Positions 1 to 64,000 of a stretch of DNA of 64,000 nucleotides are shown one piece after another. The position numbers and the translations under genes were made by a program. The stretch's first letter is position 1, and the number at the start of each line of letters is the position of its first letter. The notes under the pieces were generated by a model. It was given only the letters and a program-made list of their open reading frames with translations. It was not told where the DNA came from and did not search any database. This stretch comes from Oscillospiraceae bacterium (GTDB lineage Bacteria > Bacillota > Clostridia > Oscillospirales > Oscillospiraceae), in the NCBI GenBank assembly GCA_017405865.1, contig JAFQZN010000008.1, forward strand, positions 17,539 through 81,538, written 5' to 3'.

Positions 1-1
1 T

Positions 2-841
2 ATGCACGCCGATCCTGCGGAGGTCGTGCGCCAGCACAGAGGCTCGTCTATGGTGCTGGGTCTGAAGATGCTTGCCGACGGCGCGGGTGACGCCTTCATC
101 TCCGCCGGCAATACCGGCGCGCTGCTGTCTGCCGCAACCTTGCTCGTCAAGCGCATTCGCGGCATTCGCCGTGCGGCGTTTGCTCCGGTGCTTCCGCTGG
201 GAACCGGCTGCATTCTGATCGACGCAGGCGCGAATACGGAGTGTACGCCGGAATTTTTGCTGCAATTCGGCTGCATGGGCGCTTTCTATGCAAAGAAGGC
301 GCAGAAAAAAGATAACCCCCGCGTTGCGCTGCTGAATAACGGCGCAGAGGACAGCAAGGGCGATGCGCTGCATAAGGAAGCCTATGAGCTCCTCAAAGCG
401 GCGGGAGAGAAAGGCGTCATCAACTTTGTCGGCAATATCGAAGCGCGCGACGTACCGGCCGATCAAGCGGACGTCATCGTGGCCGACGGCTTCTCCGGCA
501 ATGTTCTTTTGAAGGCCATTGAGGGCACGGCGATCTATATGGGCGGTCTGATGAAGGGCATGTTCAAGCGCAGCGTTCTTTCTATGCTCGGCGCGCTGCT
601 GTGCAAAAAGGGCATCCGGGAAATCAGACAACGCATGGACTATCGCGAGATCGGCGGCTCGATCCTCGTCGGCATTGCAAAGCCGGTGATCAAGGCACAC
701 GGCTCGTCCGATGCTGTCGCGGTCAAGGGTGCGATCCGCCAGGCAATGAACGCGGTGGAGAGCGGCTTCTGTGACGATATCCGCGAAAACGTTGCGGCAA
801 TGACGCTGCCGCGGGAGGAAAAGCATGCTGACGAAACTTGA
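2..841 (+). CDS. plsX: PlsX, phosphate acyltransferase (5' end cut by window)
   Basis: The product makes acyl-phosphate from acyl-ACP, the first step of PlsX/PlsY phosphatidate synthesis at the inner membrane face. The 279 visible residues carry PlsX family blocks: AFISAGNTGALL near the start, PLGTGCILIDAGANTE, LLNNGAEDSKGD, VADGFSGNVLLKAIEG and a GGSILVGI stretch near the C-terminus. PlsX is usually about 330 residues, so roughly 50-60 N-terminal residues lie upstream; the ATG at 2 is probably internal. Its stop overlaps the rnc start by 17 bases, so the two are translationally coupled. The acpP gene that often sits between plsX and rnc is absent. Identification is firm. Confidence 0.95.
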   Translation: MHADPAEVVRQHRGSSMVLGLKMLADGAGDAFISAGNTGALLSAATLLVKRIRGIRRAAFAPVLPLGTGCILIDAGANTECTPEFLLQFGCMGAFYAKKAQKKDNPRVALLNNGAEDSKGDALHKEAYELLKAAGEKGVINFVGNIEARDVPADQADVIVADGFSGNVLLKAIEGTAIYMGGLMKGMFKRSVLSMLGALLCKKGIREIRQRMDYREIGGSILVGIAKPVIKAHGSSDAVAVKGAIRQAMNAVESGFCDDIRENVAAMTLPREEKHADET

Positions 842-1505
842 ACAGGCGCTGGGCTACGTCTATCAGGATAAGACGCTGCTGCGCACTGCGCTGTCTCACA
901 CCTCCTACGCCAACGAAGTGCATAAGGACGCGTTAAGAAGCTACGAGCGCCTTGAGTTTTTAGGCGACGCCATTCTTGGCTTTGCGACGGCGGAGTACCT
1001 CTACCACACCTTTCCGACGAAGCAGGAGGGAGAGCTGACGAAGATCCGCGCAGAGCTCGTCTGTGAGAAGAACCTTGCGGAGATTGCGCATCAGATCCAT
1101 CTGGGCGACTACCTCCTTCTGGGTAACGGCGAAGAGCAGGGCGGCGGAAGGAATCGCGCCAGCATCCTCTGCGACGTGATTGAGGCGCTGATCGCCGCAG
1201 CGTTCATTGACGGCGGTACAGTGGCTGCGCAGGGAATTGTCACGCGTCTGGTGATTCCGAATCTCACGAAGGTGCTGAACACGCACGACTTCAAGACGGA
1301 GCTGCAGGAGATCGTGCAGCGCAAGCGTGATCAGGCGCTGACCTATGAGCTGATCGGTGAGCAGGGACCGGATCACTGCAAGCAGTTTTCCGTGCGGGTA
1401 TTGCTCAACGGAGCGGAGGTCGGACGCGGCGTCGGCACGAGCAAAAAACGCGCCGAACAGGCCGCTGCAGAGCAGGCAATACAGAAGTTGTCTAAATCGG
1501 GCTGA
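825..1505 (+). CDS. rnc: Ribonuclease III
   Basis: Double-stranded-RNA endonuclease that processes rRNA precursors and structured mRNAs. The catalytic signature ERLEFLGDAILG lies at residues 41-52, with the second metal-binding segment DVIEALIAAAFIDGG near 117-131. A double-stranded RNA-binding domain covers about 150-222, including the KKRAEQAAAEQAI helix. The length of 226 residues is normal. The ATG lies inside plsX behind GAGGA. The stop codon is built into a rho-independent terminator, which separates plsX-rnc from smc. Confidence 0.97.
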   Translation: MLTKLEQALGYVYQDKTLLRTALSHTSYANEVHKDALRSYERLEFLGDAILGFATAEYLYHTFPTKQEGELTKIRAELVCEKNLAEIAHQIHLGDYLLLGNGEEQGGGRNRASILCDVIEALIAAAFIDGGTVAAQGIVTRLVIPNLTKVLNTHDFKTELQEIVQRKRDQALTYELIGEQGPDHCKQFSVRVLLNGAEVGRGVGTSKKRAEQAAAEQAIQKLSKSG

Positions 1506-1523
1506 ATTCAGCCCGATTTTTTT
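1494..1523 (+). terminator. Rho-independent terminator overlapping rnc stop
   Basis: Arms AATCGGGCTG and CAGCCCGATT around a short AT centre, followed by seven T. The rnc TGA is inside the left arm. Confidence 0.9.
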
Positions 1524-1552
1524 ATCTATATAGTATAAAATGCGGATTTTAC

Positions 1553-1581
1553 TTGCAATTTCATACAATATCTGGTAGAAT
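1553..1581 (+). promoter_or_regulatory. Sigma-A promoter of smc-ftsY
   Basis: TTGCAA (1553-1558), 17-base spacer, TAGAAT (1576-1581). A transcript starting near 1588 excludes the TTG codon at 1553 as the smc start. Confidence 0.75.
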
Positions 1582-1609
1582 AATGAACCGTAAATACAAT
1601 AGGAGTAAT

Positions 1610-4600
1610 ATGTCGATGTATCTGAAACAACTTGAACTTCAGGGCTTCAAATCCTTCCCTGATAAGACGGTGATCAGCTTCGGTCATGACATCACGGCGA
1701 TCGTCGGACCGAACGGCAGCGGCAAGTCAAATATCTCCGACGCGATCCGTTGGGTCATGGGCGAGCAGAACTCTCGCAGCCTGCGCGGGCAGCGGATGGA
1801 GGACGTCATTTTCGGCGGCACGGAGAAGCGCTCGCAGGTCGGCTTTGCCGAGGCGACTCTCGTACTGGATAATTCCGACCGTGCGCTCCGCTTCGATGCG
1901 GATGAGCTGATGATCACGCGCCGGTACTACCGTTCCGGCGAAAGTGAGTTCTATATCAATAAGCAGTCGGTCCGTCTGCGCGATGTGAACGAGCTGTTTA
2001 TGGACACCGGCCTCGGCCGCGAGGGTTATTCCAATATCAGTCAGGGCAGAATAGACGAGATCCTGTCGCTGAAAAGCACGGACCGCCGTGAGATCTTTGA
2101 GGAAGCGGCCGGTATTTCCAAGTACCGTCACCGCAAAGAGGAGACGGAGCGCCGTCTTGCGAATACGGAAGAGAATCTGCTCCGCATCGGCGACAAGATA
2201 TCCGAGCTGGAGTTGCAGGTCGAGCCGCTGCGCGAGCAGGCGGAAAAAGCGCAGAAGTATCTGACCTACCGCGACGAGCTCAAGGGCGTCGAGGTTGCCC
2301 TGTGGCAGCGCAGTCTCGAAAAATTAAGTGCCACCGCGCGCAAGGCGGAGGAGGATTACCATTCGGCAGCGTTTATTCTGGAACAGCAGAAAACCGAGCT
2401 CGATCAGATGAACGTAACCGTCGAGACGCTGCGCTTCGATCTGCACAATCGCGACATGCAGACCGACCAGCTGCGCGATCAGATCGCCCGGAGTGATTCG
2501 CTCGCGCAGGAAATTCGCAGCGAGATCGCCGTCCTTCGCACCAACAGCGACAACTGCAGCACGAACATGGAGCGCATCCGCTCCGAAATGGCGGAGCAGG
2601 AGAGCCGCAGCGGCGGTATCGGCGAGCAGATCACCGCGCTGGAAACGCGGATCACGGAGATCGCAGCGAGCGCAGAGGAGCTTGCCGGAAAACTGCACGA
2701 GGCGGAAGCGGAGGGCAAAAAGCTGGCTGACTCCGCCGAGGGCATGACGAAGCGCTATCTGACCCAGCGAAACGAGCAGGAGCGTCTGCGCACGGAGCAT
2801 TCTGCCAAGAGTGCGGATCTTGCCGCTGCGGAAGATTCCCTCAACCGCAGCGCGGAGCATAAGGCGCAGGTGACGGCAGACTGCCGGGCGGCCATGGAAC
2901 GCCGGGAGGGCGCAGAGGAGAATCTTTCGCAGGTGCGAAAGACCCTTGCCGCAGCAAATGAAGAGATTACGGCAGCGAAAAATACCATCGAGGGCTACCG
3001 CCTACGCAGCACGACCCGAATGGAGCGCCGGGATTCTCTGCAGAAGCAGGTCACGGACGCCTCGGTTGCACTGGATACGGTCATTTCGCGTCTTAAACTC
3101 TTCGAGGAAATGGAGCGCGAATACGAGGGCTATTCCAAGGCTGTCCGCGTCGTCATGCATGAGAGCAAAAAAGGGACGCTGAGTAATATCCACGGACCTG
3201 TTTCCTCTCTGATCCGCACGGACGACGCATATACGGTCGCCGTCGAGATCGCGCTCGGCAGCGCGCTGCAGCAGATCGTCGTCGGAGACGAGCAGGCGGC
3301 GAAAAACGCCATCAACTACCTGACGCGCAACGACGCCGGCAGAGCGACCTTCCTGCCGCTGAACGTCATTCAGGGCAAGGAGCTCAATGAACGCGGTGTG
3401 GAAAGCTGCAACGGCTTCGTCGGCATTGCCTCCGAGCTGGTTCGTTGCGACGCGAAATATCGAAATATTATTTGCAATCTACTTGGGAAAACTGTCATTG
3501 CAGACGACATGGACGCTGCGATCGCGATCGCAAAACGCTTTTCGCACCGGTTCCGTATCGTCACGCTGGACGGACAGGTGATCAACGCGGGCGGCTCCAT
3601 GACAGGCGGCTCCGTATCGAGAAACGCCGGTATTCTTTCCCGTGCAAATGAGATTGAACGTCTGCGGAAGAAAAAAGCCGACGCAGAAGAAACGCTGACA
3701 AGGCTGAAAAGCGAGCTTGCCGAGGCGGTGCGCCTTGCGCAGCAGGTCGAATTTGAGCTTGCGACCGAGGAAGGAAAGCTCCGCACAGCGCAGGACGAGG
3801 CGCTGCGGCTGACCGGCGAGGAAAAGCAGTATGCCGTTCTTGCACAGGCAATCGGCGAGGCAATCTCCGGCTCGGAGCGCGAGCTTGCCGCAATTGCGGC
3901 GCAGGAAAAAGCGGACGAACAGCGCAAGACCTCTTTGACGGAACTAATCGCCGCGCTGGAGCGTCAAATCGCCGAGACGGAGCGCGAGCTGACGGTGCTG
4001 TCCGACGGGCAGAGCATCGCGGCCGAGCAGAGCAACCGCTTGAGCGAAAAAATGACTGCCATCCGCATGGATATTGCCGCGCTGGAAGCAGAGCGTGCAA
4101 CTGCGGTGGATTCCATCGGCCGCCTGCGCGGACTGGAGCAGTCGATGCGAGGCGACCATGCGCAGAAACAAGCGCTGCTGGAAACCTACCGGAAGGAAAA
4201 CGATGCGATTCTTGCACAGATCGCGCAGCGTGAGGAAGACTATCGTCTGCAAAGCGCCGAAGTGGAGGGCCTGCGCGATCAGCTGAAGACCGCTCTGGAC
4301 GAACGCATGCAGGTCGAGGCGAGAAAGACCGCGACCGAGCGGGAAGTGCAGGAAAAAAACCGCGATATCAACAACATGGAGCGCGAAAGCGCGCGTCTGG
4401 AAACCAAGAAGACCGCTGCCGAAATGGAAGAAAAACAGATCATTGACCGCCTCTGGGAGAGCTACGGCCTGACGCCGTCCACAGCCTCGGAGGCTGCGGC
4501 GGAGATCGAAAGCGTCACCGCGGCGCAGAAAACGGCGGCGGATCTGAAACGCAAGATCACCGCGCTCGGCACGCCGAATCTCGGCGCGATCGACGAATTC

Positions 4601-5194
4601 GCGCGCGTCAACGAGCGTTATGAATATCTGACGGGGCAGCGGGACGACGTGCTGACCTCCAAACGCGATCTGCTTGGCATCATCAGCGACATCACGACGC
4701 AGATGACGGAGATCTTCACGACGGAATTTGCGAAGATCAACACCTATTTCGGCCAGACCTTTACGGAAATGTTCGGCGGCGGCAAGGCGTCTTTGGAGCT
4801 GGAGGAGCCGGAAGAGCCGCTGACCTGCGGCATCGAGATACGAGTCCAGCCGCCCGGAAAGCAGCTCAAGACCATCACGCTCCTTTCCGGCGGTGAGAAG
4901 GCGTTCGTCGCGATCGCCCTGTATTTTGCGATCCTTCGCGTTCGCCCGACGCCCTTCTGCATGCTCGACGAGATCGACGCCGCGCTGGACGACCGGAACG
5001 TCGAACGCTTTGCCAGCTACTTGCGCGGCTTCAGCAGCGATACGCAGTTTATCGTTATCACGCACCGCCGCGGTACGATGGAGGCTGCCGATATGCTCTA
5101 CGGCGTCACCATGCAGGAGCAGGGCATTTCCAAGATCCTGCATCTGGATCTGAACCAGATGGAGCAGCAGCTGGATATTATTTCGGAGGAATAA
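1610..5194 (+). CDS. smc: Chromosome segregation SMC ATPase
   Basis: Condensin subunit that compacts and individualises chromosomes with ScpA/ScpB. The head begins MYLKQLELQGFKSF, with Walker A GPNGSGKSN about 20 residues further on. Two long coiled-coil arms flank a hinge at roughly residues 500-670, where the GGSMTGGS motif is visible. The C-terminal head has the ABC signature LLSGGEKAF and Walker B FCMLDEIDAALD. AGGAG at 1601-1605 supports ATG 1610 (1194 residues); ATG 1616 is equally plausible and two residues shorter. The upstream frame from 1553 overlaps the promoter and is not used. ftsY follows after one base. Confidence 0.97.
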   Translation: MSMYLKQLELQGFKSFPDKTVISFGHDITAIVGPNGSGKSNISDAIRWVMGEQNSRSLRGQRMEDVIFGGTEKRSQVGFAEATLVLDNSDRALRFDADELMITRRYYRSGESEFYINKQSVRLRDVNELFMDTGLGREGYSNISQGRIDEILSLKSTDRREIFEEAAGISKYRHRKEETERRLANTEENLLRIGDKISELELQVEPLREQAEKAQKYLTYRDELKGVEVALWQRSLEKLSATARKAEEDYHSAAFILEQQKTELDQMNVTVETLRFDLHNRDMQTDQLRDQIARSDSLAQEIRSEIAVLRTNSDNCSTNMERIRSEMAEQESRSGGIGEQITALETRITEIAASAEELAGKLHEAEAEGKKLADSAEGMTKRYLTQRNEQERLRTEHSAKSADLAAAEDSLNRSAEHKAQVTADCRAAMERREGAEENLSQVRKTLAAANEEITAAKNTIEGYRLRSTTRMERRDSLQKQVTDASVALDTVISRLKLFEEMEREYEGYSKAVRVVMHESKKGTLSNIHGPVSSLIRTDDAYTVAVEIALGSALQQIVVGDEQAAKNAINYLTRNDAGRATFLPLNVIQGKELNERGVESCNGFVGIASELVRCDAKYRNIICNLLGKTVIADDMDAAIAIAKRFSHRFRIVTLDGQVINAGGSMTGGSVSRNAGILSRANEIERLRKKKADAEETLTRLKSELAEAVRLAQQVEFELATEEGKLRTAQDEALRLTGEEKQYAVLAQAIGEAISGSERELAAIAAQEKADEQRKTSLTELIAALERQIAETERELTVLSDGQSIAAEQSNRLSEKMTAIRMDIAALEAERATAVDSIGRLRGLEQSMRGDHAQKQALLETYRKENDAILAQIAQREEDYRLQSAEVEGLRDQLKTALDERMQVEARKTATEREVQEKNRDINNMERESARLETKKTAAEMEEKQIIDRLWESYGLTPSTASEAAAEIESVTAAQKTAADLKRKITALGTPNLGAIDEFARVNERYEYLTGQRDDVLTSKRDLLGIISDITTQMTEIFTTEFAKINTYFGQTFTEMFGGGKASLELEEPEEPLTCGIEIRVQPPGKQLKTITLLSGGEKAFVAIALYFAILRVRPTPFCMLDEIDAALDDRNVERFASYLRGFSSDTQFIVITHRRGTMEAADMLYGVTMQEQGISKILHLDLNQMEQQLDIISEE

Positions 5195-5195
5195 C

Positions 5196-6101
5196 ATGGG
5201 TTTATTTGAAAAGATCAAAAACGGCCTGACGAAAACGAGAGCGGCAATGGCCGCGACGATCGGCGGCATATTTGACAGCTTTACCGGCGCGAACGAGGAG
5301 TTTTACGAGGAGCTCGAGGAGAGCATGATCCTTGCCGATATGGGCGTGGAAACGTCTGTCAAGGCGGTCGAGCTTCTGCGCGAACGCGTAAAGGAACGCA
5401 AGCTGCGCGGTGCGGAGGAAATCCACAACGCGCTGAAGGAGATTCTGGTCGAAATGCTGAACGTCGGCGAGACGGAGCTGAAGCTCGGCACGAAGCCCTC
5501 CGTGATCCTCGTGATCGGCGTCAACGGTGTCGGCAAGACGACGACGATCGGCAAGCTCGCATACAACCTGCGTCAGCAGGGCAAGAGCGTGCTGCTCTGC
5601 GCGGGCGATACCTTCCGCGCTGCGGCTGCGGATCAGCTCGAGATCTGGGCTGGCAGAAGCGGCGCACAGATCGTCCGCCAGCACGAGGGTGCAGATCCTG
5701 CCTCCGTGGTCTATGATGGCATCTCCGCCGCAAAGGCCAGAGGCACGGACGTGATTCTCTGTGACACCGCAGGACGCCTTCACAACAAGGCAAATTTGAT
5801 GAACGAGCTCGGCAAGATCACGCGGATCATCGACCGCGAGCTGCCGGAGGCAGATAAGGAAGTCCTGCTGGTGCTCGACGGCACGACCGGTCAGAACGGT
5901 CTGCTGCAGGCAAAGCAATTCAAGCAGATCGCGGGCGTAACGGCAATCGCGCTGACCAAGCTCGACGGCACCGCAAAGGGCGGCATCGTCATTTCGGTCG
6001 CGGACGCGCTGCAGATCCCGGTCAAGTATATCGGCGTCGGAGAGCAGATGGACGATCTGATGCCCTTTGACGCGAAATCCTTCGTGGATGCGCTGATTTA
6101 A
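5196..6101 (+). CDS. ftsY: FtsY, signal recognition particle receptor GTPase
   Basis: SRP receptor that docks ribosome-SRP complexes at the membrane and hydrolyses GTP together with Ffh. An N-domain helical bundle (about 1-95) precedes the G domain. P-loop GVNGVGKTTT lies near 108-117, DTAGR near 189 and TKLDGTAKGG near 250. At 301 residues it lacks the acidic A domain of enterobacterial FtsY, as is normal in Firmicutes. It starts immediately after smc with no room for a promoter, so the two are cotranscribed, the usual smc-ftsY arrangement. Confidence 0.97.
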   Translation: MGLFEKIKNGLTKTRAAMAATIGGIFDSFTGANEEFYEELEESMILADMGVETSVKAVELLRERVKERKLRGAEEIHNALKEILVEMLNVGETELKLGTKPSVILVIGVNGVGKTTTIGKLAYNLRQQGKSVLLCAGDTFRAAAADQLEIWAGRSGAQIVRQHEGADPASVVYDGISAAKARGTDVILCDTAGRLHNKANLMNELGKITRIIDRELPEADKEVLLVLDGTTGQNGLLQAKQFKQIAGVTAIALTKLDGTAKGGIVISVADALQIPVKYIGVGEQMDDLMPFDAKSFVDALI

Positions 6102-6111
6102 GGAGGTTCCC

Positions 6112-6828
6112 ATGAGAAACGACGGCAGAGCAGCAGATGAAATGAGAAAGGTGAAGGCGACGCTCGGCTTTTCCAAGTTTGCCGAGGGCAGCTGCCTCAT
6201 TGAGATCGGCGACACGATGGTGTTGTGCAACGCCTCGGTGGAAGATCGCGTCCCGCCCCACGTGACGAGCGGCGGCTGGGTGACAGCGGAGTATTCCATG
6301 CTCCCGCGCGCCAACCGCGAGCGCGGCAAGCGGGATATTTCCAAGCTCAAGCTCTCTGCGCGCAGCGCGGAGATCCAGCGGCTGATCGGACGCAGCCTGC
6401 GCTGTGCGGTCGATCTGGAGGCGCTCGGCGAGCATACGATCACGATCGACTGCGACGTCCTGCAGGGGGACGGCGGCACGAGAACGGCCTCGGTGACCGG
6501 CGGCTTTATCGCGCTGACGCTTGCGTGCAGGAAGCTCCTGGAGCAGGGAAAGATCGAAAAAATGCCCATCCGTACTTACGTATCCGGCATTTCCGCCGGT
6601 ATCGTCCGCAACGAGGCGATGCTGGATCTGTGCTATGAAGAGGATTCCAAGGCGCTTGTGGATTTCAACTGCATCATGACCGCAGAGGGAGACATTGTGG
6701 AGCTGCAGGCGACGGGAGAGGGACGTCCCTTCAGCATGGAAGAGCAGAGGAAGCTGATCGCTCTGTGCAGAAAGGGCAACACCGTTCTGACGCAGATGCA
6801 GCGGCGCTGCCTGGGGAGTCTGGAATGA
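6112..6828 (+). CDS. rph: Ribonuclease PH
   Basis: Phosphorolytic 3'-5' exoribonuclease that trims tRNA 3' trailers. The 238-residue product shows family blocks GSCLIEIGDTMVLCNASVEDRVP, AEYSMLPRAN and the phosphate-binding region DGGTRTASVTGGF. The ATG at 6112 follows a strong AAGGAGG. Length and order agree with the common rph-rdgB pair; the rdgB ATG overlaps this stop codon as ATGA, which implies coupled translation. Confidence 0.96.
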   Translation: MRNDGRAADEMRKVKATLGFSKFAEGSCLIEIGDTMVLCNASVEDRVPPHVTSGGWVTAEYSMLPRANRERGKRDISKLKLSARSAEIQRLIGRSLRCAVDLEALGEHTITIDCDVLQGDGGTRTASVTGGFIALTLACRKLLEQGKIEKMPIRTYVSGISAGIVRNEAMLDLCYEEDSKALVDFNCIMTAEGDIVELQATGEGRPFSMEEQRKLIALCRKGNTVLTQMQRRCLGSLE

Positions 6829-7433
6829 AGCTGGTACTTGCGAGCAATAACGCCCATAAGCTCGAAGAGCTGGGAGCGATCCTGTCGACGCTCGGCATGG
6901 AGGTCGTATCGCAAAAGGAAGCGGGCGTATTCGTAGAGCCGGAAGAAAACGGCACGACCTTTGAGGAAAACTCCTATATCAAGGCCAAGACCGTCATGGA
7001 CACCTGCGGGCTTCCGACGGTCGCGGACGATTCCGGTCTGATGGTCGACGCGCTGGACGGCGCTCCGGGCGTCTATTCCGCGCGCTTCGGCGGCGAAGCC
7101 TGCCGGAGCGACAGGGACAGACTGAATTATCTGCTTTCCCGCATGGAGGACGTGCCGGATGAAAACAGAACGGCGCATTTTGTCAGCGTGATCACCATGC
7201 TGACACCGGACGGAAAGAGAATTGTCGCGCGGGGCGAGTGCCCCGGCAGGATCCTGCGCGAGGCGCATGGGGAAAACGGCTTCGGCTATGATCCGGTTTT
7301 CTTCGTGCCGGAGGAGGGCTGTACCTTTGCCCAGCTTGCGCCGGAACGGAAAAACCAGATCTCCCACCGCGCCAGAGCGCTGGAGATTTTCGTGCGAAAG
7401 ATCAGAGAGGAGAACGAAAATGCTGACAAGTAA
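6825..7433 (+). CDS. rdgB: RdgB/HAM1 non-canonical purine NTP pyrophosphatase
   Basis: Hydrolyses XTP, dITP and ITP to monophosphates and so keeps deaminated purines out of DNA and RNA. The product starts MKLVLASNNAHKLEEL, the substrate-binding SNN/K motif. It has the catalytic DDSGLMVDALDGAPGVYSARF segment near 65-85 and a C-terminal SHRARAL motif. The start at 6825 overlaps the rph stop and gives 202 residues, normal for the family; the in-frame ATG 60 bases upstream would add an unrelated tail. Its end overlaps the next gene by 14 bases. Confidence 0.96.
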   Translation: MKLVLASNNAHKLEELGAILSTLGMEVVSQKEAGVFVEPEENGTTFEENSYIKAKTVMDTCGLPTVADDSGLMVDALDGAPGVYSARFGGEACRSDRDRLNYLLSRMEDVPDENRTAHFVSVITMLTPDGKRIVARGECPGRILREAHGENGFGYDPVFFVPEEGCTFAQLAPERKNQISHRARALEIFVRKIREENENADK

Positions 7434-7863
7434 GCAACGGTCGGAACTCCGTTCCGAAGCAAATACGCTCGAGACGACCCTGATGGTCGGAAAGGACGGC
7501 GTCACGGACAGCGTGATTGCGGAAGCTGCAAGACAGCTCGAAGCAAGAGAACTGGTCAAGGGCCGCGTGCTGGAAAACGCGCTGCTGACCGCAAGAGAGG
7601 CCTGTGACGCGCTGTGCGAGGCATTGAAGGCGGACGGTGTGCAATGCATCGGCTCAAAATTCGTGCTTTATAAGAAGTCTGAAAAGAAGGCGCAAGAGGC
7701 GGCAAGGCAGGCAAGAGCCATCCAAAAGAAGGCCGCCAATCCCGTGCGCAGGGGCGCGCAGGAACGCCGCCGCAAGGCGAAGGAAGAACGCGAAAAACGG
7801 AACGAATATTTCCGCCAGTCGGCGATCCAGGCGGCGATCGAACGCCGCAACGGTAAAAAATAG
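7420..7863 (+). CDS. YhbY-family (CRS1-YhbY/CRM) RNA-binding protein
   Basis: Small RNA-binding protein thought to act in large-subunit ribosome assembly. The CRM fold covers roughly residues 1-95: LTSKQRSELRSEANTLE, then VGKDGVTDSVIAEAARQLEARELVKGRV, then GSKFVLYKK. The total is 147 residues against about 97 for typical YhbY; the extra C-terminal 50 are strongly basic and likely extend RNA contact. The ATG at 7420 lies within rdgB behind AGAGAGGAGAA. It belongs to the same operon as rph and rdgB. Confidence 0.9.
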   Translation: MLTSKQRSELRSEANTLETTLMVGKDGVTDSVIAEAARQLEARELVKGRVLENALLTAREACDALCEALKADGVQCIGSKFVLYKKSEKKAQEAARQARAIQKKAANPVRRGAQERRRKAKEEREKRNEYFRQSAIQAAIERRNGKK

Positions 7864-7881
7864 AGAAAGAGGGCGTTATGA

Positions 7882-9072
7882 ATGGCAAGAATCGGTATCT
7901 TCGGCGGCAGCTTCAATCCGCCGCACGAGGGACATATCCTCGCGGTGCGCGAGTTTCAAGAGAAGCTCTCTCTGGACCGCGTACTGCTCATTCCTGCCGC
8001 TACGCCGCCCCATAAAACCCTCACGGCGAATTCACCGGCGGCAAGCCACCGCCTGGAAATGACGCGCCTTGCAGCGGCACAGCTGCCGTTTGCAGAGGTA
8101 TCAGATATTGAGCTGCGCCGGAATGGCGCAAGCTACACCGCCGATACCCTCGATGAATTGCGCAGCAGCTTTCCGAAGGATGATTTCTTTCTTTTGATGG
8201 GGACGGATATGTTCCTCTCCCTTGCGACGTGGTATCACCCGGAACGAATCGCCGCGCAGGCGACGGTCGCCGTCGCGCACCGAAGCGCCGACAGCGCCCA
8301 GCAGCTGGAAGCCTGCGCGGAAAAGCTGAAGCAAGCACTGAACCTGCAGACGGTCTTCGTTGAAAACGAATACCTCCCGCATTCGTCGACCTCCGTGCGC
8401 GCTTTGCTTGCCTTTCAGGCTGCACAGGAGTATGTTTCGCCCGCAGTGATGGATTATATCGTAAAGAACGATCTGTATTTCTCCCGGGACGATCTGAAAG
8501 GACTGTCCTTTGACCGACTGCAGGAGGTCAGTCTGTGCCTGCACAATAAAAAGCGTGTGCCGCACGTGATCGGCTGCAGCGAAACGGCGGAGCGTTTGGC
8601 GCTGAAATACGGCGCCGATCCGACGGATGCAAAACGCGCCGGCATCCTGCACGACGTAACGAAAGCATTGAATTCGCAAGAACAGTTGAAATTGTGCGAT
8701 CATTATGCTATGATATTAGATAATTTTGAACGGCTGAATCCAAAGCTGCTCCATGCGAAGACCGGCGCCGTGATTGCGGAGCGGATCTTCGGCGAAAATC
8801 GCGCGGTCTGCGACGCGATCCGATGGCATACGACCGGCAAGGCAAATATGAATACGTTGGAAAAGATCATTTATCTTGCCGATTTTATGGAGCCGAACCG
8901 CGCCTTTGACGGCGTGGAGGAGCTGCGGCGTCTGACGGAAACGAATCTGGACGATGCGATGTATCTCGGCCTGACCATGACGACGCAGCAGCTGAAGGCT
9001 GCATGCCGTGAAATTGATAAGAATTCCAGCGCAGCACTGCGCTGGCTGAAGGAAAGGAAGCAAAACAGATGA
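7882..9072 (+). CDS. nadD: Fusion of NadD and YqeK
   Basis: One 396-residue frame holds two enzymes usually made by adjacent genes. Residues 1-195 are nicotinate-nucleotide adenylyltransferase, making deamido-NAD from NaMN and ATP; they show GGSFNPPHEGH (8-18) and HSSTSVRALL near 173. Residues about 205-396 are a YqeK-type HD domain: histidine in RVPHVIGC, GILHDVTK as the HD pair and IRWHT further on. YqeK proteins hydrolyse diadenosine tetraphosphate symmetrically. The junction shows no stop or frameshift. The ATGA overlap with the next gene indicates coupling. Confidence 0.95.
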   Translation: MARIGIFGGSFNPPHEGHILAVREFQEKLSLDRVLLIPAATPPHKTLTANSPAASHRLEMTRLAAAQLPFAEVSDIELRRNGASYTADTLDELRSSFPKDDFFLLMGTDMFLSLATWYHPERIAAQATVAVAHRSADSAQQLEACAEKLKQALNLQTVFVENEYLPHSSTSVRALLAFQAAQEYVSPAVMDYIVKNDLYFSRDDLKGLSFDRLQEVSLCLHNKKRVPHVIGCSETAERLALKYGADPTDAKRAGILHDVTKALNSQEQLKLCDHYAMILDNFERLNPKLLHAKTGAVIAERIFGENRAVCDAIRWHTTGKANMNTLEKIIYLADFMEPNRAFDGVEELRRLTETNLDDAMYLGLTMTTQQLKAACREIDKNSSAALRWLKERKQNR

Positions 9073-10349
9073 AACTGTTCGGCAATAAGAAACGTCCTGC
9101 GAAAACGGAGAAAAGCAAGGCTTCCGCGCCGCTGAACGAAGAACGGCAGCAGGAGGAAGAGGAAAGCAGGCTGCAGCCGCGCACCCGGGCGATCTTTATG
9201 ATGCTCGGTGCGATCTGCCTGTTTGCCGGGGCGGTCGCAATGTGCCTCACGCTTATCAATCAGAGCGCAGAGGTCAACGCGATGCCGCTCGACGATCCGA
9301 AGGCGATCGACTACGTCGTGAACGTCCTGCCGCCCTCTACGGAGAACGTTCCGGAGCAGCTGGAGGCGCCAAAAAGCCAGTATGGCTCCAACCGCCTGAA
9401 TTTCCTGCTGATCGGTATTGACGACGCGACCGATCTGACCAATATGCTCATGCTCGCGAGCGTCGACCTTCACACAAAGGACGTCGCACTCATCAGCATC
9501 CCACGTGAGACGTATATCTCCGGCAACTTCAAATATCCTGCGGCGTTTAACGTCTATAAGGAGGCCGAGGGCGGAGAACACGGCATCAGAGCCGTGAAGG
9601 AAAAGGTCATGGAAATGGTCGGCTTCTGGCCGGATTACTATTTCGTATTCAATACGAAGGCCGTCAACGGCCTGCTTGACCTGACGGGCAACATCGACTT
9701 TGACGTTCCGGAAGAGCCTGCATACAGCGAGCTTCCCGCCGGCAGACAGTCGATCAACGGCGCGAAGGCCGTAAAGCTGCTCAACTACCGAAATGATTTT
9801 TACGAGATCACGAACGAGCCTGCCAGAGTGCAGCGCACGTTCCTTCAGACGCTTTTCACCGTCCTGCTGAAGGATGCAGACCGTATCGACGAAAATGCGC
9901 GCGCCATTGCGGCTTTTGCCAATACGGATCTTTCCTCTGACGATCTTGCTTTCCTCGGGCATTTGCTGCAGGGGATGGACATGAAAGCGATCTACAGCCG
10001 CGCACTTCCCGGCGAGGTGGTGGAGGCCGGCGGCGCGTACTTCTTCCAGGTCGACCCGGAGGAAGCTGCCGTCATGCTGAACGAGTGCTTTAATCCGTTG
10101 GAGGAAGCGCTGACCGTCTACGATCTGAACTTCCGTCAGGTCGCCGGAGACAGCGGCGTCGGCGAGTATGCGGCCTACGGCTTCGGCAACGGACGGAATA
10201 ATACGGTCGGAAATGACGACGATAATCCGGAGCAAAACAGCGAGACACAGGCAACGGAAGCATCGGAGGCAACGGAAGCATCGGAGGCAACGGAAGCGCC
10301 GGAGACCGACGCGCCCTCCACAGATGCGCCGGAGCCGGAAACACCGTAA
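9069..10349 (+). CDS. LytR-CpsA-Psr (LCP) family cell-wall glycopolymer ligase
   Basis: LCP enzymes move lipid-linked teichoic-acid or capsule precursors onto peptidoglycan outside the membrane. One N-terminal transmembrane helix lies at about residues 42-65. The LCP domain spans about 110-310: NFLLIGIDD, then SIPRETYISG with its conserved arginine, then INGAKAVKLLNYR. The C-terminal 35 residues are a low-complexity tail of repeated ATEASE units rich in Glu, Thr and Pro, probably a wall-spanning spacer. The start overlaps the nadD-yqeK stop. Membership is clear; the polymer attached is unknown. Confidence 0.92.
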   Translation: MKLFGNKKRPAKTEKSKASAPLNEERQQEEEESRLQPRTRAIFMMLGAICLFAGAVAMCLTLINQSAEVNAMPLDDPKAIDYVVNVLPPSTENVPEQLEAPKSQYGSNRLNFLLIGIDDATDLTNMLMLASVDLHTKDVALISIPRETYISGNFKYPAAFNVYKEAEGGEHGIRAVKEKVMEMVGFWPDYYFVFNTKAVNGLLDLTGNIDFDVPEEPAYSELPAGRQSINGAKAVKLLNYRNDFYEITNEPARVQRTFLQTLFTVLLKDADRIDENARAIAAFANTDLSSDDLAFLGHLLQGMDMKAIYSRALPGEVVEAGGAYFFQVDPEEAAVMLNECFNPLEEALTVYDLNFRQVAGDSGVGEYAAYGFGNGRNNTVGNDDDNPEQNSETQATEASEATEASEATEAPETDAPSTDAPEPETP

Positions 10350-10367
10350 GGAAAAGGAGAGATGACG

Positions 10368-10733
10368 ATGTATACACCAAAAGAGATCGCGACAAGAGCC
10401 GCAAAGGTTCTGGACGACAAAAAGGGACTTGGGATCAAGCTGCTTGAAGTCACGGACGTCACCAGCATTGCTGACTATTTTCTGATTTGCACCGGCACCT
10501 CCAGCACTCACGTCAAAACGCTCTGCGACAGCGTTGAGGCTGCGGTTGCCGATGAAATGGGCGAAGCGCTGCTGCACAGAGAGGGTCATCGCGGCGGTAC
10601 ATGGGTACTGCTTGACTTCGGCTGCCTCGTCGTCCACGTGTTTACGAACGAAACACGCGCGTTCTACGATTTGGAGCGCCTTTGGAACGACGCCAAGGAG
10701 ATCCCGTTGAATTTCGACAAGGAAGAGGCGTAA
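10368..10733 (+). CDS. rsfS: Ribosomal silencing factor RsfS
   Basis: Binds bL14 on the large subunit and blocks subunit joining when nutrients run out. The Iojap/RsfS fold is visible as VTDVTSIADYFLICTG, then STHVKTLCDSVE, then GTWVLLDFGCLVVHVF. Two ATG codons lie close together; AAGGAGA at 10354-10360 sits 7 bases before 10368 but only 1 before 10362, so 10368 is preferred (121 residues). It sits between the LCP gene and leuS in the same run; nadD-rsfS linkage is common in bacteria. Confidence 0.94.
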   Translation: MYTPKEIATRAAKVLDDKKGLGIKLLEVTDVTSIADYFLICTGTSSTHVKTLCDSVEAAVADEMGEALLHREGHRGGTWVLLDFGCLVVHVFTNETRAFYDLERLWNDAKEIPLNFDKEEA

Positions 10734-10736
10734 CGT

Positions 10737-13148
10737 ATGAAATACGAATTTACTTCGATTGAACGCAAATGGCAAAAGATATGGGAAGAAAAAGCGCTGT
10801 ATAAGGCGGTCAACGGCGCGGACATGAAGAAGTTCTACGCCCTGATTGAGTTCCCGTATCCCTCCGGCGTGGGTCTGCACGTCGGGCATGCCCGTCCCTA
10901 CACCGCGATGGACGTGATCGCAAGAAAGCACCGCATGCAGGGCGAGAACGTCCTGTTCCCGATGGGCTACGACGCCTTCGGCCTGCCGACAGAGAATTAC
11001 GCGATCAAGAATCATATTCATCCTGCCATCGTGACGAAGAAGAATATCGAGACCTTCCGCAGCCAGCTCAAGGCGCTCGGCTACAGCTTCGACTGGGATC
11101 GTGAGATCAACACCACAGATCCGTCATATTTCAAATGGACGCAGTGGATCTTCCTTCAAATGTTTAAGAACGGGCTTGCCTATAAGTCGAAGATGCCCGT
11201 CAACTGGTGTACCTCCTGCAAGTGCGTGCTTGCAAACGAGGAGGTTGTGGACAACGTCTGCGAACGCTGCGGCAGCCCCGTGATCCGCAAGGAGCAGAGC
11301 CAGTGGATGCTCCGCATTACCAAGTATGCACAGCGCCTGCTGGACGATCTGGACGATCTGGACTTCATTGAGCGCGTCAAGCTGCAGCAGAAGAACTGGA
11401 TCGGCCGCTCTACCGGCGCGGAGGTGAGGTTCTCCTCCACGCTCGGCGACGAGATTTTGATCTATACGACCCGTCCCGATACTCTCTTCGGGGCGACCTA
11501 CATGGTGCTTTCCCCGGAGCACAGCCTCGTACATGCGTGGATGGATCGGCTGGAAAACGCCGACGAGGTAAAGGCCTATCAGGCGGAGGCAGCCGCAAAA
11601 TCCGATTTTGAACGCACCGAGCTTTCCAAGGAAAAGACCGGCGTGATGCTCAAGGGCGTCATGGGAATCAACCCCGTCAACGGAAAAGAGATTCCGATCT
11701 TCATCTCGGACTACGTGCTTTCCACCTACGGCACCGGCGCGATCATGGCGGTTCCCGGCCACGACGACCGCGACTGGGAATTTGCAAGAAAATTCGGTTG
11801 TGAGATCATTGAGGTCGTCAAGGGCGGCAACGTGGAAGAGGCCGCATTCACCGATTGCGCGACCGGCATCATGGTCAATTCCGGCTTCCTCGACGGCATG
11901 AGCGTCGAAGAGGCAAAGGAAGCGATCATTGCATGGCTGACCGAGAAGGGAATCGGCGAGGCAAAGGTCAACTTCAAGCTGCGCGACTGGGTCTTCTCCC
12001 GCCAGCGCTACTGGGGCGAGCCGATCCCGATCATCCACTGCCCGAAGTGCGGCGCCGTCCCGATGGACGAAAAGGACCTGCCGCTGCTGCTGCCCGAGGT
12101 GGAAAGCTACGAGCCGACGGACGACGGGCATTCTCCGCTTGCCAACATGACCGACTGGGTCAACACGACCTGTCCGTGCTGCGGCGGTCCTGCAAAGCGC
12201 GAGACGGATACCATGCCCCAGTGGGCAGGCTCCTCGTGGTACTTCCTGCGCTACATGGATCCGCACAACGACGAGGCGCTGGCCTCAAAGGAAGCGATGG
12301 AATACTGGAGCCCCGTGGACTGGTACAACGGCGGCATGGAGCATACGACGCTCCATCTGCTCTACAGCCGGTTCTGGCATAAATTCCTCTACGATATCGG
12401 CGTTGTGCCGACCAAGGAGCCGTATGCAAAGCGCACCAGCCACGGCATGATCCTCGGCGAGGGCGGCATCAAGATGTCCAAATCCAGAGGCAACGTCATT
12501 AACCCCACCGACGTCATCGCGGAGTACGGCGCGGACACGATGCGCACGTATATCATCTTTATCGGCGACTTTGAGAAGCCTGCCTCCTGGGCGACCAATT
12601 CGGTCAAGGGCTGCAAGCGCTTCCTTGACAAGGTCTGGAATCTTGCAGAGACGGTCAATGACGCGGAAACGCAGTATTCTGCGAAGAACGAGGCGATTCT
12701 GCACAAGTCGATCAAGAAGGTCACCTCCGATATTGACGCACTGAAGGGTAATACTGCACTTGCGCAGCTCATGACGCTGACCACCGCGCTGTCGGATAAT
12801 GGCTGCAACAGCGCCGAGCTGAAAACACTCCTGCAGCTGTTGAGCCCGTTTGCGCCGCATATTTGCGACGAGATCTGGCAGCAGCACGGCTTCGAGGGGA
12901 TCTGCTCCATTTCCGCCTGGCCTTCCTATGACGAGGCAAAGTGCAAGGACAGCGAGATCGACATGGCGGTGCAGGTCAACGGTAAGCTGCGCGGCACGAT
13001 CCACGTGCCTGCTGATCTGGACAACGACAGCGTCGTCAAGGCCGCGACCGAGGACGAAAAGATTGCCCGCTTCCTTGAAAAGCTGGGCGGCAGCATCATT
13101 AAGACGATCGTTGTAAAGAATAAGCTCGTCAATCTGATCGTAAAGTAA
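10737..13148 (+). CDS. leuS: Leucyl-tRNA synthetase
   Basis: Class I synthetase charging tRNA-Leu. The 803-residue product has the HIGH-type motif [11 protein letters not shown] at about 41-51. A zinc-binding pair, CTSCKC and CERC, lies near 160-180. The CP1 editing domain includes [19 protein letters not shown], and the catalytic loop is KMSKSRGN near 579. Length matches other Firmicute LeuRS. Transcription appears to run from the upstream operon; no T-box leader is present in the 3-base gap after rsfS. Confidence 0.97.
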
Positions 13149-13212
13149 TACGACGCTTTCGGAGAATCCGATCGCTTTTTCGCAAAAAAGCAAAAATAAT
13201 TGAAGAAATTGC

Positions 13213-13241
13213 TTGACAATCAGAAGAACGAAAGCTATAAT
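13213..13241 (+). promoter_or_regulatory. Consensus sigma-A promoter of rpsU
   Basis: TTGACA (13213-13218), 17-base spacer, TATAAT (13236-13241): both hexamers perfect. A strong promoter suits a ribosomal protein gene. Confidence 0.9.
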
Positions 13242-13248
13242 CATTGTT

Positions 13249-13291
13249 GCCGTAAAACGGCCCTGAAAGCATCCTGGATTTAGCCGGATGC
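13249..13291 (+). promoter_or_regulatory. Two-hairpin 5' leader of rpsU
   Basis: The short leader can fold into GCCG-TAAAA-CGGC and then GCATCC...GGATGC, ending just before the GGAGGGAGGG ribosome site. No known leader family was recognised; a role in autoregulation or mRNA stability is only possible. Confidence 0.45.
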
Positions 13292-13310
13292 GTCGGAGGG
13301 AGGGAAATCA

Positions 13311-13493
13311 ATGTCTGAAATCCGTGTTAAAGAGAACGAGTCTTTGGAGAGTGCTCTGAAGCGCTTCAAGAGAAGCTGCCAGAAGGACGGCGTCATCGCC
13401 GAAGTAAAGAAGAGAGAGCATTACGTCAGCCCGAGTCTCAAGCGGAAGCAGAAGTCTGAAGCTGCTCGTAAGAACAAGAGAAGAGGCTATTGA
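13311..13493 (+). CDS. rpsU: Small ribosomal subunit protein bS21
   Basis: Small-subunit protein near the mRNA exit and anti-Shine-Dalgarno region, needed for initiation. The 60-residue basic product contains the family block [34 protein letters not shown], ending RKNKRRGY. The start follows GGAGGGAGGG. Its own consensus promoter and terminator make it a separate, strongly expressed unit between leuS and the xdhC-like gene. Confidence 0.97.
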
Positions 13494-13513
13494 TTTCCGT
13501 TTTCACAAACATC

Positions 13514-13541
13514 AAAGCTCCTTGCGAAAGCAAGGAGCTTT
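13514..13541 (+). terminator. Terminator of rpsU
   Basis: Arms AAAGCTCCTTG and CAAGGAGCTTT around CGAAAG, with a short T run. Some read-through into the xdhC-like gene is possible because no promoter is seen between them. Confidence 0.85.
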
Positions 13542-13562
13542 TCATACATTGGAGTGATATTT

Positions 13563-14540
13563 ATGCTGAACTTAACGAAGGAAGTCATTTCTGCAATTGA
13601 AAAAGGGGAGCGCGTTGTGCTCTGCACGATCCTTGCCAGCTCCGGCTCCTCGCCGCGCGGCGCAGGTACGAGAATGGCGGTTTTTTCTGATGGCAGAACG
13701 GTCGGCACGGTTGGCGGCGGCAAGGTTGAGCTGCTTGCTGCGCAGGAAGCCATGGAGGTTCTGAAAACCGGAAACACGCATATCCGCGCTTTTTGCCTTG
13801 CGCCGGATCAGGTCGCCTCGATCGGCATGATCTGCGGCGGCAACGTGACGATTTACTATCAGCTGTTAACACAGGCAGAGCTGCCGATTCTCCTTCAGAT
13901 GCGCCAAGCGCTGCAGACCGACGCAAATAGCTGGCTGCATTTGACAATCAGGGACGGCTTTGTAGAGCGCTTTGAAATCGTCGGAGCAGAAGAGGCTGCC
14001 ATGCAGCCGGAGCTTTACACGCATCAGGCAATCTATCAAAAGGGAGAGCCGGTCGTTTACGTCGAGCCGCTGGTACGCGCAGGACGCGTCTACGTTTTCG
14101 GCGGCGGTCACGTTGGGCAGGCGCTCGTTCCCGTGCTTGCGAACGTCGGTTTCCGCGTTACGTTGTTTGATAACCGCGAGGAGCTTGCAAACCGTGCGCA
14201 TTTCCCGGCTGCCGACCAGATCCTTCTCGGCGATTATCACGACATTTCCGCACAGGTCACACTGACGGAGAACGACTACGTCGTTATTATGACGCCGGGA
14301 CACCAGGGCGACTATATGATTCTGGAGCAGGTGCTTCGCTGCAAAACGAAGTACGTCGGCTGTATCGGCAGCCGGCATAAGATCGCCCGGACGCAGCAGC
14401 TTTTACGCGAAGCTGGCATTACGGAAGAGGCGATCGCTTCTGTGCATGCGCCGATCGGTCTTTCCATCGGAGCGGAAACGCCTGCGGAGATCGCGATCAG
14501 CATCGCGGCGGAAATGATCCGGTGCAGAGCAGGGATATGA
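13563..14540 (+). CDS. XdhC/CoxI family protein
   Basis: XdhC proteins help insert or sulfurate the molybdenum cofactor of xanthine dehydrogenase-type enzymes. The N-terminal XdhC/CoxI domain shows ASSGSSPRGAGTRMAV and GTVGGGKVE. The C-terminal Rossmann-like domain shows VYVFGGGHVGQALVPV, ending with PIGLSIGAETPAEIAISIAAEM. ATG 13563 sits 8 bases after GGAG and gives 325 residues; the GTG at 13554 overlaps that site. No molybdoenzyme or cofactor gene lies nearby, so its client is elsewhere in the genome or it acts in selenium or purine metabolism. Confidence 0.88.
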   Translation: MLNLTKEVISAIEKGERVVLCTILASSGSSPRGAGTRMAVFSDGRTVGTVGGGKVELLAAQEAMEVLKTGNTHIRAFCLAPDQVASIGMICGGNVTIYYQLLTQAELPILLQMRQALQTDANSWLHLTIRDGFVERFEIVGAEEAAMQPELYTHQAIYQKGEPVVYVEPLVRAGRVYVFGGGHVGQALVPVLANVGFRVTLFDNREELANRAHFPAADQILLGDYHDISAQVTLTENDYVVIMTPGHQGDYMILEQVLRCKTKYVGCIGSRHKIARTQQLLREAGITEEAIASVHAPIGLSIGAETPAEIAISIAAEMIRCRAGI

Positions 14541-14570
14541 AGATTTACGTTTTTTAGGCAAACATTACAT

Positions 14571-14599
14571 TTGCAAAAAAGGTTACAATCTGTTACAAT
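14571..14599 (+). promoter_or_regulatory. Sigma-A promoter of the 23-residue peptide gene
   Basis: TTGCAA (14571-14576), 17-base spacer, TACAAT (14594-14599). Transcription would start near 14606, leaving a leader of about 37 bases. Confidence 0.75.
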
Positions 14600-14642
14600 G
14601 TACATGTCCTCGCGAGACGAATTCTTCCCAGGAGGTCTGTAT

Positions 14643-14714
14643 ATGTGTAATTTCAACTATAATTGCAATAATATCTGGCAGCTTCTTTGTTCGCTGTTCG
14701 GCTGGGGCTGCTGA
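14643..14714 (+). CDS. Candidate 23-residue Cys/Asn/Trp-rich peptide
   Basis: An ATG preceded by GGAGG (14631-14635) opens a 23-codon frame. The peptide starts MCNFNYNCNNIWQ and ends SLFGWGC, with four cysteines, five asparagines and two tryptophans. The layout is an Asn/Cys-rich head followed by a short hydrophobic tail. It has its own sigma-A promoter and a strong terminator about 40 bases past the stop, so the unit is complete on its own. I do not recognise the product; comparable very short Asn/Cys-rich peptides occur in Firmicutes without assigned roles. A membrane-associated or metal/redox role is only a guess. Confidence 0.6.
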   Translation: MCNFNYNCNNIWQLLCSLFGWGC

Positions 14715-14753
14715 TCCATAACTGCAAGCGGCAGTCCAGTCGATGATTCTTTT

Positions 14754-14786
14754 GCAGCCCTGTCAAAACAGGGCTGCTTTTTTGTT
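14754..14786 (+). terminator. Terminator of the small peptide gene
   Basis: Perfect 10-base arms GCAGCCCTGT / ACAGGGCTGC with a CAAA loop, followed by seven T. Confidence 0.9.
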
Positions 14787-14789
14787 AAA

Positions 14790-14875
14790 GCGACAGTCCA
14801 CCGGACTGTCGCCAAGAGCCGCCTTTCAAGTCCATTAGTAGTCAGAACCAAAAATGAAGAGGTCACGAATGTGAC
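14790..14875. repeat. 86-base direct repeat, copy 1 (truncated element)
   Basis: Matches 14930-15015 with two differences. It holds a 10-base-arm hairpin (GCGACAGTCC / GGACTGTCGC), a copy of the tRNA-Val 3' sequence (AGTCCATTAGT) and half of the tRNA terminator stem. The left closing arm seen in the neighbouring copy is missing, so it is a cut-down copy. Confidence 0.85.
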
Positions 14876-14892
14876 ATAAGTTCAAAAAACAA

Positions 14893-14976
14893 AATGGACT
14901 CGCTTTTCTGCGGAAAAGCCACGGCGGTTGCGACAGTCCACCGGACTGTCGCCAAGAGCCGCCTTTCGAGTCCATT
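14893..14976 (-). repeat. Folded repeat (copy E1) with tRNA-Val-matching closing stem
   Basis: Closing arms AATGGACTCG (14893-14902) and CGAGTCCATT (14967-14976) equal the T-arm/acceptor sequence of the adjacent tRNA-Val. Inside are CTTTTC-TGCG-GAAAAG and a perfect 10-base-arm hairpin at 14930-14952, itself enclosed by GGCGG/CCGCC. Read on the - strand it follows the tRNA and its terminator, the same order as for the copies at 43498 and 46672. Confidence 0.75.
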
Positions 14977-15015
14977 AGTAGTCGGAACCAAAAATGAAGA
15001 GGTCACGAATGTGAC
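14930..15015. repeat. 86-base direct repeat, copy 2
   Basis: Second copy, offset by 140 bases from the first. Its right part pairs with the tRNA-Val gene itself: 14965-14979 is the exact reverse complement of 15035-15049. The segment 14965-15049 is therefore one large imperfect palindrome that includes the tRNA 3' end and terminator. Confidence 0.85.
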
Positions 15016-15026
15016 CTCTTCATTTT
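14990..15026 (-). terminator. Terminator of tRNA-Val
   Basis: On the - strand, directly after CCA, arms AAAATGAAGAGGTCAC and GTGACCTCTTCATTTT flank ATTC. The stem can extend into the tRNA CCA end. Confidence 0.9.
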
Positions 15027-15103
15027 TGGTGGAGACTAATGGACTCGAACCATCGACCTCCTGCGTGTGAAGCAGGCGCTCTAACCAGCTGAGCTAAGCC
15101 TCC
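15027..15103 (-). tRNA. tRNA-Val (anticodon CAC)
   Basis: Reverse-strand cloverleaf of 77 bases with CCA encoded. The acceptor stem GGAGGCT pairs with AGTCTCC (one G-T), the D arm is GCTC-AGCTGGTTA-GAGC, the T-loop is TTCGAGT. The anticodon stem CCTGC/GCAGG encloses TTCACAC, giving anticodon CAC, which reads valine GTG codons. Confidence 0.95.
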
Positions 15104-15114
15104 GTAGCAGGGCT

Positions 15115-15142
15115 ATTATAACATATATTTTGTAAAATGCAA
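15115..15142 (-). promoter_or_regulatory. Promoter of tRNA-Val
   Basis: On the - strand: TTGCAT (15142-15137), 16-base spacer, TATAAT (15120-15115), about 11 bases before the mature tRNA 5' end. Confidence 0.8.
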
Positions 15143-15214
15143 GGTCTTTTTTTCGCATACAGCTGGGATGAACGAAAAACTGTTTTGCCTGCAGCTGCAT
15201 CAGAATGCAAGATA

Positions 15215-15243
15215 TTGCTCTTTTTGTATCAATATGGTATAAT
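15215..15243 (+). promoter_or_regulatory. Promoter of msrA
   Basis: TTGCTC (15215-15220), 17-base spacer, TATAAT (15238-15243). Confidence 0.7.
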
Positions 15244-15292
15244 TTGTAAAGTATGTGTGATATAGCTTATCTAAATAGCGGAGGTTTGCGAT

Positions 15293-15778
15293 ATGAAAGC
15301 ATATTTTGCAGGCGGTTGTTTTTGGTGCGTGACGCCGATCTATATGGTCTACGGCGTTGACAAGGTCGTGTGCGGCTATTCCGGCGGTAAAGAGAAAAAC
15401 CCTTCTTATAAGGACGTAAAGAAACAAAAGACGGGGCACAGAGAGACGATCGAGCTGGAATATGATCCGGCGAACGTTTCCTATGAAGAGCTTCTCGAAA
15501 TCTTTTTTGCCAATGTCGACCCCTTTGATCCGGAGGGGCAGTTCATCGACAAGGGTCATTCCTATACGCTCGCGATTTACTTTACCTCCGAGGAAGAAAG
15601 AACCCTTGCCGAAGCACGGATCAAGCGGCTCGAGGCGGAATCCGGAAGGGAAGTCTGCGTTGCGCTGGAACCGTTCTCTGCATTCTATCCTGCGGAAGAG
15701 GAGCATCAGGATTATTACCTGAAGCACCCTGCTGAATTTGAACGGGAATTGATAGAATCCGGCAGAAAGCCGGGATAA
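15293..15778 (+). CDS. msrA: Peptide methionine-(S)-S-oxide reductase MsrA
   Basis: Repairs oxidised methionine in proteins and free methionine sulfoxide. The catalytic motif is GGCFWC at residues 7-12, where many MsrA have GCFWG; the adjacent second cysteine is seen in some clostridial members and could serve as resolving residue. Further family blocks are VVCGYSGG, TGHRETIELEYDP, QFIDKGHSYTLAIY and EEEHQDYYLKHP. The 161-residue length is normal and the ATG follows GCGGAGG. It has its own promoter and is monocistronic. Confidence 0.95.
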   Translation: MKAYFAGGCFWCVTPIYMVYGVDKVVCGYSGGKEKNPSYKDVKKQKTGHRETIELEYDPANVSYEELLEIFFANVDPFDPEGQFIDKGHSYTLAIYFTSEEERTLAEARIKRLEAESGREVCVALEPFSAFYPAEEEHQDYYLKHPAEFERELIESGRKPG

Positions 15779-15783
15779 TCGGA

Positions 15784-16154
15784 AAGAGAGACCGCTTTCG
15801 AGCGGTCTCTCTCCAGACTGTCAAAAAAGTCCGTAACCGTCGAAATAGAGTTACGTATTCCACCGCGCCTGTCATTGCGAGGTTTGCGGAGCAAACCGTG
15901 GCTGCGCAGCCGTTGGCGGCTTGCCGCCTTACGGATGCGGCGTACCCCTTGCGGGTGCAATCTGTCCCTAAAGGGTTAGGAAGAGGTAGTGTTTATTGAG
16001 TATTTCGACTTACTGCGCAACTTGCACTCTACCGTATCTATATACGCCTACGAGTGCAAGTTGCTTGTCTTCCGAACTTTTTGACAGCCTATCAGCGTGT
16101 CGAAAAAAGTTTTTCGACACGCTGAAGAGAGACCGCTTTCGAGCGGTCTCTCTC
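15784..16154. mobile_element. Hairpin-rich inserted element flanked by 30-base direct repeats (MITE-like)
   Basis: The same 30 bases, themselves a hairpin (AGAGAGACCGCT-TTCG-AGCGGTCTCTCT), occur at 15784-15813 and 16125-16154. Just inside, 15815-15833 and 16072-16090 are near-perfect inverted repeats built on CTGTCAAAAA and TTTTTGACAG. The interior has small hairpins (GGTTTGC-GGA-GCAAACC, GGCGGC-TT-GCCGCC), a CATTGCGAG...CAATCTGT frame common in bacterial intergenic repeats, and an ACTTGCACTC/GAGTGCAAGT pair. No coding capacity is seen. Confidence 0.6.
16093..16124 (-). terminator. 15-base-arm hairpin beside the DUF4173 gene end
   Basis: Perfect arms CAGCGTGTCGAAAAA / TTTTTCGACACGCTG with a 2-base centre. 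With the hairpin at 16125-16154 it lies just past the DUF4173 stop and probably ends that transcript. Confidence 0.6.
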
Positions 16155-16155
16155 T

Positions 16156-17871
16156 TTACCGTTGCCAACGGGTCAAATAGTATTCGTTAATATTCTGTTC
16201 CAGCAGGTCTGCGGCCTCCTGCTCGGCATAGGTCCACGCTCTCCAGTCCGTATTGCGCCGACCGAGGATATTAACCGTCGGTTCGGTATCCGTAACCTTG
16301 AACAATTCGTCTGCATGCCAGGAAAGGATCCGTTTCGCTTTTTCAGAAACCGCGAAGTCATCGTCGTGGATCAATTCATAAACGTAGGGAACGACGGTGG
16401 GGGAATCCAGCTCGCTGATCGTTTCCATGTCGATGGCGTCGAGGCGGCCGCTTTGATAGGCGCGGATATTGTACGCCGCAACCAGGCGGTCGGTATCGGC
16501 GTAGGTTGCGAACAGAAGCAGCAGCGTCGCCGTGACGAGCGCGATCTTCATATAAGGAACGTTCTTTTTGAACAGACGTATCGACACGGAAACGAATAGG
16601 ACGACGAGTAGGACCGTGAACAGGAACGTCAAAATGCGCAGGTGGGTCATGCCGAAGCTCTCAATATACAGACAGATTTTGGAAAGAACTGTCGCCGCCA
16701 AAAACAGCGAGAAGATGCAAAGGAACAGCGACAGCAGCTTCACGGCGCGCGGCATTTTTCCCTCTGCTTTTTTGCACAGCAGACCGGCGAGGAAAACGAT
16801 CAGCAGATTGATCGCGCAGATGATCGACATTTCAAAGAAGCCCCGGCGGGCGTACTGCGCGACGCTGTAGCCGCGCGGCAGAATGCCGGCAAAGCCGTTG
16901 AAGAAATAGGCAATCTGTGTGAACAGATACACGGCGTAAATCGCGCAAATCATCGACAGGAAGGCGATGATAATGACGGATTCCAGACTGCCTCCGTATT
17001 CCTTTTCAGACGGTTTTCGATCCTCGCGGGGAATGCAAAGCGCTCTGCCGAACAGAAGAAAGAATACCAGAACGCCGAACAGGATGGAAACGAGAAGTTC
17101 TACGACCACATCCGTCGAGATGTTGGAGAGCAGGCCTTCAAACGCAGCATCCGAAAGAATCAGCAGGGGGATGATGACAACAAGGAAGGGAAGCGCGATG
17201 GCAATGCCGATCAGAACGCTGCTCACCTTGCGCTTCTGCATCGTCCCGTCGGGCGTGTTTTTATGGAAGAGCGCATAGGCGGCGTAGTGGATCCTGCCGA
17301 AGGTCAGAACGAACATCGTACGGCAAAGGTCGGCGATCGAGCGGAAGCCGTCATATCTGCGCTGCTGCATGAATTCCGTGTAGATAACCCCGGAAAGAAG
17401 GAACAGCGCGTTGATGACGAAAAAGACGTTGCTGCCGGTTACCGAGAACGAAACCGCGAGCGCGAGATAAGCGATACAGCAAAACACGCCGTAGAAGGTG
17501 ACCGTTTTGCGCTGCTTGAACAGATAAACGGCGAGGGTAAAGAAGAGTCCTGCCGTAAAAATGCTTGCTCCGAGGCCGGGATGCGTGGCGTAGATGTAGG
17601 AATTTGCGCAAAGCAGGCTGAAGCAAAGCAGAATCAGCGCAAAAATTATGCCCTTCCGATCCGTGCCAAAGTACTGCCTTCTGACCGGAGGCCGAATTAC
17701 CGGCTGAAACGTCTGTTGAAAGCGTTCCGGGTCTTGCGGCATCGGCGGTTGCATGGATTGCTGCATCGGTGGTTGCATGGGCGGCATCGGTTGCTGTGCG
17801 GGAGGCGGCTGCATGGGCGGAGCATAACCGTATAATTGCTGCGGATTTGGTTGTTGATTCATATCCTGCAT
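16156..17871 (-). CDS. DUF4173-type multi-pass membrane protein
   Basis: Integral membrane protein of unknown function. The first 60 residues are a Pro/Gln/Met-rich cytoplasmic tail (PPMQPPMQQSMQPPMPQ). About 11-12 hydrophobic helices follow, from around residue 75 to 450. The YSVAQYARRGFFEM segment is characteristic of DUF4173/DUF4153 proteins. The C-terminal 110 residues are soluble and acidic. The minus-strand GGAG fits ATG 17871 (571 residues) better than ATG 17877. It has a perfect sigma-A promoter and stands alone between msrA and queA. No enzymatic motif was recognised. Confidence 0.8.
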   Translation of the reverse strand: MQDMNQQPNPQQLYGYAPPMQPPPAQQPMPPMQPPMQQSMQPPMPQDPERFQQTFQPVIRPPVRRQYFGTDRKGIIFALILLCFSLLCANSYIYATHPGLGASIFTAGLFFTLAVYLFKQRKTVTFYGVFCCIAYLALAVSFSVTGSNVFFVINALFLLSGVIYTEFMQQRRYDGFRSIADLCRTMFVLTFGRIHYAAYALFHKNTPDGTMQKRKVSSVLIGIAIALPFLVVIIPLLILSDAAFEGLLSNISTDVVVELLVSILFGVLVFFLLFGRALCIPREDRKPSEKEYGGSLESVIIIAFLSMICAIYAVYLFTQIAYFFNGFAGILPRGYSVAQYARRGFFEMSIICAINLLIVFLAGLLCKKAEGKMPRAVKLLSLFLCIFSLFLAATVLSKICLYIESFGMTHLRILTFLFTVLLVVLFVSVSIRLFKKNVPYMKIALVTATLLLLFATYADTDRLVAAYNIRAYQSGRLDAIDMETISELDSPTVVPYVYELIHDDDFAVSEKAKRILSWHADELFKVTDTEPTVNILGRRNTDWRAWTYAEQEAADLLEQNINEYYLTRWQR

Positions 17872-17907
17872 ATACATTCTCCTTTGCTAATTGCATTTGT
17901 TACGCTT

Positions 17908-17936
17908 ATTATAGCACCGAAATTATCGTATGTCAA
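17908..17936 (-). promoter_or_regulatory. Consensus promoter of the DUF4173 gene
   Basis: On the - strand: TTGACA (17936-17931), 17-base spacer, TATAAT (17913-17908); both hexamers perfect. Confidence 0.85.
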
Positions 17937-17979
17937 TAATAATTTATTGAAATGTCAATTGTACTTTGCTTTTTCAGAG

Positions 17980-18008
17980 TTGAAAATGGAACCGCAATCG
18001 GTTATAAT
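17980..18008 (+). promoter_or_regulatory. Promoter of queA
   Basis: TTGAAA (17980-17985), 17-base spacer, TATAAT (18003-18008), divergent from the DUF4173 promoter. Confidence 0.8.
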
Positions 18009-18039
18009 ATAAAGGATTTTTACGAAAAGAGCTGAAACG

Positions 18040-19065
18040 TTGAAAACAAGTGATTTTTATTACGATCTTCCGCAGGAGCTGATCGCACAGACCCCGCTCG
18101 AACGTCGCGACGGCTCGCGCCTGCTGGTCATGCGGAGGGAAAGCGGTGCGCTGGAACACCGCCATTTTTACGATATAATCGACTATTTGCGCGAAGGCGA
18201 CTGCCTCGTGATGAACAATTCGCGCGTTATTCCTGCGCGGCTGATCGGAAAGCGTGTTCCCTCCGGCGGCGCGGCGGAAGTCCTGCTTTTGACCGATCGC
18301 GGCGACGGCGTTTGGGAATGCCTTGTCCGCCCTGCCAGAAAGCTGCATGTCGGCGCGGAACTTTCCTTCGGAGAGGGGAAACTGACGGCAACGGTCAAGG
18401 AAGAAATGGCAGAGGGGAACCGACTGGTTCAATTCCATTATGAAGGTATCTTCCTCGAAATCCTCGAACAGCTCGGCAAGATGCCGCTGCCGCCCTATAT
18501 CAAGGAAGAGCTGCAGGACGGCGAGCGCTATCAGACCGTCTATTCTAAGGTCAACGGCTCCGCCGCCGCGCCAACTGCCGGCCTGCATTTTACCAAGGAG
18601 CTTCTGGAAAAGATCGCTTCCAAGGGTGTCAAGCTCGCCTATGTGACGCTCCACGTCGGTTTGGGAACGTTCCGCCCGGTCAAGGTGGATGATGTGACGC
18701 AGCACCACATGCACAGCGAATTTTGCATGATGTCGAAAGAGACGGCTGCGCTCCTGAATGAGACGCGGGCGGCAGGCGGCCGCATCGTCTGCGTCGGCAC
18801 GACCTCCTGCCGCACGCTGGAATCTCTCGCGGATGAAAGCGGACGCTTTTCCGAAAAGTCCGCGTGGACGGACATTTTCATCTATCCCGGCTACCGGTTC
18901 AAGGCGATGGATGCTTTAATCACGAATTTCCACCTGCCGGAGAGCACGCTGATTATGCTGGTATCCGCCTTCGCAGGTTATGATCACGTGATGAACGCCT
19001 ACCGCGAGGCGGTCAAAGCGCGTTACCGTTTTTTCTCCTTTGGCGACGCGATGCTGATTCTTTGA
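18040..19065 (+). CDS. queA: QueA, S-adenosylmethionine:tRNA ribosyltransferase-isomerase
   Basis: Transfers and isomerises the ribosyl group of SAM onto preQ1 in tRNA, making epoxyqueuosine in GUN-anticodon tRNAs. The 341-residue product has family blocks [57 protein letters not shown]-type TLHVGLGTF and [11 protein letters not shown]. The start is TTG at 18040 behind a weak AAAAGAG; no ATG fits. Its usual partner tgt lies about 700 bases downstream, separated by a toxin-antitoxin pair. Confidence 0.95.
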
Positions 19066-19070
19066 CTTCT

Positions 19071-19106
19071 CTATCGTTTGTCAATATATATATTGACAAA
19101 CGATAG
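19071..19106. promoter_or_regulatory. 36-base perfect palindrome over the toxin-antitoxin promoter
   Basis: Left arm CTATCGTTTGTCAATATA is the exact reverse complement of the right arm. The right arm contains the -35 TTGACA (19093-19098) of the antitoxin promoter, so it is a likely operator for autoregulation by the RelB-like protein. As RNA it could also form a hairpin ending queA. Confidence 0.75.
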
Positions 19107-19121
19107 GCTTTTGTATATACT
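19093..19121 (+). promoter_or_regulatory. Promoter of the toxin-antitoxin pair
   Basis: TTGACA (19093-19098), 17-base spacer, TATACT (19116-19121), overlapping the palindrome. Confidence 0.8.
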
Positions 19122-19146
19122 ATCCTATAGAAAGGTGGTGCTACAA

Positions 19147-19407
19147 GTGGCAAATGTCAATATCAGATTGGATGATGCAACCAAGGCGCAGTTTGACGCC
19201 TTCTGCAGTGAAGTGGGACTCTCCGTCAGCGCAGCCTTTAATCTGTTTGCAAAGCGGGTAGTCAAGGAGCAGCGAATTCCCTTTGATATTACAACAGAGG
19301 TTCCCAATGCAAAAACGCTGGCAGCGATGGAAGCGGCAGAAACCGGACTGGATGTATACGGACCGTTCGATACGGTTGCTGAGCTTATGGAGGCGTTGAA
19401 TGCTTAG
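19147..19407 (+). CDS. RelB/DinJ-family antitoxin
   Basis: DNA-binding antitoxin expected to neutralise the downstream YafQ-like toxin. The 86-residue product begins ANVNIRLDDATKAQFDAFCSEVGLSVSAAFNLFAKRVV, a ribbon-helix-helix fold typical of RelB/DinJ. PFDI then leads to a toxin-binding C-terminal tail. GTG 19147 is chosen because AAAGGTGGTG sits just upstream and the longer frame would overlap the promoter. It overlaps the toxin gene by 8 bases. The pair splits the usual queA-tgt order, which suggests acquisition. Confidence 0.9.
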   Translation: MANVNIRLDDATKAQFDAFCSEVGLSVSAAFNLFAKRVVKEQRIPFDITTEVPNAKTLAAMEAAETGLDVYGPFDTVAELMEALNA

Positions 19408-19678
19408 AATTGAATTCACCGGCCAGTTTAAAAAGGATTATAAGGCCGCCATCAAGCGTGGGTGTGATCCAGAGGAGCTGACGACAGTCATCTCTATGCT
19501 TGCAGCACAGCAGCCGCTGCCGGAGAAATATAAGGATCATGCCCTCACGAACTCCAAAAGGTATAAAGATATGCGTGAGTGCCATATTCGCCCAGACTGG
19601 CTGCTGGTCTATAAAGTATATCTTGACCGGCTGGTGCTTGAGCTGATTCGGACCGGATCACACAGTGATCTGTTTTGA
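19400..19678 (+). CDS. YafQ-family toxin (RelE/ParE superfamily mRNA interferase)
   Basis: Ribosome-dependent endoribonuclease that would cleave mRNA in the A site when the antitoxin is lost. The 92-residue product has YafQ blocks: FKKDYKAAIKRG at the start, LPEKYKDHALTNSKRYKDMRECHIRPDW in the middle and IRTGSHSDLF at the end. The histidines in KDHAL, ECHI and GSHSDLF and the aspartate in RPDW match YafQ catalytic positions. It is translated from an ATG inside the antitoxin gene. No inactivating change was seen. Confidence 0.92.
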   Translation: MLRIEFTGQFKKDYKAAIKRGCDPEELTTVISMLAAQQPLPEKYKDHALTNSKRYKDMRECHIRPDWLLVYKVYLDRLVLELIRTGSHSDLF

Positions 19679-19763
19679 AATGAATATGGATGTGTATTCG
19701 ATAAACAGCACTCCTAAATCCTGTAAGCTTCGGGAATGCCATGCTGATTGAGAGAGGTAATCT

Positions 19764-20900
19764 ATGTTTGAACTGCTAAAAACAGAGGGTGCGGCGCGGC
19801 GCGGCGTGTTTACCTGCGCGCACGGTACAGTGCAAACGCCTGTGTTTATGAACGTCGGCACACAGGGCGCGATCAAGGGAGCGTTGAGCGCGGCGGATTT
19901 GAAGAATATCGGGTGCCAGGTGGAGCTTTCCAACACCTACCATTTGCATCTTCGTCCCAGCGATCAGACGGTTCGCGCGATGGGCGGCCTGCATAAGTTT
20001 ATGACATGGGACGGCCCGATTCTGACGGATTCCGGCGGCTTTCAGGTCTTTTCGCTGGCAAGCCTGCGAAAAATCAAGGAGGAGGGCGTGTATTTCGCCT
20101 CCCATATCGACGGTCGGAAGATCTTCATGGGGCCAGAGGAGAGCATGCAGATCCAGTCGAATCTCGGCTCGGATATGTGTATGGCGTTTGATGAGTGCGT
20201 CAAGAATCCGTCGCCGTATGAATACGTCAAGGCGTCGATGCAGCGGACGTACCGCTGGCTGGTGCGCTGCAAGAACGAAAACGCGCGGCTGAATCAGCTG
20301 GAAACGACCGTCAACCCGCAGCAAATGCTCTGGGGCATCAATCAGGGCGGCACGTATGCCGACCTGCGTATTGAACACATGAAAATGATCGCCGATCTCG
20401 ATCTGCCGGGCTATGCTATCGGCGGCCTGGCGGTCGGCGAGCCGACGGAGACGATGTATGAGATCATCGAAAAGGTCGAGCCGTACATGCCGAAAAGCAA
20501 GACACGCTATCTGATGGGCGTCGGCACACCGTCGAATATCATCGAAGGTGTAGCGCGCGGCGTCGATTTCTTCGACTGCGTGATGCCGGCGAGAAACGCC
20601 AGACACGCAAAGCTCTTTACATGGGGCGGCACAAGAAACCTGAAAAATGCAAAATACGAGCGCGACGAGCGCCCGATCGACCCGGAATGCGACTGTCCCG
20701 TGTGCCGCAGATATTCGCGCGCCTATATCCACCATCTGTTTAAGGCGGAGGAAATGCTTGCCATGCGGCTTTCGGTTATGCACAATCTCTATTTCTATAA
20801 CCGTCTGACGCAGCGCATCCGCGACGCGCTCGACGCGGGAACGTTCGCGCAATTCCGCGCGGAATACTCGGAGAAGCTCGGCAGACCTGCAGAGGATTGA
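19764..20900 (+). CDS. tgt: Queuine/preQ1 tRNA-guanine transglycosylase
   Basis: Exchanges G34 of GUN-anticodon tRNAs for preQ1. The 378-residue product carries the catalytic LTDSGGFQVFSL segment, the nucleophile region RGVDFFDCVMPARNARH, the zinc site CDCPVC...C with the following histidine, and ALDAGTFAQFRAEY at the end. The ATG follows GAGAGG. It is the second queuosine gene here and probably formed one unit with queA and yajC before the toxin-antitoxin pair arrived. Confidence 0.96.
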   Translation: MFELLKTEGAARRGVFTCAHGTVQTPVFMNVGTQGAIKGALSAADLKNIGCQVELSNTYHLHLRPSDQTVRAMGGLHKFMTWDGPILTDSGGFQVFSLASLRKIKEEGVYFASHIDGRKIFMGPEESMQIQSNLGSDMCMAFDECVKNPSPYEYVKASMQRTYRWLVRCKNENARLNQLETTVNPQQMLWGINQGGTYADLRIEHMKMIADLDLPGYAIGGLAVGEPTETMYEIIEKVEPYMPKSKTRYLMGVGTPSNIIEGVARGVDFFDCVMPARNARHAKLFTWGGTRNLKNAKYERDERPIDPECDCPVCRRYSRAYIHHLFKAEEMLAMRLSVMHNLYFYNRLTQRIRDALDAGTFAQFRAEYSEKLGRPAED

Positions 20901-20929
20901 CCGAAATTGCAAAATATTTTATATAGTGC

Positions 20930-20958
20930 TTGCATTACACGGCGCTTTTCAGTATAAT
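20930..20958 (+). promoter_or_regulatory. Promoter of yajC
   Basis: TTGCAT (20930-20935), 17-base spacer, TATAAT (20953-20958). Confidence 0.75.
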
Positions 20959-20987
20959 AGCATCAAAATACAACAGGAGGAACCCTC

Positions 20988-21347
20988 ATGGATTACAGTT
21001 TTCTCATTATCATCGTAGCGATGATCGCGGTATTCTACTTTATGATCATCCGTCCCGAGAAGAAAAAGAAGAAGGAAGAAGAAGCGCTCCGCAGCTCGCT
21101 GAAGGAAGGCGACAAGATCACGACCATCGGCGGCATTGTCGGTAAGATCGTCGATATGAAGGACGATAACATCGTGATCGAGACGAGCATGGACCGCGTC
21201 CGTATGGAGCTGGCAAAGTGGTCCGTTATGACGAACAACACCGCACAGGAAGCCGCGCAGAAGGCGCGCGCGGAAGCGCAGGCTGCCGCAAAGGAACGCG
21301 CAGAGAAGCGCAAGGCGGAAAAGGAAGCTAATAAAAAGAAAAAGTAA
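20988..21347 (+). CDS. yajC: YajC, preprotein translocase accessory subunit
   Basis: Small inner-membrane protein associated with SecDF in protein export. A single N-terminal transmembrane helix (residues about 4-20) is followed by IIRPEKKKKKEEEALRSSL and LKEGDKITTIGGIVGKIVDM, the YajC core. A lysine/alanine-rich charged tail follows. The length is 119 residues. AGGAGG precedes the ATG at 20988. The tgt-yajC order is widespread; here yajC also has its own promoter and terminator. Confidence 0.93.
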   Translation: MDYSFLIIIVAMIAVFYFMIIRPEKKKKKEEEALRSSLKEGDKITTIGGIVGKIVDMKDDNIVIETSMDRVRMELAKWSVMTNNTAQEAAQKARAEAQAAAKERAEKRKAEKEANKKKK

Positions 21348-21361
21348 GATACGTCTTCAGG

Positions 21362-21396
21362 AAACGCACGACCGATTATGGCCGTGCGTTTTTTCT
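21362..21396 (+). terminator. Terminator of yajC
   Basis: Arms AAACGCACG / CGTGCGTTT around a 12-base loop, followed by a T-rich stretch. Confidence 0.85.
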
Positions 21397-21454
21397 TTTG
21401 TCATAGATTTTGTGGTTGGACAATAGTCTTTAGCAAAAGGGAAGGTGAGTGGTT

Positions 21455-21847
21455 ATGAAATCAAAAAAGAGCTCAAAGGGATTCTGGATCTTTCTATTGA
21501 TCGCGATCCCGGTGTTGACGGTGCTGACTGCGCTCGGCGGGGCAAAGCTGATTCTTTCGGGAGCACTGCCGGAAAAAAAGACGGATCTGATCGTCTGTAT
21601 CGCGATCGGGACGGTCAGTCTGGTGCTTTCCATGTTCGGCGCGTTTCGTGCGGAACGGAAGAAATTCATTTGGGGAATCCTGTTTGCCGCAGGTTACCTT
21701 GCCATGTTGCTGCTGTCCAATCTTCTTTTCTTCGGAGAAGGGTATGGCGGGATTCTGCAGAACGTGATTGCCGTTTTGGCCGGCGGTCTGATCGGCAGTA
21801 TCATCGGGGCAGGGAAGCGTCGGAAAACGAAGCATGCAGTATTCTGA
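21455..21847 (+). CDS. Small four-helix membrane protein (TIGR04086-like)
   Basis: Hypothetical 130-residue membrane protein. A short lysine-rich N-terminus is followed by four hydrophobic helices at about 10-32, 42-62, 70-90 and 98-118, ending in a basic tail. Size, topology and position after yajC resemble the TIGR04086 family of clostridial membrane proteins, but this was judged by eye. ATG 21455 lies after AAGGTGAG; the GTG two codons upstream overlaps that site. No function is inferred. Confidence 0.65.
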   Translation: MKSKKSSKGFWIFLLIAIPVLTVLTALGGAKLILSGALPEKKTDLIVCIAIGTVSLVLSMFGAFRAERKKFIWGILFAAGYLAMLLLSNLLFFGEGYGGILQNVIAVLAGGLIGSIIGAGKRRKTKHAVF

Positions 21848-22073
21848 TAATTCTTCGTGAAAAATGCCCAAATCGATTTTGGACAATTGCAGGAAATCCT
21901 GCAAAATGAATTTCTACAAGATGTTGCGGGATAACCGCTGTGAAGCTACAAGATAATGGAAGGATGTTTCAAAAGGGTTACAAGTTCTGAAAAACGGTTA
22001 CGCGGTTTACATAACAAAGTTTACATAATATATGTGCATAATAAACAAATTTTTACAAAATCTCCAAAAAGTG

Positions 22074-22102
22074 TTGAAATTCAAGGTTTTTTGAGGTATA
22101 GT
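22074..22102 (+). promoter_or_regulatory. Promoter of the first Xer-type recombinase
   Basis: TTGAAA (22074-22079), 17-base spacer, TATAGT (22097-22102). The AT-rich stretch 21848-22223 holds this promoter and a leader of about 110 bases, with no other gene seen. Confidence 0.7.
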
Positions 22103-22223
22103 TACTTTTGCAATGGCAAAAAAATTGGTAGAAATAATATTTTTCGCATAAATTGTGATTCGTGTCTGCGTAAAACACAATATGTTGTTTTTTGCTGATT
22201 CTTGTAGGAAAGGAGCCGATCAC

Positions 22224-23108
22224 TTGGCAAATCTTGTAGCCGATTATGAGAATTATCTTTTGAATATCAAGCACGCATCTGCCAACACGGTCGCTTCCTA
22301 CATGCGCGATATTCGTCAATTCTCCGAATACATTGCGGAGGTCGAGGATATTGAGATCGAAGCGTGTGACCGGGAGTTCATCTGTCGTTATACGCAGCAT
22401 CTCAAGGTCAATGGTAAGTCGGCGTCCACCGTCGCTCGCTGCATTGCTTCCTTGAAGAGCTTTTATGCCTTTTGCCAGTCACAGGGCTCCGTTACCGAGA
22501 ATCCCGTTCACGAGATCCCGCAGGATAAGGCGGAAAAGAAGCTGCCGCAAATTCTGACCAGCAGGGAAGTTGAGCTTCTGCTGGAGCAGCCGAAATGCAC
22601 GGATATGAAGGGCTATCGCGATAAAGCAATGCTGGAGATGCTCTATGCAACCGGTATGCGCGTCAGTGAAATGATTTCCCTGAATGAGGAAGACGTTAAT
22701 CTTTCAGCCTCCTTTGTGAAATGTGAGGGCGGCGGCAAGTTCCGTATTATCCCGCTCTATCCCGTTGCCGTGAAAGCGCTGACGACGTATATGAAAGAGA
22801 TTCGTCCGAAGATGGTTTCCGATCCCAGTGAGGAAGCGTTGTTCGTCAACGTCAACGGTGACCGCATGACCCGTCAGGGCTTCTGGAAAATCATCAAGCA
22901 CTATCAGGAAACGGCGCAGATCAGCAAGGATATTACGCCGCATACGCTGCGTCACAGCTTTGCGGCGCACCTGCTGGAAAACGGCGCGGATTTGCGTTCT
23001 CTACAGGAAATGCTCGGTCACAGCGATATTTCTTCGACGCAGATCTATACGCAGGTCGTGAAGCAAAACCTGAAGAATGTGTACAATAAGTACCATCCCA
23101 GAGCATGA
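22224..23108 (+). CDS. XerC/XerD-type tyrosine recombinase (XerD-like)
   Basis: Site-specific recombinase probably resolving chromosome dimers at dif with a partner. The N-terminal SAM-like domain (about 1-90) opens ANLVADYENYLLNIKHASANTVASY. Catalytic residues are visible in ATGMRVSEMISL (Arg), HTLRHSFAAHLLENG (His-x-x-Arg), LGHSDISSTQIYTQV (His and Tyr). The start is taken as TTG 22224, 8 bases after AAGGAG, giving 294 residues; the upstream frame is AT-rich and unlike the family. A second Xer-type gene lies at 32151. No phage or transposon genes flank it. Confidence 0.9.
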   Translation: MANLVADYENYLLNIKHASANTVASYMRDIRQFSEYIAEVEDIEIEACDREFICRYTQHLKVNGKSASTVARCIASLKSFYAFCQSQGSVTENPVHEIPQDKAEKKLPQILTSREVELLLEQPKCTDMKGYRDKAMLEMLYATGMRVSEMISLNEEDVNLSASFVKCEGGGKFRIIPLYPVAVKALTTYMKEIRPKMVSDPSEEALFVNVNGDRMTRQGFWKIIKHYQETAQISKDITPHTLRHSFAAHLLENGADLRSLQEMLGHSDISSTQIYTQVVKQNLKNVYNKYHPRA

Positions 23109-23143
23109 TGGTCGGCGAGAATTCGCCGGCTGTTCATAAAGGA

Positions 23144-23171
23144 GTGCGCAGTTCAACCGAACTGCGCACTT
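23144..23171. terminator. Bidirectional terminator between convergent genes
   Basis: Perfect 12-base arms AGTGCGCAGTTC / GAACTGCGCACT with an AACC loop, between the recombinase and the - strand gene ending at 23177. Confidence 0.85.
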
Positions 23172-23176
23172 TGCTG

Positions 23177-23824
23177 TCAGTCAATGCATTGCCGGTACTC
23201 ACGTAAAAGAACGATTCCCGCCTGACAGCCGTATCTCTCTGCGAGCGCGAGCTTCTTTTGTATCGACGCTTTCGTGTCATGGTAAATCGCCTTACCGTTC
23301 TCAACGCGGCAGCTGCATTGCGCCGTTTCCAAATAGAATTCCTCTTTCCTTTTTAATCCGGTTGTCGTGCCGGCGCTCCATGGAATGATCTCCAATACCC
23401 ACTGATCCCTGTATTTTTCCTGCACCCGGCGAACGTATTTTTCCCAACAATTACATAGTCTGCCGGGAATCTGCACGTATGCGTCCGGGAGAAGCGCGTG
23501 CAGGGCGGGCGGCACGGTCATTTTTGCCTTCAGTCGCCGTTTCAGACCGAGGGCGATTGCAGCGCCGACCTCATTGATCGGGCGCTCAAAGTCAAGAAAA
23601 CAACCGCTTCCGCAAGCCGACGCCAGACGATCCAGCACGGCAGCCTCCGGCGCTGCTGCGGGTAAAAAACGGTCGTTGATGACGGCGGGCGCATCGGGAA
23701 GAATTCGTTTTGGAAAGCGAACCGTTCCGTCTGCATGAAAACCGAAACCGAGCTGCGCGTAGCGGCTTCCTGTCAGCTGCGCAGCTTCGTTTTCCTCCAT
23801 GGCAAAATAGAAGGGGATTGACAA
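23177..23824 (-). CDS. Hypothetical protein, possibly glycosidase-like TIM-barrel
   Basis: A 215-residue soluble protein I do not recognise. It starts SIPFYFAMEENEAAQL with no signal peptide. The stretch GCFLDFERPINEVGAAI near 98-114 recalls the acidic end of strand 4 in GH18-type barrels (DFE-type motif). Later segments (VTIPPALHALLPDAYVQIPG-like, DQWVLEIIPWSAGTTT, GIVLLREYRQ) fit alternating strands and helices. The TTG start at 23824 follows GAGGAGG; ATG at residue 8 is an alternative. Divergent from yqeG. The glycosidase idea is weak inference. Confidence 0.55.
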   Translation of the reverse strand: MSIPFYFAMEENEAAQLTGSRYAQLGFGFHADGTVRFPKRILPDAPAVINDRFLPAAAPEAAVLDRLASACGSGCFLDFERPINEVGAAIALGLKRRLKAKMTVPPALHALLPDAYVQIPGRLCNCWEKYVRRVQEKYRDQWVLEIIPWSAGTTTGLKRKEEFYLETAQCSCRVENGKAIYHDTKASIQKKLALAERYGCQAGIVLLREYRQCID

Positions 23825-23853
23825 TAGACAAACCTCCTCAACGGTGTTATAAT
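23825..23853 (+). promoter_or_regulatory. Promoter of the yqeG-peptidase pair
   Basis: TAGACA (23825-23830), 17-base spacer, TATAAT (23848-23853). A TTGACA at 23818 is 24 bases away and therefore less likely. Confidence 0.6.
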
Positions 23854-23889
23854 GGAACTGTAAAAATCTATGGGAATGCGGGAAACGTT

Positions 23890-24390
23890 ATGCTGTCATT
23901 TTTACCGGATCATATTTTTCCGAGAATCACCGATATTTCGCCGGGCTTTCTTCGGCAGCATGAAATCTCGCTGCTGCTGGCGGATTTTGACAATACGATG
24001 CTGCCCTATACGACGGACGTTCCGACGCAGGAACTGCTGGACTGGGTCAACGCGATCAAGGCTGCGGGGATCACACTCTGCATCGTCTCCAACAGCCGCA
24101 AGCCGCGCCTTCCGACCTTCTGCCGACAGTATGACGTAGCGTGTATCACCGGCGCGAACAAGCCCGGGACGCGCGGGGTCAGGGAAGCGCTGCGGCGGTT
24201 TAGCACGGAGAAGAAGAACACCGCTCTGGTGGGCGATCAGATCTATACGGACGTTTTATGCGCCAAGCTGTCCGGCGTGACGGCGCTGGCGGTCAAATCC
24301 ATAAACAACCATAATATCTGGCTGAAGCTGCGCCACGTCCTCGAGGTGCCGTTTCTGGCCATTGCAAAAAAGAGGAGAGTTAAGCTGTGA
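23890..24390 (+). CDS. yqeG: YqeG-family HAD phosphatase
   Basis: HAD superfamily subclass IIIA phosphatase of unknown physiological substrate, widespread in Firmicutes. Motif I is LLADFDNTMLPY near residue 30, motif II is IVSNSRK near 66, and motif IV region is NTALVGDQIYTDVLCAKLSG near 115. The 166-residue length is typical. The start at 23890 gives the normal N-terminus MLSFLPDHIFPRITDI; the longer frame overlaps the divergent gene and the promoter. Its stop overlaps the GTG start of the peptidase gene. Confidence 0.88.
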   Translation: MLSFLPDHIFPRITDISPGFLRQHEISLLLADFDNTMLPYTTDVPTQELLDWVNAIKAAGITLCIVSNSRKPRLPTFCRQYDVACITGANKPGTRGVREALRRFSTEKKNTALVGDQIYTDVLCAKLSGVTALAVKSINNHNIWLKLRHVLEVPFLAIAKKRRVKL

Positions 24391-25445
24391 AAAACATTGA
24401 AAAGTACCGTTCTTTATTGAATGACGACGTGCAGGGACTGTTCCTGACCTCCCGTTACAGCCGCATGTATGCTGCTGAATTTGATATTGCGGAGGGCTAC
24501 GCCATCCTCGGGAAGAACGGCGCATATTATTTTACCGACAGCCGCTATATCGAATCGGCGCAGAACAATATCAAAGATTTTGAGGTCGTCGATTTCGGCC
24601 GCGACCTGTTCGGCTGTCTGAATCGAGCGGTTGAGGAGCTTGGCATCAAAACGCTCGGCTTTGAGGACGGCTATCTGACGGTCAGCGAGTATCACGCCTT
24701 TCGCGATAAGATCCGTGCCGAATTCGTTCCGATGCAGGAGAGAATCAACGCCTTCCGCGCCTCCAAGGAGCCGTGGGAGATCGAGCGCATGAGAAAGGCG
24801 CAGGAAATCACCGACCGCGCCTTCACCGAGGTCTGCGGCAGAGTACGCGAGGGCATGACAGAGAAGGAACTGGCGGCAGAGCTGATCTACTGCCTGTATA
24901 AGAACGGCGGAGAAGGGCTGTCGTTTGATCCGATCGTCGTCTCTGGGCCAAATACCAGCATGCCGCACGGCGTACCCGGCGACCGGAAGCTCCAAAAGGG
25001 CGATTTTATCACAATGGACTTCGGCGTGATCTATCAGGGCTATTGCTCCGACATGACGCGCACGGTTGCCCTCGGATATGCAACCGACGAGATGAAAAAG
25101 GTCTATCAGACCGTGCTCGACGCACAGCTTGCAGGGCTCGCGATCTCCAAGACGGGCGTGAGCGGCAAGGCCGTCGACGCTGCCGCGCGCGATCTGATCA
25201 CAGCCGCAGGCTACGGCGAATACTTCGGCCACAGCTATGGCCACAGCCTCGGACTGGAGATCCACGAAAACCCGAATTGCAACATGAGAAACGAACAGCC
25301 CATGCCGCTGCATGCCGTTTGCTCGGCCGAACCCGGCATTTATATCCCCGGAAAATACGGCGTACGCATCGAAGACGTCGCCGTTTTCGAGGAAAACGGC
25401 TGCACCGTTCTCACAAATAGCCCGAAAAACCTGATTATTTTGTAA
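24387..25445 (+). CDS. M24 family Xaa-Pro aminopeptidase
   Basis: Dinuclear metallopeptidase expected to remove N-terminal residues before proline. A creatinase-like N-domain covers about 1-125; the pita-bread catalytic domain follows. Metal ligands can be assigned in TMDFGVIYQGYCSDMTRT (two Asp), GHSYGHSLGLEIHE (His), SAEPGIYIPGKYGVRIEDV (two Glu). The 352-residue length matches the Firmicute PepQ/YqhT group. GTG 24387 follows AGAGGAGAG at 7 bases. It lies just before efp, a frequent order in Firmicutes. Confidence 0.93.
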   Translation: MKNIEKYRSLLNDDVQGLFLTSRYSRMYAAEFDIAEGYAILGKNGAYYFTDSRYIESAQNNIKDFEVVDFGRDLFGCLNRAVEELGIKTLGFEDGYLTVSEYHAFRDKIRAEFVPMQERINAFRASKEPWEIERMRKAQEITDRAFTEVCGRVREGMTEKELAAELIYCLYKNGGEGLSFDPIVVSGPNTSMPHGVPGDRKLQKGDFITMDFGVIYQGYCSDMTRTVALGYATDEMKKVYQTVLDAQLAGLAISKTGVSGKAVDAAARDLITAAGYGEYFGHSYGHSLGLEIHENPNCNMRNEQPMPLHAVCSAEPGIYIPGKYGVRIEDVAVFEENGCTVLTNSPKNLIIL

Positions 25446-25453
25446 GGAAATAC

Positions 25454-25482
25454 TTGAAAACAGGGAAACCTTGGTGTATACT
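25454..25482 (+). promoter_or_regulatory. Promoter of efp
   Basis: TTGAAA (25454-25459), 17-base spacer, TATACT (25477-25482). Confidence 0.75.
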
Positions 25483-25550
25483 AATTGAGTTAAAAGCCGT
25501 GAGGCGGCATTCTGTAGAATGTATATTTTTTCACATTGGAGGAAACATAT

Positions 25551-26120
25551 ATGGCAACCATTACCGCAGGCGATTTCAGAAACGGTAAGACCTTTGAAAT
25601 GGACGGCAAGATTTATCAGGTCGTCGAATTCCAGCACGTGAAGCCCGGCAAGGGTGCAGCCTTCGTCCGCACAAAGATGAGAAACATCATCACCGGCGGC
25701 GTGACCGAAACCTCGTTCAACCCGACGGCAAAATTCGAGGAAGCGTTCGTTGAGCGTAAGAAGATGGCCTACAGCTACTCTGACGGTGACCTGTACTACT
25801 TCATGGACAACGAGACCTATGATATGGTTCCTCTGAACAAGGAAACCCTGCCCGATGCATTCAAGTTCATCAAGGAGAACGAGGAATGCACGCTGCTGTC
25901 CTATAAGGGCAACGTGTTCGGCGTTGAGTGTCCGAACTTCGTCGAGCTGGAAGTCACCAAGACCGAGCCGGGCGTCGCAGGCAACACCGCGACCAACACC
26001 CTCAAGCCCGCAACGGTTGAGACCGGCGCAGAAATCAAGGTTCCGCTCTTTATCAACGAAGGCGACCGCATTTCCATTGACACACGTACCGGCGAGTATC
26101 TTGGCAGAGCCAAGTCTTAA
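25551..26120 (+). CDS. efp: Elongation factor P
   Basis: Relieves ribosome stalling at polyproline by binding near the E site. Three beta-barrel domains fit the 189 residues. The tip loop is KPGKGAAF, with the conserved lysine at about residue 32 that can carry a modification. The C-terminus has the family block [17 protein letters not shown]. The start at 25551 follows TTGGAGG at normal distance. No lysyl-modification gene (epmA/B or ymfI-like) was noticed in the window. Confidence 0.97.
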
Positions 26121-26146
26121 AGGGCACAAACTGAAAGGAGAACGAC

Positions 26147-26617
26147 ATGAATCTCTCTGAAAAATCCGCATATCTGAAGGGCTTGATGGACGGTCTGAAG
26201 CTGAACACGGAGACGAACGAGGGCAAACTGATTGCCTCGATCGTCGACCTGCTGCAGGACATGACCGTGTCGATCAGCGACCTGGAGGAGAACGCAATCG
26301 CTGTTTCCGATGAACTTGACGAGATCGAAGAGGATCTGGACGCCATCGAGGAATACCTGATGGACGAAGATGACGAAGACGATGACGACGAGTATGATGA
26401 GGATGAGGACGAGGACGACTACGACTTCGCCGACGATGACGGTGAGGATTTTGACTATGAAGACGAGGTCGTTTATAACGTGACCTGTCCGAATTGCGGA
26501 AAAGAGCTGGAACTGGACGAGGAGACGATCCTCGGCGATTCCATTCATTGCCCGCAGTGCGGCGAGCTTCTTGAATTTGATTTCGACGAAGACGACGAAG
26601 CGGACGAGGAAGAATAA
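26147..26617 (+). CDS. CD1247-type acidic protein with C-terminal zinc ribbon
   Basis: 156-residue acidic protein of unknown function common in Clostridia. The N-terminal helical part, MNLSEKSAYLKGLMDGL, resembles the CD1247 N-terminal domain. Next is a coiled-coil segment (SISDLEENAIAVSDELDEIEEDL), then a run of more than 40 mostly Asp/Glu residues. A treble-clef zinc ribbon, CPNCGKELEL...CPQCGELLEF, closes the protein. It follows efp by 26 bases behind AAAGGAG, so cotranscription is likely. The acidic run may mimic nucleic acid. Confidence 0.8.
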   Translation: MNLSEKSAYLKGLMDGLKLNTETNEGKLIASIVDLLQDMTVSISDLEENAIAVSDELDEIEEDLDAIEEYLMDEDDEDDDDEYDEDEDEDDYDFADDDGEDFDYEDEVVYNVTCPNCGKELELDEETILGDSIHCPQCGELLEFDFDEDDEADEEE

Positions 26618-26638
26618 TTCAAACAATGAAGAAACATC

Positions 26639-26671
26639 GAAGGAGACACTTCGCAAGGAAGTGCCTCCTTC
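26639..26671 (+). terminator. Terminator after the acidic zinc-ribbon gene
   Basis: Arms AAGGAG-x-CACTTC and GAAGTG-x-CTCCTT around GCAAG, then a T-containing stretch. Confidence 0.75.
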
Positions 26672-26686
26672 TGGCTTTGTTAAATA

Positions 26687-27127
26687 ATGATGATTGACGC
26701 TGAAAATATGAGAATTGAAACAAACACGCTGACGCCGGAAGTCTTTCTGGAGCTGTATGCTTCCGTAGGCTGGGAACCTCCATGTATGGAACAAATTTGC
26801 AGGGCGATAAATCACTCAACAGCAACGTTTACGGTCTATCACCGTGAAAAAGCGGTCGGGATGGTTAGGCTGATCGGTGACGGCGGCATGTCGTTTTATG
26901 TGAAGGATTTTGCGGTGCTTCCTTCTTATCAGTCCAAAGGCGTCGGGACGCTTCTGCTGGACGCATTGGAACAAAAAATAAAAGACAGCATTCCCGCAGG
27001 ATGGGCGGTCAGTCTGGAGCTGATCAGCACGAGAGAAGCCGTCCCGTTTTACCGAAAGAAGGGCTTTGAGGACAGGCCGTGTGACTGGGACGGGCCGGGG
27101 ATGTTCAAGATGATCCGTAAAATCTGA
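26687..27127 (+). CDS. GNAT family N-acetyltransferase
   Basis: Acetyl-CoA-dependent acyltransferase of unknown substrate. The fold is visible as VYHREKAVGMVRLIGDGG (strand 2-3), FYVKDFAVLPSYQSKGVGTLLLDALE (motif A, with the Q-x-x-G-x-G CoA-binding turn) and EAVPFYRKKGFEDRP (motif B). There is no clear ribosome site before ATG 26687 or 26690; ATG 26708, beginning MRIETNTLTPEVF, is an alternative. It lies between two unrelated units and seems monocistronic. Confidence 0.85.
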   Translation: MMIDAENMRIETNTLTPEVFLELYASVGWEPPCMEQICRAINHSTATFTVYHREKAVGMVRLIGDGGMSFYVKDFAVLPSYQSKGVGTLLLDALEQKIKDSIPAGWAVSLELISTREAVPFYRKKGFEDRPCDWDGPGMFKMIRKI

Positions 27128-27192
27128 CGGTTCTTACGGACGTAAAAGCCGTCGGGGCGGCTTCCGAATGGAGTATGCCCCGGCGGCGTCCT
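27127..27192 (-). terminator. Paired hairpins past the PH-domain gene
   Basis: Two adjacent GC-rich stems (GACGG...CCGTC and GGGGC...GCCCC) lie between the convergent acetyltransferase and PH-domain genes and may end either transcript. Confidence 0.5.
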
Positions 27193-27229
27193 TTTGTCAC
27201 TTTTTGGCATAAAATAGCATGGGGTTTCC

Positions 27230-27655
27230 TTAAGCTCCGTCAATCAGATCGTCCAGATCGTCCAGATCATTGTCGGTATCGTCCAGCTCGCCGACGGCGC
27301 CGTTCAGGATCTCGCCGTAGCGCATCCGACGGCGCATCTTGCATTCCTCCACGTTTTTGTGCAGGAGCTCCTTGAAATCCTGCGGGAATTTGATATTCTT
27401 CAGGACGACCTGCGGCGTGGACTGATCGGAGGAGACGACCGTAACGGTGCCGACGCCAAAAATGCGCTGCCACAGATTGCGCTTGGAGCTGATGTCGCGA
27501 ATGCGGTAGAGCAGGATCTCCTCATCCCTGACGCTGAAAAAGCCGACGGAAAGGAAAAGACGGTCCTCGCTCAACGCGTAACGGGTGAAGCTCAACGGCA
27601 TACCCATGAAACGCTTGCGGTCTTTCCAGATGTACATCTCGCCCTTGAAACCCAT
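27230..27655 (-). CDS. Bacterial PH-domain (bPH2, YdbS-like) protein
   Basis: A 141-residue protein with a pleckstrin-like fold: SFTRYALSEDRLFLSVGFFSVRDEEILLYRIRDISSKRNLWQRIFGVGTVTVVSSD is the classic bPH2 run. No transmembrane helix is visible, so it is probably cytoplasmic or peripheral. The C-terminus is acidic with DDLDDLDDL. AAAGGAGG precedes the ATG. Its promoter overlaps the end of the P-type ATPase gene and has an inverted repeat in the spacer. Function unknown. Confidence 0.82.
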   Translation of the reverse strand: MGFKGEMYIWKDRKRFMGMPLSFTRYALSEDRLFLSVGFFSVRDEEILLYRIRDISSKRNLWQRIFGVGTVTVVSSDQSTPQVVLKNIKFPQDFKELLHKNVEECKMRRRMRYGEILNGAVGELDDTDNDLDDLDDLIDGA

Positions 27656-27684
27656 TGTGATGCCTCCTTTTTCATTCTGTGATA

Positions 27685-27713
27685 ATATTAGTGCATTCCG
27701 AACGGAATGTCAA
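27685..27713 (-). promoter_or_regulatory. Promoter of the PH-domain gene with internal inverted repeat
   Basis: On the - strand: TTGACA (27713-27708), 17-base spacer, TAATAT (27690-27685). The spacer holds CATTCCG-N2-CGGAATG (27694-27709), a candidate operator. Confidence 0.65.
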
Positions 27714-30133
27714 GAATTGCCAGATTTGTCGGTCTTGCGCGCGATTTTGCTGTCGTGCTTGCGCATCTGGTTGTCGAAGATCAGCAGGAAGAAGCTATAA
27801 AGGGTGGGGCAGCCGATCATCAGCAGGATCAAAACCAAAACGGACTTGGAGTCGAGCGCGGCGAGTTCAAAGAAGCCGGTCAGGAAGAACAGCGCAATCA
27901 GCATTGCGGCGAGCATCGCGGCGAACACGACAATGCGCAGCTTGGTAAAGGGCTTGCATACGTAATAGAGCGTAACGAAGCCGACGGTTGCGACGATCCA
28001 AACGGAGATCGTGTTGAGGCTTTCCTGCGGCAGCTCGAGAAGGTTGGTAAAGAGCCCCGCGAGCAGTACCAGAATCAGATTGGTCAGACCGCCCGGCATG
28101 GCGCGGCGGATGACGTTGCGCATGAATTTTCCCTCGACGCGGGCGTAGTTCGGCTCCAGCGCGAGGAAGAAGGCCGGTACGCCGATGGTCAGCGCACTGA
28201 TCAGAGAAAGCTGGATCGCCTGCATGGGGAAGGGCATCTTGATGAACAGCAGCAGGAGCGTCAGCGCAAAGGAAAATATATTCTTGACGAGGAAGAGGGA
28301 AGCGGCGCGCTGGATGTTGTTGATCACGCGGCGGCCCTCGGCGACGATGCCGGGCATCGCGCTGAATTGGGAGTCGAGCAGTACGATCTGCGACACCTGC
28401 GAGGCCGCTTGGCTGCCGGACGCCATGGCGATGCCGCAGTCGGCGTCCTTGAGGGCGAGGACGTCGTTCACGCCGTCGCCCGTCATGGCGACGGTATGCC
28501 CTTGCTTCTGGAAGGCACGGACGAGCTTCCGCTTCTGATCCGGGGTCACGCGGCCGAAAACGGTGTATTTTCGCACAGCTTCGTTAAAATCCTTCTCTGT
28601 TACCAAAGCAGAGGTGTCGACGTACTGATCGGCATTTAAAATGCCGGCTCTTGAAGCGACCTCGGAGACGGTCATCGGGTTATCGCCCGAGATCACGCGG
28701 ATGGAAACGCCCTGCTCTGCAAAGTATTTGAAGGTCGAAGGCGCGTCTTCGCGGATGAGGTTGTTGAGGAAGATCAGCGCGATCGGACGGACGGAAGCGC
28801 TGTCCAGTTGCGCGCCGATCTCCTCGTTGTAAGCGGCAAGCAGCAGCACACGGCAGCCTCGCTGCGACCACGGCTCGGCGTTACCCCGGATGGAGTCATA
28901 CCGGTCTCCCATGACGAATTCCGGCGCGCCGATGATATACTGCCCGTTCTCGCCGAAATCGGCAGCGGACCATTTGGTGGAGGAGGAGAAGGGGATACGG
29001 CGTGTTGCCGCCCAGCTCGATTCCAGCGCAAACTGCTCGGTCATCGCCTTTGCCGTCTCGTTGTCCGGCTCCTGCCCGGAATAGAAGGCGGCGAGGATTT
29101 TTTCGATGTCCTCGTAGGAATACCCGCTTGCCTCCAGTGGGAAAACGTCGGAGACCTCCATGCGCGGCTCTGTGATCGTGCCGGTTTTATCCACGCAGAG
29201 AACGTCCACATGGGCCAGCGTTTCAATGCAGTTCATGTCCTGTACTAAAACGCGCTTTCTGGTCAGCTTTAGGCTACTCACGGCGATGGCAACGCTCGTC
29301 AGGAGGTACAAGCCTTCCGGGATCATGCCGATCAGTGCGGCGACGGTCGCCTCCACGGATTCGCGGAAGGGCTGCGCCTGCATCTGCCGGATAAAAAGGA
29401 TAATACCCATCGGGATCAGCGCAATGCCGACGACGGTGATCAGCTTTGTCAGAGAATTCATCATCTCCGAACTGGTGGAGCTGACGTCGGCGCGCGCCTC
29501 TGCCGCGAGCTTTGCGGCGTAGCTTTCCGAGCCGACATGCGTGAGCTGCGCCTTGCAGCGCCCGGAAATGACGAAGCTGCCGGATTTCAGCGTGTCGCCG
29601 GGATTCTTGATGACGGCGTCCGCCTCACCGGTCAGTAGCGATTCGTTGACCTGCAGTTGCCCGTCGCGGACGACCGCGTCGGCACAGATCTGATTGCCTG
29701 CGGCAAATTCCACGATGTCGTCGCGCACCAGCTGATCTGTCGGGATCTCGTGGCGCCTGCCGTCACGCCAGACGCGCAGCCTGCCTGCGGCGACCAGCGT
29801 CAGCTTATCCACGGCGCGCTTGGCGCGGATCTCCTGAAAAATGCCGATGACTGTGTTGATCACGGCGATGATCAGGAAGGTCATATTCTTGAACGAGCCG
29901 ACGATCAGAAGCAAAACGGCAAGCACAATGAAGATCAGATTAAAGAAGGTAAAGACCTTCTCCTTGACGATCTGCTTTTCGCTTTTCGTGTTGCTCGCGG
30001 GCGTAACGTTGCGCAAGCCGTTGTTTTGCCGCGCAACGACCTGCTCCGAGGTCAGACCGTACGTGACGTCTGCGTCAACGACCGGGAGGGTTCGATATGA
30101 AGCATTGGCAGGGATTTGTTTCTCTCGTCTCAT
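27710..30133 (-). CDS. P-type cation ATPase (CtpE-like, probable Ca2+ pump)
   Basis: About 807 residues with the full P-type set. It has paired N-terminal helices, an actuator LLTGEAD, helix M4 with MIPEGLYLLTS, the phosphorylation site DKTGTIT, nucleotide-binding domain, a hinge with MTGDGVNDVLALKDADCGIAMASGS, and six C-terminal helices. The PEGL motif in M4 and overall layout resemble CtpE-type calcium pumps of Gram-positives more than heavy-metal pumps; no N-terminal CxxC domain exists. ACGGAG fits the second in-frame ATG (30133) rather than ATG 30151. It is monocistronic with a TATAAT at about 30164-30169. Confidence 0.88.
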   Translation of the reverse strand: MRREKQIPANASYRTLPVVDADVTYGLTSEQVVARQNNGLRNVTPASNTKSEKQIVKEKVFTFFNLIFIVLAVLLLIVGSFKNMTFLIIAVINTVIGIFQEIRAKRAVDKLTLVAAGRLRVWRDGRRHEIPTDQLVRDDIVEFAAGNQICADAVVRDGQLQVNESLLTGEADAVIKNPGDTLKSGSFVISGRCKAQLTHVGSESYAAKLAAEARADVSSTSSEMMNSLTKLITVVGIALIPMGIILFIRQMQAQPFRESVEATVAALIGMIPEGLYLLTSVAIAVSSLKLTRKRVLVQDMNCIETLAHVDVLCVDKTGTITEPRMEVSDVFPLEASGYSYEDIEKILAAFYSGQEPDNETAKAMTEQFALESSWAATRRIPFSSSTKWSAADFGENGQYIIGAPEFVMGDRYDSIRGNAEPWSQRGCRVLLLAAYNEEIGAQLDSASVRPIALIFLNNLIREDAPSTFKYFAEQGVSIRVISGDNPMTVSEVASRAGILNADQYVDTSALVTEKDFNEAVRKYTVFGRVTPDQKRKLVRAFQKQGHTVAMTGDGVNDVLALKDADCGIAMASGSQAASQVSQIVLLDSQFSAMPGIVAEGRRVINNIQRAASLFLVKNIFSFALTLLLLFIKMPFPMQAIQLSLISALTIGVPAFFLALEPNYARVEGKFMRNVIRRAMPGGLTNLILVLLAGLFTNLLELPQESLNTISVWIVATVGFVTLYYVCKPFTKLRIVVFAAMLAAMLIALFFLTGFFELAALDSKSVLVLILLMIGCPTLYSFFLLIFDNQMRKHDSKIARKTDKSGNS

Positions 30134-30285
30134 AGCGCGCTCCGTATCCATACGTTTCTATTGAATATTATAGCATAGTTTGAGAGAAATGAACATCCTT
30201 ATCTTTCGTTTTTGCAAAAATTCGGGGATTCTCACGATCCGGTGCAACTCCATGAAAAAAGACGAAAAAATATTGAAAAAAGCAC

Positions 30286-30314
30286 TTGATTTTCGGAATT
30301 CGATGTGATAGTAT
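30286..30314 (+). promoter_or_regulatory. Promoter of rplS
   Basis: TTGATT (30286-30291), 17-base spacer, TAGTAT (30309-30314). Confidence 0.6.
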
Positions 30315-30320
30315 ATGCAG

Positions 30321-30384
30321 GTCTGCAAATGGGTGGTCCTCTGCGGCGCGGTCAACGCCGGAATGAACGCCTAATAAACAAGGA
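30321..30384 (+). promoter_or_regulatory. Candidate structured leader of rplS
   Basis: The leader of about 75 bases includes a GGGTGGT block and CGGCG...CGCCG pairing just before AAGGAGG. L19 genes in Firmicutes often carry an autoregulatory leader; similarity here was judged only by position and size. Confidence 0.35.
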
Positions 30385-30394
30385 GGACAATACT

Positions 30395-30736
30395 ATGGAT
30401 CTGATGAAGGCTCTGACCAGCCAGTACATGAAGGAAGAACTGCCGGAAATGAACGTCGGCGATACGGTTCGTGTTCATGTCAAAATCAAGGAAGGCGCTC
30501 GTGAAAGAGTGCAGGCGTTCGAGGGAACGATCATTGCCCGCAAGCATGGCGGCATTGAAGAGTCCATCACCGTCCGCCGCCTGAGCTACGGCGTCGGCTG
30601 TGAGAAGGTTTTCCCGGTGCATTCGCCGAACATCGTCAAGGTTGAGACCGTTCGCCGCGGCAAGGTTCGCCGTGCGAAGCTGTACTACCTGCGCTCCCGT
30701 CTCGGCAAGGCTGCCAAGGTCAAGGAGAGAGTCTAA
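30395..30736 (+). CDS. rplS: Large ribosomal subunit protein bL19
   Basis: Large-subunit protein at the subunit interface. The 113-residue product begins [25 protein letters not shown] and includes [17 protein letters not shown] and [28 protein letters not shown], the family signature. AAGGAGG supports ATG 30395; the longer frame runs into the leader. trmD and rimM, usual neighbours, are not here. It has its own promoter and terminator. Confidence 0.97.
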
Positions 30737-30739
30737 TCC

Positions 30740-30791
30740 GAAAACACCCCCGTGTTTCCCGAGAGGGAAGTACGGGGTTTGTTTTTTGCGG
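30740..30791 (+). terminator. Terminator of rplS
   Basis: CCCCGT-x-TTTCCC GAGA GGGAA-x-ACGGGG with a following T-rich run. Confidence 0.85.
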
Positions 30792-30806
30792 AAAGTATGC
30801 TATAAT
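30778..30806 (+). promoter_or_regulatory. Probable promoter of nadE
   Basis: TATAAT at 30801-30806 is clear; the -35 (TTTGTT, 17-base spacing) is poor and lies in the rplS terminator tail. Confidence 0.5.
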
Positions 30807-30838
30807 GCTGAAAGAAAATCATTTCGGAGGGTACCACA

Positions 30839-31579
30839 ATGGCTTTTGACGCGAAAAAAGTGAAGAATGATATTGTCAAATGGATTCAGGATTGGTTTGA
30901 GATCAACGGCAAGGGCTGCAATGCGATCATCGGCATCTCCGGCGGCAAGGACAGCTCCGTCGCCGCCGCGCTGTGCGTGGAAGCGCTCGGAAAAGACCGT
31001 GTGATCGGCGTTCTGATGCCGAACGGGGAGCAGCATGACATTGATATGGCGTATCTGCTGGTGCATCATCTCGGCATCGAACACTACGTTGTGAACATCA
31101 AGGACGGCTATGACGGACTGCTGCACAGCGTGGAGGATGCGATCGGGGAGGCGAGCAGCGACACGAAGATCAACCTTGCGCCGCGCATCCGCATGGCGAC
31201 GCTCTACGCTGTCTGCCAGAGCAGAAACGGCAGAGTGGTGAACACCTGCAATCTCTCCGAGGACTGGGTCGGCTATTCGACCCGCTACGGCGACAGCGTC
31301 GGAGATTTCAGCCCGCTGTCCATGATCTGTGTCCGGGAGGTCAAGGCGATCGGCAGGGAACTGGGTCTGCCGGAGGCGCTGATCGAAAAGGTGCCGATCG
31401 ACGGTCTGTGCGGTCTGACGGACGAGGACAAGCTCGGCTTTACCTATGAAACGCTGGATAAGTATATCCGTGACGGCATCGAGCCGGAGCCGGAAACGAA
31501 GACACGCATCGACCGCCTGTATGCGCTCAACCGCTTCAAGGTGCGCTTCATGGACGTTTTCCCATACCAGCCGGAATAA
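30839..31579 (+). CDS. nadE: NAD+ synthase, ammonia-dependent
   Basis: Amidates deamido-NAD to NAD with ATP and ammonia; it completes the pathway begun by the nadD domain at 7882. The PP-loop is IIGISGGKDSSVAAALCVEALG near 31-52. STRYGDSVGDFSPL contributes the substrate site, and the C-terminus carries KVPIDGLCGLTDEDKLGFTYETLD. At 246 residues it has no glutaminase domain, so free ammonia is the expected donor. The ATG follows TCGGAGG. Confidence 0.94.
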   Translation: MAFDAKKVKNDIVKWIQDWFEINGKGCNAIIGISGGKDSSVAAALCVEALGKDRVIGVLMPNGEQHDIDMAYLLVHHLGIEHYVVNIKDGYDGLLHSVEDAIGEASSDTKINLAPRIRMATLYAVCQSRNGRVVNTCNLSEDWVGYSTRYGDSVGDFSPLSMICVREVKAIGRELGLPEALIEKVPIDGLCGLTDEDKLGFTYETLDKYIRDGIEPEPETKTRIDRLYALNRFKVRFMDVFPYQPE

Positions 31580-31655
31580 CAAAAAAGAGCAAAAATGATC
31601 TTCTTGCTGACAAATAAGTCCGTAAGGAAAACGCCCGAATAGAAAATTTCAATTA

Positions 31656-31683
31656 AAAACGGCGGGTCATTCCGCCGTTTTTT
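31656..31683 (+). terminator. Terminator of nadE
   Basis: Arms AAAACGGCGG / CCGCCGTTTT with a 6-base loop and a trailing T run. Confidence 0.9.
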
Positions 31684-31745
31684 CGCAGGGAAGAGAAATG
31701 CCGCGCAAAACTGCCTTGACCGCTGTTACTGCCGGAACTGAAAAA

Positions 31746-31799
31746 CGAACGCAACAAAATAAAAATTTTGTTGCGTTCGGAGTAGGTTTATGCTATACT
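31746..31799 (+). promoter_or_regulatory. Palindrome-bearing promoter of a possible small RNA
   Basis: Perfect 15-base arms CGAACGCAACAAAAT / ATTTTGTTGCGTTCG (31746-31779). The right arm contains a TTGCGT -35 (31771-31776); TATACT follows at 31794-31799 with 17-base spacing. The arrangement suggests an operator over the -35 box. Confidence 0.55.
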
Positions 31800-31804
31800 A
31801 TTGT

Positions 31805-31885
31805 TATCTGCAAGGCCGATGGCTGCCTTCCAGCCGTCTTCCAGCCGTCTTCCAGCCGTCTTCCGGCTGTTTTCGGCCTTTTTAG
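31805..31885 (+). ncRNA. Candidate small structured RNA with 11-base repeats
   Basis: Downstream of the promoter at 31771-31799, AAGGCCGA (31812-31819) pairs with TCGGCCTT (31873-31880), followed by TTT, giving a terminator-like outer stem. The loop holds four tandem 11-base units (CTTCCAGCCGT three times, then CTTCCGGCTGT; 31827-31870). GGCTG pairs with the first CAGCC, and the last two units form CAGCCG/CGGCTG, leaving pyrimidine loops (CCTTC, TCTTC) exposed. No start codon with a ribosome site fits. The rest of 31886-32150 shows no gene. Confidence 0.45.
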
Positions 31886-32150
31886 GCTGTTTTCAGGGCT
31901 TTTCCGGACTTTCCTGCACTTCGTTCCGATTTACACAGATCTGAACCTTGTCTGCAATGCTGTCGGCTGTTTGGATTCGTTTTGACGCTGCGGACAATTG
32001 CTGACCGTTGTATTTATTGCAATGATTAGGTGTCTTTTCATCCTGATATTCTTTCTGCGCTCATCCGATAAAAATTTGTAAAATGATCCTTCCTTCATTC
32101 TGAAACAATTTATCGGCTCAAGAGCAGACTTCGTTTCGGAGGTTTTCATT

Positions 32151-33167
32151 ATGCAGCAATATTCCGACTGTCCGCAGGTGCTTCGAGAGTTCCTGTCGTA
32201 CCATGAAACGATCAAGGGTCAGTCCGCGCGCACGATCAGCGAATACTATCTTGATCTGCGCATGTTCCTGCGCTTTATGAAGCTGATCAAAAATGAGATG
32301 CCCTATACGACCGACCTCAATTCGATCTCAATTAAGGACGTTGATCTGGAATTTATAAAAACGATAACTATTACTGATATTTATGATTTTCTTTCTTATC
32401 TTGCAAACGACCGCAAGACGGACGAATATGCCGCCGCAGGTATCGGCGCGGCGGCGCGGTTTCGCAAGCTGTCTGCGATCAAATCGTTCTATAAATACCT
32501 GACCGTCCGCACCAAGCTGCTCACGGTCAACCCCGTTAAGGATCTTGAATACCCGAAGCTGCAAAAATCTCTCCCCCGTTACCTGACCCTCGAGGAATCG
32601 AAACAATTACTGCTGTCCGTTCAGGGGCCAAATGCGGCGCGGGATTATGCGATTCTGATGCTGTTTCTCAACTGCGGTATTCGCCGTTCCGAGCTTGTAG
32701 GACTCAATTTAACGGACGTTTACGAGGACAGAATCCGCGTTTTAGGCAAAGGAAATAAGGAACGCTTCGTTTATTTCGGCTCCGCCTGTAAGGCGGCGAT
32801 CGACGCCTATCTGCCGGAGCGCAAAAAACGGGTTTTGAGCGACGATCGCGCGCTCTTCGGCTCGCGGGACAGCAACCGGATCAGCGTGACGGCGGTGCAT
32901 CGACTGGTGAAAAAGCATCTTTTAGAAGCCGGCCTTGATCCCGAGCGATTCTCCGCCCATAAGCTGCGCCACACGGCAGCGACGCTCATGCTGAAAAACG
33001 GCGTTGATATCCGCACGGTGCAGGAGGTTCTCGGACACGAGAATTTGAACACGACGCAGATTTATACCCACATCGAAAGCACGGAGCTGAAAATTGCAGC
33101 GGAGGCCAATCCCCTCTCCAAGCTGACAAAACCCGAGGATAGCAATGAAGAAAACACTGATATTTGA
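32151..33167 (+). CDS. XerC/XerD-type tyrosine recombinase (XerC-like)
   Basis: Second Xer-type recombinase, 338 residues. The N-terminal domain begins LREFLSYHETIKGQSARTISEYYLDLRMFLRFM. Catalytic residues are visible in NCGIRRSELVGL (Arg), HKLRHTAATLMLKNG (His-x-x-Arg) and LGHENLNTTQIYTHI (His, Tyr). It is longer than the recombinase at 22224 because of an insert near 60-110. GGAGG precedes the ATG. With the first copy it may form the XerC/XerD pair for chromosome dimer resolution. Its end overlaps the HAD gene by 23 bases, an unusual coupling. Confidence 0.9.
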   Translation: MQQYSDCPQVLREFLSYHETIKGQSARTISEYYLDLRMFLRFMKLIKNEMPYTTDLNSISIKDVDLEFIKTITITDIYDFLSYLANDRKTDEYAAAGIGAAARFRKLSAIKSFYKYLTVRTKLLTVNPVKDLEYPKLQKSLPRYLTLEESKQLLLSVQGPNAARDYAILMLFLNCGIRRSELVGLNLTDVYEDRIRVLGKGNKERFVYFGSACKAAIDAYLPERKKRVLSDDRALFGSRDSNRISVTAVHRLVKKHLLEAGLDPERFSAHKLRHTAATLMLKNGVDIRTVQEVLGHENLNTTQIYTHIESTELKIAAEANPLSKLTKPEDSNEENTDI

Positions 33168-33795
33168 TCTTGACGGCACGGTTCTCAACACGTTGAAGGA
33201 TTTGAAAATTAGTGCGAATATTGCACTGAATTACTACAATTATCCGCAAAAATCGTTGGAAGAAATTAGAAATTCAGTTGGAGATGGGCTAAAAATGCTG
33301 ATTCGCCGCGTCCTGCCCATGCATACGGACGAGGAAACTGTCGACGCAGTGCTTGCCAAAATGAAGGAGCATTACCGCCTGCACTGTCACGACGCAACAA
33401 TACCCTACCCCGGCATCCCGGAGCTGCTGGCGCGCCTGAAGACAGAGGGGTATCGCATAGCGCTTGTCTCTAACAAAGCTGATGCAATGACGAAGGAGCT
33501 GCACCGCGTATTCTTCGCCGAAACGATCGATCTTGCGATCGGCGAGACGGAGCGTCTGCAGCGAAAACCCGCCCCGGATATGGTGTTCGAGGCACTACGC
33601 CTGCTCGGTGCAGATAAAAACGACGCAATTTGTATCGGTGATTCCGAAGTGGATGTCCTGACGGCGAAAAGTGCCGGACTTCCCTGCCTGTCCGTCAGCT
33701 GGGGCTTCCGCTCGGAAACAGTGCTGCTTGCCGCAGGCGCGAAAACGGTCTGCCACACGCCGGAAGAGTTATATAAAGCCATCAAAGGAAGCTAA
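33145..33795 (+). CDS. HAD hydrolase, phosphoglycolate phosphatase-like
   Basis: Subfamily IA HAD phosphatase of 216 residues. Motif I is IFDLDGTVLNT, motif II LVSNKA, the motif III lysine is in QRKPAPDMV, and motif IV is ICIGDSEVDVLTAKSAG. The helical cap with VGDGLKMLIRRVL is typical of the Gph/PpaX group, which cleaves 2-phosphoglycolate or pyrophosphate. The start lies inside the recombinase gene behind GAGGATAG. Substrate is not assigned. Confidence 0.87.
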   Translation: MKKTLIFDLDGTVLNTLKDLKISANIALNYYNYPQKSLEEIRNSVGDGLKMLIRRVLPMHTDEETVDAVLAKMKEHYRLHCHDATIPYPGIPELLARLKTEGYRIALVSNKADAMTKELHRVFFAETIDLAIGETERLQRKPAPDMVFEALRLLGADKNDAICIGDSEVDVLTAKSAGLPCLSVSWGFRSETVLLAAGAKTVCHTPEELYKAIKGS

Positions 33796-33824
33796 TTCAG
33801 CTTCCTTTTTCATTTTTCAGCGGC

Positions 33825-33849
33825 ACCTTTTGGTTGGTAAAAGCGTTAT
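33825..33849 (+). promoter_or_regulatory. ECF-type promoter of the first sigma gene
   Basis: ACCTTTT (33825-33831), 12 bases, CGTTAT (33844-33849), followed by GTGAAAGG-x-CCTTTC (33854-33868). The same order and spacing recur at the other sigma gene (37115-37160), which suggests autoregulation. Confidence 0.6.
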
Positions 33850-33896
33850 GATAGTGAAAGGTCCTTTCAAAGCACATAGATTCGGGTGGTGATACA

Positions 33897-34382
33897 TTGA
33901 CAGAACAGGGTTATGAGGACGCGGTGCTTCGGAACAGCCAGCGCATTTTTCTGATCGCACTTTCCTTTTTCAGCAATCAAAGCGATGCGGAGGACGCGAC
34001 ACAAAACGTACTGCTAAAGCTATGGAAGCATCGGGAAAAGCTGAATGATCCAACGCACATAGACAAATGGCTGACGAGGGTTACCGTCAACGAGTGCCGT
34101 AGCCTGCTGCGCTTACGCCGACAGACGATAAGCTATGAAGAGATCGAAGCGCTTTGTGCCGTACCGGCAGCACAAGAGGAGCAGGAACTGATGCTTGCGG
34201 TACTGCGGCTCCCGAAGGAGCAGCGCGTCGCCGTGCATCTGTACTATTACGAGGAGTTTTCTGTACGGGAAATCGCGCGCTTGCTGCACATTTCGGAAAA
34301 CGCTGTCAAGAAGCGGCTGTCCCGCGCCAGAGAAACACTCCGAAATCGATTAAAGGAGGAACCGTGCAATGAAACGGAATGA
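33897..34382 (+). CDS. ECF-type RNA polymerase sigma factor 1
   Basis: 161-residue sigma-70 family ECF factor with region 2 (about 10-75: FFSNQSDAEDATQNVLLKLWKHRE) and region 4 (about 105-155: LPKEQRVAVHLYYYEEFSVREIARLLHISENAVKKRLSRARETL). It would direct RNA polymerase to a small envelope or stress regulon. The start is TTG 33897 after GGTGGTGA. The next gene overlaps its end by 14 bases and codes for a one-helix membrane protein, the usual place for an anti-sigma factor. Confidence 0.92.
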   Translation: MTEQGYEDAVLRNSQRIFLIALSFFSNQSDAEDATQNVLLKLWKHREKLNDPTHIDKWLTRVTVNECRSLLRLRRQTISYEEIEALCAVPAAQEEQELMLAVLRLPKEQRVAVHLYYYEEFSVREIARLLHISENAVKKRLSRARETLRNRLKEEPCNETE

Positions 34383-35601
34383 ATATCAAAACGCTTTTTC
34401 AAAAATAGAGCCGTCGCAGGCACTGCTTGAGGCGGCGCTGTCGCCAAAGAAACCGCAAAGCGTTCGACAAGGCACACACCTTGGGACGATCCTGTTGGCG
34501 GCCGTGTTCACTGTGGCGCTTCTGGTGGGAACCGCCTTTGCTGCCGTGCATTTTCAGTGGTTCAGCCTCGGCGGAGCGGAACATATCGTCGAGCCGACGT
34601 ATGATGCAGAGGCGATCGGCAAACAGGATTTGCTCCTGCCTGATCCGCAGAAGCTGCTTTCGCTGGAGGGCGAGCCGTCCGACAGCTATATCGGCTTCAT
34701 GCTGCCGGAATCCTATCTGGACGGGCAAGACGCGCTGAACTGCCGGATGATTAAAAACGGACTGTATCAGCGCTATTACCGCAATCCCGCCCGGGGCAAT
34801 CCCGACAGTCCACTTCTGACCGTCGAGATCATCTATGATGCGGACTTTCTGACCCGTTATCCTTCAGAAATCGTCAAGGAAGACGTCTTGAACGGAATGC
34901 AGACCGTCTGGCTAAAAGTGGAAAGCTCTGCGGACGATCGCCCCCAATACTGCATCTTCCAGCATAATGAAGAATTAGGTTGTTTTGCTATGATCGCAAG
35001 CACCACCTCCTTTGAAGAGGCGGAGAAGGCGGCAAAAGACCTGCGTTATTTGGATTCCGGCATTCCGATCGCGCAAACAGAAGACGCGCTATATTATGGC
35101 TTCCGCCTCGGCTGGCAACCGGAGAATATGGCGCTTGACAGCCGCACGGTTATGGCGGATCGCTGGTATCTGGCAAATGCAACCCTGCGCGACGAGTCAC
35201 TTGACCTAAACAGCATTCTGCTCGGCAGCAACTGGGTTAGTACAGGTGATACCATGTGTAATATCGGTATCTGGATTATAGAAGGACTGTCTTATCCCGC
35301 GCCTGTGGAAAACGGAACCGTCTATAAGACTGGAATGATCTGCGGGCACGAAGCGCGCTGGGTACAAGGCTATGGCGGTCAAAGCGTTATCATTCAGATC
35401 AGTTTCCCAGAGGAACAGGTGCAGCTCTGCGCACAGATTTCCTGCTATGTGAAAAACCCAGAAACGGGAGAAATCGAGGAAATCGCTGCTGAGGAAGCAT
35501 GTGTAGAAATTGCAGAGAGGATGTTGGAAACCGCTGAACTGGTGCAGGTATTCATTGCGGAACCTGCCCCGACAGATTTCAGACCCTTTGCTGTTGGATA
35601 A
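34369..35601 (+). CDS. Probable anti-sigma membrane protein 1
   Basis: 410-residue protein with a 40-residue cytoplasmic head (YQNAFSKIEPSQALLEAAL), one transmembrane helix at about 41-60, and a large extracytoplasmic domain. Position and topology fit an anti-sigma factor for the adjacent ECF sigma, but no zinc-binding ZAS motif (HxxxCxxC) is present. The outer domain is not recognised; it contains four scattered cysteine positions. It overlaps the sigma gene by 14 bases. Confidence 0.65.
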   Translation: MKRNEYQNAFSKIEPSQALLEAALSPKKPQSVRQGTHLGTILLAAVFTVALLVGTAFAAVHFQWFSLGGAEHIVEPTYDAEAIGKQDLLLPDPQKLLSLEGEPSDSYIGFMLPESYLDGQDALNCRMIKNGLYQRYYRNPARGNPDSPLLTVEIIYDADFLTRYPSEIVKEDVLNGMQTVWLKVESSADDRPQYCIFQHNEELGCFAMIASTTSFEEAEKAAKDLRYLDSGIPIAQTEDALYYGFRLGWQPENMALDSRTVMADRWYLANATLRDESLDLNSILLGSNWVSTGDTMCNIGIWIIEGLSYPAPVENGTVYKTGMICGHEARWVQGYGGQSVIIQISFPEEQVQLCAQISCYVKNPETGEIEEIAAEEACVEIAERMLETAELVQVFIAEPAPTDFRPFAVG

Positions 35602-35609
35602 TAAAATGA

Positions 35610-35637
35610 ACGGAGCCGCTGCTGCGGCTCCGTTTTT
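35610..35637. terminator. Terminator shared by the two convergent sigma operons
   Basis: Perfect 10-base arms ACGGAGCCGC / GCGGCTCCGT with a TGCT loop; five T follow on the + strand. Confidence 0.9.
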
Positions 35638-35654
35638 GAGGTCTGGATTCTTTT

Positions 35655-36623
35655 TTACTTATCTTTGATTGGATATAGGGTATCTCCGATTCGAAGCGCC
35701 GCCGCGTCCTGGGGATCGATGATTTCCGGCAGTGCGCCGATCTGCCATTGCTCGTCCTCCGGCAGCTCGGAGCCGATTTGCAGGGCAAACTGTACGGGAA
35801 GCTCCCGCCCGTCCTTTAATACCAGTGTACAGCCGCCGTCTGCCATGACTGCGGCGGACTCACAATCATCCCCCAGCAGCGCAATACCTTGCAGCTCCAG
35901 ACTGAGGCGTCCGACGTTCAGTCCGGTTCCGTCCGCGATCACGGTTTGCCGCAGCGAGAACGGCTGAATCGTGGTTTCCAGATGAACGACGGGTTCATAC
36001 GGCGTTTGCAGTATTCCGTCCACTTCGATCGGCTCGCCCTCCACCATATGCGCCAGATACAGTTTTGCACCGTTAAAGTCTTCGCCAAAGTGCCGCAGCG
36101 ACGACATCTCCGCCTGATAGAGCAGCGTACAAGTCGACGGATCGCTTCCGTCGTCCAACCTGCGCATCGTAATTCCAAAGCCGACGCCGAAATCGTTCCC
36201 GTCCGCGTCCGTTACCACCAGATGCGCCATCTCGCCGTCCTCTAAGGGCTCGACGGGCGTTCCGTCCGTGCGGGTTTTTGTCAACTGCCAGAAGACGATC
36301 CTCCCCTCGACCAGTAAATGGTTGATCGTCCACGTCGTGCTGTCCACGGTTTCTGAGACGCCGACGTTTTTCACTCTTTCGTCGATCTCCGGGTGAGATT
36401 CCACGTTGCCGAGCAAACTGCTCAGCCAATGCGTGTGCAGTTCGGTCGCGGTCACCGCGCCCAGCAGTACAACCAATATCGCTCCGATTAGGATCGGAAC
36501 CAGTTTTCGTTTCATTGTGAATGCTCCTTTCTTTCGTTCTGCGTGCTGTTTGACCTGTTCCGGTGTCACGTCGGAGTGCAGCACGGAGAACGCAAGCTTG
36601 TACTGTTCATGTTGCGTCATCAT
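35655..36623 (-). CDS. Probable anti-sigma membrane protein 2 (DUF4179-like)
   Basis: 322-residue protein with a short cytoplasmic head (YKLAFSVLHSDVTPEQVKQHAERK), one transmembrane helix at about 41-60 and an extracytoplasmic domain resembling DUF4179-type anti-sigma partners (ERVKNVGVSETVDSTTWTINHLLVEGRIVFWQL). Its start overlaps the sigma gene at 36607 by 17 bases. It is the mirror counterpart of the + strand pair, though the outer domains are not obviously alike. No zinc motif is visible. Confidence 0.68.
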   Translation of the reverse strand: MMTQHEQYKLAFSVLHSDVTPEQVKQHAERKKGAFTMKRKLVPILIGAILVVLLGAVTATELHTHWLSSLLGNVESHPEIDERVKNVGVSETVDSTTWTINHLLVEGRIVFWQLTKTRTDGTPVEPLEDGEMAHLVVTDADGNDFGVGFGITMRRLDDGSDPSTCTLLYQAEMSSLRHFGEDFNGAKLYLAHMVEGEPIEVDGILQTPYEPVVHLETTIQPFSLRQTVIADGTGLNVGRLSLELQGIALLGDDCESAAVMADGGCTLVLKDGRELPVQFALQIGSELPEDEQWQIGALPEIIDPQDAAALRIGDTLYPIKDK

Positions 36624-37092
36624 TGCTTTCCTCCTTCAACGCGGCGCGAAGCATCTGCCTGCCGCGAAACAGCCTTGTTTTGACCGCTTGCTTTGTCAGG
36701 TGCAGGATGTGGGCGATCTCCTGTACGGAATAGTCCTCGTAGTAGTACAGGTGGATCACCGTGCGATACTGCATCGGCAGCGCGAGTACGGCTTCAAACA
36801 ATACCCTGCTCTCCGGCTGTGGAAAGGTCAGATCCTGCGGATCGTCTTCCAGAGGGACAGTATTTTTCCTGCTTGCGGCACGCAGGATATCCTTCGCGCG
36901 GTTGATTGCCAGACGCAGCAGCCAAGCGCGTAGATGTTCCGCAGAAAAAAATTCGCGCGATCGCGCATAATACTTCAAGAACGTCTCCTGCACCACGTCT
37001 TCTGCGTCCGGTTTGTTTTTCAGCAGGCTGTAGGCGGCCGCATAAACGCTGTTTGCATGCTGTGCCATGACCTGCTCCAAGGGTGGTTTCAT
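36607..37092 (-). CDS. ECF-type RNA polymerase sigma factor 2
   Basis: 161-residue ECF sigma with region 2 (LLKNKPDAEDVVQETFLKYYARS) and region 4 (LPMQYRTVIHLYYYEDYSVQEIAHILHLTKQAVKTRLFRGRQML). Its region 4 closely resembles that of sigma 1 (VHLYYYEEFSVREIA against IHLYYYEDYSVQEIA), so the two are paralogues that may recognise similar promoters. The ATG at 37092 follows GAGGTGA. It is followed by its own membrane partner and converges on the first pair. Confidence 0.93.
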   Translation of the reverse strand: MKPPLEQVMAQHANSVYAAAYSLLKNKPDAEDVVQETFLKYYARSREFFSAEHLRAWLLRLAINRAKDILRAASRKNTVPLEDDPQDLTFPQPESRVLFEAVLALPMQYRTVIHLYYYEDYSVQEIAHILHLTKQAVKTRLFRGRQMLRAALKEESNDDAT

Positions 37093-37133
37093 GCTCTGTC
37101 ACCTCGATGTTTCCGAAAGGCCTTTCACCTGAT

Positions 37134-37160
37134 ATACGATCCAAAGCCAGAAAAGGTTTC
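37134..37160 (-). promoter_or_regulatory. ECF-type promoter of the second sigma gene
   Basis: On the - strand: TGAAACCTTTT, 12 bases, CGTATA, followed by GTGAAAGGCCTTTC (37128-37115). This resembles the Bacillus SigW-class consensus (TGAAAC...CGTA). Confidence 0.7.
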
Positions 37161-37176
37161 AATTCTATAAAAATTT

Positions 37177-37200
37177 AAGGGAGCCGCTGCCGGCTCCCTT
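37177..37200 (-). terminator. Terminator of the cwlD-radA-ATP-grasp operon
   Basis: Arms AGGGAGCCG / CGGCTCCCT with a 4-base loop; on the - strand it is followed by AAATTTTTAT. Confidence 0.85.
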
Positions 37201-37204
37201 GGCT

Positions 37205-38212
37205 TTAAAGGTTCAGGATTTTTTTGTAATATGGCCAAAGGCCGCACTTTTCGGGGTAATGCGGCGCGAGCTGGCACAGATCGGTTCCCGGATACTCGTT
37301 GCCCTCGATGATCACGGGCCCGTCGGGCGTGATCGCCACGTCCCAGCCGACGTGCCGCATCTGCGGCAGTACCTTCGCCGCCTTCTTCGCCAGCGCGATG
37401 GCGTCTGGCACCATGGGAAGCTGATAGCCCTCGAAGACGACGCCGGTATCGGGATGGGCGGAAAAGACGTTGAAATAGTCGTCCGTGGCGACGGAGCGGA
37501 TCTTGCCGGTTTTTTCATCGACACGGCAGAGCATGCCGCCGCGTCCCGTGTTGTCGCAGGCGCAGCCGCCTCTGCCGATTTTGACGATGATATACGCGAT
37601 CAGCACGTCGTCGCCGACCACGTCCGTCACGATGCGCATGGAGTTGACGGACGACGGATGGAGCTTCGCCATATCCGGATGCTGCTTGATCGCGTGCTCC
37701 AGAATCGGCAGGTTTTTCTCATGGACGTAACGCAGGATCGCTTCCGTGTTTTCAAAATCCGCGACCTCGAGCTTTTCCACACCCTGCCCGCAGGAGCCGT
37801 GATTCGGCTTTGCGAAGAAACAGGTCTGCCCCTGCAGGAAGTCTTCCAGCTCCGCCACCGTCGCCGTCTCGCCGTTCAGCGTCTTGCGGTGAAGGAACGT
37901 TGCAAACCGCTCGTTGAAGCGCAGCTTGTCGTCGAATTCTTCTGCAAACGAATAATCGTTCATCAGCTCGCAGACCTTCTTGTTGCGTACGCGCGTCAGG
38001 TAGGTGTCGCGCTGCTTGCCGTTCATGTCGTAGAAGCCGAACATGACGTAATCGTAGTAGCCCGCGCCGTAGCGCAGGGCGCACCAAGCCATGGAGCAAA
38101 GCGTCCGCGCCTTGCTCTGACCGCTTTTTTCCTTGACGATCTGCGTCATCTGCTTCAGCTTATCGAATTTCATCCCGCGCACGACGCGGGCGATATATTT
38201 GATCCCGGGCAT
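37205..38212 (-). CDS. Sugar-transfer-associated ATP-grasp protein
   Basis: 335-residue ATP-grasp enzyme. Landmarks are FFAKPNHGSCGQGVEKLE (ATP-binding lysine and glycine loop), SSVNSMRIVTDV, VKIGRGGCACDNTGRGGMLCRVD, and the metal-binding VIIEGNEYPGTDL near the end. This pattern matches the ATPgrasp_ST family, often found beside polysaccharide or wall genes. The product ligated is unknown. It starts 13 bases after radA behind GGAGGGAAG, so it belongs to the cwlD-radA transcript. Confidence 0.82.
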   Translation of the reverse strand: MPGIKYIARVVRGMKFDKLKQMTQIVKEKSGQSKARTLCSMAWCALRYGAGYYDYVMFGFYDMNGKQRDTYLTRVRNKKVCELMNDYSFAEEFDDKLRFNERFATFLHRKTLNGETATVAELEDFLQGQTCFFAKPNHGSCGQGVEKLEVADFENTEAILRYVHEKNLPILEHAIKQHPDMAKLHPSSVNSMRIVTDVVGDDVLIAYIIVKIGRGGCACDNTGRGGMLCRVDEKTGKIRSVATDDYFNVFSAHPDTGVVFEGYQLPMVPDAIALAKKAAKVLPQMRHVGWDVAITPDGPVIIEGNEYPGTDLCQLAPHYPEKCGLWPYYKKILNL

Positions 38213-38225
38213 AGTCTTCCCTCCA

Positions 38226-39572
38226 TCAGAACGCGACGGCGATCGCCTCGCGGACGTTTTTCACGCGCAGAAGCTCCAGACCGTCCGGAACGATCAGATC
38301 CTTCGTACCGCTGCGCGGAATGATGCACTGCGTAAAGCCGAGACGGCGTATTTCAGCAAGACGCTGCGAAAGCTGACCGACCGCGCGGATCTCTCCGGTC
38401 AGACCGACCTCACCGACCGCAGCAAGCGTATCGGAAACGGGCTTGTCCTGCGCCGCAGACGCGGCGGCGACCACCACGGACAGATCAGCTGCAGGCTCGT
38501 CCAGCCGCAGACCGCCGATGACGTTCAGATACACGTCCGCGTTGGAAAACCGCAGCCCGCCTCGCTTTTCCAGCACCGCCAGCAGCATGGCGGCGCGGTT
38601 ATAATCCAGCCCATTGCTTGTGCGGCGCGGCACGGACAGCGACGACGGCGAAACGAGCGCCTGCACCTCTGCAAGAATCGGTCTTGTTCCCTCCATCACG
38701 CAGGCGACGCAGGTGCCGGGCGTACCGAGCGGTCTGCCTGCCAAAAGGAGCTCCGAGGGATTCGGCACTTCGCACAGACCGGTATCGTGCATTTCGAACA
38801 CGCCGATCTCGTTCGTCGAGCCGAAGCGGTTCTTCGCGGCGCGGAGCAAGCGGTACGAGGTATGCGACTCGCCTTCGAAATACAGCACGCAGTCGACCAT
38901 GTGCTCCAGCACCTTCGGCCCCGCGATTGCGCCCTCCTTGTTGATATGACCGACCAGAAAGACCGTCACGCCGCTCCCCTTGCAGTATTGCATCAGGCGC
39001 ATCGTGCAGTCGCGCACCTGCGTGACGGAGCCGGCGGAAGCAGGCTTGTCCTCGGAATAGAGCGTCTGCACGGAGTCGACGATCAGCACGTCGGGGCTGA
39101 CGTTCTCCGCAGCGGCAAGGATGCTGTCCAGATTCGTCTCACACAGCAGAAACAGACCGTCGCTTTTCACGCCGAGCCGCTGCGCGCGCAGCTTGAGCTG
39201 ACTTTCGCTTTCCTCGCCGGAGACGTAGAGAACGGTCTGATCTTTGAGTATATGCTCGCAGATCTGCAAAAGCAGCGTCGACTTGCCGATGCCGGGCGCG
39301 CCGCTGACCAGCACAAGAGAACCGCGCACCGCACCGCCGCCGAGCACGCGATCCAGCTCGCCCATGCCGGTGGAGAAGCGCAGCGCCTCGTCCGAGGTGA
39401 TCTCCGAAAGGCGTTTTGGCGCTGCGCCGCCAGAACGTGGCGCGGCTTTGACAGACGCAGAGGGCGTATATTCTTCTAATGTGTTCCACTGACCGCACGA
39501 CGGACAGCGCCCCGCCCACTTGGGCGACTCGTTGCCGCAGATCGTGCAGACAAAGACGGTTTTAGATTTCAT
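38226..39572 (-). CDS. radA: RadA/Sms DNA repair ATPase
   Basis: Branch-migration helicase-like protein in recombinational repair. It has the N-terminal zinc finger CTICGNESPKWAGRCPSC, Walker A GAPGIGKST near 95, the RadA-specific AAKNRFGSTNEIGVFEM, and a Lon-like C-terminal domain (residues about 290-448). The length is 448 residues. It overlaps the end of the amidase gene by 11 bases. Start ATG 39572 fits the family N-terminus MKSKTVFVCTICG. Confidence 0.96.
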   Translation of the reverse strand: MKSKTVFVCTICGNESPKWAGRCPSCGQWNTLEEYTPSASVKAAPRSGGAAPKRLSEITSDEALRFSTGMGELDRVLGGGAVRGSLVLVSGAPGIGKSTLLLQICEHILKDQTVLYVSGEESESQLKLRAQRLGVKSDGLFLLCETNLDSILAAAENVSPDVLIVDSVQTLYSEDKPASAGSVTQVRDCTMRLMQYCKGSGVTVFLVGHINKEGAIAGPKVLEHMVDCVLYFEGESHTSYRLLRAAKNRFGSTNEIGVFEMHDTGLCEVPNPSELLLAGRPLGTPGTCVACVMEGTRPILAEVQALVSPSSLSVPRRTSNGLDYNRAAMLLAVLEKRGGLRFSNADVYLNVIGGLRLDEPAADLSVVVAAASAAQDKPVSDTLAAVGEVGLTGEIRAVGQLSQRLAEIRRLGFTQCIIPRSGTKDLIVPDGLELLRVKNVREAIAVAF

Positions 39573-40266
39573 TCGTATCCTCCAGATAGGTCAGCAGACT
39601 GCCTGCAATGGCAGCGGCCAGTTTCTTTTGATAGGACGGATCGCGCAGAAGCTGCTCCTCCGCGTAATTCGACAGGAAGCCGCATTCGACCAGCGCAGCG
39701 GGACAGGAGACGTGCTCCATCAGATAGACGTCTCTTGCCGGCTTGCAGGCACGGTGATTGGCAGGATCGACCTGCGCGATCAGCGACGACTGCAGCGCTT
39801 CGGCAAGCGCCTCGCTGCCGGTGGCATAGAAGACCTGCGCGCCGCGATACTTTTCCTCTGCAAAGTGATTTTGATGAATGCTGATCAGAACGGCGTTCGG
39901 CGTGTTTTGCACGAAGGCGACGCGGTTTCTGATGTCAGAGACTTTTTTTGCGGCGATGGTGTCCCCCTCCGTATAAACGGAAACGTCCTCCGTGCGGATC
40001 ATCCTCGTATCTGCGCCCAAAAAGCGCAGCAGGTCGTTCAGGCGCAGGGAGATCTCGAGATTGATCCCGCTTTCGCGGACGCCGGAGACGGAGAGCGCGC
40101 CGCCGTCTTCTCCGCCGTGTCCCGCGTCGATGACGATGACCGGCGCAGGCGTCTGCGCAGAGCTGACGGCAATGGCAGAGCCGAGCCGTGAGAGCAATGC
40201 GGCAGACAGCAGCGCCACAGCGCAGACCAAAACATAGAATATCCCGTACTTTTTGAAGTAGGACAT
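39562..40266 (-). CDS. cwlD: N-acetylmuramoyl-L-alanine amidase (CwlD/Amidase_3 type)
   Basis: Zinc amidase that cleaves the muramic acid-peptide bond. An N-terminal signal anchor lies at about 8-30. The catalytic domain starts VIVIDAGHGGEDGGA (zinc His and following Glu). IHQNHFAEEKYRGAQVFYA gives the second His pair and VECGFLSNYAEEQLL the catalytic Glu. At 234 residues it is close in size to spore-cortex CwlD of Bacillus, and radA-adjacent CwlD copies occur in Clostridia; spore role is inferred. GGGGGTG precedes the ATG. Confidence 0.88.
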   Translation of the reverse strand: MSYFKKYGIFYVLVCAVALLSAALLSRLGSAIAVSSAQTPAPVIVIDAGHGGEDGGALSVSGVRESGINLEISLRLNDLLRFLGADTRMIRTEDVSVYTEGDTIAAKKVSDIRNRVAFVQNTPNAVLISIHQNHFAEEKYRGAQVFYATGSEALAEALQSSLIAQVDPANHRACKPARDVYLMEHVSCPAALVECGFLSNYAEEQLLRDPSYQKKLAAAIAGSLLTYLEDTNEI

Positions 40267-40316
40267 GATAACACCCCCACACCACCTTATGCCGCGGATG
40301 GGTGCGTTACTATTTT

Positions 40317-40344
40317 ATTTTACCATTTTTTTATTGCCTGTCAA
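40317..40344 (-). promoter_or_regulatory. Promoter of cwlD-radA-ATP-grasp
   Basis: On the - strand: TTGACA (40344-40339), 16-base spacer, TAAAAT (40322-40317), lying just after the dinB stop codon. Confidence 0.7.
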
Positions 40345-40347
40345 CCA

Positions 40348-41607
40348 TTAAACGGGTTTCGTAATGCCTGTGCGACGCTCCTTGGACAGCCCTCCTGCGA
40401 GGACGACCTTATCCCCGACGAACCGCGCCCGGCGCAGGATCCCCTCTCCGTACTTATCGCGCAGATCGTCGATCGTGTTGTCCAGCGCAGCCTTCTTTTC
40501 ATATTGCTCCGCGCTGACAACGGCAAAGAGATCATACTGCCGCATGCCGCGCTCCTCCAGACGGGTCGCATGAACGCCGAGCTGCCGCAGCGGCGTCACG
40601 CCGTCCCAAGCGTCGTCAAATATACGACAGGCATAGCGGAACATCTCCTCCGTGCTGTCCGTGGCGTTGGGGAGCGTCATCTGGTGAGAAAAGTTAAAAA
40701 ACTGATTGGTGCGGAGGCTGACGGCAAGGCAGCGGGCGGATTTTTTGTCCCGCCGCATGCGCATCCCGACCGTTTCGCACAGGGAAAGCAGGATGCGATA
40801 GGCGCTCGGCGCATCCGTCACGTCCGCAGGAAGGGTGGTCGCGTTGCCGTAGCCCTTGTTGTCGGGCGGCTGGGGTAGCAGCGTGCAGGAATAGCGCCCG
40901 TTGGCGGAGTGCCACAGATCCACGCCGGGCTTGTGGAGCTTCCGCCGCAAAAGCGCAGGGTCGGCATGCGCCAGCTGCCCGATGGTGTCAATGCCCAGAA
41001 GATGCAGCTTGCGCTCTGTCGCGGAGCCGACCATGAACAGCTCGCGCACCGGAAGCGGCCAGAGCTTCTGCTCTATTTCCCAGGGAAAGAGCGTATGCAC
41101 CTTGTTCGGCTTTTCAAAGTCCCCTGCCATCTTCGCCAGCAGCTTATTCGAGGAAATGCCGATATTGACCGTGAAGCCGAACTCATCGTAAATCCGCTGC
41201 CGCAGCATTTCCGCCGCTGCGACCGGCGAGCCGTACAGGCCCTCCGTGCCGCTCATGTCCGCCCACGCCTCGTCGATGGAATACTGCTCCACGACGGGCG
41301 CGACTTCCCGCAGCAGAGCGGTAAAATGCCGCGAGGCTTCCACATAAAGTCCGTAGTCCGGCGGGACAAGGATCAAATTCGGGCACTTCTGCTGCGCCTG
41401 AAAGATCGGCTCGCCGGTCTTGACGCCGTATTTTTTGGCAGGAATGCTTTTGGCAAGGATGACGCCCTGCCGGCTCTCCTTACTGCCGGCGACGGCGGAG
41501 GGAACGTCGCGCAGGTCGAGCTTCTCGCCCAGCACGCGCACGCGGTAGGCGGCGGACCAGGATAAAAACGCGCTGTTGACGTCAATATGAAAAATGACCT
41601 TCTTCAT
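40348..41607 (-). CDS. dinB: Y-family DNA polymerase IV
   Basis: Error-prone translesion polymerase, 419 residues. Catalytic carboxylates are in IFHIDVNSAFLSW (first Asp) and YSIDEAWADM (Asp-Glu). FTVNIGISSNKLLAKMAGD forms the conserved palm segment. The little-finger domain is in the C-terminal third, and no canonical beta-clamp QL(S/D)LF motif was located, although YDLFAV near the end may serve. The start MKKVIFHIDVN at 41607 is chosen over an upstream ATG because the extension overlaps the preceding gene. Confidence 0.93.
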   Translation of the reverse strand: MKKVIFHIDVNSAFLSWSAAYRVRVLGEKLDLRDVPSAVAGSKESRQGVILAKSIPAKKYGVKTGEPIFQAQQKCPNLILVPPDYGLYVEASRHFTALLREVAPVVEQYSIDEAWADMSGTEGLYGSPVAAAEMLRQRIYDEFGFTVNIGISSNKLLAKMAGDFEKPNKVHTLFPWEIEQKLWPLPVRELFMVGSATERKLHLLGIDTIGQLAHADPALLRRKLHKPGVDLWHSANGRYSCTLLPQPPDNKGYGNATTLPADVTDAPSAYRILLSLCETVGMRMRRDKKSARCLAVSLRTNQFFNFSHQMTLPNATDSTEEMFRYACRIFDDAWDGVTPLRQLGVHATRLEERGMRQYDLFAVVSAEQYEKKAALDNTIDDLRDKYGEGILRRARFVGDKVVLAGGLSKERRTGITKPV

Positions 41608-41608
41608 T

Positions 41609-41869
41609 TCAGTACACCACCCGAAACAGCGTCCAACGGTGCGTCTTGACCGTGTAGCGCAGCTCAAAGAGCTTTTCCTTTTCCTCTATGGTCGCCTTGC
41701 AAAGATACTGGATCGCGTCAATGCCGGCAAAGCAGATCGGCTTTACGCTGACGACCTGCGAGATCGCAACGGTTTGCAGACAGTGATCCTCGTTTTCCAG
41801 CCGGAAGCGCAGCGGCGTGATGCTGCCGTCCGTTGCAAAGACAGAGATCATTTCAATCTGTAAATTCAA
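41609..41869 (-). CDS. Small conserved-type protein in the dinB operon
   Basis: 86-residue product starting at TTG 41869 after AAGGGAAGTGAG. It reads LNLQIEMISVFATDGSITPLRFRLE and ends with YTVKTHRWTLFRVV, an all-beta pattern. I recall similar short proteins beside clostridial dinB genes but assign no function. It is read from a promoter carrying a LexA-like box. The dinB ATG comes right at its stop, so the two are coupled. It may modulate the polymerase, an inference from position only. Confidence 0.6.
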   Translation of the reverse strand: MNLQIEMISVFATDGSITPLRFRLENEDHCLQTVAISQVVSVKPICFAGIDAIQYLCKATIEEKEKLFELRYTVKTHRWTLFRVVY

Positions 41870-41900
41870 GCCGCTCACTTCCCTTTTGTTTGATAATCCT

Positions 41901-41929
41901 ATTATAGCAAACATTTGTTCTAATATCAA
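41901..41929 (-). promoter_or_regulatory. Promoter of the dinB operon
   Basis: On the - strand: TTGATA (41929-41924), 17-base spacer, TATAAT (41906-41901). The spacer holds the LexA-like box. Confidence 0.8.
41909..41920 (-). promoter_or_regulatory. LexA-like operator (GAAC-N4-GTTT)
   Basis: GAACAAATGTTT lies inside the promoter spacer and matches the Firmicute LexA half-sites GAAC-N4-GTTC with one change. It implies SOS induction of dinB and its small neighbour. Confidence 0.65.
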
Positions 41930-41988
41930 GAGGAATTTTACGGAACTTGCATTTTTGGCAAAAAACTGCTATGATCTCTTGACAGGGA

Positions 41989-41997
41989 TGATATAAT
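41989..41997 (+). promoter_or_regulatory. Extended -10 promoter of smpB-ppi
   Basis: TGATATAAT (extended -10) without a good -35 at the usual distance. Confidence 0.5.
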
Positions 41998-42025
41998 ATA
42001 TTACGGCGCGAAGGGCGGTGAGCAG

Positions 42026-42490
42026 ATGGAAAACAAGGGAGTCAAGATCATAGCGAAAAATGCCAAGGCGTTCCACGAATACTTCGTGGAGGAGCGCTTC
42101 GAGGCGGGCATCGAGCTGTTCGGCACCGAGGTCAAATCCATCCGGCTCGGCACGCTGAATCTGAAGGACGCATGGTGCCAGGTGAAAAACGGCGAGCTTT
42201 GGATCCGTCAAATGCATATCAGTCCCTATGAACAGGGCAACATATTCAACAAAGACCCGGTGCGTCCGCGCAGACTGCTCCTGCACAAGCGGGAGATCAT
42301 GCGGCTGTTCTCCAAGGTCAAGCTGGAGGGCTATTCGATCATTCCCCTCTCCGTGTACCTGAAAAACTCGCGGGTCAAGCTGGAGATCGCGCTCTGCAAG
42401 GGCAAAAAGCTCTACGATAAGCGGCAGGACGCCGCCAACAAGGACGCGCGCCGTCAGATTGACCGCGCGATGAAAGAAAGGAATCACTGA
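42026..42490 (+). CDS. smpB: SmpB, SsrA-binding protein
   Basis: Partner of tmRNA in rescuing stalled ribosomes. The 154-residue product shows [33 protein letters not shown] at the start, [16 protein letters not shown], then [13 protein letters not shown]-type [16 protein letters not shown], and a basic C-terminal tail that enters the ribosomal mRNA channel. GGCGGTGAG precedes the ATG. The tmRNA gene itself lies 600 bases downstream after one intervening gene, so both partners may share a transcript. Confidence 0.97.
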
Positions 42491-42491
42491 T

Positions 42492-43028
42492 ATGGAAAAC
42501 CCCATTGTCACACTGGAAATGGAAAACGGCGGCGTCATCACCGCAGAGCTCTACCCCGACGTCGCGCCGCAGTCGGTCTATAACTTCATTGCGCTGGCGA
42601 ACAGCGGCTTCTACGACGGACTGATCTTCCACCGCGTCATCCCCGGCTTTATGATCCAGGGCGGCTGCCCGGAGGGCACCGGCATGGGCGGACCCGGCTA
42701 CTGCATCAAGGGCGAATTCCTCTTCAACGGCGTAGACAACAAGCTCAAGCACAAGCGCGGCGTACTGTCGATGGCGAGAGCGTCCTCCCCCAACTCCGCT
42801 GGTTCGCAGTTCTTCATCATGCATCAGGACGCGCCGCATCTGGACAAGCAGTACGCAGCCTTCGGCAAGGTACTCAGCGGCATGGAGGTCGTCGATGCGA
42901 TCTGCAAGGTCAAGACCGACGGCAACGACCGCCCCATGACGGAGCAGAAGATCAAGTCCATCCGCGTCGATACCAAGGGCGAGACGTATCCGGAGCCCAA
43001 GAAGCTGCCGGACCCTTTCCACAGATAA
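42492..43028 (+). CDS. Cyclophilin-type peptidyl-prolyl isomerase
   Basis: Cytoplasmic PPIase of 178 residues without signal peptide. The cyclophilin core is visible: [37 protein letters not shown] (catalytic Arg and Phe), [22 protein letters not shown] and [14 protein letters not shown]. It begins one base after the smpB stop, with AAAGGAA upstream, and so is translated from the same message. Bacterial orthologues act as general protein-folding catalysts. Confidence 0.95.
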
Positions 43029-43049
43029 ACAAATAATCATACTGTCCGC

Positions 43050-43079
43050 CGGTGAGCGGGATACGAAAACCGCTCACCG
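43050..43079 (+). other. Stem just before tmRNA 5' end
   Basis: Perfect 10-base arms CGGTGAGCGG / CCGCTCACCG with a 10-base loop, 8 bases before tmRNA. It may be a partial terminator or a processing site; no separate ssrA promoter was found. Confidence 0.55.
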
Positions 43080-43087
43080 CGAAATAC

Positions 43088-43440
43088 GGGGGCGCACCGG
43101 TTTCGACGGGGGCAGTGAGGCTTGAATAGCGGGTCGTGGCGCCTGACCACGATAAAACGGGTAACTTTTTCTAAATTAACTGACAACAATCAGTTCGCTC
43201 TGGCTGCCTAATTAGGCCGGCCCATCCGCCCCGAAAGGTCCACGAGTCGGGCTCGGGTGTCATTTGAGTGGAGAACGTGCGTGCGGTAAGCTTTGCCCGT
43301 ACCATGCACCTATGAAGCTACTGAATCCGGCAGAGTGTCTGCTCCCGGCCGGATGAGGGAATGTAAATAACAGACTGCACCCGGAGAAGTTCCTGTCAAG
43401 CTGTTTTCGGACGGGAGTTCGACTCTCCCCGCCTCCACCA
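43088..43440 (+). ncRNA. ssrA: tmRNA (SsrA)
   Basis: The 353-base RNA rescues stalled ribosomes and adds a degradation tag. The 5' end GGGGGCG pairs with CGCCTCC before ACCA. The 5' tRNA-like part has the usual GCACCGGTTTCGACGGGGGC, and the 3' part ends GTTCGACTCTCCCCGCCTCC-ACCA. The tag frame reads ...DNNQFALAA and stops at TAA (43213-43215). The exact resume codon is uncertain because the usual GCN alanine codon is not obvious upstream of AAATTAACTGAC. Confidence 0.95.
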
Positions 43441-43441
43441 T

Positions 43442-43482
43442 GCAAAAGAGAGGACACGCCAACGGCGCGTCCTCTCTTTTGC
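43442..43482 (+). terminator. Terminator of tmRNA
   Basis: Long stem with arms beginning GCAAAAGAGAGGAC and ending GTCCTCTCTTTTGC around a small loop. Confidence 0.9.
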
Positions 43483-43497
43483 ATCTTCGGAAACGAA

Positions 43498-43620
43498 GGG
43501 GGATCGAAAGCTCAAATCGGAACAGCGCGGTGCGCTGTTCCTGCAACCAGTCCGGAGACTGGTTGCTGCCTTTGTTTTTTGCCAGCGGCAAAAAACGCAA
43601 ACGATCCCCCTAAGGTCCAC
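43498..43620 (+). repeat. Cloverleaf-like folded repeat after tmRNA (copy E2)
   Basis: Closing arms GGGGGATCG (43498-43506) and CGATCCCCC (43602-43610) enclose three perfect hairpins: GGAACAGCGC/GCGCTGTTCC (43519-43541), GCAACCAGTC/GACTGGTTGC (43543-43566) and GTTTTTTGCC/GGCAAAAAAC (43574-43596). The right arm continues TAAGGTCCACCA, like the 3' end of a tRNA. No coding frame is credible. Confidence 0.75.
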
Positions 43621-43686
43621 CACGAGAGAATAATCCGACTAGAAAAATGAAATTATGATCTTTTTGTGAATAATGGTCCCACCCTC

Positions 43687-43715
43687 TTGACAAGCCCGGC
43701 AAGGCACGGTATAGT
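43687..43715 (+). promoter_or_regulatory. Promoter of clpB
   Basis: TTGACA (43687-43692), 17-base spacer, TATAGT (43710-43715). Confidence 0.85.
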
Positions 43716-43728
43716 GATGACAACAGGA

Positions 43729-43755
43729 TTAGCACTCTCATGACCAGAGTGCTAA
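43729..43755 (+). promoter_or_regulatory. Perfect CIRCE element (HrcA operator)
   Basis: TTAGCACTC, nine bases, GAGTGCTAA: an exact match to the HrcA operator, placed between the promoter and the clpB ribosome site. It implies heat-shock control by HrcA. Confidence 0.95.
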
Positions 43756-43792
43756 AAGCGAATAGAGTCCTTGCTCGGAAAGGAGAATACAG

Positions 43793-46387
43793 ATGAACGC
43801 AAACAAGTATACGAAGAAATCTCTGGAGGCGATCCAGAGCGCACATCAGATCGCGGTTGATGAAAGCAATCAACAGATCGAACAGGTCCACCTGCTTGCC
43901 GCGCTGTTGCGGCAGGAGAACGGCCTCATTCCGCAATTGCTCAAAAAGATGGAACTCACACCGGAGAGTCTCGACGCTGCCGCGGAGCAGCAGATTTCCA
44001 AACTGCCGAAGGTTACCGGGTCCGGTCGGGAGGTGGATCGTTATTATATCTCCGACTCGGTCGATCAGGTCTTTGCGCACGCCGAGCAGGCTGCGCAGTC
44101 TATGAAAGATGAATATGTGTCGGTGGAACACCTGTTCCTTGCCCTGGTCGACCGACCGGACGACACGCTGAGAGATCTTTTCCGCACCTACCGAATCCAG
44201 AAAGAAAGCGTTATGAAAGCGCTGGTGGAGATTCGGGGAAACCAGCGGGTCACCTCCGACAACCCCGAAGATACTTATGAGGCCTTGGAGAAGTTCGGGA
44301 CTGATCTGGTCAAGCGGGCCAGGGAGAAGAAGCTGGACCCGGTGATCGGCAGAGACGAGGAGATCAGGAACGTGATCCGGATCTTGTCGAGAAAGACCAA
44401 GAACAATCCCGTTCTGATCGGTGAACCTGGCGTCGGCAAGACCGCGATCGCGGAGGGTCTGGCCCAGCGGATCGTAAAGAAAGACGTTCCGAAAAGCCTG
44501 CAGGACAAGAGCATCTTCTCTCTGGATATGGGCGCGCTGATTGCCGGCGCGAAATACCGCGGCGAATTTGAAGAACGCCTGAAGGCGGTCCTGACCGAAG
44601 TCAAAAAGAGCGAAGGCAGGATCATCCTGTTTATCGATGAACTGCATACGATCGTCGGCGCGGGCAAAACCGAGGGCTCGATGGACGCCGGCAACCTGCT
44701 CAAGCCGATGCTGGCGCGGGGCGAACTGCACTGCATCGGCGCTACGACACTTGACGAATACCGTCAGTATATCGAAAAGGATCCGGCGCTGGAACGGCGG
44801 TTCCAGACGGTCCTGGTCAATGAACCGACCGTAGAGGATACGATCGCCATTCTGCGCGGCCTGGAAGAGCGCTATGAGGTGTTCCACGGCGTGAAGATCA
44901 CCGATCCGGCAATCATTGCAGCCGCAAAACTGTCCGACCGCTATATCACCGACCGCTTCCTGCCGGATAAGGCAATCGACCTGATCGACGAGGCTTGCGC
45001 GCTGATCCGTACAGAGATGGACTCCATGCCGACGGAGCTTGATATGGTACAGCGGAAGATCATCCAGATGGAGATCGAGGAAGCCGCGCTGAAGAACGAG
45101 GAGGACGACCTCTCAAAGAGCCGTCTCGCCGAGCTGCAAAAAGATCTCGCGGAAAACCGGGATAAGTTCAACGCGATGAAGGCCAAGTGGGAAAACGAGA
45201 AGAACGCCATCGGCAAGATCCGACAGCTCAGAGAACAGATCGAACGGCTGAACGCGGAGATCGAGCAGGCGGAGCAGACCTACGATCTGGAAAAAGCAGC
45301 AAAGCTGAAATACGGCGATCTGCCGGAAGCCAAACGTCAGCTCGAAGAAGAGGAGCGTCTTGCGCAGAACGCAAAGGAACAGAGCATGCTGCGCAACAAG
45401 GTGACCGAAGAGGAGATCGCAAAGATCGTCGAGCGCTGGACCGGCATCCCCGTGGCAAAGCTGGTGGAGGGAGAGCGGGAGAAGCTTCTGCACCTGGACG
45501 AACACCTGCACAAGCGGGTCGTCGGGCAGGACGAGGCGGTCAAAAGCGTCTCCGAAGCCATTCTGCGCAGCCGCGCAGGCATCCAAGACCCCAATCGCCC
45601 GATCGGTTCCTTCCTCTTCCTGGGTCCCACGGGCGTAGGCAAAACGGAACTGGCCAAGACCCTTGCCGCAGAACTCTTTGACGACGAAAAAAATCTGGTC
45701 AGGATCGACATGTCCGAGTACATGGAGAAGTTTTCCGTGTCCCGACTGATCGGCGCGCCTCCCGGCTACGTCGGCTACGAGGAGGGAGGCCAACTGACCG
45801 AAGCCGTCCGCAGACGGCCCTACTGCGTCGTCCTGTTCGACGAGATCGAAAAAGCGCACCCGGACGTGTTCAACATTCTTCTGCAGGTTCTGGACGACGG
45901 GCGGATCACGGACTCCCAGGGCCGGACCGTAGACTTTAAGAATACGATCATCATTCTGACGTCCAACCTCGGCTCATCCTATCTGCTCGACGGGATCGAC
46001 GCCGACGGCAATATCACCGAGGCGGCAAAAGCCAAGGTCGAGGCGCTGCTGAAAACCAATTTCCGCCCGGAGTTCCTGAACCGGCTGGATGAGATCGTAT
46101 TCTACAAGCCGCTGACAAAAGAGAACGTACGCGGGATCATCGACCTGCAGATCAAGGCGCTGAATCTGCGGCTGGCGGAGAAGCAGCTTCACTGCACGCT
46201 GACGCAGGCGGCCAAGGACGCGATCATTGATGCAGCCTTTGACCCGCAGTTCGGCGCGCGTCCGCTCCGCCGCTATGTACAGCATACGGTCGAAACGATG
46301 CTGGCCCGCCGGATCCTGCAAGGCAGTCTCACCGCCGGGCAGGAACTGACGGTCGACGCGGTGAACGGAACGCTGGTCATCCGCTGA
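43793..46387 (+). CDS. clpB: ClpB disaggregase
   Basis: 864-residue Hsp100 chaperone that extracts polypeptides from aggregates with DnaK. It has a Clp N-domain (about 1-145), the first AAA+ module with Walker A GEPGVGKT and Walker [10 protein letters not shown], a middle coiled coil (about 405-525, [18 protein letters not shown]), and a second AAA+ module with [16 protein letters not shown] and [15 protein letters not shown]. The C-terminus is typical. AAAGGAG precedes ATG 43793. The middle coiled coil separates ClpB from ClpC. Regulation by HrcA is indicated by the CIRCE element. Confidence 0.97.
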
Positions 46388-46551
46388 ATTTGCAACGATT
46401 CTTTTTCAGCACATCAAATGAACGATTGTCTGGAAATCAAGATAATCTTGATTGTATCCATCAACACGGCATCACAGAGCTTTCATGAAAGCATAGGATT
46501 TCATGAGGGAAACAGAATCGTTTGCTATACGAAATGCTTTCGCCTTGTCAT

Positions 46552-46600
46552 CTGGTTCCTTCGGGGGTTCGAATCCATCTGTCAAACACACAAATCCATC
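46552..46600 (+). repeat. T-arm-like fragment and repeated tail
   Basis: GGGGGTTCGAATCC (about 46563-46576) resembles a tRNA T-loop but has no matching cloverleaf. The following CAAATCCATCTTTTCC recurs near 47031-47046, and both copies are followed by short hairpins. It looks like a tRNA-derived remnant. Confidence 0.45.
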
Positions 46601-46618
46601 TTTTCCGTACCCCATAGA

Positions 46619-46651
46619 CAAAAAACACCATCCTTTCGGATGGTGTTTTTT
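46619..46651 (+). terminator. Terminator-like hairpin before E3
   Basis: Arms AAAACACCATCC / GGATGGTGTTTT with a TTTC loop and trailing T. Confidence 0.8.
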
Positions 46652-46669
46652 GGTGGAGATGAAGAAAGG

Positions 46670-46780
46670 GAGAGTCGAAAAACTAAATCGCGGATCTCCG
46701 TTGGAGAGCCGCTTCGACCAGTGCAAACACTGGTCGATCCATTAGTTCGCGCAGCGGACGCAAACGACTCTCCCCGCCTC
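46670..46780 (+). repeat. Folded repeat copy E3 with tmRNA-matching right end
   Basis: Closing arms GGGAGAGTCG and CGACTCTCCC enclose a hairpin CGACCAGTG/CACTGGTCG and two weaker ones. The right arm plus flank, CGACTCTCCCCGCCTC, equals 16 bases of the tmRNA 3' end located 3.3 kb upstream. Layout matches E2. Confidence 0.7.
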
Positions 46781-46821
46781 AGAAAATACCGTTCCTCTCG
46801 AAACGGTGTTTTCAGCGTAAT

Positions 46822-46994
46822 CCCCCCCCTTCGGGTGGGCGAAATCGCCTTCGGCGGTGAAATTGCCCTTCGGGCAGTGAAATCCGCCTCGCCAGCGGGT
46901 GGGTGGATTTCATTTCACTTTGCGGCGCAGCTGCAAAATTTCACGTTTGTCGTCGGTCAAACATTTCACGTCGAGAAAGCAAAACATTTCACAA
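46822..46994. repeat. Array of short hairpins spaced by GAAAT/TTTCA words
   Basis: Successive stems such as CGCC-TTCG-GGCG and GCCC-TTCG-GGGC are separated by GTGAAAT, and the second half repeats the word as its reverse complement ATTTCAC. The array thus has overall mirror symmetry. No frame with a ribosome site is present. Together with 46388-46821 and 46995-47100 it fills a gene-free stretch. Confidence 0.6.
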
Positions 46995-47104
46995 AAATGC
47001 CTAGAAAGTCCGAAGCTCTTGTGTAGAACCGCAAATCCATCTTTTCCCAACCCCAAGACACAAAAGAACCTCTTTTGTCCGCAAAGGCAAGAGAAGTTTC
47101 TTGA

Positions 47105-47133
47105 TTGAAATGCATGGTCAAGCATGATATAAT
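47105..47133 (+). promoter_or_regulatory. Promoter of the Bro-N/Fic operon
   Basis: TTGAAA (47105-47110), 17-base spacer, TATAAT (47128-47133) with an extended TG before the -10. Confidence 0.8.
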
Positions 47134-47230
47134 TGGAATTAGGAACTGTATAAGCACATTTTGTTTTTTCTGCGCTTTGGCACACTATTTGTTATTGGAA
47201 AAATGATTCCGTGCGTTTTAGGAGGGCATT

Positions 47231-48085
47231 ATGCAAAAAACATCCATACGTTTTTTTGAAGATATACCGGTGCGCGCCGTTTGGGATGACGAAAGCTCCA
47301 AATGGTGGTTTTGCGCTGTGGATGTTGCGGAGGCGTTGACTGGGAGCAAAAATCCTCGTTCATATTGGAACAAAATTAAAAGCCGTAAAAATGAGTTGTC
47401 GACAATTTGTCGACAACTGAAACTAAAAGCGCGGGATGGCAAGCTGTACAGCACCGACGTTGTGGACGAGCAAGGGCTTAACACGGTCATTGCGCTGATC
47501 CCGAGCAAAAAAGCCGACGTATTTGCCCGGTGGATGAAACGCATGGAGACCTCGCTGGATGAAAAAAGCAAGCAAAAGGCATACGAGCTTTTTGAAAGCG
47601 GCTTCATCGACAACATCGAAGTCGGAACGGCGAAGGGCTTGCAGCAGATCCACGGATACATTTTCGGCGGGCTCTATGATTTTGCCGGGCAGATACGGAC
47701 GCTCAATATCGCAAAGGGCGGGTTTGCCTTTGCGCCCGCACGGTATCTGGACGGGGCTCTTGCGCATGTCGAAAAAATGCCGGAAAGTACGCTGGAAGAA
47801 ATCGTCAAAAAGTACGTTGAAATGAATGTTGCGCATCCGTTTATGGAAGGTAACGGCAGAAGCACACGCATCTGGCTCGATTTGATTTTAAAGAAGAATC
47901 TGAAAAAATGCGTTGACTGGAGCCTGATCGACAAAAAAGACTATCTTGCCGCTATGCGTGAAAGTGTCGACGATCCGGCGGGAATTTACGGACTGATAAA
48001 GAACGCCTTGACCGATGATATTCACAGCCGTGAGATCAATATGAAAGGGATTGATTACTCGTATTATTACGAGACCGAGGACTAG
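47231..48085 (+). CDS. Bro-N domain fused to class III-type Fic AMPylase
   Basis: 284 residues. The N-terminal 100 form a Bro-N/antirepressor-like DNA-binding domain ([26 protein letters not shown]...[14 protein letters not shown]). Residues about 120-270 are a Fic domain with the intact catalytic motif [12 protein letters not shown] and flap [18 protein letters not shown]. The C-terminus, [12 protein letters not shown], ends with an S-x-x-x-E inhibitory motif like that of class III Fic enzymes. It would transfer AMP to a protein target and may bind DNA. AGGAGGG precedes the ATG. The next gene starts at the very next base. Confidence 0.88.
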
Positions 48086-48739
48086 ATGATGAATCAGGAA
48101 TGGATCGAAAGAACAGAGGAATTTCTGAAAGAGAAATTCAATGCGGCGATATATCTGAATGCGCACCCGGCGGATAAGGACTATCGGATCGAGCACACCT
48201 ACCGCGTCGCGAATATCGGCAGGCAGATCGCGCAAAAAGAGGGCTTCGACGAAACAGAAATGGTACTCGCCTGCCTCCTACACGATATTTCTTACTGTGA
48301 GGAGTTCGGCGAAAATGGCTGGATCGAGCACGGACGGCGCGCCGCGCAGATCTCCCGTCCGTTTTTGCGGGAGCTCGGAATGGCGGAGGACCGGATCAAT
48401 GACATTTGCTACGGCATCGCGATCCACGTGGACGACAAGGCGGACTTTGACGGCGAGCGGACGCCCTTTGCGCTGTCCGTCGGCGACGCGGACAATATCG
48501 ATCGATTCGACGCCTATCGCATTCACGAAACACTGTATCACGACGGCTTTCTTGAAAAACCGCTGGAGGAAAAGCGCGAATATGTGGAAAAACGGCTCGG
48601 CAGACTGCGCGAATTGACGAGCATGCCATTGGGTACGAAAACAGCGGAAGCGCTTTGGAAATCGCGGCTTGTGTTCTATACCGAGTTTTATGAAAAGCTC
48701 GCGGCGCAGCTCGCCTGCAGCGAATGCGTCCTGCCATAA
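48086..48739 (+). CDS. HD-domain phosphohydrolase
   Basis: 217-residue HD-family metal-dependent phosphohydrolase. The metal motif is IEHTYRVANIGRQIA (His), then LACLLHDISYCEEF (His-Asp), and a distal aspartate in DADNIDRFDAYRIHE. Substrate is unknown; relatives act on nucleotides. It starts directly after the Fic stop, so it is coupled to the AMPylase. A functional link, for example cleaving a nucleotide signal, is only inferred. Confidence 0.85.
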   Translation: MMNQEWIERTEEFLKEKFNAAIYLNAHPADKDYRIEHTYRVANIGRQIAQKEGFDETEMVLACLLHDISYCEEFGENGWIEHGRRAAQISRPFLRELGMAEDRINDICYGIAIHVDDKADFDGERTPFALSVGDADNIDRFDAYRIHETLYHDGFLEKPLEEKREYVEKRLGRLRELTSMPLGTKTAEALWKSRLVFYTEFYEKLAAQLACSECVLP

Positions 48740-48752
48740 TTGAGGGGCAACT

Positions 48753-49217
48753 ATGAAAAAGTACGTCCAACGCGCACAATATTGGTTTTTGGTACTGACG
48801 CTTCTATCTTTTGTTTGTATTGTTGTCGGCGTAGTATTGCGCGTCTTTTTCTCTGACAGCTCACAATTTATTTGGCTGCTGATTCTTTCAATTCCCTTGT
48901 TTCTGCTGTTCTTTCCGTGCTATATCGCTGTTGCGCGTTCCTATCTTTTGATTGACAGTGAAAAGATCGTTTTTCCGGTGACGCGCATTCCGAAAACAAC
49001 GCTCAAACGAAACACAGTGTATTTTTCGGATATTGCTTGGGTGGAAGAAAGGTTTTCCAAAGGAGATTTTATATCGCAGACATTGGATTCTTATTCTTAT
49101 ACCTTTCGCATGAAGAGCGGAGATTCCTTCACGGAAACGCTGTTGCCGTACGGCAAGAAGCAGGAAGCCGAGATCGTCTCGATCCTCAAAAGCAGAGTTA
49201 AATATAAGCCAGAATAA
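48753..49217 (+). CDS. Hypothetical two-helix membrane protein, PH-like tail
   Basis: 154-residue protein with two hydrophobic helices at about 10-32 and 40-62, followed by a beta-rich cytoplasmic tail (SYLLIDSEKIVFPVTRIPKTTLKRNTVYFSDIAWVEE) that resembles a bacterial PH-type fold. I do not recognise it further. It follows the HD gene by 13 bases behind GAGGGG, and a terminator comes right after, so it closes the Fic-HD operon. Confidence 0.6.
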   Translation: MKKYVQRAQYWFLVLTLLSFVCIVVGVVLRVFFSDSSQFIWLLILSIPLFLLFFPCYIAVARSYLLIDSEKIVFPVTRIPKTTLKRNTVYFSDIAWVEERFSKGDFISQTLDSYSYTFRMKSGDSFTETLLPYGKKQEAEIVSILKSRVKYKPE

Positions 49218-49225
49218 TAACGACA

Positions 49226-49260
49226 CCGGCTCTCCCCTGTTTGGGGAAAGCCGGTGCATT
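49226..49260. terminator. Terminator between convergent operons
   Basis: CACCGGCT-x-TCCCC and GGGGA-AAGCCGGTG pair around TGTT; serves the Fic operon and may also stop the pilus operon, which ends at 49295 on the - strand. Confidence 0.8.
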
Positions 49261-49294
49261 ATTATGGGTGGAATACGGGCAGAACGCAGCGCGT

Positions 49295-52200
49295 TCAAGC
49301 GTATTTTTTGCGTCTGCGCAGCATGATGGCGGCGAGCGTTAGCAGATAAGCTCCGATCGTGTAGTATACCCACACGCCGACGCCGCCGGTAGCAGGCAGC
49401 TCAACGCCGGAGGCGTTGCGTACCGTCATCAGATAACCTGTATTGAGGTTTCCGGTGGTCGTGCCGACACTGTGATTCGGATCGGAAGTGGTCCATGTTC
49501 CCTGCAGCGTGGCGCCTGTGGAATCGATCGTCAGCAGCAGTCGACCGGGCAGCGGCTGATATGCCGTAGGCGGCGTTACCTCTTCGATATAGTAGCTTCC
49601 CGGTAAGAGGTCGCCTTCAAAGAAGATGCCGTTGCCGCTGTCGGTGATGTTGGACTGGACGACGCCGTTCACGGTAAGGAGCGTGGTTCCGTCACTCTCG
49701 TAGATGTTGAAGACCGCGCCGGTGACCGGGTATTCACGCAAAGGCGTTTGGGTATTCTCATAGCCGACCTTTTGCAGCGTGATGTGCGTCTTCTTCTTTA
49801 CGTTTGGCACGGCGAGCGTATAGACAACCGTATCGCCCTCCTGGTTGACGTACTTCGTAAGCCAGTTCTCACGGCCTTCCGAGAGGACCGTCACGCTGCC
49901 CTTTTCGCCGACGGAGAAGCGAAGATAACCGCCCATCGTTTCATAGCCGGGAAGCGGCGTTTTTTCCACAAGGTAATAGATACCGTGCGAAAGATTCTCA
50001 TTCAGCCCCGGAATGACGCCGTTGGCGTCGGTCACAAGATTGTCGCAGCCGGGAAGCGGCGTGAAGTCGATGCCGGTGACGCCGTTGACCGTGACCTCGC
50101 GGTGCAGCGAGAACGCAACGCCCTGCAGCGGCTCGTGCGTGTCGCCGTCGCGCTTTTCAAAGCGGAGCGTGAAGTTCCTGTTCTTGATCGTCAGCTCGGG
50201 CATATTGTTCGCGCCGTTCTGATTGAGAACGTAGTAATCCGTGATGTCCGCGGGCGCATCCGGATCGGGCGTTACCGCCAGCGAATAGACGCCGTTGCTC
50301 TCGGTCAGACGCAGCGTCAGCGGGTATTCGATGCCGTAGTAGCTCACCGGAGCGCGGACCTCGTTCAGAACGTAGTCCACGTTTTCACCCAGCATCGCTT
50401 CTGTGATCAAGCCGGTTTCGTCCGAAACGAACGGACCGAGCGTGGTATTGCCGAGCGACAGAGTGAATTCCGCGTTTGCCATCGGCTGACCGTCCCAGTC
50501 GACCTTGTACAGCATGACGCCGGGACGGCTGTTGACGATGGTGTCTACGCGGACGTTGGAGCCTGTCTCGATCTCGCCCTGCTGGTAGTCGACGGTATAG
50601 GTGAAGTCAGCGGGCGTGTTGAAGCCAACTTGCGTGCCTTCCAGCGTCGTATCGTCGCCGTCGTCCACGACGGTCTGCGTACTGTAGCTCGTCACGATAC
50701 CGTTCGAGTCGACGACCGGATTGGTCAGCTCGACTTCACGGACGTGATACTGATCGAAGGTCGTGCCGGCCGCAAGCGACGGGATGTACCAGTACATCGT
50801 ATGCTCGCCGTAATCCAGTCTGCGGACCGTGGAGGTCTGCACAATGATCTGGTTCCCCTGCCCGTCGTCCTCTGTCGTTTCGATCACGAACGGAGTCTGA
50901 CTGTTGCCGAGGAAGACTGCCACATAGATCGGGTCGCGGTCGTCCATATACGCCGCGTCGTTCCAGACCTTGTTGACGCGCAGGCCCCAGCCCTTGAGGT
51001 TGTTGACCTCGACGATCGGGTCGTCTACCGAGCCGTCCGAGGGAATGAAATCCTGCGGCATCGATGCGGAGGTCGTACCGGGGTCGTTCTCGCCGAATTT
51101 GAGGGTGTAGTCGCGCAGCGAGTAGCCGTCCGGGATCTCGTAGTCACGTTCCTGCACGCGGAACTCGGTGCCTGCGAGGATCTCGCGGATCTCCACGTCG
51201 TAGTCGACGGGGATCTTGGAGATCGAGCCGTTCATCGAGGTGTAGAAGGTGGCGCGTTGCTTGTCGGCGTCCGACAGATTGCGGTAATCCGTCTCGTTCA
51301 GCGAGACGAAGGATTGCGTCGGCACATCCCAGTAGCAGTAGTTGCCGTGGTTGTCCTTGACGTGGTACGGGAAGAGACTTGCGCCGGAGAAGCTCGAATC
51401 GTTCTCCGTCTTGAAGTACAGACGGAAGTTGAAGATCGCGGAATCCGCGCCGAAGATCGGATCGTCGTGGTGGATCTCGGTCACGCCGTCCTCCGCAAAC
51501 AGCCGCTTGCGGATCGTCAGATTGCGCAGCGCGTCGTCGTCGACGTGGTTGGTGTAAACGACGCGCGGACGGTTTGCAGCCGTCTCATACTCAAGCGCGT
51601 AGTCGTAGCGGTGGTCATTGTTCGGATCCGCCTGAATCTCGTTCAGCACCTCGTTATCGTTCGAGGTATCGACGGTAACGTCCTCGAAAATGCGCGTATC
51701 GACGCCGCACTCCACGATCTTGTAGGAGATCGTGTCGTCCGGGAACTTGATCTCTGCGATTTCGCCCGGCTTCAGGAGGAACACGTCCTGATATGTGATG
51801 CCGTCGATCGTCTTGGTTGCCGCGTAAGGAACGGGCGTGGTGGTATCCTTATAATACACGTGCGTGTTCGGGTCGTTGGCGGTCAGCCGTGAATACATCG
51901 GATCGCCCGTGTTCGGGTCGATCATCGGCGTGCCGTATCCGTCGCCCGGCACGTACCAGATCTGGTACGGGAACGTAGCGTCGATCGAAGCGGCGGAGTC
52001 GATGTCACCGCCGAGTTCCTTGCTCAGCTGCACGGTACCTGCCTTGACGGAAGCAAGATTGAAGCGCATATGCAGGTTGGACGCGCCGGCGCCGCGCTCC
52101 ATATAGAAGATCTTCATTTCGTGCGAGGTGTAGTCCTTGAAGACCATATGTCCCATGCCGTCGCTCTCGAAGATGCCGCTCAGATAGGCGTCGACGTCCG

Positions 52201-55200
52201 CAGCGGGCGGCTCGGCGCCGTCGTTCGCCGCTTTGTAGCGGTCAACGTAGTTCTTGCGGAAGGTCTCGTAGAGCGTCGTATGGACGCCGTTGACATAGAC
52301 GTCGCCGGTGCAGAAGTTGACCGTTCCCGCCAGCGCGCTGTGGATGCCGCCGAGGTCGATGACCAGCTTGCCGTCAACGTAGAGCCAGAAGTCGTCGTCG
52401 CCGGTGAATTCGTAGATGATGTCGTGTCCCCAGCTGTCGTGTCCGCTGGGCGTCTGGACGAAGCTCGCCTCAAGCTCCATGCCGAAGTAGTAGTCGGGCC
52501 GTTCAACACTGTACAGGCGCTCGTTCTTTCTCGGATCGCCGTCGAGCAGCTCCTCCTGCGTGGCGGTATAGAGGTTTCTCGGGTTGTAGACGGTGCAGAA
52601 GTTGCCCGGCTCGATATTGTCGTACGGGAAGAACTGACCGTGCTTCAACGAAGGTCTGCTGCTGCCGCCGTCGTAGCTGCCGAGCTCCTGATAGACGAGG
52701 AAGTTGGTGCCGTAGGTGCCGTCCTGCCGTTTCAGCGTGGCGAAGTTCTGCGTGCTGTCGTACTCGAAGTAACCGGAGCCGTCCAGAATACTCTGCAGGA
52801 AGAGGTGGTTGACCTCGATCGGCGGATTGTTCGGAGAATTGAACAGGTCCGCCAGCGAAGTTTGGGTGATCGTCGCGGTCGGGTAGCCGTTGGCGTCCAG
52901 ACTGTTCGTGAGCAGGTCGGAATTTGGGTAAAGGACCGCGCCGCCGGTGCTATCGCCGATCACATTGTGCTGCTGCAGTGTAGTTTCTGGGTTTTTCCCG
53001 TCCTTGTAGGTCGTGCCGCCGAAGTCTACCATCTTCATCGTGATGCCGTAGAGATTGTTGTCGACAGTCGGAACCTCGGTCAGAACGTCATCCGTCGGCA
53101 GGTTATGCACCAGTGCGAAGTAGAAGTCGGTCGTCTCATTGATCGCGCAGGGCGCGATGCTGTCGCCGCTGCCGCTGATATTTGCATGCACGCCGGCGTA
53201 GGCGTAGCTCGGGTCGTCCCAGGCAAGAATATCGGAGTAGTAATAGCCGTTCTTTCTGCCGTTCAGGTTGATGCCGATCTTGTTATCCGACAAAATTTGG
53301 TTGGAGCTGAGCTGCGGCGCGATGTACTTGCCGGAAAATTCGTTGTACAGTTCATAGTAGCCGTTCGGGCCGGAACCGTCTTCCCACTGGTATTCGGTGA
53401 AGTCCCAGAGAAGCGTGTTGAAGCGGTCGCCGAACCACTGGATCTGGTCGCCGCTCTCGTAGACGGGGATCAGCGAGCCGTCGCTGTCCACGGCATAGAA
53501 GTTGTAGCGCTTGTTCTGCGCGTCCCAGACACGGGCGTAGACGATGACTTTCGAACCGTCCGGCACGGCCTCGCGGTCGGAGATGCTGACCTTATCCGCT
53601 GTGTGGACCATATAGTAGTCCGGCGTCAGGTCGGTCTCGTCCACCAGCCGCATCCATTCGCTGCCGACGGTACCGCCGACAAAGAAGCCGACGTTGGTCG
53701 CGCCGCTGTAGGTCAGGACGGCGTTGGAAGCGCTGCGCAGGAAGATCTGACCTTCGTGACCCGCTCCGCCTTCGACGATCTCAATATTGCAGCCGGCGTC
53801 GATATCGTTTGCGTCGACGAGGGTTACGCCGTCGTTGGTATCAATGCGGAGATACTTCGTCTCTCCGTTGACCTGAGTAGTGATGCGGTAGATATCACTT
53901 TCGACGTTATGGAAGGTCCAGCGGGAGATGCCGCTGTCCTTCGGCGTAAAGATGATGTCTTCGCGGTCGTTGTTTCTGGCGAGCACGGTCATCGAGACCG
54001 CTTCCAATGCGCCCTCAACGCTCTCATTCGCCATCATCGCCTTGCCGGTCAGACCGTTGTTGAAGAACATAAGACCGTAGGTTTTGCCGTCCAGATCATA
54101 AGGATCGTCCGTCGGCGGCGTGAAGTACCAGAAGTTGAAGCGGGCGTTCACGTCGTTCAGATTGTTATACGCCGCAAAGCAGTGGCCGCTCGTACCGCCC
54201 TGCATATTCCAGCAGAAGTCGTTTGCGCCGCGGATGCGGAAGACGTTCGTATCCTCGCCGTTGCCGAAGTCCTCGATCGTGAAAACGCTGCCGCTGCTTG
54301 CGCTGTCGACAAAGTTCAGACTGTTGCTCGACTGCTGTACGTACTTTCGGTTTGCGCCGTTCATACAGTAGATTTTGTACTGATGGTTCGCAGCATCGAC
54401 CGTTTCGAAGAAGTAAGGCACCGCGCCCGACATGGGCTGCCCGATCTGCGCAGGCTCGGTTTTCGTGATGCCGTTTCGGCTGCTGTTGACTCTGGTCACG
54501 CCGCTCGTGGCATAGTAGCCGTCCACGTGACCGATGTAGATGCCGTCGCCGTTTTGGATATGGCTCTCCAGATCGGACATGGAGGTAAGCATATCCCAGC
54601 CGCCGGTTTCCTCGATGGTGGGCGCGTTGACGATCACGTAGGCGGAGAAGCCGGTCGCGGTGAAGCTGACGCTCTCCCCTTCGATCTGCACGCCGGTGAC
54701 GACCTCGCCCTGCTCTGCGCCGTCGGCGATATGGACAACCTTGCTGTTCTGATTCAGCGTCCGCGCAGACGCATCCCCTTCCAGTTCGATCCGAACGTCG
54801 ACCGGCGCAGTGATCTCAACATTGTTCCCGTCCGCGTCAACGATCTTGATATCGAACAGGCGGATATTCTCTCCGCTGCCGCTGCGCATACCGAGCGCGG
54901 TTTCGCTCTTGGCGACCAGATTATCATAGTTTTCGGCGCCGTCGGTGAGTTCGGTCACAGTGAGCTCCGCGTCTTCCGGCACACCGGCGTCGCTGCCGTA
55001 GGTCACGATGACGCGGTAGGCGCTGCCGTCGCTTGCGAGCACGCTCTGCTCGATTGTTGAGCCGACGATACCGTATACGGAGAAGCCCTCCGTTTCAAAA
55101 CGGATCTCGCCGTCAACGGTCTCGCTGTCTATGATCTCCGGCTCCTCGCCGAAGTGGACGATCTGCGTATCTTCCTGCGGAACGGTGTTCTCGGGCCGGA

Positions 55201-56581
55201 TGGTCACGTTTACAGGCCGCTGCGGCTGGACTTCCACGCCGTCAGAGAGGATCGTGATATCGAGCAGACGAAGCTCGTTTACCTTTTCCTCGTCACAGTT
55301 GAGTGCAGCAGCTGTCTGTGCAAGATAGGCTGCATATTCTTCTGCCGTCGGCTCACTGATTGCAAGTGTCGCGTTTTCGGGAATCTCCGCCTTCGCGTTA
55401 AATTCTACGGTGACCGCATATACCGTCCCATCCTCCGCCGTATAGCGCTCGGTCAGCGTATAACGCGGCTCCTCCGGGAGGATGCCGTAGCCCATGATAC
55501 GCGGGTCGCACATCCGATAGGATACGACCTGTACACAGTTGTCGGAGTTTCCTTCGATCGTGGTTAGGGTTCCTTCCGTCCCGTCAACGGAGCGGACGAT
55601 GCCTACGTGACTTGCGCCGGATCTGCCTTCCGCACGGAAGAAGATCAAATCTCCCGCCTTGGGTAAATAGGCGTCCTCCGGCAAAGTATCGGGATCATCC
55701 CAGTGCTCGGGGATGCAGCGATAGCGTTCGATTGCTGCCAGGCGTTCGATCCATTGATCGACGCCCGCCTCGCGCGGCATTGCCGTTTCGGGGATCTCTG
55801 CATAGGACAGGCAGAAAGAGATGAACATTGCGCACCAGTCGCCGTAAGCGTCGCCGTACCAGTCACCGTAGCGGGTGTAGCCCTTCTTGACGCCATCGAC
55901 CAGCTCAAAGTTGTGCTCGCTTTCGCGGTAACCGAGCTGCATTTTCGCAACGGCGAGGAGATCCTCGTCCCATTTGCCGGAAAGCGTCAGCGCGTCGATC
56001 ATTTGCTCCCAGAGCGCGGGGAACTCCATGTCGGCATTCGGGTCGCTGACGAAGGCTTCACCCGTCGCTTCGCTCTCCGCCTCCCCTTCCGTAGCGGCTT
56101 GCGTGAAGCACTCTGACGTGTGGACGTGTACGGGCAGCTCCTGCAGCGGACAGGTCAGAATCTGCGTTTCTGTGTAGCATTCTTCGGTATGTACGTGTCC
56201 CTCGAAGCCCTCCTCCGTTTCGCAAGTCAGCTCCTGCACCGTCTCGAAGCAGGCGGCATCATGCGTGTGCGGCTCGATCTGCGGCAGCGTACAAAGGAGG
56301 TTGCCCGCGGCGTCGTAGCACGTTTCATCGTGCATATGTGCCGTCGCGTAAGCGCACTGATACAAGCCGTCATCGGTAAAGCACTCGTCGCTGTGCTCAT
56401 GCTGCGCATAGGGGCAGCAGAACGTTTCTGCCTTTGTCATGGTCACGCCGGTCAGCATGATCATGGCGAGCGTGCCGGAGGATACCAGCGTCGCAAAGCA
56501 GAGAAGCACGGCGATCAAGCGGCGATGCAGCTTGGACTCGCGCAAGAATATTCTGATTTTTTTCAGAATCGTTTCTTTCAA
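49295..56581 (-). CDS. Giant LPXTG adhesin with CHAP, fibro-slime and Cna-B domains (probable pilus tip)
   Basis: 2428-residue surface protein. A signal segment ends near 50. Five H-x-H-x(4)-C-[FY] repeats cover about 58-165 (HEHSDECF, HMHDETCY, HTHDAACF, HVHTEECY, HVHTSECF). A CHAP-type amidase domain lies at about 215-375 (GDWCAMFISFC with Cys; SHVGIVRS with His). Next come two VTVEF-type beta repeats, a large middle region and a fibro-slime/PA14-like domain near 1340-1530 (GDDDFWLYVDGKLVIDLGGIH). Cna-B/SpaA-type domains fill about 1860-2350. LPATG near 2395, a hydrophobic helix and RRRKKYA form the sortase signal. It is the last gene of the pilus operon. Confidence 0.92.
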   Translation of the reverse strand: MKETILKKIRIFLRESKLHRRLIAVLLCFATLVSSGTLAMIMLTGVTMTKAETFCCPYAQHEHSDECFTDDGLYQCAYATAHMHDETCYDAAGNLLCTLPQIEPHTHDAACFETVQELTCETEEGFEGHVHTEECYTETQILTCPLQELPVHVHTSECFTQAATEGEAESEATGEAFVSDPNADMEFPALWEQMIDALTLSGKWDEDLLAVAKMQLGYRESEHNFELVDGVKKGYTRYGDWYGDAYGDWCAMFISFCLSYAEIPETAMPREAGVDQWIERLAAIERYRCIPEHWDDPDTLPEDAYLPKAGDLIFFRAEGRSGASHVGIVRSVDGTEGTLTTIEGNSDNCVQVVSYRMCDPRIMGYGILPEEPRYTLTERYTAEDGTVYAVTVEFNAKAEIPENATLAISEPTAEEYAAYLAQTAAALNCDEEKVNELRLLDITILSDGVEVQPQRPVNVTIRPENTVPQEDTQIVHFGEEPEIIDSETVDGEIRFETEGFSVYGIVGSTIEQSVLASDGSAYRVIVTYGSDAGVPEDAELTVTELTDGAENYDNLVAKSETALGMRSGSGENIRLFDIKIVDADGNNVEITAPVDVRIELEGDASARTLNQNSKVVHIADGAEQGEVVTGVQIEGESVSFTATGFSAYVIVNAPTIEETGGWDMLTSMSDLESHIQNGDGIYIGHVDGYYATSGVTRVNSSRNGITKTEPAQIGQPMSGAVPYFFETVDAANHQYKIYCMNGANRKYVQQSSNSLNFVDSASSGSVFTIEDFGNGEDTNVFRIRGANDFCWNMQGGTSGHCFAAYNNLNDVNARFNFWYFTPPTDDPYDLDGKTYGLMFFNNGLTGKAMMANESVEGALEAVSMTVLARNNDREDIIFTPKDSGISRWTFHNVESDIYRITTQVNGETKYLRIDTNDGVTLVDANDIDAGCNIEIVEGGAGHEGQIFLRSASNAVLTYSGATNVGFFVGGTVGSEWMRLVDETDLTPDYYMVHTADKVSISDREAVPDGSKVIVYARVWDAQNKRYNFYAVDSDGSLIPVYESGDQIQWFGDRFNTLLWDFTEYQWEDGSGPNGYYELYNEFSGKYIAPQLSSNQILSDNKIGINLNGRKNGYYYSDILAWDDPSYAYAGVHANISGSGDSIAPCAINETTDFYFALVHNLPTDDVLTEVPTVDNNLYGITMKMVDFGGTTYKDGKNPETTLQQHNVIGDSTGGAVLYPNSDLLTNSLDANGYPTATITQTSLADLFNSPNNPPIEVNHLFLQSILDGSGYFEYDSTQNFATLKRQDGTYGTNFLVYQELGSYDGGSSRPSLKHGQFFPYDNIEPGNFCTVYNPRNLYTATQEELLDGDPRKNERLYSVERPDYYFGMELEASFVQTPSGHDSWGHDIIYEFTGDDDFWLYVDGKLVIDLGGIHSALAGTVNFCTGDVYVNGVHTTLYETFRKNYVDRYKAANDGAEPPAADVDAYLSGIFESDGMGHMVFKDYTSHEMKIFYMERGAGASNLHMRFNLASVKAGTVQLSKELGGDIDSAASIDATFPYQIWYVPGDGYGTPMIDPNTGDPMYSRLTANDPNTHVYYKDTTTPVPYAATKTIDGITYQDVFLLKPGEIAEIKFPDDTISYKIVECGVDTRIFEDVTVDTSNDNEVLNEIQADPNNDHRYDYALEYETAANRPRVVYTNHVDDDALRNLTIRKRLFAEDGVTEIHHDDPIFGADSAIFNFRLYFKTENDSSFSGASLFPYHVKDNHGNYCYWDVPTQSFVSLNETDYRNLSDADKQRATFYTSMNGSISKIPVDYDVEIREILAGTEFRVQERDYEIPDGYSLRDYTLKFGENDPGTTSASMPQDFIPSDGSVDDPIVEVNNLKGWGLRVNKVWNDAAYMDDRDPIYVAVFLGNSQTPFVIETTEDDGQGNQIIVQTSTVRRLDYGEHTMYWYIPSLAAGTTFDQYHVREVELTNPVVDSNGIVTSYSTQTVVDDGDDTTLEGTQVGFNTPADFTYTVDYQQGEIETGSNVRVDTIVNSRPGVMLYKVDWDGQPMANAEFTLSLGNTTLGPFVSDETGLITEAMLGENVDYVLNEVRAPVSYYGIEYPLTLRLTESNGVYSLAVTPDPDAPADITDYYVLNQNGANNMPELTIKNRNFTLRFEKRDGDTHEPLQGVAFSLHREVTVNGVTGIDFTPLPGCDNLVTDANGVIPGLNENLSHGIYYLVEKTPLPGYETMGGYLRFSVGEKGSVTVLSEGRENWLTKYVNQEGDTVVYTLAVPNVKKKTHITLQKVGYENTQTPLREYPVTGAVFNIYESDGTTLLTVNGVVQSNITDSGNGIFFEGDLLPGSYYIEEVTPPTAYQPLPGRLLLTIDSTGATLQGTWTTSDPNHSVGTTTGNLNTGYLMTVRNASGVELPATGGVGVWVYYTIGAYLLTLAAIMLRRRKKYA

Positions 56582-56608
56582 GGGCAGTCTCCCAATGGAG
56601 CTGCGGTT

Positions 56609-57247
56609 TTATCCGCAGCGGATGGTCAGGCGGGTTCGCCCGCCGTAGGTACAGGTGAAAACGGTTAAGGGATAATCGCCGGCGATCATATCCTCGATCG
56701 CAGTCGGCGGCAAAATCTCAATATCCAGCACGGCGTAGGAATAGACCTTGCCGTTTGCATCGGTGAAAAGAACGGGATCGTCCAGATTCAGATCCTCAAG
56801 CTGCCCGAAGTGTGCGTCGTAGTTATGCCCGGCAATCACCAGATCTCTGGCTGCCGCCGTGCCGGAATACCGGCCCGGCGCGGTCTGCAGTCCCTCGGGA
56901 CTCCACTGCGCCATGACAGGCAATTCCAACGACAGCGTCGGAAAGCTGATCACGCCGACATAGTCCACGCCGTCGATCTGCACGGTGGGACAGAGGTCTT
57001 CCTCTGTCGGCAGCGGCGGTTTTTCCACTGCCGATTGCGTATCGCCGGAGGTGCTTTCCGTCGGCGCGTTTTCGCCGGCGCGCAGGTTGGCCTGAATCTG
57101 CTCTGCAAGCTGTTCCAGCACCTTCACAGAGGCATCCTGCGCCCGGTCACTTTCTGCTTGGTTATAGAGCAGCAGGCCGCCCGCCGCACATAGCAGGAAC
57201 AGCCCGGCAAAAACGAGCGCTATTCCGAGCTTTCGTTTGCCCCGCAT
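56609..57247 (-). CDS. Sortase 2 (pilus or housekeeping-type)
   Basis: 212-residue sortase with an N-terminal transmembrane helix (about 7-29) and a Thr/Glu-rich linker. The beta-barrel catalytic core has VIAGHNYDAHFGQL (His), TVFTCTYGGRTRLTIRCG (Cys, then Arg). It lacks the C-terminal transmembrane helix typical of class C enzymes, so it may attach pili to the wall or load the tip adhesin. It overlaps the minor pilin start by one base and is followed by the adhesin gene after 27 bases. Confidence 0.88.
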   Translation of the reverse strand: MRGKRKLGIALVFAGLFLLCAAGGLLLYNQAESDRAQDASVKVLEQLAEQIQANLRAGENAPTESTSGDTQSAVEKPPLPTEEDLCPTVQIDGVDYVGVISFPTLSLELPVMAQWSPEGLQTAPGRYSGTAAARDLVIAGHNYDAHFGQLEDLNLDDPVLFTDANGKVYSYAVLDIEILPPTAIEDMIAGDYPLTVFTCTYGGRTRLTIRCG

Positions 57248-57945
57248 CAGCCGCGCTCCTTTCTGCCTCGCAGAAGGACGAACAGTCCCGCAAGCAGGAG
57301 CGCAGCGCCGAGGATCGCCAGCACAGGAATGGGCCAGTTGAGCTGCCCGGTCTGCGGGAGAAAGGGCTCGGTCGGCTCGGGCGGTTTACTCGTTGCGGTC
57401 GGTTCCGTCGGTTCTGTCGGGTTCGTCGGCTCGGTCGGCTGCGGAGGCAGGGGCTTCGGGCTCGCGTCCACGTCATAGATCAGTTCGCCGTTCTCTTGCA
57501 TCGGAATGGTAACAAAAAACGGTTGGATGCTCGTAAAGCCGGGAGCGTTTTCCGTCTGCTCAACGAGGTACAGCCCCAGCGTCAGCTCTCCGAAGAAAAC
57601 GACACCGTCGCCGCCGATGCGCTTGGCCGTTCCGGTCAGCCCGGCGGCTTTCACCTGCTTCAGCACCTCGGCAGGAAGATCGGGGCTTTCTATCTTGTCG
57701 AAGGTAAAGTCGATCGCTTCCAAGCCCGGCACGGGAACGTACCGATAGCCGTTTTCGTCCTGCAGCGTCGCAACCTGATAGAGCGTCAGTTCGCCGCCGC
57801 CGACTTCTCTGCCCTCATAGCGGACAGTCAGGCGGATGGAGCCGGTGCGCGTGAAATCCGGCGTCTCCGCCGCCGTAGCGGGCAGGAGCAGAAGGCACAG
57901 CAGCGCCGTCAGCAGGAGCAGGCAAAGCAGTTTGTTATGTTTCAT
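57247..57945 (-). CDS. Minor pilin with LPQTG anchor
   Basis: 232-residue secreted protein with a signal peptide (about 1-26, ending TAAE). The Cna-B-like domain covers about 32-155 (GSIRLTVRYEGREVGGGELTLYQVATL, with LGLYLVEQTE as the E-box region). A Pro/Thr/Glu-rich spacer of PTEPT units follows. LPQTG, a hydrophobic helix and RGRKERG form the sorting signal. It is likely a basal or minor pilus subunit. It lies between the two sortases and overlaps the class C sortase gene by 11 bases. Confidence 0.9.
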   Translation of the reverse strand: MKHNKLLCLLLLTALLCLLLLPATAAETPDFTRTGSIRLTVRYEGREVGGGELTLYQVATLQDENGYRYVPVPGLEAIDFTFDKIESPDLPAEVLKQVKAAGLTGTAKRIGGDGVVFFGELTLGLYLVEQTENAPGFTSIQPFFVTIPMQENGELIYDVDASPKPLPPQPTEPTNPTEPTEPTATSKPPEPTEPFLPQTGQLNWPIPVLAILGAALLLAGLFVLLRGRKERG

Positions 57946-58819
57946 GGTTGACTCCTTTCGGAGGATCGGAGGATTCCGCCGGGATCTCGGGCTTACGTTT
58001 TTTCCGGCTGTCTGACAGCAGAAGCGCGGTAAAGGTCAGCAGCAGTGCGGGCACTGCCATGACAGCTGCGACGATCAAGGGGTCGACCTTCAACGCGTCG
58101 CCGCTGACGCGGACGATTTCTGCCTCCGCGTCGTTTTCCACGCGATGTCCTCGCACTAAAAGCCGGTGAGAGTTGATGCCGTAGGGCGTACACGTGGTCA
58201 GCGTACACAGATCCTCGCCCGGCTCGATGCGCAGCAGATCCAGCTCGTAGGGCAGGACGATATTGATGCGATCGACCTCGTACGTCAGCACCCGGTCAAG
58301 AGTGTAGAGCCGAAAACGGTCGCCCACGGTCAGCTCCGACAGGTCGGTGAACAGACGCGCAGACGGAAGACCCGTGTGCCCGGAGAGCAGGCAGTGGGAG
58401 CTTTCCCCGCCGACGGGAAGAGAGCTTCCCTCTATATGACCGATGCCGGTTTGCAGCACCGATTCGGAGGTTCCGTGATAAATCGGCAGCCGGCAGTTGA
58501 TTTTTTGGATCTCAACATAGCCCATCATACCGTCGCCGAGAGCGTTGAGCGTTTCGTTGTAGCGCGCCAGCAGCTGTTCATCCGGCGTCCACCGGATGCC
58601 GCTGACGGCAAGCTCGCGGTTATACGCATCCGCAGCTTCCAGCAGCCGCGCCAGCTCATCCTCTCCCGTGTTTTCCAGCGCCTGCTCGTAGACGGCGATC
58701 GCCTGCGAGGAGCGGCGCTTGTTCCAACGGTCGCTGATTGTTGGGTACAGCAATAGGGACAACCCGAAAAGAAGCACGAGAACCAATATTACGGTTGTCA
58801 GCCAGCTCTTTTTCTTCAT
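57935..58819 (-). CDS. Class C sortase (pilus polymerase)
   Basis: 294-residue sortase that polymerises pilins through isopeptide bonds. It has an N-terminal transmembrane helix (about 8-28) and a second one near 252-272, the class C hallmark. The catalytic pieces are LLSGHTGLPSARLF (His), TLTTCTPYGINSHRLLVRG (Cys and Arg). The usual lid motif DP(F/W) is not evident; SDRWNKRR occupies the comparable region. It follows the major pilin gene after a hairpin of about 35 bases. Confidence 0.93.
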   Translation of the reverse strand: MKKKSWLTTVILVLVLLFGLSLLLYPTISDRWNKRRSSQAIAVYEQALENTGEDELARLLEAADAYNRELAVSGIRWTPDEQLLARYNETLNALGDGMMGYVEIQKINCRLPIYHGTSESVLQTGIGHIEGSSLPVGGESSHCLLSGHTGLPSARLFTDLSELTVGDRFRLYTLDRVLTYEVDRINIVLPYELDLLRIEPGEDLCTLTTCTPYGINSHRLLVRGHRVENDAEAEIVRVSGDALKVDPLIVAAVMAVPALLLTFTALLLSDSRKKRKPEIPAESSDPPKGVNHET

Positions 58820-58841
58820 TTTGGGCTCTCCTTATCGCTGC

Positions 58842-58877
58842 TCCTCCCCAAGGGCGGCTCACGCCGCCCTGAGGAGG
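58842..58877 (-). promoter_or_regulatory. Intra-operon hairpin between major pilin and class C sortase
   Basis: AGGGCGGC and GCCGCCCT pair around TCAC, extended by CCTCC/GGAGG. No T run follows on the - strand, so it more likely acts as mRNA-stabilising or partly attenuating stem than as full terminator. Confidence 0.6.
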
Positions 58878-58927
58878 AAAAGTTTACCGATATGCAGCAG
58901 TTCCCTGCCGCATGGCAAGATAGGCAG

Positions 58928-60679
58928 TTATGCCTGCTCCTGCATCCTTCTGCGGACGATCAGGACAATGACCGCGCCTGCGACCAGCAGACCGCCGAGG
59001 ACATAGAAGATCGTGGTGCCGATGCCGCCGGTGGCGGGCAGCTCAGAACCGGTGTTGTTCAGGACGCCGATCTCCGATGCAGCGTTGCCGTCCTGCGTGA
59101 GAGCCTTGGTTGCAGTGCTTGCTTCTGCGCCATTCGCGGTATCGCCCTGCGTGGTGATGGAAGTCGTGTTGACCGTGATGTCGCTGGAGAGCTTGTTGTA
59201 ACCGGCCGGAGCGGCAGTTTCCTTGAGCGTGAAGGCTTCGCCGTCAACGCCCTGAATGGTGATGCGGCCGCTTGCGGGAGTCACAAGGTCGTCGGTCGTC
59301 GTAACACCGGCGTCGGCAATTTCGGCAGCCGTCGCAAGACGGTAGGTGCCGCTGCCGAGATCCACGAACTGCAGAGCAGACGCCGAGCCGCTCTTGTAGA
59401 GGGAGAAGTGCGCGTCTGCCAGCGGGGTCTTCGGGGTCATCATCCAGTAGTTGTCGCTGGTTGCGGCAGGATCAGTGTTCTGAACGTAGCCGGCTGCTGC
59501 AGCCGCATCGGCGTCGGCATAGGTCGCCTCAGCAGCGTAAACAGTCTCACCTTCGGTGTACTTGAAGATCGGGAAGGTCCAGACGTAGGTACGGGTCCAG
59601 TCATGCGTGGATTCCTGATCTGCGCCGTAGGTGACCCACGTCTCGTTGTCGTTGCCGTTCGTCACAGCGGCGGTAGCGGGAACGTCGAGCACAGCGGTGT
59701 TAAGGACTTCCGCGGTATACTCCACGACGATGGTGGTGTCGGCTGCAAGCGCCTCGGTGTAAGCATTGTTAAACACGACGGTGAAGCTCTGATCGCTGTT
59801 TCTCGTCAGAGTGTAATTTGCTGCGTCAAGGGCGGTGCCGCCGACCTTGACGGTAATGTCAGCGGCCGGGCAGAGCTTCAGACCGTTGTAGAGGCGGTCT
59901 TCGAGGGTGACACTAGACTGATGCGCGCCGATCACGACCGTGGTCTTGTAGCTGACAGTCTCACCGATTTCCGCGTCGTTCTTGTCGCCGTAAGTGGTGA
60001 GCGTGTCATCATAGACCTGCTTGGTCACGGAAGAAGTGGTGTTCTTCTCACGGATGGTTGCGGTAGGCTCGGTGGTGTCCAGAGAGCACAGGGAGCCCAT
60101 GGAGGTGGAAACGAAGTAGTAGCCGGGAACGTCGGGGCTCACGTCGATCGTTGCAGTGCCGCTTGCAGCGGTATCGCTGCCGGCAGCGGTGTAGGGGTTC
60201 GGGGTGGGCGTCGCAGCCGCAGCGGCAGCAGCCGCGCGGTCGAGCTCCGCGTTGATGGCAGCAGCCAGCGCGGCAGCCTTGGTTGCGTCGTAGCCGCTGG
60301 TTTCGGTCGGCTCAACGACGAAGGTGGTCGGGTCGGTGCTGGTCGGCGTGAACTTCAGGCCGTAGGTTGCGTTGGTGTAAACGCCGTCGGCGTCCGCGGT
60401 CAGACCGTTCGTGAGGAAGGCAAACCACGGATTGGTGTTGCTGATGGTGTAGGAATATGCGGTGTGGAGCTGCGTGGGGTCTGCTGCGGGAGCGCCGGGG
60501 TCGGTGCCGGGAGTTGCGTTCGTGCCCTGATAGGTCACGTCAAAGATTTTGTAGGCGGTGTAGGTTTCACCGTCTACTGCGTTGTCGATGGTGATGCTGT
60601 AGGTATTCACGGCGAACGCCGTTGCTGCCAGAGCAAACACCAGGACCAGCGCGATGAGAGTTGCCAGTGCTTTTTTCAT
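58928..60679 (-). CDS. Major pilin (SpaA/isopeptide-forming, LPATG)
   Basis: 583-residue backbone pilin. The signal peptide ends near AFAVNTY. The mature part has Cna-B/isopeptide domains: an N-terminal one (about 24-200), a middle DUF-type domain with KQVYDDTLTTYGDKNDAEIGETVSYKTTVVIG, and a C-terminal one ending in the E-box FTLKETAAPAGYNKL. ELPATGG, a hydrophobic helix and RRRMQEQA form the sorting signal. It is Ala/Thr-rich and polymerisation by the adjacent class C sortase is expected. GGAGG precedes the ATG. Confidence 0.94.
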   Translation of the reverse strand: MKKALATLIALVLVFALAATAFAVNTYSITIDNAVDGETYTAYKIFDVTYQGTNATPGTDPGAPAADPTQLHTAYSYTISNTNPWFAFLTNGLTADADGVYTNATYGLKFTPTSTDPTTFVVEPTETSGYDATKAAALAAAINAELDRAAAAAAAATPTPNPYTAAGSDTAASGTATIDVSPDVPGYYFVSTSMGSLCSLDTTEPTATIREKNTTSSVTKQVYDDTLTTYGDKNDAEIGETVSYKTTVVIGAHQSSVTLEDRLYNGLKLCPAADITVKVGGTALDAANYTLTRNSDQSFTVVFNNAYTEALAADTTIVVEYTAEVLNTAVLDVPATAAVTNGNDNETWVTYGADQESTHDWTRTYVWTFPIFKYTEGETVYAAEATYADADAAAAAGYVQNTDPAATSDNYWMMTPKTPLADAHFSLYKSGSASALQFVDLGSGTYRLATAAEIADAGVTTTDDLVTPASGRITIQGVDGEAFTLKETAAPAGYNKLSSDITVNTTSITTQGDTANGAEASTATKALTQDGNAASEIGVLNNTGSELPATGGIGTTIFYVLGGLLVAGAVIVLIVRRRMQEQA

Positions 60680-60736
60680 TGCTTTTTCCTCCTAAAAATT
60701 TAATTTTTTTGTTTTTCGGGTGAAATGTATATGATC

Positions 60737-60770
60737 GCATCCTGCAGCGGTATTGTATGCTGCAGGATGC
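60737..60770 (-). other. 11-base-arm hairpin between signal peptidase and major pilin
   Basis: Arms GCATCCTGCAG / CTGCAGGATGC with a 12-base loop, immediately after the signal peptidase stop; possible RNA processing or stability site in the operon. Confidence 0.55.
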
Positions 60771-60778
60771 GTTATTTC

Positions 60779-61372
60779 CTATGAGATCGTGCCGAATGCG
60801 GCAAGCGGCCAGACGCGGATCAGGATCTTGCCGACGATCTGCTCATCGGTGACGCAGCCAACCATGGAGCTGCGCGAGTCGATTGAGGTGGATCGGTGGT
60901 CGCCCATCACGAAGTACTGCCCTGCCGGTACCTGATACGGAAGCTCCAGATCGCAGGTGCCGAAGCTCTTTTCCGAGACGTACGGCTCTTCCAGCGGCGT
61001 GCCGTTGACGTAGACCGTGCCATCCTCCGTCAGGTTGACCCAGTCGCCCGGGCCGCAGATGACGCGCTTGATCAGCAGCTTGTTGTTATAATAAAACGCG
61101 ATCAGATCGCCCTTGGAAAAGTCTTTGACCTTCAGCGCAACGACGATCTCTCCGTCCTCCAGCGTCGGCTTCATCGACGAGCCGTAGATCCGCATTACCG
61201 GAAAAAGCAGCGTGGCGACGAGAACGGAAATCGCGGCCACCGTCGCCAGCACGAAAACCGTGCTTCGCAGAATGCTTCGGAACCGCTTTTTCTGTTCCTC
61301 CCGCGCCAGCGCACCTTCCAGCTGTGGCGTCGTCGGCAGCGCTTGCTCTCGCTTCATACGTTTGTGCTTCAT
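60779..61372 (-). CDS. Signal peptidase I of the pilus operon
   Basis: 197-residue type I signal peptidase with one N-terminal transmembrane helix (about 34-56). The catalytic serine is in GSSMKPTL and the lysine in LLIKRVICGPGDWV; MGDHRSTSIDSRS closes the core. Pilus operons in streptococci often carry such a SipA-type enzyme, which may process or chaperone pilins. The catalytic dyad looks intact. It overlaps the preceding gene as ATGA, and the pilin gene follows. Confidence 0.92.
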   Translation of the reverse strand: MKHKRMKREQALPTTPQLEGALAREEQKKRFRSILRSTVFVLATVAAISVLVATLLFPVMRIYGSSMKPTLEDGEIVVALKVKDFSKGDLIAFYYNNKLLIKRVICGPGDWVNLTEDGTVYVNGTPLEEPYVSEKSFGTCDLELPYQVPAGQYFVMGDHRSTSIDSRSSMVGCVTDEQIVGKILIRVWPLAAFGTIS

Positions 61373-61689
61373 TTGTCAGATCCTTCCTGCCGTCGTTTCT
61401 CATTGAGCCGCGACGGAAGCGGTTTCCCTTCGGCAACGGTGCGCGCGACATAGCGCTTCGCCGCTGACAAATACAGGTCCGCAGCCTCCTGCGCTTTTTC
61501 AAAAACATCAGTGATCGCGAGCGACGCTTCGGCGATCGAGCCGCACTGCGCCAGCCGGAGATCACGCTGTAATAATTTTTCATTTGCAGCATCGAGCGCA
61601 GCCTGCAGACGGTCAATTTCCCTGCTTTGATCCACCAATAATTCCAGCAATTGCGCGCGGTTCAGCTTTTTTAATTCCTTATCGGTCAT
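61369..61689 (-). CDS. Small coiled-coil protein heading the pilus operon
   Basis: 106-residue soluble protein, MTDKELKKLNRAQLLELLVDQSREIDRLQAALDAANEKLLQRD, with a helical N-terminus and a coiled coil across about 18-45, ending in a basic tail. I do not recognise a family; similar short proteins at the head of clostridial pilus loci are my only comparison. ATG 61689 lies 9 bases after GGAGG. It could be a scaffold or a regulator, neither of which is shown by the sequence. Confidence 0.65.
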   Translation of the reverse strand: MTDKELKKLNRAQLLELLVDQSREIDRLQAALDAANEKLLQRDLRLAQCGSIAEASLAITDVFEKAQEAADLYLSAAKRYVARTVAEGKPLPSRLNEKRRQEGSDK

Positions 61690-61845
61690 CGTTCTCTGCC
61701 TCCGGGAAATCGTTACAGTGCATTGCCGCTCATGGGAAGTACGCACGAAACGATGAATGATCTGTATGTTGTGGTTAATTCTTGAAGCGATAACTATATG
61801 TAGAAATTTCGCCAAAATGCACTATTTTAAGAATCTTTTAGATAT

Positions 61846-61873
61846 ATTATACATTATCTAAAGAAAATGTCAA
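61846..61873 (-). promoter_or_regulatory. Promoter of the pilus operon
   Basis: On the - strand: TTGACA (61873-61868), 16-base spacer, TATAAT (61851-61846). The 5' leader is about 150 bases. The AT-rich stretch 61690-62041 holds no other gene. Confidence 0.75.
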
Positions 61874-62041
61874 TGTTAAATGTAATGTTAATATATGTAA
61901 AGAAACATGTAGCAGAATTAATTATTATGTATAAATTTACTTTTTCATTGAATATATTCTCGCGTTTCGTCCAATCATTTACGGACAATATGACGTGTAA
62001 TTTGTTTTTTGCAAGAGCGCTTTTGCCATCTGATCTTCCCA

Positions 62042-62069
62042 TTGCAATCTATTGAAATTCTGATATAAT
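62042..62069 (+). promoter_or_regulatory. Promoter of the aldehyde dehydrogenase gene
   Basis: TTGCAA (62042-62047), 16-base spacer, TATAAT (62064-62069) with extended TG. Confidence 0.65.
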
Positions 62070-62190
62070 TAAAATATATTTATATTGCATCTTTCATTTT
62101 GAGAAAGACGATTCGTCGGCTGCTGGGTCGTATTGACCAAGCGTGATATTTCTCACCTTCTGGACGAGATCTACGGAAAGGAGAACGGCG

Positions 62191-63606
62191 ATGTATACGG
62201 AAAATGAAATCCATTCGATTGTCGAAGCCCAGCGGACGTTCTTTCGCTCCGGCAAGACGCTCGACCTCAAGTGGCGCATCGCACAGCTCAAACGACTGAA
62301 GGCTGCAGTGATCGCGCATGAAAGTGAATTTGTAGCTGCGCTGCGGGAGGATCTGGGCAGAAGCACGGTGGAAGCCTATCTCTGCGACGTCGGCCCGATC
62401 ATCGTGGAGATCAACGAAACGCTCCGTGGACTGAAAAAATGGGCGAAGCCGGAACGGCATTTCAGCGGACTGATGTGCTTTCCAAGCACGGTTACGACGG
62501 TATATAAGATGCCCTACGGCGTCAGTCTGATCATCTCCCCGTTCAATTTCCCGATGCTTTTGACCCTCGGCATGCTGACGGCGAGCATCGCCGGAGGCAA
62601 CACGGCCGTTATCAAGACCAGCTCCAAATCTTCGGCAAGCACCGCGTTTCTGAAGCGGTTCATCGCCGAGATATTCCCGCCGGAGTACGTCACGCTGATC
62701 GACGGCGGCCACGACGTCGCCGACCTCTGCCTTGCGCAGCGGTTCGACAAGATTTTCTACACAGGCTCCCCTGCCGTCGGCAGACACGTGCTCACGGAGG
62801 CGGCGAAGAATCTGACCTCGACCGCGCTGGAGCTAGGCGGCGAGACGGGCAACTGGTGCATCGTCCGTAAGGACGCCGATCTGCACGACGCGGCAAGAAA
62901 GATCGCCTTCTTTAAGCTATGCAACGCAGGGCAGATTTGTATCAACGTCAATCAGATCGCCGTCGCCGAAGAGGTCGCAGACGCCTTTTTGAAGGAGCTG
63001 AAGGCGGAGTTCACCCGTCAGATCGGTGAAGATCCGACGCATAGCCACGAATACCCGAAGCTGATCACCGACGCGGCGTATGACAAATGCGCACGTCTTG
63101 CCGAGGAATACCGCGACCGCATTATTTTCGGCGGCGACGGAGACAGGGAAAACCGGCGCTTTGCACCGACCGTCATTTATCCCGTGGATAAGAAAGAGAG
63201 CATCGTGCAGCATGAGCTGTTCTGCCCTCTCCTGCCGGTCGTTCCCTACAATGACAGTGAGATCAACGACCTGCTGGAAACCGTCGCAGACCGTGAGCAT
63301 CCGCTGGCGCTCTATGTTTTCACAAAGGATATGAAATGGGCAAAGCGCGTGATGCAGACCATGCAATACGGCGGCGGCTGCATCAACGAGGTCTGCATCC
63401 ATATGATGGTCAAGGGCGTTCCCTTCAACGGCACGGGGCATTCCGGCATGGGCGCCTATCACGGCGAATGGGGCTTCCGCGAGTTTACGCACCCTTCTAC
63501 CGTCCTGCGCGGCAGGACACGGTTCAATCTGCCGCTGCGCGAACATCCGTACGGCGGCAAATACGAAAAAACAAAAATGTCGCTGCTTAAGAAATTTGAA
63601 AAATAA
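62191..63606 (+). CDS. NAD(P)-dependent aldehyde dehydrogenase (ALDH3-like)
   Basis: Oxidises an aldehyde to a carboxylate. The 471-residue product has the coenzyme-binding part with MPYGVSLIISPFNFPM, the general base in ELGGETGNWCIV, and the catalytic cysteine in NAGQICINVNQI. The overall length without N-terminal extension is that of the class 3 group. GGAAAGGAG precedes ATG 62191; an upstream ATG would add an unrelated run. It is monocistronic and divergent from the pilus operon. The substrate is unknown. Confidence 0.93.
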   Translation: MYTENEIHSIVEAQRTFFRSGKTLDLKWRIAQLKRLKAAVIAHESEFVAALREDLGRSTVEAYLCDVGPIIVEINETLRGLKKWAKPERHFSGLMCFPSTVTTVYKMPYGVSLIISPFNFPMLLTLGMLTASIAGGNTAVIKTSSKSSASTAFLKRFIAEIFPPEYVTLIDGGHDVADLCLAQRFDKIFYTGSPAVGRHVLTEAAKNLTSTALELGGETGNWCIVRKDADLHDAARKIAFFKLCNAGQICINVNQIAVAEEVADAFLKELKAEFTRQIGEDPTHSHEYPKLITDAAYDKCARLAEEYRDRIIFGGDGDRENRRFAPTVIYPVDKKESIVQHELFCPLLPVVPYNDSEINDLLETVADREHPLALYVFTKDMKWAKRVMQTMQYGGGCINEVCIHMMVKGVPFNGTGHSGMGAYHGEWGFREFTHPSTVLRGRTRFNLPLREHPYGGKYEKTKMSLLKKFEK

Positions 63607-63660
63607 ATTATATTCAGCATTTGTTTCGATTTCGTTCACAGTTTCGTCAAAATTGCCGTT

Positions 63661-63800
63661 TATACTCAAGATGTAAGAACGATAAGCTTTCTTACAAGTG
63701 ATGCACGATTCATCTTTTCATTTTATCTCTCTTTTTCCCTCTCTCTTTTCAAAAGCGAATTCCCGGTTACCCTAAAAAGTAACCGGGAATTTGCTTTTAC
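63661..63800 (+). ncRNA. Candidate small RNA downstream of the dehydrogenase
   Basis: A TATACT (63661-63666) is followed by a hairpin (TGTAAGAA / TTCTTACA, 63671-63693), a pyrimidine-rich tract (63710-63750) and a terminator. No frame of note is present. The -35 is poor, so it may instead be the 3' untranslated end of the dehydrogenase message. Confidence 0.35.
63760..63794 (+). terminator. Terminator hairpin after the dehydrogenase
   Basis: Arms AATTCCCGGTTAC / GTAACCGGGAATT around CCTAAAAA, then T-rich. Confidence 0.85.
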
Positions 63801-63802
63801 AG

Positions 63803-63821
63803 ACTGTCAAAAAGTCCGTAA
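63803..63821. repeat. Copy of the MITE-like element's inverted end
   Basis: GACTGTCAAAAAGTCCGTAA matches the left inner end of the element at 15817-15836 with one base missing. It lies between the terminator and the obgE stop, possibly a solo end or remnant. Confidence 0.5.
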
Positions 63822-63825
63822 TCGA

Positions 63826-64000
63826 TTAACGTTCGTAATCGAACTCAAAGTCGTAGATGCTGACCGTGTCGCCGTCCTCGATCCCCATTTCCTCCAGCCG
63901 GTCAAACAGGCCGCTTTTGCGGAGCTGGCGGTCAAAGTACATTCTCGACTCATAGTCGGCAAAATTAATGTCCATGATGAGCTGCTGCAGCCATTTGCCG
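63826..64000 (-). CDS. obgE: ObgE/CgtA GTPase, C-terminal end (cut by window)
   Basis: The final 58 codons on the - strand. They read LQQLIMDINFADYESRMYF..., then DRLEEMGIEDGDTVSIYDFEFDYER before TAA (63828-63826). This is the Obg C-terminal (OCT) domain, with the typical GDTV and the strand ending in an EFDY/EFEY-type segment. Obg is a ribosome-associated GTPase needed for large-subunit assembly. The GTPase and glycine-rich parts lie beyond the window. Confidence 0.85.
   Translation of the reverse strand, partial: GKWLQQLIMDINFADYESRMYFDRQLRKSGLFDRLEEMGIEDGDTVSIYDFEFDYER

Follow-up and report, generated by a model that had tools for sequence, protein, structure and literature searches.

Behind tRNA and tmRNA genes of many gut Oscillospirales bacteria lies a family of small mobile elements, ∼100-170 bp (∼0.1-0.2 kb) in size and usually without genes, whose ends copy the 3' end of an RNA gene. 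The layout can be written A - T - A' - C - A, where A is the tRNA or tmRNA 3' end, T a terminator that is often present, A' an antisense copy of A, C a hairpin core and the final A a second, sense copy. Comparison of filled and empty orthologous sites establishes that the unit is inserted between an intact tRNA, directly behind CCA, and the old spacer, with the last 21 nt of the tRNA repeated. A sequence-only reading of the DNA considered here had proposed mobile repeats with ends tailored to RNA genes, and the filled and empty sites, the further copies and the matching of the arms all support this proposal.

The window, a stretch of 64,000 nucleotides, belongs to a 2.08-Mb, 83-contig MAG of an Oscillospiraceae bacterium (G000) and contains three such sites, E1 (14893-14976(-)), E2 (43498-43620) and E3 (46670-46780), whose parts are listed in Table 1. 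All three are present as T - A' - C - A, and their folds are far more stable than those of dinucleotide shuffles (z of -8.64, -6.07 and -4.24, with no shuffle reaching them). The one shared layout claimed earlier for these sites is borne out. E1 is located behind tRNA-Val(CAC). E2 follows the tmRNA gene, yet its arms are those of a tRNA-Ala (GTTCGATCCCCCTAAGGTCCACCA), and a tRNA-Ala-type flank (CGAGAAGATAATCCGA; at E2 CGAGAGAATAATCCGA) continues 3' of its right arm; the E2-type terminator is also found on contig C43, behind a truncated tRNA-Ala and a serine recombinase gene. E3, ∼3.2 kb behind the tmRNA gene and preceded by clpB and a remnant resembling a tRNA 3' end, is the site that carries tmRNA arms. 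The claim that the arms copy RNA-gene ends holds at all three sites, but at E2 the gene copied is not the neighbouring one. In a relative, G011 (L138), the end of clpB likewise lies upstream of an element, there with Lys arms.

Table 1. Positions of the three elements, their parts and the adjoining genes in the window.
Feature	Position	Strand	Basis
tRNA-Val(CAC) in front of E1	15027..15103	-	
E1 terminator T	14991..15026	-	
E1 antisense arm A' (CTAATGGACTCGA), antisense tRNA-Val T-arm	14966..14978	-	
E1 core C, type Ib (AAGGCGGCTCTTG...AACCGCCGTGGCTTTTCCGCAGAAAAG)	14903..14965	-	
E1 distal sense arm A (CGAGTCCATT), truncated tRNA-Val 3' end	14893..14902	-	
Second, truncated tandem copy behind E1 (part of T, A', part of core)	14790..14875	-	
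tmRNA gene (ssrA); 3' end CGACTCTCCCCGCCTCCACCA is the A copied in E3	43088..43440	+	ARAGORN, Rfam RF00023
E2 terminator T (TGCAAAAGAGAGGAC...TTTTGCA)	43441..43483	+	
E2 antisense arm A' (GGGGGATCGA), complementary to tRNA-Ala T-arm	43498..43507	+	
E2 core C, type Ia, hairpins 43519-43541, 43543-43566, 43574-43596	43519..43596	+	folds
E2 distal sense arm A (CGATCCCCCTAAGGTCCACCA), tRNA-Ala position 56 to CCA, then tRNA-Ala-type flank	43602..43622	+	
clpB, between tmRNA/E2 and E3	43793..46387	+	
E3 terminator T	46620..46651	+	sequence
E3 antisense arm A': boxes GGTGGAG (outer) and GGGAGAGTCGAA (inner, antisense tmRNA 3' end) around a mismatched spacer	46652..46679	+	
E3 core C, type Ia, hairpins 46690-46712, 46714-46737, 46745-46759	46690..46759	+	folds
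E3 distal sense arm A (CGACTCTCCCCGCCTC), tmRNA 3' end, stops before CACCA	46765..46780	+	

Several other features of the window were recorded. A Gut-1 RNA (RF01706, 46813-46888) lies directly behind E3; at L256, one Gut-1 follows each copy of a duplicated tRNA-Asn end and terminator (580-652 and 1550-1622). In two genomes, elements with tmRNA arms have a box like CGCAAATCCATCTTTTCCGTACCCCATAGAC immediately ahead of their terminator (∼46585-46619 and ∼47025-47065 of the window, ∼220-250 and ∼1895-1925 of L127). Before clpB, at ∼43731-43757, there is an inverted repeat (TTAGCACTC...GAGTGCTAA) that we take to be CIRCE-like, and on the minus strand positions 49295-56581 hold a 2428-aa ORF, surface-protein-like and with an LPATGG-like C-terminal end.

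The question of whether few or no further copies exist is readily answered, as many were found. A BLAST search of the three elements against their own genome returned 39 matches at E ≤ 10, of which the strong ones represent additional copies and several follow tRNA genes, and a covariance model, R1, built from an alignment of seven copies (A1), gave 11 places in the same genome at E < 0.01. When the tRNA 3' ends of G000 and the 330 nt behind each were read by eye, the layout was seen at Val, Gly, Phe, Trp, Ser, Tyr, Met, Leu, Thr and Arg tRNAs, other tRNAs being without it. The cores fall into three types of one common design: type Ia, with three hairpins, its left arm often followed by TAAAT and its right arm often preceded by GCAAA; type Ib, GAAAGGCGGC...AACCGCCGTGG followed by a hairpin; and type II. 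The last is a second element family (CTTGACGAGAAGCAYGGTTCGAACAC...GTGTCACGGAGG), framed in much the same way at Thr, Leu and Ala tRNAs (loci L001, L069, L061 (C43 ∼12470-12345) and L402).

Among 60 genomes, 11 contain R1 matches under strict filters, the source genome included. Four genomes of the same genus, G001, G003, G007 and G011, have at least ten copies each, and no match was obtained in G008, G012, G014 and G016 (93-96% complete); the presence of the family is patchy. A test for framed elements, which took in 16 of the 37 tRNAs of G003, 14 of 38 in G010 and 14 of 36 in G012, found none behind the tRNAs tested in G010 and G012. The type Ib pattern was located in 67 contig stretches, all from Oscillospirales, in a collection of 84,980 species genomes. 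The bearers include Agathobaculum desmolans ATCC 43058 (three tandem units), Butyricicoccus pullicaecorum DSM 23266, A. butyriciproducens DSM 100391, Pseudoflavonifractor MSJ-30 and MAGs. Allowing ≤1 mismatch, the pattern is found in 17 of 394 genomes of the order, with none for a backward control pattern among the matches listed. Type Ib units lie up to 90 nt behind Phe, Tyr, Ser, Gln, Arg, Pro, Val, Leu, Lys and Asp tRNAs, and two further units match Asn and Trp tRNAs at a distance.

In order to establish how closely the arms follow the adjacent gene we compared them with all tRNA and tmRNA ends of a genome. In G000 the gene's own 3' end ranks first for the antisense arm at 9 and for the sense arm at 10 of 46 genes (a set that includes the tmRNA and one tRNA-Arg with an odd ARAGORN end), while by our estimate about one each would be expected by chance. 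The sequence-only reading had called for a covariance search followed by inspection of what lies upstream: 61 R1 matches were read with their flanks (60 from relatives, 1 from the source genome), and in the 29 that have a tRNA or tmRNA gene ≤60 nt upstream and were scored (mostly type Ia, four type Ib; the other 32 were left unscored) the own antisense end is strictly best in 25 and the own sense end in 24. For type Ib, 62 of 87 distinct contexts, a few of them near-duplicates, have a tRNA ≤90 nt away and were scored. The sense arm scores 17.96 of 21 against the own end and 6.85 against other ends, exceeding the 95th percentile of the other ends in 57/62, and the antisense arm 9.63 and 7.45 of 12, exceeding it in only 30/62. 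The 25 contexts without a tRNA within 90 nt, which were left unscored, comprise tandem copies, contig edges, cargo cases and some in which no tRNA was seen at all. The distal arm is complete to CCA with ≤1 mismatch in 41 of the 62, and its longest match begins at tRNA position 56 in 52 cases, 57 in 9 and 58 in 1. Arms no closer to tRNA 3' ends than shuffled controls would have spoken against the sequence-only reading; measured against other tRNA ends, the fit to the adjacent tRNA is far better.

Within a single genome, G119, nearly the same core occurs at four tRNAs (Arg, Gln, Lys and Phe), in each case with arms specific to that tRNA: the cores differ by 1-5 of 46 bases, and those at tRNA-Arg, -Lys and -Phe by only 1-2. 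The relatedness of cores is modest: of 2000 label shuffles, 96 were as extreme as the value within a genome and 8 as that for a shared tRNA. The arms are foreign in E2 and L237, which match another tRNA than the preceding one, and at L238 the distal arm is that of the local tRNA and A' is foreign; these three look like intermediates or rearrangements. In two side observations, a tRNA-Gln gene of G119 (L296) does not encode CCA, its distal arm stopping at the corresponding point, and tRNAs for Ala, Glu and Lys (L025, L018 and L074) are followed by a similar flank (ATAATCCGAACTT...), with a small ORF (MERKIK...) behind Ala and Lys; this flank is perhaps the end of another mobile element.

Insertion is seen in the tRNA-Arg/His spacer, which measures 26 nt in G227 (CCA followed by AACTTCCGCTGGCGAAACAGAATATG) and 142 nt in G195, where a G227-like spacer follows the distal CCA; the difference amounts to 116 extra bases with a 21-nt repeat. 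Of 18 species, 8 have a filled Gln/Lys spacer, and in G349, G361, G144, G105, G184 and G132 this spacer measures only 4-14 nt. The tRNA-Phe/Gly spacer contains an element in G000, G001 and G003 but none in G012. The tRNA-Glu site, empty in G000 and filled in G003, is the weakest pair because its flank recurs behind several tRNAs. In these events the tRNA is regenerated, the displaced 3' fragment from position 56/57 becomes the direct repeat, the inner arm carries this tRNA end as its reverse complement, and units can be tandem. Distances from tRNA to core are bimodal for type Ib, 17-32 and 53-70 nt, the short form, as read, being without terminator and within tRNA operons. A terminator had been described as part of the layout; it is often present but optional, and missing in the copies read inside tRNA operons.

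The stems themselves behave as palindromic DNA. RNA under selection usually passes through G:U pairs when a stem changes, and copying between the arms of an inverted repeat need not. In A1, 23 of 31 pairs show two-sided changes with three G:U cells. A larger alignment, A3, consists of 60 of 79 distinct type Ib sequences collected with a relaxed core pattern; 94.8% of its cells pair, compared with 83.3% after shuffling, a percentage that is somewhat flattering because near-duplicates and several gapped or decayed copies were left out by eye. Two-sided changes occur at 17 of 31 pairs (11.5 shuffled), with a covariation score of 0.311 (0.108 shuffled, 0/500), and in hairpin 1 of type Ib 585 of 600 cells are Watson-Crick, 6 G:T and 9 mismatched. 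Such two-sided changes with hardly any G:U are as expected of DNA palindromes. Of the two earlier alternatives, a non-coding element or a mobile repeat, the second is the one supported.

The explanation that we prefer, with moderate confidence as to mechanism and about an even chance of holding as a whole, is a non-autonomous element that would enter tRNA and tmRNA genes at the T-loop by way of a recombinase acting in trans, for which CcrB-like enzymes are the candidate, and whose arms would then be re-tailored by template switching. The insertions and the matching of the arms are established by the comparisons above; we infer the enzyme and the tailoring. The recombinase would recognise the conserved T-loop (GTTCRA) and join the end of the core to C56, duplicating the tRNA 3' end as in tRNA-targeting islands. 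After insertion, the tRNA end and A' would form one inverted repeat and A' and the distal A a second, and a polymerase switching templates between such arms would copy the selected tRNA sequence outwards, A' being tailored by the tRNA end and the distal A by A', until the inserted copy mirrors its host tRNA. Operon copies without terminator would presumably result from selection removing it there. That template switching homogenises inverted-repeat arms is described in the portion of PMC8604942 drawn on here. Several findings count against this explanation. The repeat sometimes runs past CCA into the flank, by a few nt or as far as a whole terminator (8 nt in G291; 26-30 nt in L132, L235 and L282, partly tandem copies), which would not be expected from fixed-point site-specific recombination alone. 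In addition, serine recombinase counts do not follow element load (see below), the antisense arm of type Ib stands out in only 30 of 62 cases, some arms are foreign, 25 of the 87 type Ib contexts lack a nearby tRNA, and the relatedness of cores is modest.

CcrB/DsiB-like serine recombinases are candidate helpers on circumstantial grounds. On C43 a serine recombinase gene, with CcrB as best model (151 bits, far below the cut-off of 900), abuts a copy of E2; the gene ends in GTTCGGATC-N-CCACCA and the terminator of the E2 copy follows immediately. Among the loci scanned, seven recombinase gene ends (one a remnant) carry a T-loop-to-CCA look-alike and a stem, and in 2 of the 7 an element follows; the tRNAs at whose 3' ends these genes apparently lie are different ones. 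The seven ends, at L061 (C43), L138, L391, L392, L394, L396 and L400, run straight into a hairpin. Matches to the serine recombinase model PF07508 do not track element load, with 11 in G010, 3 in G014 and 27 in G361, where no elements or hardly any were found; element-free G012 has zero. Tyrosine and serine recombinase genes occur near some tRNAs or elements, only beside the units, and units with a close tRNA encode no integrase because they are too short for an integrase gene.

A broader possibility, which we put forward tentatively and regard as rather unlikely, is tRNA-anchored, integron-like gene capture, with single-stranded DNA hairpins as sites, arms rewritten to the host tRNA after each jump and occasional passenger genes. 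Its specific form, in which A'-C-A is an attC-like site recombining as folded single-stranded DNA, the tRNA 3' end takes the role of attI and cargo lies in front, is unlikely. The attC site, in the sections of PMC2727003 used here, consists of an R box, an unpaired central spacer, an L box and a variable terminal structure, and the present elements resemble it as imperfect palindromes; copies with a terminator also seem, to the eye, to have its paired inner and outer boxes, unpaired spacer and branched top. In such copies A' reads by eye as two boxes, outer and inner, set apart by mismatched bases beneath the branched top, and the near-perfect Watson-Crick stems are also in keeping. As in integron cassettes, there are arrays and an occasional ORF in front: in a few elements same-strand ORFs lie between the tRNA or a neighbouring element and the site, namely a 204 aa ORF behind tRNA-Val (L155), a 165 aa ORF behind tRNA-Asn (L256), small ORFs behind tRNA-Trp (L284), 23S-IVP and GNAT proteins (L153), and, at L127:792-1715, a TIR-domain protein (PADLOC TIR-TM, 2.4e-70) between two tmRNA-armed elements, the second interrupted. 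The ORFs of L155 and L256 have no Pfam or PADLOC match. All of these may be cassette cargo or later insertions. If capture of this kind were true, one mobile core could colonise any tRNA gene, and passengers (TIR defence protein, GNAT, small membrane proteins) would be carried behind essential tRNA genes. However, the boxes of attC follow the consensus GTTRRRY/RYYYAAC and those found here are copies of tRNA ends that vary with the tRNA, without a conserved GTT/AAC recombination box and with a tRNA gene as target. In addition, units near a tRNA have no room for an ORF, and the outer box is weak or missing in operon copies. A survey of 12 genomes with the general tyrosine recombinase model PF00589 revealed no element-specific enzyme and brought no integron integrase to light, the proteins common to element-rich genomes being Xer-like and present in element-free ones as well, in a comparison where two sequences were read in the wrong frame.

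It is distinctly improbable that the elements are scars or attachment-site leftovers of ordinary prophages, ICEs or islands using these tRNA genes. The recombinase genes near some of the same tRNAs or elements would fit such an origin, as would known islands that insert mid T-loop of tmRNA and leave a 20-bp repeat (excerpt of PMC3146451), but unrelated remnants would not be expected to share a conserved core with inverted arms at ten or more tRNA species across many genera, and one type Ib query retrieved nothing from 50,697 phage and 72,556 plasmid records. The type Ib pattern was found in one viral contig, near-identical around tRNA-Ser to Butyricicoccus pullicaecorum L269, and one exact Ia probe and one type II probe had no match among viral contigs. 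On these searches a phage or plasmid origin was rejected.

A functional structured RNA or tRNA 3'-trailer, kept by selection for processing, attenuation or as a CCA-ended decoy, is very improbable. The conserved branched structure with covariation and the distal arm often intact to CCA could be understood in this way; against it, the elements are missing at orthologous tRNAs of relatives, often lie behind a terminator-like hairpin, and show hardly any G:U pairs. Rfam 15 has no family over them, only the neighbouring genes matching at gathering score; E2-E3 have no match up to E 1, and L235 weak ones only, far below gathering score. Retro-insertion, in which an RNA ending in the core would be reverse transcribed at a T-loop nick and A' made by snap-back copying, would account for a right junction fixed at position 56/57 with a variable left junction and repeat length, but is hardly likely at all given the near lack of G:U in the stems and of any PF00078 match in the draft genomes of element-rich G000, G001, G003, G007 and G011 or element-bearing G264 and G227; a resident reverse transcriptase was rejected as agent on the five element-rich drafts. 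A Y1/HUH transposase was also rejected as a general agent, being absent from element-bearing G001, G007, G011, G195, G264 and G227; one is present in G003, G344 and G367 and weak in G000 and G255.

Each ingredient of the preferred explanation, tRNA-gene insertion, small palindromic repeats and arm homogenisation, is already known. MITEs and REP/REPIN sequences are small, non-coding, palindromic, multicopy and presumably mobilised in trans, and the elements described here are alike in all of these respects; they differ in having a fixed tRNA target, a repeat of at least 21 nt and arms that change with each target, and, relative to REP/REPIN, in the absence of a Y1 transposase from several element-bearing genomes. 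Closest in their mode of insertion are islands of the Islander class, in particular those at ssrA of Dehalococcoides, which, from the parts of PMC3146451 and PMC4383910 relied on, share a tRNA or tmRNA target, insertion mid T-loop, a regenerated target, a direct 3'-end repeat (20 bp in Dehalococcoides, with the CcrB-like DsiB), tandem arrays and a repeat embedded in a serine recombinase gene, in PMC3146451 a DsiB homologue. In contrast, the units here are ∼0.1-0.2 kb, lack an integrase, occur as one family on many tRNAs and have an inverted copy of the target end framing a conserved hairpin core. Quasi-palindrome correction by template switching likewise homogenises inverted-repeat arms (PMC8604942, in part), but is known as a mutational process; here it would provide a mobile element with ends that match its target.

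The earlier statement that no described class is known to have this design agrees with our search of the open-access literature, which found no description of such elements (subscription papers and preprints lay outside its scope). We know of no class in which a mobile core has inverted and direct ends re-made from each target, and for this reason regard the family as categorically new, though each ingredient is known.

In the usual mobile elements fixed ends seek matching targets, while in this family it is the ends that fit each target. This points to a route by which a parasite could switch targets and still keep its recombination site. The family is also a natural system for testing inverted-repeat template switching and adds a layer to the long-known role of tRNA genes as hot spots of integration. 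With many copies located at contig ends, the elements may help explain contig breaks behind tRNA genes in these MAGs; they may also reveal gene cassettes in gut Oscillospirales.
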